From an uncultured Bacteroidia bacterium (GTDB taxonomy: Bacteria > Bacteroidota > Bacteroidia > JANWVE01), in NCBI GenBank assembly GCA_938028625.1, contig CALIZB010000087.1, positions 1 through 41,703 on the forward strand: a DNA stretch of 41,703 nt. The letters run 5' to 3'. This document shows, piece by piece, positions 1 through 41,703 of this stretch. The translations under genes and the position numbers were made by a program. Each line of letters opens with the position of its first letter. Positions within the stretch are counted from its first letter, which is position 1. The notes below the pieces were generated by a model. The model was not told where the DNA came from and did not search any database. It worked only from the letters and a program-made list of their open reading frames with translations.

Positions 1-1
1 T

Positions 2-202
2 GCAGGAAAAGTCGCAAGTAAACAAATTTTACAAATCAATACAAATGTAGATTTGACAGGTGAAAGCAGGCTTTTGGTAGAAGATAGAGTTAGAGAAGGA
101 CAAAAGAAAAAAGGTAGTTTAGCATCTGAAAGATTTGAAATCAGATTGAGAAATCAAGAAGAGGTGCAAATTATGATAAATGCCTTAAAAGATAAGATTT
201 AG
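2..202 (+). CDS. 3' end of an unidentified gene (partial, runs off left edge)
   Basis: Frame 2 is open from the window edge to a TAG at 200-202 and gives about 66 residues ending in INALKDKI. The segment is rich in charged residues (EDRVREGQKKK) and I recognise no family. Its stop overlaps a GTG that opens the next ORF (TAGTG), so the two could be translationally coupled. The following ORF, however, begins in the middle of a methyltransferase domain, so the overlap may be accidental. It is missing from the ORF track because its start lies outside the window. It could be the end of a restriction-modification component, given its neighbour, but nothing in the residues proves that. Confidence 0.5.
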   Translation, partial: AGKVASKQILQINTNVDLTGESRLLVEDRVREGQKKKGSLASERFEIRLRNQEEVQIMINALKDKI

Positions 203-645
203 TGGAACTTTTATTTCCCTACCAAAAAGTGAATGGGAAACACAAAATCATACCCGAAGAAACTCTAAAAACTGACTTTCCTTTGGCTTACGATTACCTG
301 ATAAGCGTAAAAAGCGAATTAGATAAACGAGATAACGGAAAACCTAATCCTATGGCGTGGTATACTTTTAGGAGAACACAAAGTTTAGACAACAGTTTTG
401 GGAAAAAAATTATTTTTTCACCTATGAACAAAAAACCTAATTTTATACTATACGAAAACGAAGATTGTACTTTTTATTCAGGTTACTGCATCAAGTATTC
501 GGGAGATTATCATTTCTTACTTAATCAATTAAACTCGGATAGAATGCAAAAGTTCATAGAAATGTCAAGTAGAGATTTTAGGGATGGATGGAAAGCCTAT
601 AATAAAAAAATCATAGAAGAGTTTATAGTAGAGTTTTACACTTGA
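202..645 (+). CDS. C-terminal recognition-domain fragment of a TaqI/Eco57I-like N6-adenine DNA methyltransferase (probably 5'-truncated)
   Basis: The 147-residue ORF has the hallmarks of the C-terminal target-recognition part of N6-adenine methyltransferases and type IIG enzymes. In order these are LLFPYQ near the start, FPLAYDYL, a K-x-E-L-x-x-R segment (KSELDKRDNG), WYTFRRTQSL, FSPMNKKPNF, a SGYCIKY segment, and a final GWKAYNKKIIEEF helix. The catalytic half (AdoMet motif, DPACGxG, NPPY) is absent. The reading frame is closed upstream by stops at 19-21 and again before the GTG, so this is probably the surviving 3' piece of a disrupted gene rather than a whole protein. The proposed GTG start overlaps the previous stop. 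Two blocks of it (ELDKRDNG and KAYNKK..EEF) recur in the relic at 24.3-24.6 kb. The family assignment is fairly secure; whether it is expressed is unknown. Confidence 0.65.
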   Translation: MELLFPYQKVNGKHKIIPEETLKTDFPLAYDYLISVKSELDKRDNGKPNPMAWYTFRRTQSLDNSFGKKIIFSPMNKKPNFILYENEDCTFYSGYCIKYSGDYHFLLNQLNSDRMQKFIEMSSRDFRDGWKAYNKKIIEEFIVEFYT

Positions 646-666
646 AAAAGTCTATATTGGTGGTAC

Positions 667-1695
667 TTATAATTGTATTCTCAAACGTACGACATACATA
701 TTATCTTCTACATCTAATAGTAAGCCATGCTTTTTAGGGTACAAAATCTCTAACCTTCGTTCTAAATTTTGAATACCTGTTTTGGTAGAAGCAATATTGG
801 TTAGTCGTGTAATGGGAATAATATTTTTGGTAGTAAAGAAGAACTCCTGTTCTTTAATGAAAGCATAAATTTCAATATGCGTCTGTTCTACGCCTACCCC
901 ATGCTTAAAGCAGTTTTCCACAAAGGGAATAAGCAGCATAGGTGCTATAGTATAAGATGAAAAATCTCCCTGTTTTTGAAAATTAACAAAAGCATTTTTG
1001 GGCAGGCGCATACGTTCCAGAGCAATGTAGTTTTCTATCATTTCTAATTCTGCATTCAAAGGTACTTGTTCTTTTTTACTGCTTTCTAACTGGTATCGCA
1101 TCAAGTCTGCTAATTGAAGTATCATTTCATTAGCATTCTCGGAATTAGTTAAATTGACGGCATAGATATTATTAAGCGTATTAAATAAAAAATGTGGATT
1201 TATTTGAGATTTTAACAGATTTAATTCACTTTCTATTTGTTTAGCTTTAGCTTCTTGTAATTGATACTGCTTAGATAAGCCATTTTTCATAAATCGTATG
1301 CCTACAATCATCAGCGTACTAAATAATAGGTTAATTAGAGTTTGTATAAAACTTGCTCCGCTTGCAAGCACATACACTAATATCGTGTGCATAGAAAATG
1401 CAATAATTAAACCTGTAAACGCAAGGCTTAAAAAATAGGCAAAGTATTTTCGTTTGCTGAAAAGTATATCAAAGAGATAGATATTAAGATAAGTATATAT
1501 CATGATAGGTACAAGCAAAGTACTGACCAATACAGCCGCAAAAGTTCCTTGGTCGTTGATACGTGAAAGTAATAAACGGCGAGTATCTATGTTATTGTGT
1601 AAAGCATCAAATGAAATAATCCATAAAATTAACCAAAAAAGTACATGATATACAGGACGATAGCGATTTATTTGTTCTATCCAGTTTTTACTCAT
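667..1695 (-). CDS. LytS/YehU-type sensor histidine kinase
   Basis: This is a 342-residue membrane histidine kinase of the His_kinase (LytS) family, which normally phosphorylates a LytTR response regulator. The first 135 residues hold about four hydrophobic segments. A short coiled linker (QLQEAKAKQIESELNLLKSQ) leads to the phosphoacceptor motif INPHFLFN with His168, and then to the N-box PFVENCFKHG around residues 257-266. A glycine motif TGIQNLERRLEILYP follows near residue 310. Length and order match the family. No response-regulator gene adjoins it in this window, so it is an orphan here. It lies 168 bp downstream of the type III PKS gene on the same strand. Its signal is not deducible from the sequence. 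Confidence 0.88.
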   Translation of the reverse strand: MSKNWIEQINRYRPVYHVLFWLILWIISFDALHNNIDTRRLLLSRINDQGTFAAVLVSTLLVPIMIYTYLNIYLFDILFSKRKYFAYFLSLAFTGLIIAFSMHTILVYVLASGASFIQTLINLLFSTLMIVGIRFMKNGLSKQYQLQEAKAKQIESELNLLKSQINPHFLFNTLNNIYAVNLTNSENANEMILQLADLMRYQLESSKKEQVPLNAELEMIENYIALERMRLPKNAFVNFQKQGDFSSYTIAPMLLIPFVENCFKHGVGVEQTHIEIYAFIKEQEFFFTTKNIIPITRLTNIASTKTGIQNLERRLEILYPKKHGLLLDVEDNMYVVRLRIQL

Positions 1696-1863
1696 GATGC
1701 AATATTAGCCAAAATATGAAGTAAACTACCCAAATACATGATATACGATACATAAAATACACATATACCTAAACTTGGGAATTAGTAAATGCTCGTTCTA
1801 TATGTCCATCTGAAACTAGTAATCTGTAACGATATATTTTATATTCTAATGTCACAATTTACC

Positions 1864-2949
1864 TTATACCACTTCAAAAAGCATACTTTCTAACGTTAAT
1901 CCTGGTCCGAAGGCTATACTTAACACATGTTCTCCCTTTTGTATTTCATCAAGCAATGAAGCAAGCACAAACAGCACCGTAGCAGAAGACATATTTCCAT
2001 ATTCTGCCAATATATCATAACTATTTTTATGTTGTTCTACATCAATTTTGAGTGCTTTTTCTACTGCTTGTAATATCCTTTTACCGCCTGGGTGTGTAGC
2101 GTAATGGTTAATGTGTATATTCTCAAAACGAGATAAAAGTTTTTCTATCAACACAGGAACACCTTTTTCTACGAGCTTGGGAATATAATGTGAAAGCACC
2201 ATTTCAAACCCGGTATCACCAATATACCATGCCATATCTGATTTGCCCTCGCTGTATATATCTGCATAAAATTCTTTGATTTTAAGAGCAGGTTTTTCTG
2301 TTATTTTTTTACCTGTAACTACCACCACCGCACTACCGTCACCAAATAATGCATTAGCAAGCATAAAATCCGCATCTGTACGGTTCTGAAAATGTAAACT
2401 ACACAGTTCAGTGCATACAATCAGGACTACTGCATTTTTATCAGAATTACAGATATGATACGCTAATTTCAAAGCATTAAAAGCCGCATAACAGCCCATA
2501 TATTGCACAGCAGTACGTTGTGCATTTTTTGGAATACCTAATTGTTGTACTAATTCAACATCTAAACCTGGTGCATATAAGCCTGTGCAACTTACCGTTA
2601 TAACGTGTGTAACATTTTGCACACCAATATTCTCATCAAAAATGGCACTTGACGCCTGCACAGACAAAGGTAAAGCATGCTTTTGATACTCTAACATTCG
2701 CCTTTGTGTAGAAGGAAAGGGTTCTAATGCTTTATTTTTTGGAAAGAAAGTATAATCTTCAATTTCATTTTTTGTATAATCGGATAATACAGTATACCGT
2801 TTTTTAATACCTGTTGCTTGAAACAAATGAGATAATTTTTCTTTTTCTCTATCTGTTAAAGTTAAGTGTTTGTGCATAAAAGTAGCAGCTTGACTTTGGC
2901 ATAGTTCATATTTAGGAACTGCCGTTTTAATTGTGTAAATATATGCCAT
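1864..2949 (-). CDS. Type III polyketide synthase (chalcone/stilbene synthase family)
   Basis: The 361-residue protein has the thiolase-fold layout of homodimeric type III polyketide synthases, which extend an acyl-CoA starter with malonyl-CoA and cyclise the product. The Cys-His-Asn triad can be placed at Cys153 (QYMGCYAAFNAL), His286 (THPGGKRIL) and Asn319 (YGNMSSATV). The C-terminal FGPGLTLE loop, typical of the active-site wall, is present, as is VSCTGLYAPGLD near residue 120. Length is normal and no triad residue is missing, so it should be active. It starts 8 nt after the stop of the PhoX-like gene, implying co-transcription. The tailoring methyltransferase or oxidase that often sits beside bacterial type III PKS genes is not present. 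The product cannot be predicted from sequence; an alkylresorcinol or alkylpyrone is one possibility. Confidence 0.9.
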   Translation of the reverse strand: MAYIYTIKTAVPKYELCQSQAATFMHKHLTLTDREKEKLSHLFQATGIKKRYTVLSDYTKNEIEDYTFFPKNKALEPFPSTQRRMLEYQKHALPLSVQASSAIFDENIGVQNVTHVITVSCTGLYAPGLDVELVQQLGIPKNAQRTAVQYMGCYAAFNALKLAYHICNSDKNAVVLIVCTELCSLHFQNRTDADFMLANALFGDGSAVVVVTGKKITEKPALKIKEFYADIYSEGKSDMAWYIGDTGFEMVLSHYIPKLVEKGVPVLIEKLLSRFENIHINHYATHPGGKRILQAVEKALKIDVEQHKNSYDILAEYGNMSSATVLFVLASLLDEIQKGEHVLSIAFGPGLTLESMLFEVV

Positions 2950-2957
2950 AAATTATT

Positions 2958-4544
2958 TTATTCTTTCACAAAAGAAGTACTATATATTCTCTCACCTTGC
3001 AATACTATACGATACAAACCTGAACCTAGATTTTTGACATCTATAACATGAAGGTCTGTTTTTGGAATACTATTATAGTGAGCTATTACTTTACCTTGAA
3101 TATCAATAATATAGATATTTTGCAATTGAGTTATTTGGTTTAACTCTGAAACATACAGCATTTGCTGCACGGGATTAGGATAGACTTGTATTTTATCTTG
3201 TAAAGAATAAACATCACTAACATGTGTAGGTAAAAAAGCCTCTTTTCTTGCAATGGCTAATATAGTAGAACGATTAAAATGTATAATCTTTCCTGTTTCA
3301 TCTATTTGATTAGCAGTATTACTTGGAGAAGGTTCGTGAATGGTCATAAACATAAACCGATTATCAGGAGTGAAAGAAATACCTTTTAATTTAGCATTTA
3401 TGGGAGCAATAGCAAACAATTTTACTTTTGGAGATAGCAAAGTATGTGTAGGTTCTACTACCCACAGGTAATATTTACCTGCATTTTGCATAACCCATAA
3501 ATTACCCGCATTATCAAAGGCAATGTGTTCATGCCCAAAACCCCAAAGCGCATTTTCTATGCCTGTGCTGTGCGTAAGTGGATATGAAGCACTCTCTACA
3601 AACAAATTAAACTGGTCTACACTGTTTCCATTATCTCTAAAACGGAATATTCTGCCTGAACTTTTGCTTGCAAAGTAGATTTTATTATCCAAAGGACTGA
3701 TTGCCACACTGCCTACCTGATTAAAGTTGGTAGCTCCTGCCGCCTGTGCCGCACTGCCGATAGTATTACATTGAACAGGTGAAGCCGTATTGAGTAATTC
3801 CCAAGTGCCTGAACTTGCTGTATGAGGTAATCCTGTAAGTTTAAGAACATATAATTTACCTGTACTTAATTTTTGATTGGTATCGGCTACAAACTTATAG
3901 ATATACCCATTTAATCCGTCATCTGCACCAAAATAACAGGTTTTTTTGTCATTTTTGAACACAATATTTTCATGTGGGGCGCGACCCATCTTAAATAATT
4001 TTCGGAGTGGAATTTGTGTTTGAGCATCTACTTCTACAAACCAACCTGTATCATAATAGCCATCACCATTATTATCAGCAGAAGGTAAGTTTTCTTTTTC
4101 GGAAACTACTAATGTACCCCATGAAGTAATCCCCCCACTTGCCAGATTATTTACGCCTTGTAAATTGCTATAATCTATTGGTGCAGAATAAGTACTCTGC
4201 CATAAAAATTTTGTACTCACAGGTACAAGATCAAGGTTAAAAAGAGTTGTTCCTTCATTATTTGTAGTGTGATTGATAGCAAGTTTTCCTTTTATACTAC
4301 TTCCACTATCCGCAATATACATACAAAAATTAGTGAAACCTTTAAGGAGTGAGTTATCGGATAGCGTATCGTTTTTCTGAGCAATAACCTGAAAACTATG
4401 TGTATTAGGTAAAACAAACTGCATTTTTTGCTCATCAGGATATAATGAAGTAAAATTATATACCTGCATAGATTGCGAAAAACCTTGAATACATATCAAA
4501 ATAAGCGGGTACACAAAAGTAAAAGTTTTGTTTTTCATAAGCAT
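2958..4544 (-). CDS. PhoX-like (DUF839) secreted protein with T9SS sorting tail
   Basis: An N-terminal signal peptide (MKNKTFTFVYPLILICIQGFSQ) leads into a beta-propeller-like body with PhoX-family signatures. These are SWGTLVVSEKEN, GWFVEVDAQTQIPLRKLFKMGRAPHEN, YFGADDGLNGYIYKFV and a late FGHEHIAFDNAGNLWVMQN. PhoX enzymes are calcium- and iron-dependent alkaline phosphatases, but the family also contains members of unknown activity. The last 80 or so residues (IQVYPNPVQQMLYV... ending GLYRIVLQGERIYSTSFVKE) form a type A sorting domain, so export through the outer membrane by T9SS is expected. The ORF-track start at 4556 is a TTG inside the -7 box at 4554-4561, so the ATG at 4544 (or 4538) is preferred. 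The next gene, a type III PKS, follows after 8 nt. Confidence 0.8.
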   Translation of the reverse strand: MLMKNKTFTFVYPLILICIQGFSQSMQVYNFTSLYPDEQKMQFVLPNTHSFQVIAQKNDTLSDNSLLKGFTNFCMYIADSGSSIKGKLAINHTTNNEGTTLFNLDLVPVSTKFLWQSTYSAPIDYSNLQGVNNLASGGITSWGTLVVSEKENLPSADNNGDGYYDTGWFVEVDAQTQIPLRKLFKMGRAPHENIVFKNDKKTCYFGADDGLNGYIYKFVADTNQKLSTGKLYVLKLTGLPHTASSGTWELLNTASPVQCNTIGSAAQAAGATNFNQVGSVAISPLDNKIYFASKSSGRIFRFRDNGNSVDQFNLFVESASYPLTHSTGIENALWGFGHEHIAFDNAGNLWVMQNAGKYYLWVVEPTHTLLSPKVKLFAIAPINAKLKGISFTPDNRFMFMTIHEPSPSNTANQIDETGKIIHFNRSTILAIARKEAFLPTHVSDVYSLQDKIQVYPNPVQQMLYVSELNQITQLQNIYIIDIQGKVIAHYNSIPKTDLHVIDVKNLGSGLYRIVLQGERIYSTSFVKE

Positions 4545-4553
4545 ATTGGTATG

Positions 4554-4561
4554 CAAAGATA
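4554..4561 (-). promoter_or_regulatory. -7 box TATCTTTG of the PhoX-like/PKS operon
   Basis: On the minus strand TATCTTTG matches the Bacteroidota -7 consensus TAnnTTTG and lies 9 nt before the ATG at 4544. It contains the TTG used as start by the ORF track, which rules that start out. No TTG is seen at standard -33 spacing; the nearest is 26 nt upstream. Confidence 0.5.
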
Positions 4562-4628
4562 CATTTTTTTACATCTTAACATAAAAACAACATGAGTACC
4601 ATCTATATTTGATTATTTTTTCCGATAT

Positions 4629-5549
4629 TTATTCAGGTTTTGTAATAATATCTTGCAAAATCCTGTCTACTATGATGTAAGTGTTTAAATCTGCCAAGTT
4701 CATTAACTGAATATGATTTTTAATATCATACTGTTGCACTTTTAACCATAGTTCTTTTTGAATTAAGCGTTCTATTTTTTGTTGTAAAAGTTGTTTTTGT
4801 TTTATTTCATTTTTTTGAATGTGTACATGTATTTTTGTGATATTTTCCCATAGTTCTGCTATACCCTCTTTTTTAGTAGCTACGGTTTTAACCACAGGTA
4901 CATCTGCGATATGTGTGCGCAAATGGAGCATATTTTGTAAATTTTGCACAAAAGTATTAGCTCCCACTCTATCAGCTTTGTTTACCACAAAAACATCTGC
5001 AATTTCCATAATGCCAGACTTAAAGGCTTGAATATCATCTCCTGCTTCGGGAACTAATACCAAAATGGTTATATCTGCTATGCTCGCAATCTCCACTTCG
5101 GACTGTCCTACACCCACAGTTTCTACAATAACGACATCACGCTGATTAGCACGTAATACATCAATCATTTCTACGATGCTACCACATAAACCACCTAAAT
5201 TTCCTCTGCTTGCCGCACTACGAATAAATACGTTTGGGTGTAAAAAATACTCACTCATACGTATTCTATCACCTAAAATAGCACCTTGGGTGAATACGCT
5301 TGTAGGGTCTACGGCAATAATACCTATACGTTTATTTTGTTCTACCAAGTGTTGAATAAGTGCATTGGTAAGCGTACTTTTACCTGCTCCAGGAGGTCCT
5401 GTGATACCGATTACCCATGAAGGATAAAAATGAGGAATTTTCTGTAAAACAGCTTTACCTTGCTCGGTATTATTTTCTACCCAGGAAAGCACACGAGCTA
5501 AAATACGGTCATCTTTACCTTGTATCAATTTGTCTATCAGTTCATTCAT
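4629..5549 (-). CDS. meaB: MeaB/ArgK-type G3E GTPase, methylmalonyl-CoA mutase chaperone
   Basis: The 306-residue GTPase belongs to the MeaB group, which gates cobalamin loading of, and protects, methylmalonyl-CoA mutase in propionyl-CoA metabolism. Visible motifs are the P-loop GPPGAGKST (residues 51-59), the DPTSVFTQGAILGDRIRM region (81-98), switch-region ETVGVGQSEVE (143-153) and the guanine-specificity motif NKAD (190-193). Length is close to the family norm. It follows the DUF481-like gene by only 7 nt, so they are probably co-transcribed. The mutase genes themselves are not in this window. Confidence in the family is very high; the partner enzyme is inferred from family knowledge. Confidence 0.95.
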   Translation of the reverse strand: MNELIDKLIQGKDDRILARVLSWVENNTEQGKAVLQKIPHFYPSWVIGITGPPGAGKSTLTNALIQHLVEQNKRIGIIAVDPTSVFTQGAILGDRIRMSEYFLHPNVFIRSAASRGNLGGLCGSIVEMIDVLRANQRDVVIVETVGVGQSEVEIASIADITILVLVPEAGDDIQAFKSGIMEIADVFVVNKADRVGANTFVQNLQNMLHLRTHIADVPVVKTVATKKEGIAELWENITKIHVHIQKNEIKQKQLLQQKIERLIQKELWLKVQQYDIKNHIQLMNLADLNTYIIVDRILQDIITKPE

Positions 5550-5556
5550 GCTATTT

Positions 5557-6387
5557 TTATTTTGTTAAGGCAATGCCAAAAGTAGTTCTAAAATCATTAT
5601 TTTTGCGATTAGGTGCTACAATGCTTTCATAAGAGTTCTCAATAGAGGCACGTACATTGATGTGTTTAGAAAATGGAATTTCTAGGGTAGCAATACCGTT
5701 CCAACGTATGTTTTTATTATCTATTAAAGAAGGCTGAAAAAAAGAGAGATGATAGAGTTTTAACCTGCCTTTGAATACGCTGTAACTTCCGCGTAATCTT
5801 ACTGATAAACGTAAGGTTTCAACATCATTTTTAGTGATAAAATCCGTTTTTTCATAAATGCAAGCTATGCTTGTGCTGAGTTCTGCATTAGGATTATTTT
5901 TTATGAAGCGTATTCCTACACCGCCACCTACTAAATCGCGTAGCTCAATAGCTCTCAAATTGCTTTTTTCTAATATTGCAAATGCTAATCCGTAAATTCG
6001 CCGCTGATAAAAAGCCGTAGAGCTGATGTCCATAAAAAATTCTCTTTCTTGTACTTTTTTATTCGTTTCGCCATAAGTAAAAGCAGGGTTCATGCTAAAC
6101 CAAAATATACCTTCTGAAAGAGAAGCATTTAACCTTGTAATGAATAAAAAACGCTCTACATTACCTTCGTTGATTGTACCATCTGCGGTTAATTTTGCAT
6201 TAAATTTTTGTGTTTTAGGAATAGGTGTACTTTTCTTTTTACTTTGTTCTATGGCTTTGAGAGTAGAATCTACAAGGTATTTAGCTTTTATGTTAGCTAA
6301 TGAGTCTATGAGTCGTTTTTGTTCTTCATTTTGAGCTAACAACAAAAATGTATTACAAAAAACACACAAAAAGAGAAAATATTTCAT
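5557..6387 (-). CDS. DUF481-like outer-membrane beta-barrel protein
   Basis: The protein begins with a clear signal peptide (MKYFLFLCVFCNTFLLLAQ), then a lysine-rich linker to about residue 65. The rest is a beta-rich body with alternating hydrophobic strands and landmarks such as ERFLFITRLNASL, REFFMDISSTAFYQRRIYGLAF and RDLVGGGVGIRF. This resembles the DUF481 family of small outer-membrane barrels, whose role is not established. The ORF-track start (6399) is a TTG within the -7 box TAATTTTG at 6397-6404. The ATG at 6387 gives 276 residues and places the signal peptide at the very N-terminus. It heads an operon with meaB and is divergent from truB. Confidence 0.68.
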   Translation of the reverse strand: MKYFLFLCVFCNTFLLLAQNEEQKRLIDSLANIKAKYLVDSTLKAIEQSKKKSTPIPKTQKFNAKLTADGTINEGNVERFLFITRLNASLSEGIFWFSMNPAFTYGETNKKVQEREFFMDISSTAFYQRRIYGLAFAILEKSNLRAIELRDLVGGGVGIRFIKNNPNAELSTSIACIYEKTDFITKNDVETLRLSVRLRGSYSVFKGRLKLYHLSFFQPSLIDNKNIRWNGIATLEIPFSKHINVRASIENSYESIVAPNRKNNDFRTTFGIALTK

Positions 6388-6396
6388 ATTCGGGTT

Positions 6397-6404
6397 CAAA
6401 ATTA
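6397..6404 (-). promoter_or_regulatory. -7 box TAATTTTG of the DUF481-like/meaB operon
   Basis: The minus-strand sequence matches TAnnTTTG and lies 9 nt before the ATG at 6387. It sits in the short truB divergent gap and fixes the start downstream of the track's TTG. Confidence 0.5.
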
Positions 6405-6427
6405 CATTTTTTTGCTTATTTTGTTGT

Positions 6428-7105
6428 ATGAACTATGATTTTATTAACGGAGAAGTGCTTTTAGTAGATAAACCTTTACATTGGACATCTTTTGATGTAG
6501 TAGCTAAATTAAGAAATTTATGCAAAACAAAGAAAATAGGACACGCAGGTACATTAGACCCTCTGGCAACAGGACTTTTAATTGTTTGTACAGGTAAAAA
6601 AACAAAATCTATTAACGAATATCAAAATTTGAATAAAACGTATCAAGCAACAATATGTCTGGGCGCTACTACACCTACATATGATGCAGAATTTGCACCT
6701 GAAAATCCTAAACCATACGAACATATTACAGAACAAGAGGTAAAAAATGCTATAAAAAAGCATTTTCTAGGTGAAATTTCTCAAATACCTCCTGCTTATT
6801 CTGCTATTAAAGTACAAGGTAAAAGTGCATATCAATTAGCGAGAAAAGGTAAAGAAGTAAAGTTAGAACCGCGAAGAGTACATATTTATCGTTTTGAAGT
6901 GGTTCATTTTTCACTTTCTTACCTTGATGTAGAAATAGAATGTAGTAAAGGTACATACATTCGTAGCCTTGCGCATGATTTGGGACAGATATTAGGTACA
7001 GGTGCTTATTTAACACAACTTCGCCGTACTAAAATCGGTGAGATAAGCGTAGAACAAGCAAAAACTATGACAGAGTGGATAGAGATACTCTCTATTCAGA
7101 GATAA
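6428..7105 (+). CDS. truB: tRNA pseudouridine(55) synthase TruB
   Basis: The protein makes pseudouridine at position 55 of the tRNA T-loop. The N-terminal [18 protein letters not shown] and the catalytic motif [19 protein letters not shown], with nucleophile Asp44, are diagnostic. They are followed by the family motifs [23 protein letters not shown] and [15 protein letters not shown]. At 225 residues it lacks the C-terminal RNA-binding extension of the E. coli enzyme, as is common for short TruB forms in this phylum. It starts 40 bp from the divergent DUF481-like gene and converges on the AtuA-family gene, with 13 bp between their stops. Confidence 0.96.
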
Positions 7106-7118
7106 ATTGTAAAATAAG

Positions 7119-8486
7119 TTATATCTGTACAATTTCTACAATAGGTTGGCAAAGGTCTTTGCGTATCAGTGCAGGCCAGTAAGCCATAATTTCACTTGGA
7201 GTAGGTCTGCCGCCTGCAAATCCTGTTACAGCACTGGGACCTGTAAGAATTAAAGGTGCTATTTCTTTACCAAAAGCTTCCATAGCTTTTTGGTCTTTTC
7301 CCCGTACTGATACACGTAACTGAACTTCGTTAATATCATCGTCGTTATCAATAGGCTTGGCTACGTTTTCATGACAGGCATTATAACCTACAAGTTCTGC
7401 TCTATACTCGTCAAATTGAAGTCCAAGATTATCTAAACGTTTTTTGAGAATATCTGCGGCTTTTATCGCTTTGGTTTTAGCTTGGGGCCAAGAATAGGTA
7501 AGCGTACTAGTAGATTTCCAACCATCTTGATACGCGCAAGATACTTTATAGAATGGGGTTGCGGGTTTTCCTTTTATACCAAATACTTTAACTCTATTCT
7601 CCCCTACTTGCTCAAGTTGTATAGAAGTAAAATCAGCGATACAATCAGGAGTAATATATTCTGCGGGATTTCCAATTTCATAGAGTAATTGCTCTTTAAC
7701 TGTCATTTCATTGACTAGTCCGCCGAGATTTTCATGTTTAGTAATTACAAAAGTACCATCAGGATAGGCTTCACAGATAGGAAAGCCAATATTTTCAAAG
7801 CCTTGTACAAGAAACCAATCTGTAAAATTACCACCTGTACTCTGTGCGCCGCATTCTAAAATATGCCCTGCAATAGTACCTGATGCCATTTTATCCCAGT
7901 CGTCCATGCTCCAACCAAATTCGTATATCATGGGAGCTAGTACTAAACCTGTATCGGTAACTCTGCCTGTAATAATAATATCTGCACCTTGTTGTAAGGC
8001 TTCTACCATAGGTTTTGCCCCATAATAGACATTTGCACTCACAAGTTTATCTTGTACTTTGCTGATAGGTTCATCAGTTTCCATGTTGTTAAGGGGTGCG
8101 CCTTTGGCTTGGAGTTCAGAAATTTGGTCAAGAATATTATCTCCGTAGACTACAGCAATTTTAAGGTCTGTAATACCGAGTTCTTTGGCATACTGAACAA
8201 TTTTATCTTTGCAACCTATGGGATTTACACCACCTGCATTAGAAATTACTTTAATTCCTTTGGCTTTAATATCAGGTAAAATTTCTTTGATAACTTCGGG
8301 AAAATCTCTTGCATAGCCTGCAGAAGGGTTTTTTAGTTGTTGGCGCTTCATGATAGACATAGTTACTTCTGCGAGGTAGTCCATAGTAAGATAATCTATT
8401 TGTCCGCATCTTACTTGGTCAATGGGGGCGCGTAGTAAATCTCCCCAAAACCCTTGACCTGATGCAATACGAATCATGTTTTTCAT
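7119..8486 (-). CDS. AtuA/DUF1446-family protein
   Basis: The 455-residue protein matches the acyclic-terpene-utilisation AtuA family throughout. It begins IRIASGQGFWGDLLRAPIDQV, then KVISNAGGVNPIGC, ADIIITGRVTDTGLVLAPMIYEFGW, HILECGAQSTGGNFTDW and ENLGGLVNEMTVKEQLLYEIGNP, and ends TGFAGGRPTPSEIMAYWPALI. In Pseudomonas AtuA belongs to citronellol/geranyl-CoA degradation, but members are widespread in genomes lacking that pathway and their reaction is unclear. No acyl-CoA carboxylase genes adjoin it here, although meaB, another acyl-CoA-related gene, is nearby. The start is supported by a -7 box 4 nt upstream; an internal ATG at 8477 is an alternative. Confidence 0.87.
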   Translation of the reverse strand: MKNMIRIASGQGFWGDLLRAPIDQVRCGQIDYLTMDYLAEVTMSIMKRQQLKNPSAGYARDFPEVIKEILPDIKAKGIKVISNAGGVNPIGCKDKIVQYAKELGITDLKIAVVYGDNILDQISELQAKGAPLNNMETDEPISKVQDKLVSANVYYGAKPMVEALQQGADIIITGRVTDTGLVLAPMIYEFGWSMDDWDKMASGTIAGHILECGAQSTGGNFTDWFLVQGFENIGFPICEAYPDGTFVITKHENLGGLVNEMTVKEQLLYEIGNPAEYITPDCIADFTSIQLEQVGENRVKVFGIKGKPATPFYKVSCAYQDGWKSTSTLTYSWPQAKTKAIKAADILKKRLDNLGLQFDEYRAELVGYNACHENVAKPIDNDDDINEVQLRVSVRGKDQKAMEAFGKEIAPLILTGPSAVTGFAGGRPTPSEIMAYWPALIRKDLCQPIVEIVQI

Positions 8487-8490
8487 GGTT

Positions 8491-8521
8491 CAAAAATACG
8501 ATTATTCACTATAAAACCAAA
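8491..8521 (-). promoter_or_regulatory. Promoter of the AtuA-family gene (-33 TTTG, -7 TATTTTTG)
   Basis: On the minus strand TTTG at 8518-8521 and TATTTTTG at 8491-8498 are separated by 19 bp, the expected Bacteroidota geometry. The -7 box ends 4 nt before the ATG, so the transcript should be nearly leaderless. Confidence 0.6.
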
Positions 8522-8535
8522 CTTTATTAACTAAA

Positions 8536-8570
8536 AATAAAAAACCACCTGCATTTAAGCAAGTGGTTTT
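8536..8570 (-). terminator. Rho-independent terminator of the M43 protease gene
   Basis: On the minus strand AAACCACTTGC pairs with GCAGGTGGTTT across a 6-nt loop with one mismatch, then runs into TTTATTTTT. It lies about 20 bp after the protease stop. Confidence 0.85.
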
Positions 8571-8590
8571 AGGTTATGAGATTAGGTTAA

Positions 8591-10753
8591 TTACTGTACT
8601 TGAACCTTACGAATAGCAAAGCTATTACCATCGGTAATGCGTACCATATATAAACCTTTGCTGTAACGAGATACATCTACGTTACGGTTGTATAAACCTG
8701 TGAAATTAACAGGCACATCTGTATACACTACTTGACCTAATGCATTAAATACTTCTACCTTAAAGTTTTTGCCATTTTGTACATCATATACCACATGGAA
8801 ATTACCTGCATTAGGGTTAGGAATTATAGTAAGTGCGTGGCTATTATCTACTATATTTTGGTCAGCAAAAGAAGTAGTAGGGCATATAATTGGGAATATA
8901 GCGTGAGCTACATTAAGTCCCCAAGAACTAGAATTATCATAAGAATACCAGTTATTATCGTTCCATTGTTCCCAAGCGGTAGCAGGTGTAGTATCACCGT
9001 CGGTATTGGTTACAAGAGCAACGGTATCTGATGGATTAGTATAGTTCATACCTGTCATATCAAAGCTAAAACCTGCATAGAAAGTAGTACCTACGGTTAC
9101 GGGTGAGCCAAAAGTTACAGCAGTAACTTGGTTTGCTGTTACATCAGATTGTATAGTAGAAACTAATAAGTTTTGAGAAACTAATGGGGTTGCACCAGGT
9201 GCTCCGCCTGAACCTGAATTGTTCCATAAGCGTACATTTACCTTATTAGTAGAGCTTGTAGTGTATCCTCTACCGAACCAGAGTATCACTCCTGTTACTT
9301 TATTTAATGAAGAAGAATAACCTGTAAATTTATTTGCTTTGGACTGGTCTTTATAGCTATTATTACCTGCTACATAACCCCATCCACCTCCACCAACAGT
9401 ATAAATCGTGGGCGTACCTGATAAAGGCGCGTTTAGCGTATCGCATGTAGCAGTAATTACATTTATATAGCCTGTTTTAGTTTCTGTATCTGAACCATAG
9501 CTATTAGAAACAGTAAGTTGTACGGTGTAAGTTCCTACGGTATTGTAAGTAATACCTGTGGGATTTTGTAAAGTAGAGGAAGAAGGTGTTCCACCTGTAA
9601 ATGTCCAGTTCCAAGAAGTAGGTACACCTGTGGAAAGGTCAGTAAAGTTAATAGAACTACCTACTGTGATGGTAGTCATACTTGCCACAAAGTTTGCAGT
9701 AGGAGGACCTGAGGTTACAGGAACACAGCCCATAGAGGTTGTCAGAGAGGCACGTGGACCTGTTAAAGCGGCTTGCATACGAGCTTTCTGTCCTGCGGTG
9801 AACATATACATACAAGCATCATCTACATAATCCATGTAGTTCATGAACATTACACCGGGAGAAGTAGGTTGGCAAGCGTCTGTTTTAGGGAAGGTAGGAC
9901 AGCCATAATTTTCGGTAGCTTGTGTAGGTGTATCAGACACAAGATCATCAGGCGAGCAACCTGGGTCATCTCCCCATATATGGCGAAGATTAAAGTAGTG
10001 TCCTACTTCATGCGTACCTGTGCGTCCTTTATTGAAAGGTGCAGTAGCACCTGTTTTACCTGTAAAACGGTAGTCTAATACAACACCGTCAGTAGCGGCG
10101 GGGCCACCTGGGAATTGAGCATAGCCTAAAATAGAACCACCAAGATTACAAACCCATATATTTAGATATTTTGAAGTGTTCCATGCGTCTTTACCACCTG
10201 TAGAGTTATATTTTACATCATTTGCTATAACACTAAAAGATGTTTTTGTAGTACTTGTGCGTGTAATACCTGTAGTAGGATTATTACTTGGGTCACGTTG
10301 TGCTAAACAAAAACGTATTTCTGTATCCACATGAAGAGATTTCCATACAGCAGGTACTAAATTCGTATCAGAATTTAATTTTGCATAATCTTGATTAAGC
10401 ACATCTAATTGTTCATTTAGGCGTGTATCAGAGATATTTTCAGCGGCTACTCTGTACACTACATGAAACACCACAGGAATAGTAACAATAGTACCTGTTT
10501 TGGCGGTAGGGTTGTTTTTAATGTATTCCTGGGTAAAGCGCTCAATATTCTCCAAATTACGCTTGTAATTAGGGTCAGTATTGAGTAAATGCTCATGGTG
10601 TTGCATAGTACCACAGGTACGTCCTCCTGTGTGTCTATGTTCTGAGTCATGATTATGGCCATGTAATTCGGCTTTTTTAGCGACCCTTTGTTGTGCAAAG
10701 CTGAAAAGCCCCACAAACAATAAGCAAGTTAAGAATGATAATTTCAAATTCAT
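8591..10753 (-). CDS. Secreted pappalysin-like (M43) zinc metalloprotease with PKD domain and T9SS tail
   Basis: The 720-residue protein has a signal peptide (MNLKLSFLTCLLFVGLFSFAQ), then a His-rich propeptide (HGHNHDSEHRH) containing RTCGTM. Its Cys47 is well placed for the cysteine-switch latency known in ulilysin-type M43 enzymes. The catalytic domain carries the zinc motif HEVGHYFNLRH (His248, Glu249, His252, His258) followed by IWGDDPGC, and the Met-turn NYMDY. A PKD domain (about residues 350-435) follows, then a beta-sandwich domain and a type A sorting domain (IIPNPNAGNFHVVYDV... GLYMVRITDGNSFAIRKVQVQ). Asn replaces the usual Gly of HExxHxxGxxH, as I recall for many T9SS-exported relatives. 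Expected role: extracellular proteolysis after T9SS export. Confidence 0.92.
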   Translation of the reverse strand: MNLKLSFLTCLLFVGLFSFAQQRVAKKAELHGHNHDSEHRHTGGRTCGTMQHHEHLLNTDPNYKRNLENIERFTQEYIKNNPTAKTGTIVTIPVVFHVVYRVAAENISDTRLNEQLDVLNQDYAKLNSDTNLVPAVWKSLHVDTEIRFCLAQRDPSNNPTTGITRTSTTKTSFSVIANDVKYNSTGGKDAWNTSKYLNIWVCNLGGSILGYAQFPGGPAATDGVVLDYRFTGKTGATAPFNKGRTGTHEVGHYFNLRHIWGDDPGCSPDDLVSDTPTQATENYGCPTFPKTDACQPTSPGVMFMNYMDYVDDACMYMFTAGQKARMQAALTGPRASLTTSMGCVPVTSGPPTANFVASMTTITVGSSINFTDLSTGVPTSWNWTFTGGTPSSSTLQNPTGITYNTVGTYTVQLTVSNSYGSDTETKTGYINVITATCDTLNAPLSGTPTIYTVGGGGWGYVAGNNSYKDQSKANKFTGYSSSLNKVTGVILWFGRGYTTSSTNKVNVRLWNNSGSGGAPGATPLVSQNLLVSTIQSDVTANQVTAVTFGSPVTVGTTFYAGFSFDMTGMNYTNPSDTVALVTNTDGDTTPATAWEQWNDNNWYSYDNSSSWGLNVAHAIFPIICPTTSFADQNIVDNSHALTIIPNPNAGNFHVVYDVQNGKNFKVEVFNALGQVVYTDVPVNFTGLYNRNVDVSRYSKGLYMVRITDGNSFAIRKVQVQ

Positions 10754-10779
10754 ATAGGAATTAAAGTTAAATTTGAAAA

Positions 10780-10810
10780 CAAATTTACGAATTTTCTTTA
10801 AACAAGCAAA
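10780..10810 (-). promoter_or_regulatory. Promoter of the M43 protease gene (-33 TTTG, -7 TAAATTTG)
   Basis: On the minus strand TTTG (10807-10810) and TAAATTTG (10780-10787) are 19 bp apart, a full Bacteroidota promoter. It lies 26 nt before the ATG, leaving room for a short A/T-rich leader. Confidence 0.65.
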
Positions 10811-10869
10811 TTAAATTTATATAATTTTATTATAATTACAATCACAACATCTCAACTTTTATGTAAAAT

Positions 10870-11820
10870 TTATTTTTTAATCCATGTAAGCAATGGAATA
10901 GCATTTTTTTGAATATTGAGATACGGAATAGGTCTTCCGCCGAATTTTCTGTAAAAACGTTCTACTCCTTCTATCATAGAACCTTCAAAGTCAAAGCGTA
11001 TAGCACCACTTTCAATTGCCATTTGAATAGCTTTCCAAAGTAAAATTTCTGTAGTCCCTTTGTTGCTATCCTGACTGTTCTTTAAAGAAACGTACAGGTT
11101 TATCCAACTTTTTTTGTCTTTCATAAAAATAGTACCTGTTAAAATTTTATCTTGTGATTTAGCTAATAAAATAGTGGTTTTATTTTGTAAATAGGCTTTT
11201 TGATACAAGTTTCTAACCGTATCCAAGAGATAAGAATTTACAAAACTCCGATTAGCTTTTTTTTGTAATTCAATGAATACTTCAATATCTGAACTGCTTT
11301 CTATGGTTATATCTTGTTGCTTTTGGTGTTTTTTTATGTAATACCGAGTTTTAGTATGTAAATTTTCCATTAAGTTAGGCAGACCTTGGGTTAAATCTAA
11401 TTCGTAATTATATCGTGTAAAAAGTTGATATTTATGCCAATAAAACGGAAAAGCATAATCAAAATGAGGAGAGAAGTTGTAGTTAAACAGTTTTATTTTT
11501 TTAGGGATATGGTCAATAATTTCATTGACCCAATCTTTTTTGTTAGAGAGGGATTTTTCCATTTTGCTGTCCTGCGGCTTAAAGAGAATACCCAGAAACT
11601 GCGTAAGCGGAGGTTGAAGGATATAGGAAATACCCCACTTTTTTTTGATATTGAGAGGCATTATAGCTAGCCATTCTTGACTATTTTTAACAATAATAGC
11701 TTTCCAATTTGGGCATACTGTATCTAAATACCATGTATAATGGTAGATATAACCTTGTGGAGAGTGCTCTACAAAGGTATTCCACTTTTGTTCATCAATA
11801 TCTTCCCTGTTTAATAGCAT
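10870..11820 (-). CDS. FemAB/GNAT-like acyltransferase
   Basis: The 316-residue cytosolic protein has the two-lobed FemAB-like layout built from GNAT folds. An N-terminal EWLAIMPLNIKKKWGISYILQPPLTQFLGI segment precedes a middle ENLHTKTRYYIKK helix. The C-terminal lobe contains GTIFMKDKKSWINLYVS and the characteristic FDFEGSMIEGVERFYRKFGG. FemAB relatives transfer aminoacyl groups from tRNA to lipid-linked peptidoglycan precursors, but many Bacteroidota members are simply annotated as GNAT-family proteins. The gene starts 2 nt after the aspartate kinase stop, so the two are one transcript. The substrate is unknown; a link to lysine or other aspartate-derived amino acids is only an inference from the operon. 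Confidence 0.7.
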   Translation of the reverse strand: MLLNREDIDEQKWNTFVEHSPQGYIYHYTWYLDTVCPNWKAIIVKNSQEWLAIMPLNIKKKWGISYILQPPLTQFLGILFKPQDSKMEKSLSNKKDWVNEIIDHIPKKIKLFNYNFSPHFDYAFPFYWHKYQLFTRYNYELDLTQGLPNLMENLHTKTRYYIKKHQKQQDITIESSSDIEVFIELQKKANRSFVNSYLLDTVRNLYQKAYLQNKTTILLAKSQDKILTGTIFMKDKKSWINLYVSLKNSQDSNKGTTEILLWKAIQMAIESGAIRFDFEGSMIEGVERFYRKFGGRPIPYLNIQKNAIPLLTWIKK

Positions 11821-11822
11821 AA

Positions 11823-13103
11823 TTATTCGGGGATAACCATTTGTGCAGTACTGCCATTTCTTTGAATGAGTATTGCTTTGAAAAATTCCTCATCTGCAAG
11901 TCGTTCTGTGAGAAAAAGATAAGTTTTAAGGTATACTTTATCTTGTTTTTGTATATCAAATTTTTCACTTAATTCGTTGATAAAGTCAGCTATTTGTTCG
12001 TGATTATTATCTGCACAAATGATGTAAGACAAAGCTGTATTTTGAGATAAACTAACTTTGAGTTTAGCATGAGTGATGGCACTTACAATTTCATCTACAT
12101 GCTTTTCCATGACAAATGAGAAGTCCTTTGGAGTGATAGTAAGTAGAATTTGATTAAATTTATCAATAATAGCATGATGTTTTGGAGGTTGTGTAATGTG
12201 TTTGGGTGCTTGAATAACTGTGCCTTCTAACTCTGTATTAAGAAAACATTTTACGCGTAAAGGAATATGTTTATTTTCAAGTGGTTTTATGGTTCTTGGG
12301 TGAATAACAGATGCTCCATAATAAGACATTTCTACGGCTTGTTGATAGGTTAATTGGGGATATACATAAGTATTTGTGTATCTGCGTGGGTCTGCGTTGA
12401 GTACGCCGTCTACATCTTTCCATATTCGCATTTCTGAGGCTTCTAAAATGTTAGATAAAATAGCCGCAGTATAATCAGAACCTTCTCTGCCGAGTGTAGT
12501 GGTTTGGTTTTCAAGATTAGATGCAATATACCCTGTAACACAACAGATATGTTCAGGAAAAGGTAAAAAAGTTTCTTTTACTTTTTTTTGTGTATGTTCC
12601 CAAAGCACTTCTGAACCACCTGCTAATGAAGTAGTTTTGATGATTTTACGAGCATCATAGAATTCAGTTTTTAATCCGATTTTGTTCAAATAAGCAGTTA
12701 CAATGGTAGCTGATATAAGTTCGCCGAAGGATACAATTCTATCATGTAAATGAAAAGGAAATTCTCTGAGTAAGGTAATACCTTGTATTACTTCTTGTAT
12801 TTCCGTAAAATATGCTTCTACTTCTTGATATACAGTGTGTTTTGTATCTTTTTGAAAAAGTTCGTCAATGATAGAAAAATGAAAATCTTTTATTTTCTGA
12901 TATTGTGCAAGGGCTTCTTGTTTTTTATAGGCACGAGAGAGTTCTGCAAGTTCAACAAGGTTATTAGTAGTTTTACCCATAGCAGAAACTACAAAAATCA
13001 AAGGTCTTTGTGGGTGCTGTTTTAATATAGAAGCTACGTTTTTTACAGCATTAGCATCTTTTACAGAAGCACCACCAAATTTCATTACAATAAGAGATTG
13101 CAT
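11823..13103 (-). CDS. lysC: Aspartate kinase (monofunctional)
   Basis: This enzyme phosphorylates aspartate, the first step toward lysine, threonine, methionine and diaminopimelate. The kinase motif MKFGGASVKD is at residues 7-16, and the aspartate-site region TTTLGREGSDYTAAILSNIL and EMRIWKDVDGVLNADPR follow. The last third (from about residue 300) contains a regulatory ACT-like region. There is no homoserine dehydrogenase fusion. The ORF-track start at 13154 would lie inside the upstream terminator hairpin and add an unrelated stretch, so the ATG at 13103 (426 residues, MQSLIVMKFGG) is preferred. It is followed after 2 nt by the FemAB-like gene. The symbol is by function; the paralogue class is not resolved. 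Confidence 0.92.
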   Translation of the reverse strand: MQSLIVMKFGGASVKDANAVKNVASILKQHPQRPLIFVVSAMGKTTNNLVELAELSRAYKKQEALAQYQKIKDFHFSIIDELFQKDTKHTVYQEVEAYFTEIQEVIQGITLLREFPFHLHDRIVSFGELISATIVTAYLNKIGLKTEFYDARKIIKTTSLAGGSEVLWEHTQKKVKETFLPFPEHICCVTGYIASNLENQTTTLGREGSDYTAAILSNILEASEMRIWKDVDGVLNADPRRYTNTYVYPQLTYQQAVEMSYYGASVIHPRTIKPLENKHIPLRVKCFLNTELEGTVIQAPKHITQPPKHHAIIDKFNQILLTITPKDFSFVMEKHVDEIVSAITHAKLKVSLSQNTALSYIICADNNHEQIADFINELSEKFDIQKQDKVYLKTYLFLTERLADEEFFKAILIQRNGSTAQMVIPE

Positions 13104-13134
13104 AGTGCAAAATAAAGGAAATTTATGTTTAAAG

Positions 13135-13174
13135 AATAAAAAAGCATACTCCATTTTTTAGTGGAAGTATGCTT
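13135..13174 (-). terminator. Rho-independent terminator of the PepSY-like gene
   Basis: On the minus strand AAGCATACT pairs with AGTATGCTT, with an inner CC/GG extension, and is followed by TTTTTTATTCTTT. It sits between the PepSY-like stop and the aspartate kinase start and overlaps the false upstream start of the kinase. Confidence 0.85.
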
Positions 13175-13194
13175 AAAAAACAGATTAAAACGAT

Positions 13195-13722
13195 TTATTT
13201 ATGTTTTAAGTGATGTTTTTTGGAATGTTCTTTACGGTCTTGGTCGCGGTAAACTTCGTTTCCGTCTTTATCAAAGCGGATATGAAGGTGTTTTTTTGTA
13301 TCAGTAGTATGCTTGAAATAAAGCCCATAAGTTTCTACACCTTTGTGTGTTTTATGAAAGGCTTTGGTAAGTTCCCATGAGTTAGCTTTTTCTTTTTCTA
13401 TGGTGGCTTTTATTTTGTCATTCAGGGTAGATGGGTCTACACGGTATATGCGAGTAATAATTGTACCATCATCTTTGAATTTAGCTCTGAAATGAGTATG
13501 GTCTTCTTCGCTGATATTTCCTGTAACGTGGTACATAAGTTTTCTACCTTCATAACGCATACCCCAACTGGTATGTGCCGCATTAGGAAAATTTTCCTTG
13601 AAATTTTTTAATACAGGTGAAGGAATTTTAGAATATTCTACGGGACTCCAGTTACCATGCTGGGCAAGCAGTATGCTCCATTGAAAAAGGCAAATAAATA
13701 AGATAAAATGAAGTTTTTTCAT
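13195..13722 (-). CDS. Secreted PepSY-like (DUF2874-type) protein
   Basis: The 175-residue protein begins with a signal peptide ending ...WSILLAQ. A domain resembling PepSY-like/DUF2874 proteins follows: VLKNFKENFPNAAHTSWGMRYEGRKLMYHV (about residues 36-65) and then a second strand-rich half with HFRAKFKDDGTIITR. The tail is strongly basic and His/Lys-rich (RKEHSKKHHLKHK). This family is periplasmic and its function is not established. It is monocistronic, since a strong terminator follows its stop by about 20 bp. The family match is moderate, because PepSY-like sequences are short and divergent. Confidence 0.6.
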   Translation of the reverse strand: MKKLHFILFICLFQWSILLAQHGNWSPVEYSKIPSPVLKNFKENFPNAAHTSWGMRYEGRKLMYHVTGNISEEDHTHFRAKFKDDGTIITRIYRVDPSTLNDKIKATIEKEKANSWELTKAFHKTHKGVETYGLYFKHTTDTKKHLHIRFDKDGNEVYRDQDRKEHSKKHHLKHK

Positions 13723-13776
13723 AGCTTTTTAGAATTATTGAGGAATGAGATGTATTTAATTAAGTTAAAGGTAAAT

Positions 13777-14316
13777 TTAGTTCAGACGAATGCGAAAACC
13801 GGCCCCAGCTTCTACCGCCATGCCATAGATAGTACTGCTTTTATTATAATATTTCATACCAAAGGTAATAAACAACTCAAAATCATCAGCAATTTCAAAC
13901 ATACCCCCTGCACCAAAATAAAGTTCAGGAGTTATAGGGCTTCCGTCTTTGTTAGAAACATCTCCTATTATACGGTGGTTATGTAATCTTGCACGAATGC
14001 CTAAATCTGCATAAAAGTTACTGCCGTTGTGTCTGTCCCCTGCATGGATAAAGGGCTGGTAACAAACACCTATTAACCATGAACCTGCTCGTTTGTCTTC
14101 ACCGTCTTCTGTGTATACGCCTGTGCCTTTTGGGGTATACCCCAAGAATCCTTCTACAGCGGTATTGTGATTGACTACATAGCGATAACTGGGTCCCCAA
14201 GGTCCTCCAGATACCCCTCCTCTAACACCTATGGCTTGCTCGCCCACAATTTGAGCAAAGGTTGATTGGATTATTATCATAGATAATAGTAAGATGAAAT
14301 TTTTTATTGTATTCAT
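13777..14316 (-). CDS. Small outer-membrane beta-barrel-like protein
   Basis: With the ATG at 14316 the protein has 179 residues. It has a signal peptide (MNTIKNFILLLSMIIIQSTFAQ) and a Gly/aromatic-rich strand pattern typical of small outer-membrane barrels (AIGVRGGVSGGPWGPSYRYV, VEGFLGYTPKG, FYADLGIRARLHN, LYFGAGGMFEI, FELFITFGMKYY, AVEAGAGFRIRLN). The ORF track extends it upstream to 14433, but that extension crosses a -7 box and the terminator of the gene before it, so it is rejected. The last strand ends in alternating residues as expected for a barrel. Function is unknown. Confidence 0.65.
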   Translation of the reverse strand: MNTIKNFILLLSMIIIQSTFAQIVGEQAIGVRGGVSGGPWGPSYRYVVNHNTAVEGFLGYTPKGTGVYTEDGEDKRAGSWLIGVCYQPFIHAGDRHNGSNFYADLGIRARLHNHRIIGDVSNKDGSPITPELYFGAGGMFEIADDFELFITFGMKYYNKSSTIYGMAVEAGAGFRIRLN

Positions 14317-14333
14317 AGTAATAAACTGACAAA

Positions 14334-14364
14334 CAAAGTTAATTATAAGTACAAAATATACAAA
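14334..14364 (-). promoter_or_regulatory. Promoter of the small beta-barrel gene (-33 TTTG, -7 TAACTTTG)
   Basis: On the minus strand TTTG at 14361-14364 and TAACTTTG at 14334-14341 are 19 bp apart. The -7 box ends 17 nt before the ATG at 14316 and excludes the longer ORF-track start. Confidence 0.6.
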
Positions 14365-14401
14365 AAAAATAAGGTAAAAGGATTGTAGAATCAGGTGAAT
14401 G

Positions 14402-14437
14402 ATAAAAAAATCATGCTTACTATAAATAAGCATGATT
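14402..14437 (-). terminator. Rho-independent terminator of the GT5-like gene
   Basis: A perfect 11-bp stem (AATCATGCTTA/TAAGCATGATT) with a 7-nt loop is followed on the minus strand by a run of seven T residues. Confidence 0.92.
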
Positions 14438-14464
14438 TCCCAATGAATGAGAAACTAAATTTTT

Positions 14465-15271
14465 TTAATTCATAAGAGAAGTGTAAAACTGGTTATAAGT
14501 TTCTATGCAGTCTTGGTCTATGTCTATATAATGCAGAGTTTGTTTGTCATTTACCAGTGCAGTGAGTTCTTTGCTGATTTGGGGTTCTCCCAGAGTTACA
14601 GCATCTGCATAAGCTATTCCTCCTTTGGTTACACCGAGAAAGTCGGCTTTTTCAAAATGTTGTAAAAGTTTGGGGTCTATTTCTGCGGCGGCTTTTTCAA
14701 TAAAACTTTCTCCGTATTCAAAATTATATTCAGAATTGTTGTATAGAGAATATACTACTTTGGTATTTCTGAACACAGGTTCATCTTTGTAGATAGTTTT
14801 GATATATAGTGGAATAAGAGAGGTCATAAAGTTGTGGCAGTGAATAATATCTGGCGCCCAGCCTAATTTTTTTACAGTTTCAAGAGTTCCTTTACAGAAG
14901 AATATACATCTTTCATCATTGTCATCAAACCAGGTATTGGTTTCAGGATTGGTGAGAAAAGCTTTTCTGTGAAAATAATCTTCGTTATCCAAAAAGTAGA
15001 CCTGTAACCTTGCACCGGGTATAGAAGCAACCTTTATCGTAAGGGGTTTTTCTTCTTCTCCTACGGTAATGTTGATTCCTGAAAGGCGTACAACATCATG
15101 CAGACGGTTCTTTTTTTCACTGATTAGCCCAAATCTAGGCATTAAAATTCGGATTTCGTGCCCTTTGTCTTGCAGACCTTGTGGTAGTTTACGGACTATG
15201 TCTGCAACATCAGAAACTTTGAAAAAAGGGTCAATTTCGGTGGTTACAAACAATATTTTAAGTTTTTTCAT
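14465..15271 (-). CDS. Half-length GT5 (glycogen/starch synthase N-terminal domain) protein
   Basis: The 268-residue protein aligns by eye with the N-terminal GT5 half of glycogen synthase: KILFVTTEIDPFF, the ADxxRKLPQGL helix, HEIRILMPRFGLI, LQVYFLDNEDYFHR and a WAPDIIHCHNFMTSLIPLYIKT segment. Two features argue against ordinary synthase activity. The ADP-glucose motif KTGGLAD is replaced by KVSDVAD (Lys18 kept, both Gly lost), and the entire C-terminal GT-B half is absent, although the gene ends cleanly at a strong terminator. Short forms like this are, to my knowledge, common in Bacteroidota near panC. It is divergent from panC with a 129-bp intergenic region. A non-catalytic or regulatory role is an inference. 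Confidence 0.8.
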   Translation of the reverse strand: MKKLKILFVTTEIDPFFKVSDVADIVRKLPQGLQDKGHEIRILMPRFGLISEKKNRLHDVVRLSGINITVGEEEKPLTIKVASIPGARLQVYFLDNEDYFHRKAFLTNPETNTWFDDNDERCIFFCKGTLETVKKLGWAPDIIHCHNFMTSLIPLYIKTIYKDEPVFRNTKVVYSLYNNSEYNFEYGESFIEKAAAEIDPKLLQHFEKADFLGVTKGGIAYADAVTLGEPQISKELTALVNDKQTLHYIDIDQDCIETYNQFYTSLMN

Positions 15272-15300
15272 GATAGAACGAACATTTTATTTGGATTTTA

Positions 15301-15332
15301 CAAAATTACGAACTTTTTTTGCGACTTCCAAA
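15301..15332 (-). promoter_or_regulatory. Promoter of the GT5-like gene (-33 TTTG, -7 TAATTTTG)
   Basis: On the minus strand TTTG (15329-15332) and TAATTTTG (15301-15308) are 20 bp apart, a full consensus promoter. It lies 29 nt before the ATG, in the divergent region shared with panC. Confidence 0.65.
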
Positions 15333-15400
15333 TTTAATATGGGCATGCTTTTGCCTTAAACGAAAGCACCCTCATTTTTGATACAAAAAACGCAATATAC

Positions 15401-16252
15401 ATGGAAATATTTACCCACATCAGTGACGTGAAAAATTATATTCACGTTAAGAAAATTATAGGACGTGAAATAGGTTTTGTACCCACTATGGGCGCATTGC
15501 ATGAGGGGCATTTGTCTTTAATACGGGCAAGCAAAAATAAAGAACTACTTACTACAGCTTCTATTTTTGTAAATCCTGCCCAGTTTGGACCCAATGAAGA
15601 TTTTAATAAATATCCCCGCCCGATAGAAGAGGATATAGAGTTGTTAAAATCGGTAAATTGTGATGTATTATTTCTGCCATCAGTGGAGGAGATGTACCCT
15701 GAAAAAGCAGCGGTTCAGATGACTATGCCTTTGTATACACAAAAATATGAAGGAGAACACCGTAAGGGGCATTTTGAGGGGGTTATGCTGGTAGTAGCCA
15801 AACTTTTTAACATTGTATCTCCTGATGTTGCTTTTTTTGGTCAGAAAGATTTTCAGCAGTGTGCTGTTGTTAAGCAAATGGTAAAAGATTTGTCTTTTCC
15901 TGTTAAAATAGAAATTATACCCACAGTAAGAGAAGCAGACGGATTAGCTATGAGTAGCAGAAATCGTTATCTCTCTGCCGAAGAGCGTAAAAAAGCAGTA
16001 GGAATTTATCAGACTTTAGTGTATACCAAAGGACTTGTACAACATGAAAAAAATGTAGAAAATTTAATTAGACATGCTTATATCTACATAGAAAAATTTG
16101 GTTTTACGCAGATTGACTACATAGATATTGTTCAGGCAGATACTTTACAAACGCTTCATATAGCAGAAAAAGAAAACAATCCTGTTATGCTTATTACCGC
16201 AAGATGCGGTACTACCCGCCTTTTAGATAACATGTATTTATATGAAAATTAA
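15401..16252 (+). CDS. panC: Pantothenate synthetase
   Basis: The enzyme condenses pantoate and beta-alanine with ATP to give pantothenate. The nucleotide-binding segment PTMGALHEGHLSL (residues 28-40) holds the HxGH-type signature. It is followed by SIFVNPAQFGPNEDFNKYPR, a VVAKLFNIVSPDVAFFGQKDFQQ block and SSRNRYLSAEER, all family landmarks. Length (283 residues) is normal and complete. A weaker -7-like sequence (CATTTTTG) lies about 22 nt before the ATG. Its partner panD, which makes beta-alanine, is about 18.6 kb away on the opposite strand. No convincing terminator is seen; 176 bp of AT-rich sequence separate it from the convergent gene. Confidence 0.97.
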   Translation: MEIFTHISDVKNYIHVKKIIGREIGFVPTMGALHEGHLSLIRASKNKELLTTASIFVNPAQFGPNEDFNKYPRPIEEDIELLKSVNCDVLFLPSVEEMYPEKAAVQMTMPLYTQKYEGEHRKGHFEGVMLVVAKLFNIVSPDVAFFGQKDFQQCAVVKQMVKDLSFPVKIEIIPTVREADGLAMSSRNRYLSAEERKKAVGIYQTLVYTKGLVQHEKNVENLIRHAYIYIEKFGFTQIDYIDIVQADTLQTLHIAEKENNPVMLITARCGTTRLLDNMYLYEN

Positions 16253-16369
16253 AACTCACCTACGTTTTTAATTAAGCAAAATTTTGATATCCATTAGATA
16301 AAAAACCACAGAGTCCTGTTTTTTTCATTTAGCAATATCAGTAGCTATAACATTGTTTTCTGTTCTGTA

Positions 16370-16407
16370 ATGAAAAAACCTGCAAGACTAATCGCCTTAC
16401 AGGTTTT
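16370..16407 (-). terminator. Rho-independent terminator of the beta-helix T9SS gene
   Basis: On the minus strand AAAACCTG pairs with CAGGTTTT, extended by AAG/CTT past one mismatch, around a 9-nt loop, and runs into a T tract. It lies about 20 bp after the stop of the 1195-residue gene. Confidence 0.82.
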
Positions 16408-16428
16408 ATGATTTAACTTTTTGCAGTT

Positions 16429-19400
16429 TTATTTAACAATACTCATGCGTTTGAGGTCTGTGTAAGAACCTGCCTGCATTCTGTACATGTACATACCTGC
16501 GGGTAGGTCAGATGTATCAATCTGAAGAGTTTTAGCACCAGATACATTATCTTCTAAAATAGTTCTGATGACTTTACCTTCTAAACTCATCAATGTAATT
16601 ACCACGCGTTCTGTTTTAGGCACATAAATGTCTAAATTGGCGATGTTGTTAGTAGGATTAGGATAAGTTTGACCTAAATAATAGCTATTATTGGTCATAG
16701 CATTTTTAACTTCGGTACAAACCTCAACTACAACATAAGCTGTATCTGCATTTGAACAGCTATTTACATCAGTATATGTATAGATTACCATGTGAGAACC
16801 TACCCCTGCTGTACTTGGGTTAAATGTATTACCACCTGTAATGTATGCACCCCCAGAGTAAGTACCTCCTGCGGGCGTACCACCCATTAAGGTAAATGGA
16901 GCATCAGTAGTACAAACGGTATCTTGTGATGGAGGCACGTTATAGGTCACGCTCGGTAAAGGATTAACCACAATTTTGACTTTTACACGTGGGCTAGACT
17001 CACAAGTTCCGTTATCTGCGGTTACATAAGCTGAATATGTTGTCATAGCTACTCCTGTAATTGTAGCACCTGTAAAGAACGGTGTTCCGCCTGTCGGGTT
17101 ATCGTACCATTTAATAGTTCCTGTTCCTGACATAGTAATGGTAATGTTAGTACCTGCACAAACGGTATCATTAGGCATTATACTGGCAACGGTAGGTGCG
17201 GCTGGTAGAGGTATAACAGTTACAATAATCATGGTACGGTTAGAACTACAAGCCCCCATTTCCTCAGCTACGTAGAAAGTATCTGTTGCAGTGAGAACAG
17301 GAGTTGTAAATGTACCACCCGTAGCAAGAGAAGTGCCACCTGTCATTACATCATACCATTTCAGTGTACCTGTACCTACTGCGGTTGCTGTTAAAGTAGT
17401 ACTATTACCAGAGCAAATACTTAAATTAGCAGGAGGGGTTGTATTATTAGGTGCAGGCATAACAGGGCAGGTAATAATGTTGATGTTATCTATGTCTATC
17501 CAATAATCTCCGCTTCCCCATTTGGCTATCCAACGGAATACTACGTTTTGACCTGAGAATGCACCAGGTAGAGTGATAGATTTGTTTACAAACAAGTTAG
17601 AAGTTGTATGTGTAGTAGAAGTAATCACAGAACCAGGAAGTTTTGTAAAAGTTACGCCACAATCTAACGAGTACTCTAAATAAAGCGAGTCTGTAGTTGT
17701 TAAAGTGGTAGCTATACCACCTGGATTTGCATAACCTGTGTAGTCTACAATACGGTAATCAAAACTGAGTGTACTTGAGCTACCAAAAGGACCTAGTTTA
17801 GGCATGATAGCAAAAGAACTATTATTACCACCGTATAAATTAGCGGCAAAACCCATATCTGCGGTAGCACCGTGAGTACTACGAGCTTTAAAGTCAAAAG
17901 CAGAAGTGAGGTCTACTGTCCAGCCTGTAGGTACAGAAGCATCAGGGTAGCTGTTGAAGTTTTCAGCATAAGGTAAAGCTAATGGTGCAACCACAGTTCT
18001 ATTGACAGGCGTCATAGCATCATTAGAAGCATTACCATCAGCAGGAGTAGTCATAGCAGTAGAAGCATTAAACGTATATGTTCCTGCTGTGGTCATATTA
18101 AGAGTACCAGGCAACGTGAAAGTCACATTAGTTAAAGGAGCAAAACCACCTGCACCTACAGTATAAGTACCACTTAAAGTAGCTGTGGTAGCTCCTGTTA
18201 CGTTAACGGTTACGGGAATATTTGTACCTCCAGGTAACGTACTTGTACCATAGTTACGAATAGTAACGGTTACAGCTTCTGTGGCGCCATAACAACCTAC
18301 GGCTGGAGGGGCTACCAAATTAAGAATACCTACGTCATTAGGAAGACCATTTAAGCCGTCAAATTCATAAGCACCTATATCAGGGGCAAGATTGGGATTA
18401 AGACCTGGTTTTGGGCGAGTAAAGCCGTCATGGTCTATAGTTATTGTAACTACAGCAGCACCCGATTCAATAGGAGTATTAGTATTAGCAGGAATAGTAA
18501 GGTCATTATCTGCGGTAAAAGGAGCGTTAGTATTTGTAGCAGGTACAGAAACCGAATCTTGTAAAGTAGTAGCTTTCCATGCACCAAGATCATTAGAATT
18601 ACCTGTACCAATAATAGTACCTACTTTTCCTACAAAATGTTCTGTACCTGCAGTAGCCGCAGGAATATTGTAAGAATTATTGTTAATAGTTGCATTAGTA
18701 CCAAAGTTATAGCCCGCAACAAACCATACTGCTTTATGTTCTTTTTGTGTACTTGTACTTCCTGATGCGGTGAGTTTGTTAGCAAAAATATTATTCCGCA
18801 CGTCTACGGTTACAGTTGTAGAGGTTACACAAAATGCCGCAGATGCTGAACCTGCTGTACCTGCTGTACTATAATCCCCATAAATATGAACGCTATTATA
18901 CCATACTTTATAGTTAGTACCTCCAGCCAAGCGAATACCAAAAGGATTATAGATGTTACTTATACCCGAATAATGCGTAGTAGTAATATCATAGATTACA
19001 TTATTTGCAATAGTTGTATTTGTACCTGCGGTAACATTGATACCATAAGCTCCCCATCCTGATGTACTTGGAGAGGCAACTCCCCATATTTTATTACGGG
19101 TGATGTTTACATTATTTGTACCTGAACCAAACATGTCTATACCTGCATTTGTGGTTGCTACTGTAGGTAGTAAGCGAATATTAAATATCTGATTTTGACT
19201 GATATTGCCACCATTGATATTTTCTAAATGTATTCCTCTAAATACAACATAATCCGCGGGGGTATTAGAACCAATAATGTTTTGAGTAATAGTAAGGTTG
19301 TCATTTACTCCTGAAGTGGTACTAGATGAACGTACAGAGATACCTACATAAGCTTTTCTAATTTCATTATTTTGAATAGTAAGGTTATCATAGTCTATAC

Positions 19401-20016
19401 CATTAGTATTGCTGTTTGTTATTGTGGGCGTAGCACTACCATTAGCGGCATAAATACCCGCAATATAGGTAGATGTGGTATAAGAAGCTCCATCTAAATT
19501 ACCAATGATAACACAGTTCTTAATAGTATTGTTTGAACAATCTCCAACGGTAGAGCTACCTACTAAACGAATTACCGCAGTATTATTTACTGCACTAGTA
19601 TTAGCATTTACAATAGTTAAGTCTCTTTGCACAGGTGCGCCTGCAATATCCCCGTCAATAGTTACGTTGTCTGCACCGTTGAGTTCTATAACCCCACGAT
19701 TAGCCGGAGGTGTGCCTGATATAGTGGCTACTACCGTAGGAACGATATTTACAGATGTATAATTTGCACTTCCTGAACCGCTTGCATTTAAGGTAGCAGG
19801 AGTAGCACCTTCTGTGGTACTTCCTGTAATTGAAATGCTGATTACCCCTTGGTGTGTTCCCGCATTGATAGCACTGAATGCCGCGCCAAGAGTGGTGTAC
19901 GAACCCGTGGGCGTTCCTGCCGTTGCTGTAAGGTTAACCTGAGCAAGTGCAGGTTTACTTAATAAACCTATGAGCAAGATTAAACTGATTTTGATTTTTT
20001 TTGATAACATACGCAT
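16429..20016 (-). CDS. Large T9SS-exported beta-helix/Ig-like surface protein
   Basis: This 1195-residue exported protein has a signal peptide (ISLILLIGLLSKPALAQ). A right-handed parallel beta-helix region of repeated Asn/Ile-rich rungs (DNVTIDGD, NNTIKNCVI, YDNLTIQNNEIRKAYVGI, GGNISQNQIFNIR, NVNITRNKIWG) spans about residues 100-450. A CARDB-like domain follows (VGILNLVAPPAV... around 565-675), then a choice-of-anchor-J/cleaved-adhesin-like sandwich (PYAENFNSYPDASVPTGW). Ig-like repeats with paired SICSGNSTTLTATA and DTVCAGTNITITM segments come next. The end is a type A sorting domain (QTYPNPTNNIANLDIYV... GMYMYRMQAG). The modular make-up suggests carbohydrate or surface binding. No catalytic residues can be assigned. 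Two start codons (20016, 20010) are possible. Confidence 0.87.
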   Translation of the reverse strand: MRMLSKKIKISLILLIGLLSKPALAQVNLTATAGTPTGSYTTLGAAFSAINAGTHQGVISISITGSTTEGATPATLNASGSGSANYTSVNIVPTVVATISGTPPANRGVIELNGADNVTIDGDIAGAPVQRDLTIVNANTSAVNNTAVIRLVGSSTVGDCSNNTIKNCVIIGNLDGASYTTSTYIAGIYAANGSATPTITNSNTNGIDYDNLTIQNNEIRKAYVGISVRSSSTTSGVNDNLTITQNIIGSNTPADYVVFRGIHLENINGGNISQNQIFNIRLLPTVATTNAGIDMFGSGTNNVNITRNKIWGVASPSTSGWGAYGINVTAGTNTTIANNVIYDITTTHYSGISNIYNPFGIRLAGGTNYKVWYNSVHIYGDYSTAGTAGSASAAFCVTSTTVTVDVRNNIFANKLTASGSTSTQKEHKAVWFVAGYNFGTNATINNNSYNIPAATAGTEHFVGKVGTIIGTGNSNDLGAWKATTLQDSVSVPATNTNAPFTADNDLTIPANTNTPIESGAAVVTITIDHDGFTRPKPGLNPNLAPDIGAYEFDGLNGLPNDVGILNLVAPPAVGCYGATEAVTVTIRNYGTSTLPGGTNIPVTVNVTGATTATLSGTYTVGAGGFAPLTNVTFTLPGTLNMTTAGTYTFNASTAMTTPADGNASNDAMTPVNRTVVAPLALPYAENFNSYPDASVPTGWTVDLTSAFDFKARSTHGATADMGFAANLYGGNNSSFAIMPKLGPFGSSSTLSFDYRIVDYTGYANPGGIATTLTTTDSLYLEYSLDCGVTFTKLPGSVITSTTHTTSNLFVNKSITLPGAFSGQNVVFRWIAKWGSGDYWIDIDNINIITCPVMPAPNNTTPPANLSICSGNSTTLTATAVGTGTLKWYDVMTGGTSLATGGTFTTPVLTATDTFYVAEEMGACSSNRTMIIVTVIPLPAAPTVASIMPNDTVCAGTNITITMSGTGTIKWYDNPTGGTPFFTGATITGVAMTTYSAYVTADNGTCESSPRVKVKIVVNPLPSVTYNVPPSQDTVCTTDAPFTLMGGTPAGGTYSGGAYITGGNTFNPSTAGVGSHMVIYTYTDVNSCSNADTAYVVVEVCTEVKNAMTNNSYYLGQTYPNPTNNIANLDIYVPKTERVVITLMSLEGKVIRTILEDNVSGAKTLQIDTSDLPAGMYMYRMQAGSYTDLKRMSIVK

Positions 20017-20039
20017 AAAGCATGAAATTTAATTCAAAG

Positions 20040-20047
20040 CAAAAATA
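20040..20047 (-). promoter_or_regulatory. -7 box TATTTTTG of the beta-helix T9SS gene
   Basis: The minus-strand sequence matches TAnnTTTG 23 nt before the start at 20016. No TTG stands at standard spacing upstream. Confidence 0.45.
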
Positions 20048-20209
20048 ATATTATTTTCAATATAGTGGTTCATTTATTTAGTATTTTTGATATAAAAAAA
20101 GTCAATAACATAGATAAAACACGCTTATATAAAAGAGTACAAAAAATCGTTAAGCAAATTATACTGTGGCTTTAGCCTTGCCTGAACGCAAATTATTTTT
20201 GTACACAAA

Positions 20210-20869
20210 CTATTCTTTCCATATTTGAGGAAAAAGCAGGAGGCTTGTTCCTACAAAAGCAACTATCATTGCCAGAAGGCTTAAAAAATTAGGATAAGAT
20301 ATACTTCTTTCCAAGCCGTCCATAGCATTTTTGGAAACTTTAATAAGAACTGTCAGTAAAGGAACAAATACAGGCATGCCCAGAATAGCTAGCAGTCCTG
20401 AATTTTGATTTACTGATATACTACTCAAAGCAGATATAAAAGTCAGTACTACGGCAAACGCTATACTACCTAAAACAAGATTAAGCAAAAAAATAACTAT
20501 ATCTTGTACAGGATTACCCATAATTATAGCATAAAATCCATAATTAAGTAAAGAAAGAACTGTCATCATGGCACTATTGTAAATAATTTTACTCATAATA
20601 ATTGACAGTGCTGAGACCTGTGTGTACAAAAAAATATTTACCCCGCTTTCTTCCTGCACAAAAGATTTTCCCATAAGTTGAATAGCATTGAACAGCATCA
20701 ATATCCAGAAAAGCGCATTCCAAAGTACAGGGTGTATTTGTTTTACTACTAAGTACAGTACGAATGAAGTACAAAACACATATAGAACCAGCCCATAAAA
20801 AGCAGTTCTTCTTCGCCACTCTGTACGCCATTCTTTTTGTAACAATAACCTGATTTCCTTTCTGTTCAT
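20210..20869 (-). CDS. ccmB: CcmB-type heme exporter membrane subunit
   Basis: The 219-residue protein is almost wholly hydrophobic with about six membrane segments. It shows the CcmB layout: an N-terminal LLQKEWRTEWRRR cytoplasmic start, then LMLFNAIQLMGKSFVQEESG, LSIIMSKIIYN and LGSIAFAVVLTFISALSSISVNQNSGLLAILGMPVFVPLLTVL. CcmB pairs with the ATPase CcmA in cytochrome c maturation. Neither ccmA nor ccmC/E/F is next to it here. A full promoter lies just upstream in the divergent region. Confidence 0.87.
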   Translation of the reverse strand: MNRKEIRLLLQKEWRTEWRRRTAFYGLVLYVFCTSFVLYLVVKQIHPVLWNALFWILMLFNAIQLMGKSFVQEESGVNIFLYTQVSALSIIMSKIIYNSAMMTVLSLLNYGFYAIIMGNPVQDIVIFLLNLVLGSIAFAVVLTFISALSSISVNQNSGLLAILGMPVFVPLLTVLIKVSKNAMDGLERSISYPNFLSLLAMIVAFVGTSLLLFPQIWKE

Positions 20870-20879
20870 GTATTCTCAG

Positions 20880-20912
20880 CAAAAGTAATAAAGAATGGCT
20901 ACCTAAGTCAAA
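20880..20912 (-). promoter_or_regulatory. Promoter of ccmB (-33 TTTG, -7 TACTTTTG)
   Basis: On the minus strand TTTG (20909-20912) and TACTTTTG (20880-20887) are 21 bp apart; the -7 box ends 10 nt before the ATG. Confidence 0.58.
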
Positions 20913-20920
20913 AAAATACT

Positions 20921-20928
20921 TATTTTTG
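20921..20928 (+). promoter_or_regulatory. -7 box TATTTTTG of the small secreted protein gene
   Basis: This plus-strand TAnnTTTG match contains the TTG used as start by the ORF track (20926), so the ATG at 20950 is the real start. It is divergent from the ccmB promoter. Confidence 0.5.
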
Positions 20929-20949
20929 CTTGTAAAATCAAGGTGTAAT

Positions 20950-21405
20950 ATGTATCGTATTTTTGTTTTGTGTGTAGTTATGGTAAATTTTGTTCTCTCT
21001 GCCACAGCTCAGAGCAAGCCGAAAGAAAAGCCTCGTCCGTTTACACAAATTAAGGTTAATGATTATTTTACATTAGATAACAAAGAATTTGTTTGTATTG
21101 CTACCTTGCAGTACGGAGAAGTTATTATTGGAGATACTATGGACGTGTACACCACCAAAGGTCTTATGGGAAAATGCAGGATTATAGAATTGGAAAATCC
21201 TTATACAGAAGAGAAAATAACCATAAAACATGCTGTAGCAAGTTTAAAAGTAACTGCAAAAGCCTTTAATTGCTCTATTGACGAACAGTGTTACTTGGTT
21301 ACCAAAGACAAACTGCCTTATGGCGTACGCATACAAAGGTTTCCCCAAAAAATTCAGAAAGACACTGTAAAAACGATTAAAGATACACTGAAAAAAGCAC
21401 CTTAA
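20950..21405 (+). CDS. Small secreted protein with a possible EF-Tu domain-2-like barrel
   Basis: From the ATG at 20950 the protein has 151 residues, with a signal peptide (MYRIFVLCVVMVNFVLSATAQ). After a KPKEKPRP linker comes a beta-rich core, FVCIATLQYGEVIIGDTMDVYTTKGLMGKCRIIELENPYTEEKITIKHAVASLKV. Its G-x-v-x-x-G-D spacing and strand order recall the second, beta-barrel domain of translational GTPases. Two cysteines (NCSIDEQC) follow near residue 120, and a Lys/Thr-rich tail (KDTVKTIKDTLKKAP) ends the protein. I recognise no named family. The gene precedes the (p)ppGpp enzyme by 52 bp, but that gene has its own promoter. Confidence 0.6.
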   Translation: MYRIFVLCVVMVNFVLSATAQSKPKEKPRPFTQIKVNDYFTLDNKEFVCIATLQYGEVIIGDTMDVYTTKGLMGKCRIIELENPYTEEKITIKHAVASLKVTAKAFNCSIDEQCYLVTKDKLPYGVRIQRFPQKIQKDTVKTIKDTLKKAP

Positions 21406-21417
21406 ATGAAACAAAAC

Positions 21418-21448
21418 TTGAAAAATGCCGCTTTTTTGTGTATTTTTG
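21418..21448 (+). promoter_or_regulatory. Promoter of the (p)ppGpp synthetase/hydrolase gene (-33 TTG, -7 TATTTTTG)
   Basis: TTG (21418-21420) and TATTTTTG (21441-21448) are 20 bp apart and the -7 box ends 9 nt before the ATG at 21458. The ORF-track start at 21425 lies between the two elements and so cannot be used from this promoter. Confidence 0.65.
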
Positions 21449-21457
21449 TGTATTGAT

Positions 21458-23713
21458 ATGGACGCAACCGAATTAGAGAAAAAAGCAATACTCAACCGAT
21501 ATAAAGCTTTATACCGTAGTTGCAAGCATTTTTCTAAGGAAGAGCTCAAATTTGTTCGTAAAGCCTTCAATTTTGCTAATAATGCTCATAAAGACATACG
21601 AAGAAAATCAGGAGAACCGTATATCTTCCACCCTATTGCTGTTGCCCAGATTGTAGCCACAGAAATAGGATTAGATGCAACTTCGGTTGCTTGTGCTTTA
21701 TTACATGATGTTATAGAAGATACCGTAGCTGAAGAAGAAGATATTCGGAGAGATTTTGGGGAAACAGTCTTAAAAATTATTTTAGGACTGACCAAAATAT
21801 CTGGGGTTTTTGAATACGAAAGCGAACAGGCAGAAAATTTCAGACGTATGCTTTTGACTATGTCTGACGATATTCGGGTAATACTCATAAAGTTTGCAGA
21901 CCGCCTGCATAATATGCGCACATTAGAACACATGCAGCCAGACAAACGCTTGAAGATTGCATCAGAAACTTTGTACTTGTATGCACCGCTGGCAGGAAGG
22001 CTAGGGTTGTACAATATAAAGACAGAAATGGAAGACCTTTCTTTCAAGTTTACAGAACCAGAAGAATACAGCAAAATACTTTCCCAAATGCGGGCAACCC
22101 GTTTTGAACGAGAAAAATTTATTCAGGAATTTATTGCCCCGCTAAAATTAGAACTTATGAAAACAGGGTTAAATTTTGAAATAAAAGGACGCACTAAGTC
22201 TATTTATTCCATATACCGCAAAATGCAAGCCCAGAATATCCCATTTGAACAAGTATTTGACTTATTTGCTATCCGTATCATTATTGATATTCCAGAACCT
22301 TATATGCGGGAAGTGCTTAACGACAAGCAATTGGAGGAAGTAATTAGCGCACAAAGGCAGAGAGAAAAAGATGCGTGTTTTAAAATATACAATGTTATTA
22401 CTTCTTTATATCATTCCAACCCCAATCGACTGAGGGACTGGATAAATACCCCCAAAGCTAATGGCTATGAGGCTTTGCATACTACAGTAATGTCCAAAAC
22501 GGGCAGATGGGTAGAAGTACAAATACGTACCCGCCGTATGGACGATATAGCAGAGAGAGGTCTAGCTGCACACTGGAAGTACAAAGAAAAAAGTCAGGCA
22601 AATACCTTTGATAAAATAGTCAGTGATATACGCAATATGGTCGCTTTTCAACAAAATCATAATGCCGAAGATTTCGTAAACGATTTCAAACTTAACTTTT
22701 TTACTGACGAAATTTATACGTTTACTCCCAAAGGAAAAATGCTTATCCTACCTAAAAATGCTACTGTATTGGATTTTGCTTATGAAATACATGGTAACAT
22801 AGGCAATCGGTGTATAGGAGCAAAAGTAAACAATAAACTAGTTGGCAGAGACTATCCGCTTTCTAACGGCGACCAAGTAGAGATATTGACTTCTGACAAA
22901 CAACAGCCCGAAGAAGAATGGATAAATTTAGTCAAAACAGCTAAAGCCAGTTCCATGATAAAAGATGCGATTAAATCTCAAAAAAAACAGATTGCCGAAA
23001 AAGGATACGATATGTTAGTCCAAAAGTTAAAAAGTCTGAACATAGAACCTACACATAAAAATCTTTCTCGCATGCAGTTGTACTTCAAAATAAATGACCT
23101 TGCCGCATGGAACTATGCTATCGGTTCAGGTAAATTTCCTTTACATTTGTTAGATGAATACGCCAAAACTCCAGACCTTAAAAAAAAGAAAATTGTAGAT
23201 AGTTCAGACAATAAAAGCATATCCGAGGTAGTCAAAAGGCTCAATAAAGACATGCAAACTATCAGCAGTACAACCAAAAACCTTCGTTTTGAATATGCTT
23301 TTTGCTGTAACCCTATACCCGGTGATGCCATTGTGGGTTTTTATTTTCCTGAAAAAGGAATAGAAGTACATCAAATTAAGTGTGCTAATGCGATTAAGTT
23401 GATGAGTCATCACGGAAATAGAATTGTCAATGTAAAATGGAATGAACAAAAAGAAGTAGCTTTTTTGGCAGGAATAAAAATAAATGGTGCAGACAGAATC
23501 GGTATTGTAAAAGATATTACGAATGTAATCTCTGCCGAAGAACAAATCAATATGCGAAGTGTAAATATTGACAGTAACGGTGGTATTTTTGAAGGTACGC
23601 TTATGCTCTATATCCAAGATACACAACAGTTAGAACATTTGATAGAAAAACTAGAAAAAATAGAAGGTGTACTCTCTGTTATTCGTTTTGATACATACAG
23701 TATGGCACAATAA
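21458..23713 (+). CDS. Bifunctional (p)ppGpp synthetase/hydrolase (RelA/SpoT family)
   Basis: This long Rel protein makes and degrades (p)ppGpp in the stringent response. With the ATG at 21458 it has 751 residues. The HD hydrolase domain is intact (GEPYIFHPIAVAQ with His58, LLHDVIEDT with His83-Asp84, KFADRLHNMRTLEH). The synthetase domain follows (KGRTKSIYSIYRKM, DLFAIRIII, YEALHTTVMSKTGRWVEVQIRTRRMDDIAERGLAAHWKYK). Then come a TGS domain (IYTFTPKGKMLILPKNATVLDFAYEIH), a zinc-finger-like region (YAFCCNPIPGDAIVGF) and a C-terminal ACT domain (VAFLAGIKINGADRIGIVKDIT). Both catalytic halves look functional. It has its own promoter and converges on the next gene with 14 bp between stops. Confidence 0.96.
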   Translation: MDATELEKKAILNRYKALYRSCKHFSKEELKFVRKAFNFANNAHKDIRRKSGEPYIFHPIAVAQIVATEIGLDATSVACALLHDVIEDTVAEEEDIRRDFGETVLKIILGLTKISGVFEYESEQAENFRRMLLTMSDDIRVILIKFADRLHNMRTLEHMQPDKRLKIASETLYLYAPLAGRLGLYNIKTEMEDLSFKFTEPEEYSKILSQMRATRFEREKFIQEFIAPLKLELMKTGLNFEIKGRTKSIYSIYRKMQAQNIPFEQVFDLFAIRIIIDIPEPYMREVLNDKQLEEVISAQRQREKDACFKIYNVITSLYHSNPNRLRDWINTPKANGYEALHTTVMSKTGRWVEVQIRTRRMDDIAERGLAAHWKYKEKSQANTFDKIVSDIRNMVAFQQNHNAEDFVNDFKLNFFTDEIYTFTPKGKMLILPKNATVLDFAYEIHGNIGNRCIGAKVNNKLVGRDYPLSNGDQVEILTSDKQQPEEEWINLVKTAKASSMIKDAIKSQKKQIAEKGYDMLVQKLKSLNIEPTHKNLSRMQLYFKINDLAAWNYAIGSGKFPLHLLDEYAKTPDLKKKKIVDSSDNKSISEVVKRLNKDMQTISSTTKNLRFEYAFCCNPIPGDAIVGFYFPEKGIEVHQIKCANAIKLMSHHGNRIVNVKWNEQKEVAFLAGIKINGADRIGIVKDITNVISAEEQINMRSVNIDSNGGIFEGTLMLYIQDTQQLEHLIEKLEKIEGVLSVIRFDTYSMAQ

Positions 23714-23727
23714 CGATTATGCTGTTT

Positions 23728-24228
23728 TTATTTTTCAGAGAGGTTAAGATATATGGTTACAGAACGTTGTTTTTCAGGAAAATCAAAAGCAGAGTTGGTA
23801 ATCTTGGGAAACTCAATCAATAATTCATCTGCTTTGGATAAATCAAAACTTTTTTCTTGCCGTACTTTTTCTATAAGCATTCGCGTAGTAAAAGAAATTT
23901 GATTATTTTGTATAGGCGCAGAGTATATTTTTTCAGGACTACTTTTATTTTTGGTGATAATCATATAAATATCTGCTGTTCCTGAAAATAAACTTGCGGG
24001 AATATTTTTACCTTGTATAGTTAAGGTTGTAATTTTATCTACATTTTGTGGAGTGATGATAGGAGGGAGATTATCGTTATACTTGCCAATTTTAGTCTTT
24101 CCTATCTTGATAATAGTAGAAAGCACAGTTTTTTCTTGTTTTTCTTGACCGTATCCAATTTGCATAAAAATAAATATAACAAATGATAATATACTTACTT
24201 TTATTAGATTAAAATGTAAAGTTTTCAT
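23728..24228 (-). CDS. Secreted hypothetical protein
   Basis: From the ATG at 24228 the protein has 166 residues, with a signal peptide (MKTLHFNLIKVSILSFVIFIFMQIGYGQ). A beta-rich mature part follows (TLTIQGKNIPASLFSGTADIYMIITKN, ISFTTRMLIEKVRQEKSFDLSKADELLIEF, RSVTIYLNLSEK). I recognise no family. The ORF-track start at 24261 precedes the -7 box at 24234-24241, so it is rejected. The gene lies downstream of the methyltransferase relic on the same strand but has its own promoter. Confidence 0.58.
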   Translation of the reverse strand: MKTLHFNLIKVSILSFVIFIFMQIGYGQEKQEKTVLSTIIKIGKTKIGKYNDNLPPIITPQNVDKITTLTIQGKNIPASLFSGTADIYMIITKNKSSPEKIYSAPIQNNQISFTTRMLIEKVRQEKSFDLSKADELLIEFPKITNSAFDFPEKQRSVTIYLNLSEK

Positions 24229-24233
24229 GACCA

Positions 24234-24263
24234 CAAAATTACAAAATAATTTGCAATACACAA
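24234..24263 (-). promoter_or_regulatory. Promoter of the secreted hypothetical (-33 TTG, -7 TAATTTTG)
   Basis: On the minus strand TTG (24261-24263) and TAATTTTG (24234-24241) are 19 bp apart; the -7 box ends 5 nt before the ATG at 24228. Confidence 0.58.
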
Positions 24264-24312
24264 TGGTATAGGTTGTGTGCTGTGCAAAACAAAAAAGATG
24301 TTATTTGTACTG

Positions 24313-24622
24313 TTAAAATAAGGAATATGTTATTTTTTTGATTTTATTATATTCATTAGTTTCTGTATTTTCAATAATAAACTCTTCCAATGCTTTTTTG
24401 TTATAGGCTTTAAGATTAGGTTCTCCGTTATCTCTTTTGTCTAATTCATCTTTATAGATTTAAAGAGCGACCATCACCACAAGCTGGGTCTAAAATTGCT
24501 TTTCCCAAAATACTTGGGCTATCAAAACCTATATCAGATAAAATCTTTTCTACTATAAAACGTGGAGTATAAACCTTGCCTAATAGTTTTTGATTGTCGT
24601 ACTTTTTATTCAGCGAAGCCAT
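24313..24622 (-). pseudogene. Doubly deleted relic of an N6-adenine DNA methyltransferase
   Basis: This 310-bp stretch is too short and broken for the ORF track. Read on the minus strand from the ATG at 24622, it encodes 56 residues including GKVYTPRFIVEKIL and AILDPACGDG, the AdoMet-binding start of N6-adenine methyltransferases, then stops at 24452-24454. In another frame it continues as YKDELDKRDNGEPNL joined directly to KAYNKKALEEFIIEN, ending at 24313. Those two blocks match ELDKRDNGKPN and KAYNKKIIEEFIVE of the ORF at 202-645, where they are about 85 residues apart. So two internal deletions have removed the catalytic centre and most of the recognition domain. The DNA of the matching blocks is also close (for example GATAACGGA and GAAGAGTTTAT are shared). 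It cannot be functional as a methyltransferase. The rest of the 24229-24682 gap holds only AT-rich sequence and the promoter of the next gene. Confidence 0.82.
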
Positions 24623-24682
24623 TATAGTTGAGATTTGTGGAATTTAGCAAAATTTAATACCTCATTAAATAGGTTTTTATAT

Positions 24683-25939
24683 TTATCCATTACTACGTAT
24701 AGCTTCCACAGGGTCTAAACGGCTGGCTTGTAGCGCAGGTAAAAATCCTGATACTAAACCGATAAACACAGAAAGTAATAATCCTCGTAGAATGTCTTTG
24801 CTGTCTATTACTATTTTGAAGTTAGAAAGCGGAAGAGCATAATTAAACATTAACACTAACATGAGCAAAATACTTAATCCTATCAAAGCGCCAATGACAC
24901 ATAAAAATATGGCTTCTATAAGAAATTGAGAAAGAATAAACGATTTTTTTGCCCCTAATGACTTTTGTATGCCAATTTCGCGTGTACGCTCTTTTACAGA
25001 TACATACATGATATTAGCAATACTGAAACCTCCAACAATAATAGAAAACATACCGATGATAGTACCAATAGCCGCAATACCTGAAAACAAATCATTAAGG
25101 CTTTTTGTAAGTGCTTCTTGTTTGTTAATAGTAAAATTATCCTCCATGTAAGGTTTTAAGCCTCTTTCTGCGCGTAAAATGCCTGTAGCTTCATAAAATA
25201 CTCGTTCTAAATTATCATATTTGTCTGCCCGAACTGTAATCACAGGGTCTACTTTGTTGGAAGACGCATTCCATATTGTATTAAAAATAGTTTGGGGAAT
25301 AATTACTACATTATCATTGCTGTTACCAAACAATCCTGCACCTTCTTTTTTAATAATACCTACTACTGTCAGTTTTTTACCTTTGTAGATAATTTGCTGA
25401 TAAAGTGCATTGCCATTAGGAAACAAGCCCACAGCTACATCATAGCCGATTATACAAACAGGTTTAGCAGTTTTAAGTTCTAACTCAGAAAAATAACGTC
25501 CTACGGCAAATTTGAAGTCTTTTATCTTGTAATAATCTTCTGTAACGCCTTTTACAGTAATATTTTCTACGCTGTACCCTTCTCGTTTTACTAATTCGTT
25601 ATTTACAGAGTATTCTAACGCAATACCATCAGTACGCTGTAAATTTTGCTTCAAGGCTTGATAATCTCTTAAAGATACCTTTGGACGGTTGATATATTTC
25701 CACCAACTATTAGAATTGTCCGCCCAAGGCCATTTATGAATATACATCACTTCATTTCCTAATGAAGATACACTTTTATTTACATTATACTGCAGGGAAT
25801 ATACCATAGTATACACAGCCGTAATGGCAAAAATACCTATGGCTACTCCAAGAGTAGTCAGAAAAGTGCGCAGTCTGTGTCCTCTGATAGCTTTTACCGC
25901 AAAGGCAATACTCTCCCACCAAAACTGAAAGAAATTCAT
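24683..25939 (-). CDS. MacB/FtsX-type ABC transporter permease
   Basis: From the ATG at 25939 the protein has 418 residues in the MacB/FtsX layout. There is a cytoplasmic start (FQFWWESIAFAVKAIRGHRLRTFLTTLGVAIGIFAITAVYTMVYSL), one membrane helix, and a large periplasmic MacB_PCD domain of about 220 residues. Three C-terminal helices then carry VKERTREIGIQKSLGAKKSFILSQFLIEAIFLCVIGALIG and the ending SGFLPALQASRLDPVEAIRSNG. Such permeases work with a LolD/MacB-type ATPase, which is not beside it here. The ORF-track start (26143) is rejected because it would overlap the divergent glycosyltransferase and cross its own promoter. Confidence 0.9.
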   Translation of the reverse strand: MNFFQFWWESIAFAVKAIRGHRLRTFLTTLGVAIGIFAITAVYTMVYSLQYNVNKSVSSLGNEVMYIHKWPWADNSNSWWKYINRPKVSLRDYQALKQNLQRTDGIALEYSVNNELVKREGYSVENITVKGVTEDYYKIKDFKFAVGRYFSELELKTAKPVCIIGYDVAVGLFPNGNALYQQIIYKGKKLTVVGIIKKEGAGLFGNSNDNVVIIPQTIFNTIWNASSNKVDPVITVRADKYDNLERVFYEATGILRAERGLKPYMEDNFTINKQEALTKSLNDLFSGIAAIGTIIGMFSIIVGGFSIANIMYVSVKERTREIGIQKSLGAKKSFILSQFLIEAIFLCVIGALIGLSILLMLVLMFNYALPLSNFKIVIDSKDILRGLLLSVFIGLVSGFLPALQASRLDPVEAIRSNG

Positions 25940-25952
25940 AATAAACTTGTTA

Positions 25953-25985
25953 CAAATATACAAGGTAAAAAACAGGAATACACAA
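25953..25985 (-). promoter_or_regulatory. Promoter of the permease gene (-33 TTG, -7 TATATTTG)
   Basis: On the minus strand TTG (25983-25985) and TATATTTG (25953-25960) are 22 bp apart; the -7 box ends 13 nt before the ATG at 25939. Confidence 0.55.
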
Positions 25986-26071
25986 CGTAAAATGTTGTAT
26001 GTATTAAATAAAGTATAAAAGTTTTTCAGGTTCGTATCTGTAAAAAACCATAGAGAATGTAGGATTAACTT

Positions 26072-26079
26072 TATATTTG
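26072..26079 (+). promoter_or_regulatory. -7 box TATATTTG of the glycosyltransferase gene
   Basis: An exact TAnnTTTG ends 4 nt before the ATG at 26084, so transcription should begin at or next to the start codon. No TTG stands at standard -33 spacing. Confidence 0.52.
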
Positions 26080-26083
26080 CACC

Positions 26084-27190
26084 ATGCAGAAGAAAAAAAT
26101 GCTTGTGATATGTCCGTATCCTGAGGGGGTAGCGCCTTCGCAAAGATTAAAGTATGAACAGTATTTTGAATATTTTAGAGAGAATGGTTATGAAATTACG
26201 GTATCTCCTTTTATGAACCTTAAATTTTGGAACATTGTGTATAAAAAAGGGCATTTTTTTGAGAAAATTTTTTGGACAAAAGTAGGTTATCTAAAACGAA
26301 TACGAGATTTATTTACACTTCGCAAGTATGATGTAGTTTTTGTTACATTATGGGTTACACCAATAGGTCTGCCGATTATGGAAAACCTCTTTGCTTGGTT
26401 TGCTAAAAGTTTAGTGTATGATATTGATGACTTGATATTTCTCGGGCATTCCAGCACAGCTAATAAAATGATAGCTTGGATAAAAGGAAAACGCAAAATG
26501 ATTACACTCATGAAACACGCTGACCATGTAATTACATGTACACCTGTACTTGACCGTTTTGTACGACAATATAACTCAAATACTACGGATATATCTTCTA
26601 CCATTAACACAGATACGTATATTCCTGTTAATCCTTATACTAATGATAAAAAAATTGTCTTAGGTTGGAGTGGTAGCCATAGTACTGCAAAATATTTGTA
26701 TTTACTCACATCTGTATTGCAAAAATTAAGAGAAAAATATGACTTTACTTTATTAGTTATGGGAGATGCTAATTTTAGAATGGAAGGTATTGAAGTAGAA
26801 GCCTTATCTTGGAGCGAAAAAGCCGAAGTACCTACTTTACAACGCATAGATATAGGTTTATATCCTTTACCTGATGAACCTTGGGTATACGGCAAAAGCG
26901 GGTTAAAAGCTTTGCAGTATATGGCATTAGGCATTCCTACTGTGGCAGAGAAACTTGGAGAAGACCATGCTAATCACCGCATTATTGAACATGGCGTTTC
27001 AGGTTTTCTTGCCCATACAGAAGAAGAATGGATTAACTATATCAGCCAACTTATAGAAAATCCAGATTTACGAAAATCCATAGGTACTGCGGCGAGAGAA
27101 AAAGTGCTAAAGTACTATTCTATTCATGCCAACAAAGATACTTATCTCAATATTCTCAATACCGTTACAGAAAAGAAGCGGAAAAAATAG
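26084..27190 (+). CDS. Glycosyltransferase, GT-B fold (GT1/GT4-like)
   Basis: The 368-residue protein starts with LVICPYPEGVAPSQRLKYEQYFEYF, a typical GT4-like N-terminal region. It goes on through YDVVFVTLWVTPIGLP, YDIDDLIFLGHSS and HADHVITCTPVLDRFV to the nucleotide-sugar half: IVLGWSGSHSTAKYLYLL, LVMGDANFRMEG, DIGLYPLPDEPWVYGKSGLKALQYMALGIPTVAEKLGE. The last block contains the E/K-rich donor-binding loop seen in GT-B retaining enzymes. A C-terminal HGVSGFLAHTEEEWINYISQLIENPDLR follows. The acceptor is unknown. It is divergent from the permease and not in a polysaccharide cluster, so a dedicated surface-glycan pathway is not evident. Confidence 0.87.
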   Translation: MQKKKMLVICPYPEGVAPSQRLKYEQYFEYFRENGYEITVSPFMNLKFWNIVYKKGHFFEKIFWTKVGYLKRIRDLFTLRKYDVVFVTLWVTPIGLPIMENLFAWFAKSLVYDIDDLIFLGHSSTANKMIAWIKGKRKMITLMKHADHVITCTPVLDRFVRQYNSNTTDISSTINTDTYIPVNPYTNDKKIVLGWSGSHSTAKYLYLLTSVLQKLREKYDFTLLVMGDANFRMEGIEVEALSWSEKAEVPTLQRIDIGLYPLPDEPWVYGKSGLKALQYMALGIPTVAEKLGEDHANHRIIEHGVSGFLAHTEEEWINYISQLIENPDLRKSIGTAAREKVLKYYSIHANKDTYLNILNTVTEKKRKK

Positions 27191-27259
27191 TTCTGTCTAT
27201 TAGTTAATAATTACCTTTCTACCAACTTAATCTGAGAAACAACTTAACAAAAAAACCTT

Positions 27260-30200
27260 TTACTTAATAAACACAATTTTTCCGTATCCTTTGCGATTAA
27301 AATATTTGTCTTTATCTGATATAACTACCTTCATTTCTTTACCTTGATGTTTAGCTGTCATTTTATACAAATAAACTCCTGAACTTAATTTTGTTTGGCT
27401 AGCATCTGTGCCTTCCCATGCGTATTCAGAGATGTTTTCGCCATGTTTTACATTAGTAAAAAATATACGATTAACTTGTCTGCCCATCATGTCAAAAATA
27501 TCTACAAAAACTTCATCAGGAATAACTGAACCTTGAATAGTAAAACTAAATTGTGTTTTATCTGTAAAAGGATTAGGAAAAGCAAATATCTGCGTAATAC
27601 CACTTTCTTGTTTGAATACACCAAATATTACTGTTTTGCTTATTTTGTTTTGAGAGTAATCTCTGGCTTTTATTGAGAGTGTATAGTATCCGTCAGATAA
27701 CGAGTCATGAACGATTTGTATGCTTGCCGTATTCGCATTAGTAGTTGTTCCTGGGTTAAATAAAGCATACAAACTGTAAGTAGGATTAAAATAAACAGGT
27801 TTTTTATCTCCATTTGGGTATGTAAGCGTAATTTCTTCAAAATAGCTGGTATCTGCAAGATAAAAGCGGGTGGAGTTATCTTGTAAAGTAGCGAAAATTA
27901 TTACGTTAGGTGATACTTGTGTTTTGTCTGCAATTTGTACTCCGTCAAAAGTGATTTTCATTTCAGGAGGAGTATCATCTTTAATATAAATACGTTTTTT
28001 GAAAGTGTTATTATGGTAATACTGTTCTAATGGGTTTCTATTAGGATTAACTTCTATAACTACATCATACCAACCTTCTGTGTTACCGAGTAGTGTTGTA
28101 CTAAACGATAATAATAAACTATCTGATACCCCAAACATAGAGCGTATTTTTTCGGTTTTGAGCATGATTTTTTCATTAGAATACGCATTTTCTAAATAGT
28201 AATATACCCAAACACTGTCCACAGGATAAGGGGATACATTTCTTACATATATTTCCCCTTGTATATCAGATTTGTATCCTATCGTATCACTTAAATTAGA
28301 TTTCCAAGTAGCAGGGTCTAAAGTTAAATCTCCTACTCCTGTATAGAATACAAGGTTATGGCGTAATTGTGGTGCAGTATTAAATAAAGTGTCTTTGAAG
28401 TTAGCTACAAGGTCTAAATAGGGATAGGTATTAGCACTAATGGTACTTAAATCTGTATTTTGGTAAGTTCTTACTTTGGATTTAAGAAGAGTTCTTGTAC
28501 CGTCAGTTTTTACGCCATAGATGTTGTAGGTAATAGTATCGCCCATAGGGTCAATGCGGGTAGTATTTGTATTCCAATGTAAAGAACTCCAAGAACTTGC
28601 AGGGCCTATACGTTCATACTCGTATATTCCTTCATACCAGAAAGTATTGTATACTACACGTAAAAATGCGCTTTGTGCTGTCATAGGTGTGCCTAGGCTT
28701 GGGTCATAACCTTTTTCTATGGCACTACCAATAGAAGCGCCTTTTCTACCAAAAATAATAAAAGACTCATTATCATTAAAACTTCGGATACTACCTGAAC
28801 CTATATTTTCAAAGGCTTGATAGGTTTGTTCGTTAAAGGTAGAGAGTGTAATATTTGCTGTAGCAAATTTCCATGCAAATACAATATAACCGTCAGGAAT
28901 ACTGTTAATAAAAGCGGGTATTTTGTCTTTACCATTTTGATTAAAGCAATATGCAGGAGAGTTAAAGTAAAAACCACCGTTATCACCACAATCAAATCCG
29001 CCAAAGGGTGCTTCCCATGCTTTTAGGCTGGTAGGGTGCATCACAGCAATAAATAAACCTGTATATGCACCTATACAACAACAATTGACATCTAAACCTA
29101 CTGCACCATTTACACTATATCCTGTACTGGTATTTATGTCAATAGTAGCTGTATTTTGTGAGAAAGTCCATAATTTTTCTGTTGGGTTAATGTCTAAAAG
29201 ATATTTTTTACCATCATAATATTGTTGTAAATGCACCTGAGCAATACCACTCGGAGAACCTGAAATATAAGTAAAGTTAGAAACTGCCCAGTACTCCTGT
29301 GTAGAATTTGAATTCATTTTTACTCGCCAGTAATAGGCTGTACTATCACTTAAAGAAAAAGGCAAAACAACCTCCGCTTGATAATTTTTAGTAGGAACAT
29401 CAGAATAGGTTTTTAAGAAACCTGAATTAAAAGTGCTTACAGTGTCAATTTGGAAAGTAAAAGTAGTATTAGGTTGGGTGTGCATGTTTTCTGCTGAGGC
29501 TATTAACTTAACCGTTGGAGTACTAACAATTTGATATTTGACAGGATACATAGCAATAGCCTTATTTTTAGGTAAATAAAATGATTTACAAGCAGAGTTA
29601 TTAGTTTCATCTAGTTCAGTGATAAGATTTTGATAATCCAGAGCTATACAAATAGTGTTGTTTTCATACAATTGTATATTTTTGGTTTTAATCCATATTC
29701 TTAAAGTATCTTTGTTAAAAAGTTGCCCTGTATAGGCTTTTTGATGTACAATTTTAGTATTAACGGCAATACGATATTGTATACTATCTCTGTAAGCACG
29801 GGCATTATTACGTATCACAGCTTGTACCATAAAACTGTCTGCTTGTAATGAAGTATTTTTAGGTAATATAGTAATATCGCTGGATTGAATAGTAAAATCA
29901 GGTTTAGTGGGAAGTTCTAATTTTAGGCTTGGGTCGCCTTGTAAGCACACGTATCTTGCATGATTTCTGAAAGCAGGAACATACGGAGCAGGAACATTTG
30001 TATAGTTTTTGAGCGTATTTTGCACAGCATCACCAATAGGCACATTAGAAGTATCTCTAAATAATTTAGTGTAAAGGGTATCTACATAATTGTCTACTAC
30101 GCCTAACCATGTTGTAGCACTGCCCCCAAGATAAATAACAGCACCTTTTTCAGGAGTTTTTAAGAAATTTTCGCCTATACTGCTTCCTGCAAGAGAAAAA

Positions 30201-32230
30201 TCCCCTGTCTGACAACCATTAGAAATAATAAAAGGATAACGGTCTTTATTTTCATATTTAGTAACGTCATCTATGGCAACGTCCCAATTTTGAGTAGTAC
30301 CGTGTCCAAGGAAGTTAATTATACCAACACCATTGTTAATTTTGTTAAAAATTGTTGACATGATGTCTCCTACAATGGGTTTAGTAAAATCTTTTGTGTG
30401 TGTAAATACATCTCCGCCGTAAGGATACCCTTCAATTTCAGGTGCCATGATATTTTTGAGGATATGCGAAATGGTATCAATTTCCCATTTATTAGCTCCC
30501 CCACCGAGATGAAGAGCATTTTTAAGGTAAGGTTTTGCGCCTTGTTGTTCAAAGGCTTTTACTTTATCTAAATATGCAATTACTTCACTATTATTGATAG
30601 CAGTTAATCTACCTATGGTTAAACGGTCATTGGATAAAATTTGAGAATTATCAAAATTGCCGATAAATATGTTATCACTAGCGGGTGTTCCCCAAGTAGG
30701 AATAAGATTGTTATTAGAATTTCCTGTTAGAGCTACACATTTTCCGAGTAATAAGATATGTCTTCGTTTTTGAGAGGGTAAAGGATTCCATACGTTAGTT
30801 ATGTATTTACCCATACGTTTGAGAGCTAATGGTGTAAAATCCCCAAAGGCAAATTCATTCATGATATCTTCTATGTAATAGAGTTTTGCGTTGTATTTTG
30901 TACTTCGGTAGGCTAGATATTCATTAGCGCTGCTCGCAAGGCTTTTATGAGCAATGATAATAAAATCATAATTTGCACTAATACCTGCGGGGAGATTAGC
31001 AAAGTTAGCTAATTCAGGATTAGGGCAAGGTTTTATTTGACTTTGTACAGTAAAAAATCCTGTTTGATTTGAACCCCCATTGTTAAGAATAATTTTTGCA
31101 GTATCTGCGTCCATTATTCCTTCACAAACTACTTTATTGGTCATATCAAAAAAGTAGGCTTTTCCTGAACCTGTAATTCCATAGCGTTTGAAATAATTAT
31201 TTCCTGCACTACCTTTTACGGTGAGCATTTCTTGTGCAACTATATCATGCTCGTTAAGCAATTTAGGATAACTAATGGTATATTGATTAAAAGCAATGGT
31301 ACTGTTTGTACCTGTATGTTGTATAGAAAGTGTATTACTTAATGTAAGCCAAGATGCGGGAAATTTAACAGTGCGCGTATGTACAGTAAAACCTGTCCAA
31401 TTAAAAGAAATGATATTATTTCCGTTCCATTTAAGCAAAACAGTATGTCCTGCGGCGTTATTAGGACAGCCCCCATAACTGGGACTAGCAGAAGAACTAC
31501 CGCTTAATCCTGTAAATTTGAGTTCTAAAACTACGCTATCTGATGTAGATGTATTAGCTAATGGTGTATCTATGGTAAAATCTGCGGTATAAGGACTGCT
31601 AATAACTGTTCCTAATCTACCTTCACCATTAGTAAATTCAGGGTTATAGATTTCAGGCATACCAGGCCAAGTAGGATAACCCATAAAAGTTCCTGTATTC
31701 CAACAGCTTCTACCGTTATAATATCCCGTAGCTAGCTGTTCTGAAAATGTAGTTATACCTTGTATAAACAAGGGCGCGGTAAATGAAGTATTTTGATATA
31801 AAGTATAGCGTTGTGTAGAAGGTGTAGTGCTTGTAGTTAAAAAATAGCTTGCGGTATCACCACCAAAAAGGGAATGTTTAGTATTCGGTTGGTGAGTAGC
31901 GCTAGCATAGAGTTCTGCATCATCTAAACCGTCATGACCTTTGGCATAAAAGTATAAGGTATCTCCGCTGTCCCAAATAGAGTTACTATTGTTGTCTTTT
32001 ATCCATAAAATTCGTTCTGCACCTCTTCGGTATAAACGAATATTGGATATAGGTACACTACTTAAACCTACACTACTCGTCTGCGGAAAAGTTAGTGCAT
32101 AAATACCTTCCTGCGCAATACGTATTTTGTAATAGTTTTGGCTATAATCAATCCATGTGTTATTATAGGTTTGGCTATACAAAAATGAAGTAAATAAGCA
32201 AGTAATGAGAAGAAGTACAGATTTTTTCAT
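27260..32230 (-). CDS. Giant C25 (gingipain/PorU2-like) cysteine peptidase with ILEI-like domain and sorting tail
   Basis: The 1656-residue exported protein has a signal peptide (MKKSVLLLITCLFTSFLYSQ) and an N-terminal beta-rich region to about residue 400. A C25 peptidase domain follows with the dyad His643 (INFLGHGTTQNWD) and Cys673 (ISNGCQTGDFS), then GAVIYLGGSATTWLGVVDNY and FRNHARYVCLQGDPSLKL. After it come a CARDB-like domain (TKPDFTIQSSDITILP..., about 795-905) and a segment at about 1010-1175 that resembles the ILEI/FAM3 fold (IPDGYIVFAWKFATANITL, AFENIGSGSIRS, FIIFGRKGASIGSAIEKG). Further beta-sandwich domains and a C-terminal sorting/FlgD-like domain (FAFPNPFTDKTQFSF... SGVYLYKMTAKHQGKEM) complete it. 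PorU itself, the T9SS sortase, is shorter, so PorU2-like is the safer name. Confidence 0.9.
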   Translation of the reverse strand: MKKSVLLLITCLFTSFLYSQTYNNTWIDYSQNYYKIRIAQEGIYALTFPQTSSVGLSSVPISNIRLYRRGAERILWIKDNNSNSIWDSGDTLYFYAKGHDGLDDAELYASATHQPNTKHSLFGGDTASYFLTTSTTPSTQRYTLYQNTSFTAPLFIQGITTFSEQLATGYYNGRSCWNTGTFMGYPTWPGMPEIYNPEFTNGEGRLGTVISSPYTADFTIDTPLANTSTSDSVVLELKFTGLSGSSSASPSYGGCPNNAAGHTVLLKWNGNNIISFNWTGFTVHTRTVKFPASWLTLSNTLSIQHTGTNSTIAFNQYTISYPKLLNEHDIVAQEMLTVKGSAGNNYFKRYGITGSGKAYFFDMTNKVVCEGIMDADTAKIILNNGGSNQTGFFTVQSQIKPCPNPELANFANLPAGISANYDFIIIAHKSLASSANEYLAYRSTKYNAKLYYIEDIMNEFAFGDFTPLALKRMGKYITNVWNPLPSQKRRHILLLGKCVALTGNSNNNLIPTWGTPASDNIFIGNFDNSQILSNDRLTIGRLTAINNSEVIAYLDKVKAFEQQGAKPYLKNALHLGGGANKWEIDTISHILKNIMAPEIEGYPYGGDVFTHTKDFTKPIVGDIMSTIFNKINNGVGIINFLGHGTTQNWDVAIDDVTKYENKDRYPFIISNGCQTGDFSLAGSSIGENFLKTPEKGAVIYLGGSATTWLGVVDNYVDTLYTKLFRDTSNVPIGDAVQNTLKNYTNVPAPYVPAFRNHARYVCLQGDPSLKLELPTKPDFTIQSSDITILPKNTSLQADSFMVQAVIRNNARAYRDSIQYRIAVNTKIVHQKAYTGQLFNKDTLRIWIKTKNIQLYENNTICIALDYQNLITELDETNNSACKSFYLPKNKAIAMYPVKYQIVSTPTVKLIASAENMHTQPNTTFTFQIDTVSTFNSGFLKTYSDVPTKNYQAEVVLPFSLSDSTAYYWRVKMNSNSTQEYWAVSNFTYISGSPSGIAQVHLQQYYDGKKYLLDINPTEKLWTFSQNTATIDINTSTGYSVNGAVGLDVNCCCIGAYTGLFIAVMHPTSLKAWEAPFGGFDCGDNGGFYFNSPAYCFNQNGKDKIPAFINSIPDGYIVFAWKFATANITLSTFNEQTYQAFENIGSGSIRSFNDNESFIIFGRKGASIGSAIEKGYDPSLGTPMTAQSAFLRVVYNTFWYEGIYEYERIGPASSWSSLHWNTNTTRIDPMGDTITYNIYGVKTDGTRTLLKSKVRTYQNTDLSTISANTYPYLDLVANFKDTLFNTAPQLRHNLVFYTGVGDLTLDPATWKSNLSDTIGYKSDIQGEIYVRNVSPYPVDSVWVYYYLENAYSNEKIMLKTEKIRSMFGVSDSLLLSFSTTLLGNTEGWYDVVIEVNPNRNPLEQYYHNNTFKKRIYIKDDTPPEMKITFDGVQIADKTQVSPNVIIFATLQDNSTRFYLADTSYFEEITLTYPNGDKKPVYFNPTYSLYALFNPGTTTNANTASIQIVHDSLSDGYYTLSIKARDYSQNKISKTVIFGVFKQESGITQIFAFPNPFTDKTQFSFTIQGSVIPDEVFVDIFDMMGRQVNRIFFTNVKHGENISEYAWEGTDASQTKLSSGVYLYKMTAKHQGKEMKVVISDKDKYFNRKGYGKIVFIK

Positions 32231-32240
32231 ATTTCTAACA

Positions 32241-32274
32241 CAAATATACGAAAGAAAACGAAAAGAAAGACAAA
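32241..32274 (-). promoter_or_regulatory. Promoter of the C25 peptidase gene (-33 TTTG, -7 TATATTTG)
   Basis: On the minus strand TTTG (32271-32274) and TATATTTG (32241-32248) are 22 bp apart; the -7 box ends 10 nt before the ATG. Confidence 0.58.
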
Positions 32275-32337
32275 ATAATTTATCTGTTGTAAAAATTTTG
32301 CTTACCTATTATACTGTATCGTAACAGTTTAATACTT

Positions 32338-32345
32338 TATCTTTG
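32338..32345 (+). promoter_or_regulatory. -7 box TATCTTTG of the P-loop protein gene
   Basis: The box includes the TTG that the ORF track uses as start (32343). The ATG at 32352 lies 6 nt after it and is the likely start. Confidence 0.52.
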
Positions 32346-32351
32346 TATTAT

Positions 32352-32834
32352 ATGAAGCCTGAGGAGATTGTTAATCTGTTAAACAATGAGTATTCAGATA
32401 AAAATATTTTGGTCATTGGGTATCCTGCGGTAGGAAAAACTACTTTTGCAAAAAAATATATTGAACATTTACCCTATCATACACTTATTAGTACAGATGA
32501 TTATCTTTCTCATGGGTATGAAGAATCCTTGTACGCACTTATAGAAGACCTTATAAAAATACAGAATCTTACTTTGGTGGAGGGAGTCTTGGGATACAGG
32601 TTATTACGAAAAGGAGTACAATTGGACTGTTATTATCCTGACGTAGTATTTGAGCTTACTGCCCCTTGGACACACATAGAAAAAGTATATCAGACAGAAA
32701 GAGAAACCAAAAAAATCCCGAATCTGAAATCTTTTATCAAAACTTTGGATACTATTCTTAAACAATATCAAGGCTTACCTAATCCGAAGCCACCGATTTG
32801 GCATAAAACAGCCATGATTGGTCTAACTGACTGA
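32352..32834 (+). CDS. Small P-loop nucleotide-binding protein, kinase-like
   Basis: The 160-residue protein carries a Walker A motif GYPAVGKTT (residues 23-31) in a Rossmann-like start, KNILVIGYPAVGKTTFAKKYI. An acidic STDDYLSHGYEESLYALIEDL segment follows at the position where small-molecule kinases keep the catalytic acid, then a TLVEGVLGYRLLRKG strand-turn resembling the VEG motif of uridine- or gluconate-kinase-like proteins. It is shorter than typical members and the substrate is unknown. A zeta-toxin-like enzyme is an alternative, but no antitoxin ORF is beside it. It is monocistronic and converges on the next gene with 8 bp between stops. Confidence 0.66.
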   Translation: MKPEEIVNLLNNEYSDKNILVIGYPAVGKTTFAKKYIEHLPYHTLISTDDYLSHGYEESLYALIEDLIKIQNLTLVEGVLGYRLLRKGVQLDCYYPDVVFELTAPWTHIEKVYQTERETKKIPNLKSFIKTLDTILKQYQGLPNPKPPIWHKTAMIGLTD

Positions 32835-32841
32835 AATAAAG

Positions 32842-33201
32842 CTACTTACCTGCTACTCCTGCATTATTTTTTTTTTCAATCTGAATGTTTAGAGCAATAT
32901 CTACGTCTTTTTTTACTTTTTGCGTAGGTGTTTTTTTATCCATAAATCCGTCTTTGGTAACTACAAGTTCATAATCACCAGGGGGTATATCATGAATTTC
33001 ATATTTACCTTCACTATCCGTAATAGAAGAGAATGCTGTACCAGGTATAGCTACTTTTGCACCTACAATAGGTTCGTTAGTTTCGTATTCTACTACTGTG
33101 CCTCGTATGGCGCTTTGTGCTAATACTTTACAATCACCTGTTAATGTATCAAATAATAGGGTAAAGATAATAAGTAAAAGTGGAATATAAAATTTAGACA
33201 T
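32842..33201 (-). CDS. Secreted carboxypeptidase-regulatory-like (CarboxypepD_reg) single-domain protein
   Basis: The 119-residue protein has a hydrophobic signal segment ending near VLAQ (residue 29). A single transthyretin-like CarboxypepD_reg domain follows (IRGTVVEYETNEPIVGAKVAIPGTAFSSITDSEGKYEIHDIPPGDYELVVTKDGF) and then a Lys-rich end. In Bacteroidota this domain usually sits at the N-terminus of TonB-dependent receptors; here it stands alone. It shares strand orientation with the hypothetical gene upstream but has its own promoter. Function is unknown. Confidence 0.82.
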   Translation of the reverse strand: MSKFYIPLLLIIFTLLFDTLTGDCKVLAQSAIRGTVVEYETNEPIVGAKVAIPGTAFSSITDSEGKYEIHDIPPGDYELVVTKDGFMDKKTPTQKVKKDVDIALNIQIEKKNNAGVAGK

Positions 33202-33247
33202 AAACTATCGTGTATTATTGCTTTACATTTTGTTAGGATATGATTTG

Positions 33248-33277
33248 CAAATATAATAATAATTCGTATTAAATCAA
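33248..33277 (-). promoter_or_regulatory. Promoter of the CarboxypepD_reg gene (-33 TTG, -7 TATATTTG)
   Basis: On the minus strand TTG (33275-33277) and TATATTTG (33248-33255) are 19 bp apart. The -7 box lies 46 nt before the ATG, a longer leader than most genes here. Confidence 0.58.
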
Positions 33278-33817
33278 TCACATTTTTTCTTCTTTATATT
33301 TTCCCTGACTGTGAAGTAACCATCTGCGTATTTCAAAACTTATATCGGAATGGGTTTTTGTAGCAATCTGTTTGCCATCAGCAAACTTAAAGTTAATAAA
33401 AACTTTTACGCTGCCATTACCTTGGTCTTCAAGGTCAAAAACAACAGTTACAGGGTCATTGATTTTAAGTTTCGGAATTTTGACATCTTTATAGCGCATA
33501 CGGGCGTAATCGCCATAGTATTGTCTTAAACCAAAGCCTGCCATATAACCTTGTATTTTTGCCTGTACTTTTTTCCTGTCTGGAATATTATACGTAACCA
33601 CAAAGCAATTATCTTTATTAAAACCACTATCAGGGCATATAACTTCTTCCAAATTGGCATTCATATCGTATTTTATTTTGTTTACCTGCATTTGGTTAAG
33701 TTTTTCTATGGGTGTTACTTGATAAGTAATTGCGGGTCCTGAATAGGTTTGATTAGGAATTTGAGCTATGAGATAGCTTGATAGAAAGAAGATAAAAAGG
33801 ATAGAAATGTTTTTCAT
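33278..33817 (-). CDS. Secreted hypothetical protein
   Basis: The 179-residue protein has a signal peptide (MKNISILFIFFLSSYLIAQ). Its mature domain contains a possible disulfide pair (EEVICPDSGFNKDNCFVV) and ends in strands KLKINDPVTVVFDLEDQGNGSVKVFINFKFADGKQIAT. I recognise no family. The -7 box ends only 4 nt before its ATG. Confidence 0.62.
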   Translation of the reverse strand: MKNISILFIFFLSSYLIAQIPNQTYSGPAITYQVTPIEKLNQMQVNKIKYDMNANLEEVICPDSGFNKDNCFVVTYNIPDRKKVQAKIQGYMAGFGLRQYYGDYARMRYKDVKIPKLKINDPVTVVFDLEDQGNGSVKVFINFKFADGKQIATKTHSDISFEIRRWLLHSQGKYKEEKM

Positions 33818-33821
33818 AATT

Positions 33822-33852
33822 CAAATATAATACGAATTTGTGAATATGCCAA
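33822..33852 (-). promoter_or_regulatory. Promoter of the secreted hypothetical (-33 TTG, -7 TATATTTG)
   Basis: On the minus strand TTG (33850-33852) and TATATTTG (33822-33829) are 20 bp apart; only 4 nt separate the -7 box from the ATG. Confidence 0.6.
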
Positions 33853-33893
33853 GTAAACAAATTTTTATTTTTTGATAAAAAGAAGAACACGGA

Positions 33894-34886
33894 TTAGTCT
33901 TTCTTATACAATAACTTCATAGCAATAATCATACAGATAAAACCTGCTATAACTACGAGCATAGCCTGTGCGGTATGGTTGAGAGTGGCAGAGACAAGGC
34001 TTTGTTCTGTACTGATATGATATGCTATCATAGACTGACTGACTACATAATGATATACCCCTATTCCGCCCTGTACAGGTGCCGCCATTCCTACTGCACC
34101 AATTAAGGTAACAACAAGCGCCGCACTTAAACCTAAATGCACTGTGCTGGGTAAAGCTAAAAAAATGCAGTAAGTAGTAAGAGTATAACAAAGCCATATC
34201 AAAACTGTGTAGAACAAAAATAAAGGTATGTTTTTTACCTTGCGTATGCTAATCAATCCTTCCCATAGCCCTTCCAGAAATGCTTTTACCTTGATAAGCC
34301 ATTTGTTTTTTGGATTAAATTTTTTCCAGTTTTTAACTAGAATTATCAAAAAAACAATCCCTAAAATACTCAATAGAACTATAAAAAGCAAGAATTTTTG
34401 TTGTTGTTCAGGACTAAAATGAAACGTTTGTACTAACCAATGATAAAAAATGTCATATTCTATTCCTAGCGCAAGCAAAATGACAAGCAGAAGGGTTATT
34501 ACATCAATAATGCGTTCTAGTACTACCGTTCCAAATACTTGTGCTACGGGTATATTATCTGCTTTGTAAACTACTCCACAGCGGGTTACTTCGCCCATAC
34601 GAGGAAGTACCATATTCGCAAGGTATCCTACGGCTACACCACAAAAAGTGCTTATCAATCTGGGATTATGTCCTGAAGCCCGCAGTAGCATATTCCATCT
34701 TGATGCACGTATTATTTTTTCTAAAATACCAATAAGCATGCTTACCCCTATCCAGAAATAATTGGCTTCGTTAAAACCTCTTTGTATTTCTTTCCATTCA
34801 ATATCCTTAAACGCAAAAAACATCATAGCCACAGCTACAATAATACCGATAAGGTATTGTATGCTCTTTTTGGTAAAAATTGCCAT
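33894..34886 (-). CDS. Flippase-like (UPF0104/LPG synthase TM domain) integral membrane protein
   Basis: The 330-residue protein is a multi-helix membrane protein with UPF0104 features. An N-terminal helix (IIVAVAMMFFAFKDIEWKEI) is followed by RASRWNMLLRASGHNPRLISTFCGVAVGYLANMVLPRMGEVTRCGVVYKADNIPVAQVFGTVVLERIIDVITL, the diagnostic loop-helix block, and a late GAVGMAAPVQGGIGVYHYVVSQSM. About eight hydrophobic segments are visible. Family members are thought to move lipids or lipid-linked substrates across the membrane, mostly without direct proof. It starts 6 nt after the panD stop, so panD and this gene form an operon, a pairing I recall from other Bacteroidota. Confidence 0.87.
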   Translation of the reverse strand: MAIFTKKSIQYLIGIIVAVAMMFFAFKDIEWKEIQRGFNEANYFWIGVSMLIGILEKIIRASRWNMLLRASGHNPRLISTFCGVAVGYLANMVLPRMGEVTRCGVVYKADNIPVAQVFGTVVLERIIDVITLLLVILLALGIEYDIFYHWLVQTFHFSPEQQQKFLLFIVLLSILGIVFLIILVKNWKKFNPKNKWLIKVKAFLEGLWEGLISIRKVKNIPLFLFYTVLIWLCYTLTTYCIFLALPSTVHLGLSAALVVTLIGAVGMAAPVQGGIGVYHYVVSQSMIAYHISTEQSLVSATLNHTAQAMLVVIAGFICMIIAMKLLYKKD

Positions 34887-34892
34887 AAAAAA

Positions 34893-35246
34893 TTATTTTT
34901 TAGGTAGTTTATTGTTTTCATCAGGGAATACTACCCAAGGTGTAAAGGTTTTTGCCTGTTCAAATTCCATTTGGCAATAAGATACTACTATCACAATATC
35001 TCCCAACTGTACTTTTCTTGCCGCAGGCCCGTTGAGGCATATTACCCCAGAACCCCGCTCCCCTTCTATGATATAAGTTTCAAAACGTTCCCCATTATTG
35101 ACGTTCAGAACAGTAACTTTTTCATAACCAATCATATTTGCCGCATCTAGTAGGTCTTTGTCTATGGTGATACTGCCTACATAATTCAGCTCTGCCTGTG
35201 TAACTTTTACCCTGTGTATTTTAGACTTAAGAACTTCAATAATCAT
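34893..35246 (-). CDS. panD: Aspartate 1-decarboxylase
   Basis: From the ATG at 35246 the protein is 117 residues and reads [29 protein letters not shown]. This places the self-cleavage site at Gly24-Ser25, as in the E. coli enzyme; Ser25 becomes the pyruvoyl cofactor. The rest ([59 protein letters not shown]) is fully conserved. It makes beta-alanine for PanC. The ORF-track start (35273) adds nine residues and crosses a near-consensus -7 box, so it is rejected. The membrane-protein gene follows after 6 nt. Confidence 0.97.
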
Positions 35247-35251
35247 GACTC

Positions 35252-35259
35252 GCAAATTT
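35252..35259 (-). promoter_or_regulatory. -7-like box GAAATTTG of panD
   Basis: The minus-strand sequence matches TAnnTTTG at all fixed positions but the first and ends 5 nt before the ATG at 35246. The upstream TTTG spacing (16 bp) is shorter than elsewhere, so this is less certain. Confidence 0.4.
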
Positions 35260-35280
35260 CGTAATTTTTTCAATACAAAA

Positions 35281-35315
35281 TAAAAAAACGGACAGTTAAT
35301 AATTTGACTGCCCGT
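35281..35315 (-). terminator. Rho-independent terminator of the YbjN-like gene
   Basis: On the minus strand ACGGGCAGT pairs with ACTGTCCGT, including one G-U pair in RNA, followed by TTTTTTTATTTT, about 20 bp after the stop. Confidence 0.85.
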
Positions 35316-35336
35316 CTTGTACGAAATCAGAGAGAC

Positions 35337-35759
35337 TTATGCTCTTTTACCACCATATTTTTCAATAAGCATGTCATCTACTGCATCGGCCGCATAGCTT
35401 TGTGCATCAAGCATTTCTGCTACTTCTTTGGCTTCCAGACCGTCAGCATAGCGGGAACTTACCAGACAGATTAGTTCATTGTTATAAACAGTAAAGTATG
35501 TACCTACAAGACTGTGATTGATAGACAGCAACTCTAGAAACAATTGTTCTCTATTATTAGCAGGAACTTGCATAATGCCTGAGATAACTACAAATATTGC
35601 TTTGTTTTCCTGATTGATATTCAGCAACATAGTTACATTTGCAGAGCCTCTTTGCAAATTCCATACAGTAGGGGTCTCTGTACGGCAGGTAGCTACGTCT
35701 ATTCCGAAGGAAGCGATAGCTTGCTCTACTACGGGGATAAAAGATTGTAAATTAGTCAT
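35337..35759 (-). CDS. YbjN/secretion-chaperone-like small protein
   Basis: The 140-residue cytosolic protein has the alpha/beta order of the YbjN and type III chaperone-like fold. An N-terminal helix (LQSFIPVVEQAIASFG) is followed by a beta-sheet with TVWNLQRGSANVTMLLNI and KAIFVVISGIMQVP, a helix EQLFLELLSINHSLVGTYFTVYNNELICLVSSRY, and a C-terminal helical pair (LEAKEVAEMLDAQSYAADAVDDMLIEKY). No enzyme motif is visible. It has its own promoter and terminator. Family assignment by fold pattern is moderate. Confidence 0.68.
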   Translation of the reverse strand: MTNLQSFIPVVEQAIASFGIDVATCRTETPTVWNLQRGSANVTMLLNINQENKAIFVVISGIMQVPANNREQLFLELLSINHSLVGTYFTVYNNELICLVSSRYADGLEAKEVAEMLDAQSYAADAVDDMLIEKYGGKRA

Positions 35760-35766
35760 AATTTTA

Positions 35767-35797
35767 CAAAGGTATAGTATATTTTACATTATTCAAA
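35767..35797 (-). promoter_or_regulatory. Promoter of the YbjN-like gene (-33 TTTG, -7 TACCTTTG)
   Basis: On the minus strand TTTG (35794-35797) and TACCTTTG (35767-35774) are 19 bp apart; the -7 box ends 7 nt before the ATG. Confidence 0.62.
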
Positions 35798-35979
35798 ATG
35801 TGTATGAATATTTTTATTTTCTACAATAAAATGAAACCTAACTATACCCCTTTTCGTACAAGGTACATCTTTTTGGACAAATTACGCTTATATGTTGGAT
35901 TTTTTATGTTTTTTTTGTGGCAGTTCATACTTTTGTTTTCATAGCAGACCTTTCGCTTTTACAGACGCATATTTAATCC

Positions 35980-35987
35980 TACTTTTG
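35980..35987 (+). promoter_or_regulatory. -7 box TACTTTTG of folD
   Basis: An exact TAnnTTTG ends 4 nt before the folD ATG, implying a leaderless or near-leaderless mRNA. No TTG is found at -33 spacing. Confidence 0.52.
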
Positions 35988-35991
35988 TGCC

Positions 35992-36855
35992 ATGAACTTA
36001 ATTGATGGCAAGGCCACTGCGGCACACATCCTAGAAAATTTAATGACAGAGATTACACAACTTTCCCACAGACCCGGACTTTCTGTTATTCTGATAGGCA
36101 ATAATCCTGCTTCACAAGCTTATGTAAATGCCAAAATAAAAGCATGTAATAAAATTGGTATTTATTCAGAACTGATTACTTTACCTGAAACGGTTTCAGA
36201 AGATTATCTGCTGGAAAAAATAGAAAGTCTTAATCAGGATAAAAACATACACGGTATATTAGTACAACTTCCACTGCCAAGGCACATTTCTACTAATAAA
36301 GTTATAGAAGCAATTAGTTATCAAAAAGATGTAGATGGATTTCACCCTATTAACATGGGAAGATTAGCCAAAGGATTACCTGCACTTATTCCCTGTACGC
36401 CCAAAGGTATTCAGGAACTCCTTAAATTTTACAACATAGAAACCGAAGGCAAACACTGCGTTATTGTAGGCAGGAGCAATATCGTAGGTATGCCTATGAG
36501 CGTAATGATGATGCAAAATATGCCCTTCGCTAATGCCACGGTTACGGTATGCCATTCTAAAACAAAAAATATTGAACAATACACTCGTCAGGCGGATATA
36601 CTTATTGCGGCAGTAGGAAGTCCTAAAAAAATTACAGGAGATATGGTTAAAGAAGGCTGTGTAGTAATAGATGTAGGCATTAACCGTGTACAGAATGGAG
36701 AAAAATATCAATTAGTCGGAGATGTAGATTTTGAAAGCGTTGCCCCTAAAACAACATATATTACCCCTGTACCTGGTGGCGTAGGGCCTATGACCATTGC
36801 TATGCTTATGAAAAACACCGTAGAAGCCGCAAAAATGATAAATAATTTGCTTTAA
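35992..36855 (+). CDS. folD: Bifunctional methylenetetrahydrofolate dehydrogenase/methenyltetrahydrofolate cyclohydrolase
   Basis: FolD interconverts 5,10-methylene-, 5,10-methenyl- and 10-formyl-tetrahydrofolate using NADP. Visible landmarks are the catalytic region SQAYVNAKIKACNKIGI with Tyr44 and Lys48, GILVQLPLPRHI, KDVDGFHPINMGRL, the NADP-binding CVIVGRSNIVGMPMSVMM and the ending YITPVPGGVGPMTIAMLMKNT. Length (287 residues) is normal. A -7 promoter box lies 4 nt before the ATG. The T9SS BNR gene follows on the same strand 109 bp later, past a hairpin. Confidence 0.97.
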   Translation: MNLIDGKATAAHILENLMTEITQLSHRPGLSVILIGNNPASQAYVNAKIKACNKIGIYSELITLPETVSEDYLLEKIESLNQDKNIHGILVQLPLPRHISTNKVIEAISYQKDVDGFHPINMGRLAKGLPALIPCTPKGIQELLKFYNIETEGKHCVIVGRSNIVGMPMSVMMMQNMPFANATVTVCHSKTKNIEQYTRQADILIAAVGSPKKITGDMVKEGCVVIDVGINRVQNGEKYQLVGDVDFESVAPKTTYITPVPGGVGPMTIAMLMKNTVEAAKMINNLL

Positions 36856-36882
36856 GTGCTTTTAATTAAGGTTCAAAGCACT
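36855..36882 (+). terminator. Hairpin after folD, possible weak terminator
   Basis: A perfect 8-bp stem (AGTGCTTT/AAAGCACT) with a 12-nt loop starts at the folD stop. No T tract follows directly, so termination is uncertain. Confidence 0.4.
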
Positions 36883-36964
36883 CATAAAAAAGTTTTACTC
36901 TTTTTTAATTTATTTTTAATGTAGCGATACTTGGATAATTAAAACAGTATATCTAACTTGCAAC

Positions 36965-39900
36965 ATGAAAAAAATCATATTTTTATACTGTATAGTATTT
37001 GCGGTACTAACTATGCAAGGGCAAGCCTGGTTAGAGTATTTACCTAGCGCTAAAACAAAACAAGATAAAACACAACATAATTTTTATGAATTACAAAAAG
37101 CTTTTAATGCTTATTGGCAAGGTAAAACTATACAACGCTCATCAGGATATAAAGTATTTAAACGTTGGGAGTGGTTTAATGAACCGCGTGTGTATCCTTC
37201 GGGAGAACTCATAAGCCCTGTACACTATCAAAAAGAACAGCAAAAAAGAAAAGAAACCTTCAAAACTTCTGCAGGCAACTGGACTTCTCTCGGACCTACT
37301 TCATGGACTACTAACAGCTATAACCCAGGATTAGGTAGAATAAATGCTATTGCAGTACACCCAACTAACCCTAATATTATATTCATTGGCACACCAAGTG
37401 GAGGTTTATGGAAATCTACAAATGGAGGACTTACATGGGCAAATTCAGGTACAGATGCGCTCACTACGCGTATAGGAGTATCTTCTATTGCTATTGACCA
37501 AACAAATCCTAGTGTGATGTACATAGCCACAGGAGATGCAGATGGCTGGGATACCCGAAGCATAGGCTTGCTTAAATCTACTGACGGCGGCGCTACGTGG
37601 AATACCACAGGCTTAACCTTTGGTACAGGAACAAATAAACGACTTTCACGAGTGCTTATTCACCCTACCAATTCCAATATCATTCTTATTTCAGGTAGTG
37701 ATGGAGTATACCGTTCTACAGATGCAGGTGCAACTTTTACTCTTACATACAGCGGTATGAATGTACGCGATATGGAATTCAAACCCACAGACCCTAATAT
37801 AGTGTATATCTCAGGTAATCAATTCTGGAAGTCTACAAATAATGGGGTAAGTTTTACACAGATTACCTCAGGTGTTCCCACAGGTATAGGCAGAATAGAA
37901 ATAGCTGTAACCCCTGCAAATCCGGACTATGTGTATTTTATTGCCTCCAAAACTAGTGATGATTTTCACAGTTTATGCCGTTCTACTAATAGCGGCACAA
38001 GCTTTACTACTCGCTCTAACACACCTAACATATTAGGTTATTCAGATACAGGAGGAGATAGTTCTGGTCAAGCCTGGTATGACCTTACCCTTGCGGTTTC
38101 ACCTACTAATGCTGAAGAAGTATATGCAGGTGGCATAAATCTATGGAAATCTACAAATGGAGGTAGCTCATGGAATATCATTGCACACTGGTATTATGGT
38201 AGTACGCATCCTTACGTGCATGCAGACCAGCATTTTCTTGCTTTTTTTGGCACAAAACTATACGCAGGTTGTGATGGAGGAATTTGGGTATCTTCTAATT
38301 ATGGCACTTCATGGACAGATTTATCCGCAGGACTACCTATCACACAGTTTTATAGATTAGGCGGAGCACCCCAAAATGCAAATTTGATAGCCGCAGGCGC
38401 ACAAGATAACGGCTGTAATCTTATGAATGGTACAAACTGGACCCACATTCAAGGGGCTGATGGTATGGAATGTATTATTGACTACATAAATAGCAATATC
38501 ATTTATACTTCTTCACAAGGTGGAGGACTTAACCGCTCTAATAATGGCGGTCTAAGCTATACAGACATTACTTCAGGCATTACAGAAAGCGGTGCTTGGG
38601 TAACTCCTTATGTTATTCACCCCTCAAATCCTGATATTTTGTATGCAGGTTTTGATAATATATGGAAAACTACCAACAAAGGAAGCTCTTGGACAAAAAT
38701 ATCTACTTTTACAGGTACAAGCAAAATAGTAGACGTAAGAATTGCACCTAGTAATCCTAATTACATTTATTGTATAAAGGGTAATACTTTGTATAAAACT
38801 ACTAATGATGGTGCTTCATGGTCTAATATCACTGCGGGTTTGCCTACAAGTGTTGCACAAATGACCTATATTGCCGTTTCTAATACCAATCCTGACCATG
38901 TATGGGTAACATTTTCAGGTACAAGTGCTTTAAACAAAGTATTCAAATCCACTAATGGCGGCGCAACATGGACTAACGTTACGAGTAATCTACCTAATGT
39001 ACCTGTAAATTGTATTGTGTACCAGAGCGGAATGAGTGATGGTTTATATGTAGGTACAGATATAGGAGTATTTTATACAGATAACACTCTATCCAATTGG
39101 CAAGATTTTTCAACAGGACTTCCTCATGTAGTCATAACTGAATTAGAAATCCATTATGGAGCAAGTAAAATTCGCGCATCTACATTTGGTAGAGGAATAT
39201 GGCAATCTGATTTATTTAGTACGCCTGCCGCACCCCCAATATGTGATTTCTCAGCCGATAAAACTACTATATGTCCTGGAGATACTATTCAATTCAGTGA
39301 TTTATCTTCTTATGCCAATCCCGGTTGGACGTGGACATTTACTGGTGGAACTCCTGTAACTTCTACTACTATTGCTAATCCAAAAGTAGTCTATAACACT
39401 GTGGGTACTTATACTGTTAGTCTTACTGTTTCTAATACGTACGGCAGTGATACAGAAACAAAAACTGCATATATCACCGTAGCTTATCCAAGTCCTGTTT
39501 CTTTACCTTTTGTAGAAAGTTTTGAAAGCGTTACAACTTTTCCTCCTGCAAATTGGCAAAATAAAGGCAGATGGGACTTAAAAACAGGAGTAAGTGCATA
39601 TAGTGTGGGTTCTAAATCCATGATGTTTGATAACTATAATATCAATGCAAGTAATGAAAAAGATGATATTTTTACACCATACTACATGATTTCCGTTCCT
39701 GGCGGAGTACTTACGTTTGATGTTGCTTATGCAAGATATGGTCCAACATATTCAGATACACTTGCTGTATATTACAGTGATAATTGTGGAATAACAAAAT
39801 CCCTTTTATACAAAAAAGGCGGTTCTACTCTCGCTACCGCACCTGATAATACTTCTGTATTTATCCCTTCTTCTACACAATGGCGCAATGAAAGCATTGC

Positions 39901-40255
39901 TTTACCTGTTAGCACACAACCTATGAGTATTATTTTTCAGAATATTGGAGGTTATGGTAATATGCTTTACATAGACAATATCAATATCACTACGCCTACT
40001 TTCCTGACGGATAAACCTCTTGCACAACACATAAAAGTATATCCCAATCCTGCCAAAAACAGAGTGTATATGGAATTACCTGCTGATAGAGGAACACTCA
40101 TGATTACCAACATGTTCGGACAGACTGTATATCAGGAAAATATAATGCAGGAAATCCTTAAAACGATAGATATAAGTTCATTCGCCAAAGGAATCTACCA
40201 TATACAATATAATACGTCAAAGAATAGATATTACCAAAAATTAGTGATAGAGTAG
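36965..40255 (+). CDS. T9SS-exported BNR/sortilin-like repeat protein with PKD domain
   Basis: The 1096-residue protein has a signal peptide (MKKIIFLYCIVFAVLTMQGQA). A large propeller-like region (about 90-740) is built of Asp-box repeats of the form S-T-[ND]-G-G-x-[ST]-W: KSTNGGLTW, KSTDGGATW, RSTDAGATF, KSTNGGSSW, KTTNDGASW, KSTNGGATW. Between the boxes recur [AI]-x-P-x-N-P-x-x-[IV]-Y strands. A PKD domain (ICDFSADKTTICPGDTIQFSDLSS... SDTETKTAYITV), a choice-of-anchor-J-like sandwich (VESFESVTTFPPANWQ) and a type A sorting domain (KVYPNPAKNRVYMEL... GIYHIQYNTSKNRYYQKLVIE) follow. Such propellers occur in glycan-binding or sialidase-like proteins, but no catalytic sialidase residues are evident. 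Confidence 0.9.
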   Translation: MKKIIFLYCIVFAVLTMQGQAWLEYLPSAKTKQDKTQHNFYELQKAFNAYWQGKTIQRSSGYKVFKRWEWFNEPRVYPSGELISPVHYQKEQQKRKETFKTSAGNWTSLGPTSWTTNSYNPGLGRINAIAVHPTNPNIIFIGTPSGGLWKSTNGGLTWANSGTDALTTRIGVSSIAIDQTNPSVMYIATGDADGWDTRSIGLLKSTDGGATWNTTGLTFGTGTNKRLSRVLIHPTNSNIILISGSDGVYRSTDAGATFTLTYSGMNVRDMEFKPTDPNIVYISGNQFWKSTNNGVSFTQITSGVPTGIGRIEIAVTPANPDYVYFIASKTSDDFHSLCRSTNSGTSFTTRSNTPNILGYSDTGGDSSGQAWYDLTLAVSPTNAEEVYAGGINLWKSTNGGSSWNIIAHWYYGSTHPYVHADQHFLAFFGTKLYAGCDGGIWVSSNYGTSWTDLSAGLPITQFYRLGGAPQNANLIAAGAQDNGCNLMNGTNWTHIQGADGMECIIDYINSNIIYTSSQGGGLNRSNNGGLSYTDITSGITESGAWVTPYVIHPSNPDILYAGFDNIWKTTNKGSSWTKISTFTGTSKIVDVRIAPSNPNYIYCIKGNTLYKTTNDGASWSNITAGLPTSVAQMTYIAVSNTNPDHVWVTFSGTSALNKVFKSTNGGATWTNVTSNLPNVPVNCIVYQSGMSDGLYVGTDIGVFYTDNTLSNWQDFSTGLPHVVITELEIHYGASKIRASTFGRGIWQSDLFSTPAAPPICDFSADKTTICPGDTIQFSDLSSYANPGWTWTFTGGTPVTSTTIANPKVVYNTVGTYTVSLTVSNTYGSDTETKTAYITVAYPSPVSLPFVESFESVTTFPPANWQNKGRWDLKTGVSAYSVGSKSMMFDNYNINASNEKDDIFTPYYMISVPGGVLTFDVAYARYGPTYSDTLAVYYSDNCGITKSLLYKKGGSTLATAPDNTSVFIPSSTQWRNESIALPVSTQPMSIIFQNIGGYGNMLYIDNINITTPTFLTDKPLAQHIKVYPNPAKNRVYMELPADRGTLMITNMFGQTVYQENIMQEILKTIDISSFAKGIYHIQYNTSKNRYYQKLVIE

Positions 40256-40290
40256 TGTACCTCTCAATGGCAAAGTAGCATTACAAATAA

Positions 40291-40333
40291 AATACGCAAT
40301 ATTTCTCTAATGGAATGTTGCGTATTGGCTTTA
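40291..40333 (+). terminator. Hairpin terminator after the BNR-repeat gene
   Basis: A perfect 9-bp stem (AATACGCAA/TTGCGTATT), extendable through ATTTC/GGAAT, lies about 35 bp after the stop. The following GGCTTTAT is only modestly T-rich. Confidence 0.62.
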
Positions 40334-40351
40334 TAGATTGTACAAATCCCT

Positions 40352-40359
40352 TAAATTTG
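40352..40359 (+). promoter_or_regulatory. -7 box TAAATTTG of miaE
   Basis: A TAnnTTTG match lies 22 nt before the ATG at 40382; a TTG 24 bp upstream (40325-40327) could be the -33. The ORF-track TTG start (40364) lies within the leader. Confidence 0.48.
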
Positions 40360-40381
40360 TATTTTGTTTTATACTGTCTTT

Positions 40382-40963
40382 ATGTTAGGCTTAAAATTAG
40401 CAACAGACCCCCGCTGGGCAAATATCGCTGAGAAAAGTATAGAAGAAATTCTTACTGACCATGCGTATTGTGAACAAAAAGCGGCTTCACAAGGTATATC
40501 CTTGATTGTTAAGTATTCTGAATTTAATGAAGTGGTAGACGCAGTAACACCCATTGTATCCGAAGAGTGGTCGCATTTTGAACGTGTGCTACAAGAGCTT
40601 AAAAATAGGGGCTTTCATTTGGGAAAACAGCGCAAGGACGAGTATGTTAATCTTCTGCTTAAAATACAAAAAAAAGCAGGTTCTAAAACAGAACGTTTAA
40701 TGGAAGATTTGCTTATCTGCGCTATGATAGAAGCGCGTAGCTGTGAGCGGTTCAGATTGCTCTCTTTACATTGTACAGAGGAGAGTTTGCGTGAGTTTTA
40801 TCATGAATTTATGGTATCCGAAGCAGAACATTATCGTATTTTTTTAGATTTAGCCAAAATATACATGCCTGAAAATACTGTAAAACAGCGTTGGAATGAA
40901 TATTTAGAATCAGAAGCAGAAATTATGAAATCCTTGGAACTTCGCGGAGATAGAGTACATTAA
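40382..40963 (+). CDS. miaE: tRNA-(ms2io6A)-hydroxylase-like diiron protein (MiaE family)
   Basis: The 193-residue protein has the MiaE ferritin-like four-helix layout. The opening LKLATDPRWANIAEKSIEEILTDHAYCEQKAA and the paired metal motifs EEWSHFERV (Glu62, His65), MIEARSCERF (Glu117, Glu122) and VSEAEHYRIF (Glu147, His150) are clear. MiaE hydroxylates the isopentenyl group of ms2i6A37 in tRNA using a diiron centre. The ORF-track start uses a TTG at 40364; the ATG at 40382 gives the usual MLGLKLATDPRW start. nadB follows after 30 bp from its own -7 box. Confidence 0.93.
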   Translation: MLGLKLATDPRWANIAEKSIEEILTDHAYCEQKAASQGISLIVKYSEFNEVVDAVTPIVSEEWSHFERVLQELKNRGFHLGKQRKDEYVNLLLKIQKKAGSKTERLMEDLLICAMIEARSCERFRLLSLHCTEESLREFYHEFMVSEAEHYRIFLDLAKIYMPENTVKQRWNEYLESEAEIMKSLELRGDRVH

Positions 40964-40976
40964 GATAAAAATTTGA

Positions 40977-40984
40977 TATATTTG
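40977..40984 (+). promoter_or_regulatory. -7 box TATATTTG of nadB
   Basis: An exact TAnnTTTG ends 9 nt before the nadB ATG. No TTG at -33 spacing is evident, so some nadB transcript may also come from miaE. Confidence 0.48.
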
Positions 40985-40993
40985 TTATTTAAC

Positions 40994-41703
40994 ATGCACG
41001 AAACAGATTTTTTAATTGTAGGCTCAGGGGTAGCAGGTTTATCTCTGGCGTTAAAACTGTCAGAATACGGTAAAGTGATTGTACTTACCAAAAATTCTCC
41101 CGACGAAGCTAATACCAAATATGCGCAGGGCGGTGTAGCCGCTGTTATGGATACCAAAAATGACTCTTTTGAAAAACATATTCAAGATACACTCATTGCA
41201 GGAGATGGTTTATGCCATGAGCACATTGCTCGTATTGTGGTTTCTGAAGGTCCTGATAGAATACGCGAACTGATAGATTGGGGAGCATCTTTCAGTACCA
41301 ACGAAAAAGGAGAATTAGATTTAGTAAAGGAAGGCGGACATTCAGATAAACGCATCATTCACGCTGCTGACTACACAGGAAGAGAAATAGAACAAACACT
41401 TTTACAAAAAGTAAAAGAAAAACCGAATATATTGCTCCTTGACCATTATTTTACTATTGAATTACTTACTCAACACCACTTAGGTAGATATGTGCATAAA
41501 GGTACACCGAACATTACTTGCTATGGGGTTTTTGCTTTGAATAAACACACTGAAAAAGTAGAAAAAATACTTGCAAGAATTACAATTATGGCAACAGGTG
41601 GATGCGGCAATGTTTATGCGTCTACAACTAACCCACGTGTAGCCACAGGAGATGGTATTGCTATGGTATTCAGAGCAAATGGCAGAATTGCTAATATGGA
41701 ATT
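40994..41703 (+). CDS. nadB: L-aspartate oxidase, 5' part (runs off right edge)
   Basis: The frame is open from the ATG to the window end (about 236 residues) and is missing from the ORF track because it has no stop. NadB oxidises L-aspartate to iminoaspartate, the first step of NAD synthesis. Visible are the FAD-binding start DFLIVGSGVAGLSLALKLSEYGKVIVLTK and the flavoprotein signature TKYAQGGVAAVMD. HSDKRIIHAADYTGREIEQTLL and ATGGCGNVYASTTNPRVATGDGIAMVFRANG follow. All match NadB rather than the paralogous succinate dehydrogenase. The C-terminal half is outside the window. Confidence 0.95.
   Translation, partial: MHETDFLIVGSGVAGLSLALKLSEYGKVIVLTKNSPDEANTKYAQGGVAAVMDTKNDSFEKHIQDTLIAGDGLCHEHIARIVVSEGPDRIRELIDWGASFSTNEKGELDLVKEGGHSDKRIIHAADYTGREIEQTLLQKVKEKPNILLLDHYFTIELLTQHHLGRYVHKGTPNITCYGVFALNKHTEKVEKILARITIMATGGCGNVYASTTNPRVATGDGIAMVFRANGRIANME

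Follow-up and report, generated by a model that had tools for sequence, protein, structure and literature searches.

An ILEI/FAM3-fold domain within a PorU2-type putative T9SS sortase of an uncultured Bacteroidia bacterium

The stretch of DNA analyzed here, referred to as the window, comprises 41,703 nucleotides (positions 1 to 41,703 of contig CALIZB010000087.1) from an uncultured Bacteroidia bacterium. Its minus strand carries, at 27260..32230, an intact open reading frame encoding a PorU2-type C25 cysteine peptidase of 1656 amino acids, a putative T9SS sortase. As a first-pass annotation made from the letters alone had hinted, the protein matches the NCBIfam model for PorU2 (NF052324), scoring 526.8 bits over residues 6-878 against a cut-off of 450; its score against the model for canonical PorU (NF033707), 226.7 bits, falls below the cut-off of 420. 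Both PorU2 and PorV2 (NF052325) are labelled 'putative' in NCBIfam. In length, catalytic domain and tail, the window protein resembles its PorU2 relatives. PorU2 proteins share with canonical PorU the C25 peptidase, the type A CTD and a PorV-type partner gene, whereas canonical PorU is shorter, at about 1300 amino acids.

The catalytic domain spans residues 423-771 (29918..30964, minus strand, as are all features below; Peptidase_C25, PF01364, 203.9 bits). Its predicted catalytic residues, His643 in a GHG motif (30302..30304) and Cys673 in an NGC motif (30212..30214), are kept in the aligned PorU2 proteins with coverage at these positions. A CARDB-like Ig domain follows at residues 776-879 (29594..29905; PF07705, 24.6 bits, cut-off 22.7), and beyond it lies an ILEI domain, outside the NF052324 model, which comprises only the N-terminal 879 positions. 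The Pfam match of the ILEI domain (PF15711) covers residues 1097-1165 (28736..28942), the domain itself extends over approximately residues 1018-1205, and the region modelled as a whole ILEI/FAM3 fold comprises residues 990-1215 (28586..29263). The protein ends with a T9SS type A sorting domain at residues 1551-1637 (TIGR04183, 33.9 bits, cut-off 23; PF18962, 32.7 bits, cut-off 27) and a conserved PorU2 end reaching residue 1656, which together occupy 27263..27580. Behind the Pfam sorting domain and a spacer, all 71 of 71 complete PorU2 open reading frames have an octapeptide ending of the GK[MIL] type (for example, FGKMYLMR; 27263-27319 in the window), and the C-terminal end of the window protein is similar to that of the PorU encoded in the same genome. 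The peptidase and the sorting tail had both been named in the first-pass annotation, and the profile matches bear this out.

The same annotation had placed the pattern of the ILEI/FAM3 fold at about residues 1010-1175, a good estimate of the domain core, and the three motifs it quoted are present at residues 1111-1122, 1142-1150 and 1159-1174. It had proposed a search with PF15711, a structure prediction and a survey of PorU2-type proteins as checks, and the absence of any significant profile or structural match as refutation. Matches of both kinds were found. PF15711 matches the whole protein with 30.0 bits (gathering cut-off 27; E = 7e-7) and the isolated domain with 33.6 bits. In the opposite direction, a profile built from 40 PorU2 domains, with no FAM3 sequence included, had as its sole significant matches among PDB sequences FAM3C (1.1e-6), FAM3B, FAM3A and POMGnT1 (9e-4). 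A second profile, made from the window and 75 loci of a different collection and having a few genomes in common with the first, retrieved the same families. The AlphaFold2 model of residues 990-1215 (pLDDT 82.2, pTM 0.79) yielded 19 Foldseek matches below 0.001 among solved structures, every one of them POMGnT1, FAM3A/B/C or TMEM2; the best reached 3.6e-7 (probability 1.00, TM-score 0.74 by target), and the match at rank 20 had an E-value of 0.47. Because the profiles in two directions and the structure model agree, we reject a chance match, and on the strength of these profiles and this model we regard as confirmed that the protein contains a genuine ILEI domain of the FAM3/POMGnT1 fold. The likeness lies in the fold and the profile match, whereas sequence identity to FAM3A/B/C and the POMGnT1 stem (ILEI, GG domain) is 11-18%, and the PorU2 domains differ in their conserved cysteine pair and their embedding in a protease. 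In a viral structure library, the best matches were phage tail proteins, receptor-binding proteins and T4-type gp35; these tail-fiber and adhesin domains, which include TP-778L CBM_1, share the fold but belong to another architecture.

The position of the ILEI domain between protease and sorting tail, which the annotation had noted in this gene, is indeed as described, but it is characteristic of PorU2 at large. Among 60 sampled genomes of relatives, 49 encode a PorU2 over the cut-off, and every ILEI match with E < 0.01 lies inside an open frame of PorU2 size or, in one case, a frame cut by the end of its contig. Pfam detects the domain (E <= 0.01) in 73 of 76 PorU2 domains from public genomes. 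The loci were collected with a longer alignment that may favor those covering ILEI, so that the less biased counts are those from the 60 genomes and from an even sample of 148 genomes across the phylum, which was searched separately with the ILEI profile and with the PorU2 N-terminal family. In the latter sample, a single profile found ILEI in 37 of 42 PorU2-type genes, lying 328-658 bases (approximately 110-220 codons) downstream of the conserved N-terminal part; one of the remaining five (L151) has ILEI by Pfam. The survey thus found the same domain in nearly all PorU2-type proteins examined. Only 4 of the 41 ILEI sites in the 148 genomes lie outside PorU2-type genes, and three of these are C25 proteins with ILEI. 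The single real exception is L149:3949-5748 (+), where ILEI (78.6 bits) is fused to phosphatidylserine decarboxylase in a protein of 600 amino acids. A recent insertion of ILEI into the window gene is rejected, given that the domain is family-wide and at the same position. Two PorU2 frames, G168:C3:277109-279757 and G052:C1:289491-291842, contain in-frame stops that perhaps reflect decay or assembly errors.

The simplest account of such a constant part would be that of a mere spacer that sets the distance between catalytic and sorting domains, and the placement of ILEI within a row of Ig-like domains, together with the strongly variable loop lengths among aligned PorU2, is compatible with this. 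We nevertheless consider it quite unlikely. A specific fold is kept across the phylum, with few if any replacements among the genes analyzed. Its KG, G and G-P-W positions are near-invariant: of 111 class domains, 98% have Lys-Gly and 99% have the Gly-Pro..Trp that closely follows it. Compared with L038, a congeneric relative with 84% identity over 1060 codons, and with dS saturated at approximately 1.9, dN is 0.073 in ILEI, 0.046 in the catalytic domain, 0.125 and 0.158 in other neighbors and 0.100 in the CTD, so that ILEI evolves slower than its neighbors other than the catalytic domain. Judged from these sequences, the ILEI domain is under strong purifying selection. Two cysteines, present in 79% and 85% of the class domains, may form a disulphide.

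The FAM3 relationship brings in a defined sugar pocket. POMGnT1 binds beta-linked GlcNAc via Arg129, Asp179 and Arg207, which are also conserved among FAM3 proteins, and FAM3C likewise binds GlcNAc (PMC9802357). Arg129 and Asp179 are kept in the streptococcal phage lectin domain TP-778L CBM_1 (PMC9437275). In both profile and joint alignments, the corresponding positions of the window protein are T1057 (29060..29062), A1123 (28862..28864) and N1154 (28769..28771); the profile alignment was made with FAM3C, in which R80, D129 and R157 are spaced nearly as the three POMGnT1 residues. The R-D-R triad is thus T-A-N in the window protein. In the profile alignment, the full triad occurs in none of 111 PorU2 domains from the window's class: 102 lack all three residues, eight have the acidic residue only and one the first Arg only, and a joint MAFFT alignment gave identical numbers. 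Among 27 PorU2-like proteins of other classes, all three residues occur in nine and two or more in 21; the Asp is present in 20. These are counts of related sequences rather than independent events, and a Fisher test on them, which takes no account of relatedness, is only descriptive. The phosphatidylserine decarboxylase fusion at L149 carries the full R-D-R triad. Since the triad is found in other classes and absent from that of the window, the most economical interpretation is that the PorU2 family had the pocket ancestrally and that the window's class lost it.

The first-pass annotation had suggested a carbohydrate-recognition role in T9SS processing or anchoring. Because the triad is absent as a set from the window protein and its class relatives, sugar binding in the FAM3/POMGnT1 mode is not supported here; it appears plausible for those PorU2-like proteins of other classes in which the residues are retained. 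The absence of the known triad may still leave room for binding through another surface, and the suggestion would survive in the form of an active lectin that recognizes the T9SS glycan acceptor through other residues. In favor of this possibility, the best structural matches of the window domain are sugar-complex structures of the POMGnT1 stem, FAM3C and POMGnT1 bind GlcNAc (PMC9802357), other PorU2 classes retain the pocket residues, and in the canonical system a carbohydrate-binding protein, PorZ, brings A-LPS to PorU (PMC8545088). Conversely, the triad is missing throughout the class, a Fam3L1 domain of Caenorhabditis elegans that lacks two of the three residues did not bind GlcNAc (PMC9802357), and PorZ is already encoded in the window genome, as it is in 55 of the 60 sampled genomes. 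On balance, we regard an active lectin here as possible but doubtful. PorZ would be a functional analog for sugar delivery to the sortase, but it is a beta-propeller protein from a separate gene. ILEI as a substitute for a missing PorZ is rejected for the window genome, where PorZ was found.

The gene neighborhood bears on the function of the enzyme itself. No PorV2 homolog was found in the entire window; the neighbors of the gene encode a flippase-like protein, a small CarboxypepD_reg-type protein, an uncharacterized secreted-looking protein, a small AAA-type protein, a glycosyltransferase and a MacB-type permease. Its relatives differ in this respect, most of them having PorV2 directly upstream of PorU2 (90 of 106 loci with enough flank, a few of which represent the same genome twice), and PorV2 over the cut-off is present in 52 of the 60 genomes. 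The same genome encodes, on another contig, a second PorU2 with ILEI (L003:6736-12919, minus strand), directly behind a PorV2 (NF052325, 468 bits, cut-off 325). The two copies are only approximately 31% identical over the first 1000 residues, and the second copy therefore appears to be an old or fast-diverged duplicate; in the tree, they are joined by long branches that leave their exact placement uncertain. The pairing of the two families is not strict: three genomes (G006, G021 and G023) have PorV2 without PorU2 over the cut-off, and one (G016) has PorU2 without PorV2. A fourth C25 peptidase of the window genome (G000:C51:13221-14216, 1126 amino acids) is neither PorU nor PorU2 by score.

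The part of the annotation that assigned the protein to T9SS processing is supported only by the C25 domain, the sorting tail and the PorV2 neighbors of its relatives; the window copy itself has no PorV2 gene beside it. That absence would fit a secreted peptidase of the usual gingipain type, rather than a sortase, that ILEI targets to an external substrate; secreted gingipains also belong to the C25 family. We consider this very unlikely, given that the N-terminal region fits the PorU2 model over 870 residues, that PorV2 is linked to the PorU2 family and that the C-terminal end resembles that of this genome's PorU.

In the canonical system, PorV carries cargo to the attachment complex, which consists of PorU, PorV, PorZ and PorQ (PMC5562754), and in Porphyromonas gingivalis, PorU cleaves off the CTD and links the cargo to A-LPS presented by PorZ (PMC8545088). 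By analogy, a PorU-like enzyme with a PorV paralog, a sorting domain and catalytic residues would most likely perform the same reaction on another set of cargo. The type A sorting domain of the window PorU2 would direct its export to the external surface of the outer membrane. In most family members, PorU2 would be paired with a dedicated PorV-type barrel, PorV2, remove the sorting domain from some of the cargo and hand this cargo over to an acceptor. ILEI would be a fixed accessory module of this enzyme that originally kept the acceptor, or a surface polysaccharide, close to the active site. With the pocket gone and the fold kept in the window's class, it would now most likely dock a partner (PorV2, the cargo or another protein of the attachment complex) or bind a different ligand. 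Our favored reading for the window's class is that ILEI once bound glycans and now serves as a docking or scaffold module in a second T9SS sortase, and our confidence in it is evenly divided. It is preferred over a lectin acting through another surface because the known pocket is gone in the window protein. Two observations count against it: the window copy has no PorV2 neighbor, so that the partnership with PorV2 derives from relatives, and PorZ is also encoded, which leaves no visible need for a second sugar carrier. Sugar presentation by ILEI in classes with an intact triad is a fair guess. The more sweeping proposal, that PorU2 has a built-in FAM3-type lectin presenting the sugar acceptor to its active site as an internal counterpart of PorZ, with a pocket still intact in several classes but lost or remodeled in that of the window, strikes us as unlikely.

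Our literature search found no paper in which PorU2 or PorV2 appears as a T9SS term, none that reports an experiment on PorU2, and none that joins ILEI/FAM3-like domains with T9SS; in the searched genomes, frames of canonical PorU showed no match to ILEI. The PorU2-ILEI architecture is recorded automatically through its Pfam and NCBIfam parts but apparently undescribed in the literature. A FAM3-type domain as a constant part of PorU2 ties a putative bacterial anchoring enzyme to an animal family for which sugar binding has recently been shown. The natural split between PorU2 with and without the pocket offers a direct test of the domain's function and, if the built-in lectin proposal were true, a single family of sortases would display both states of the pocket.
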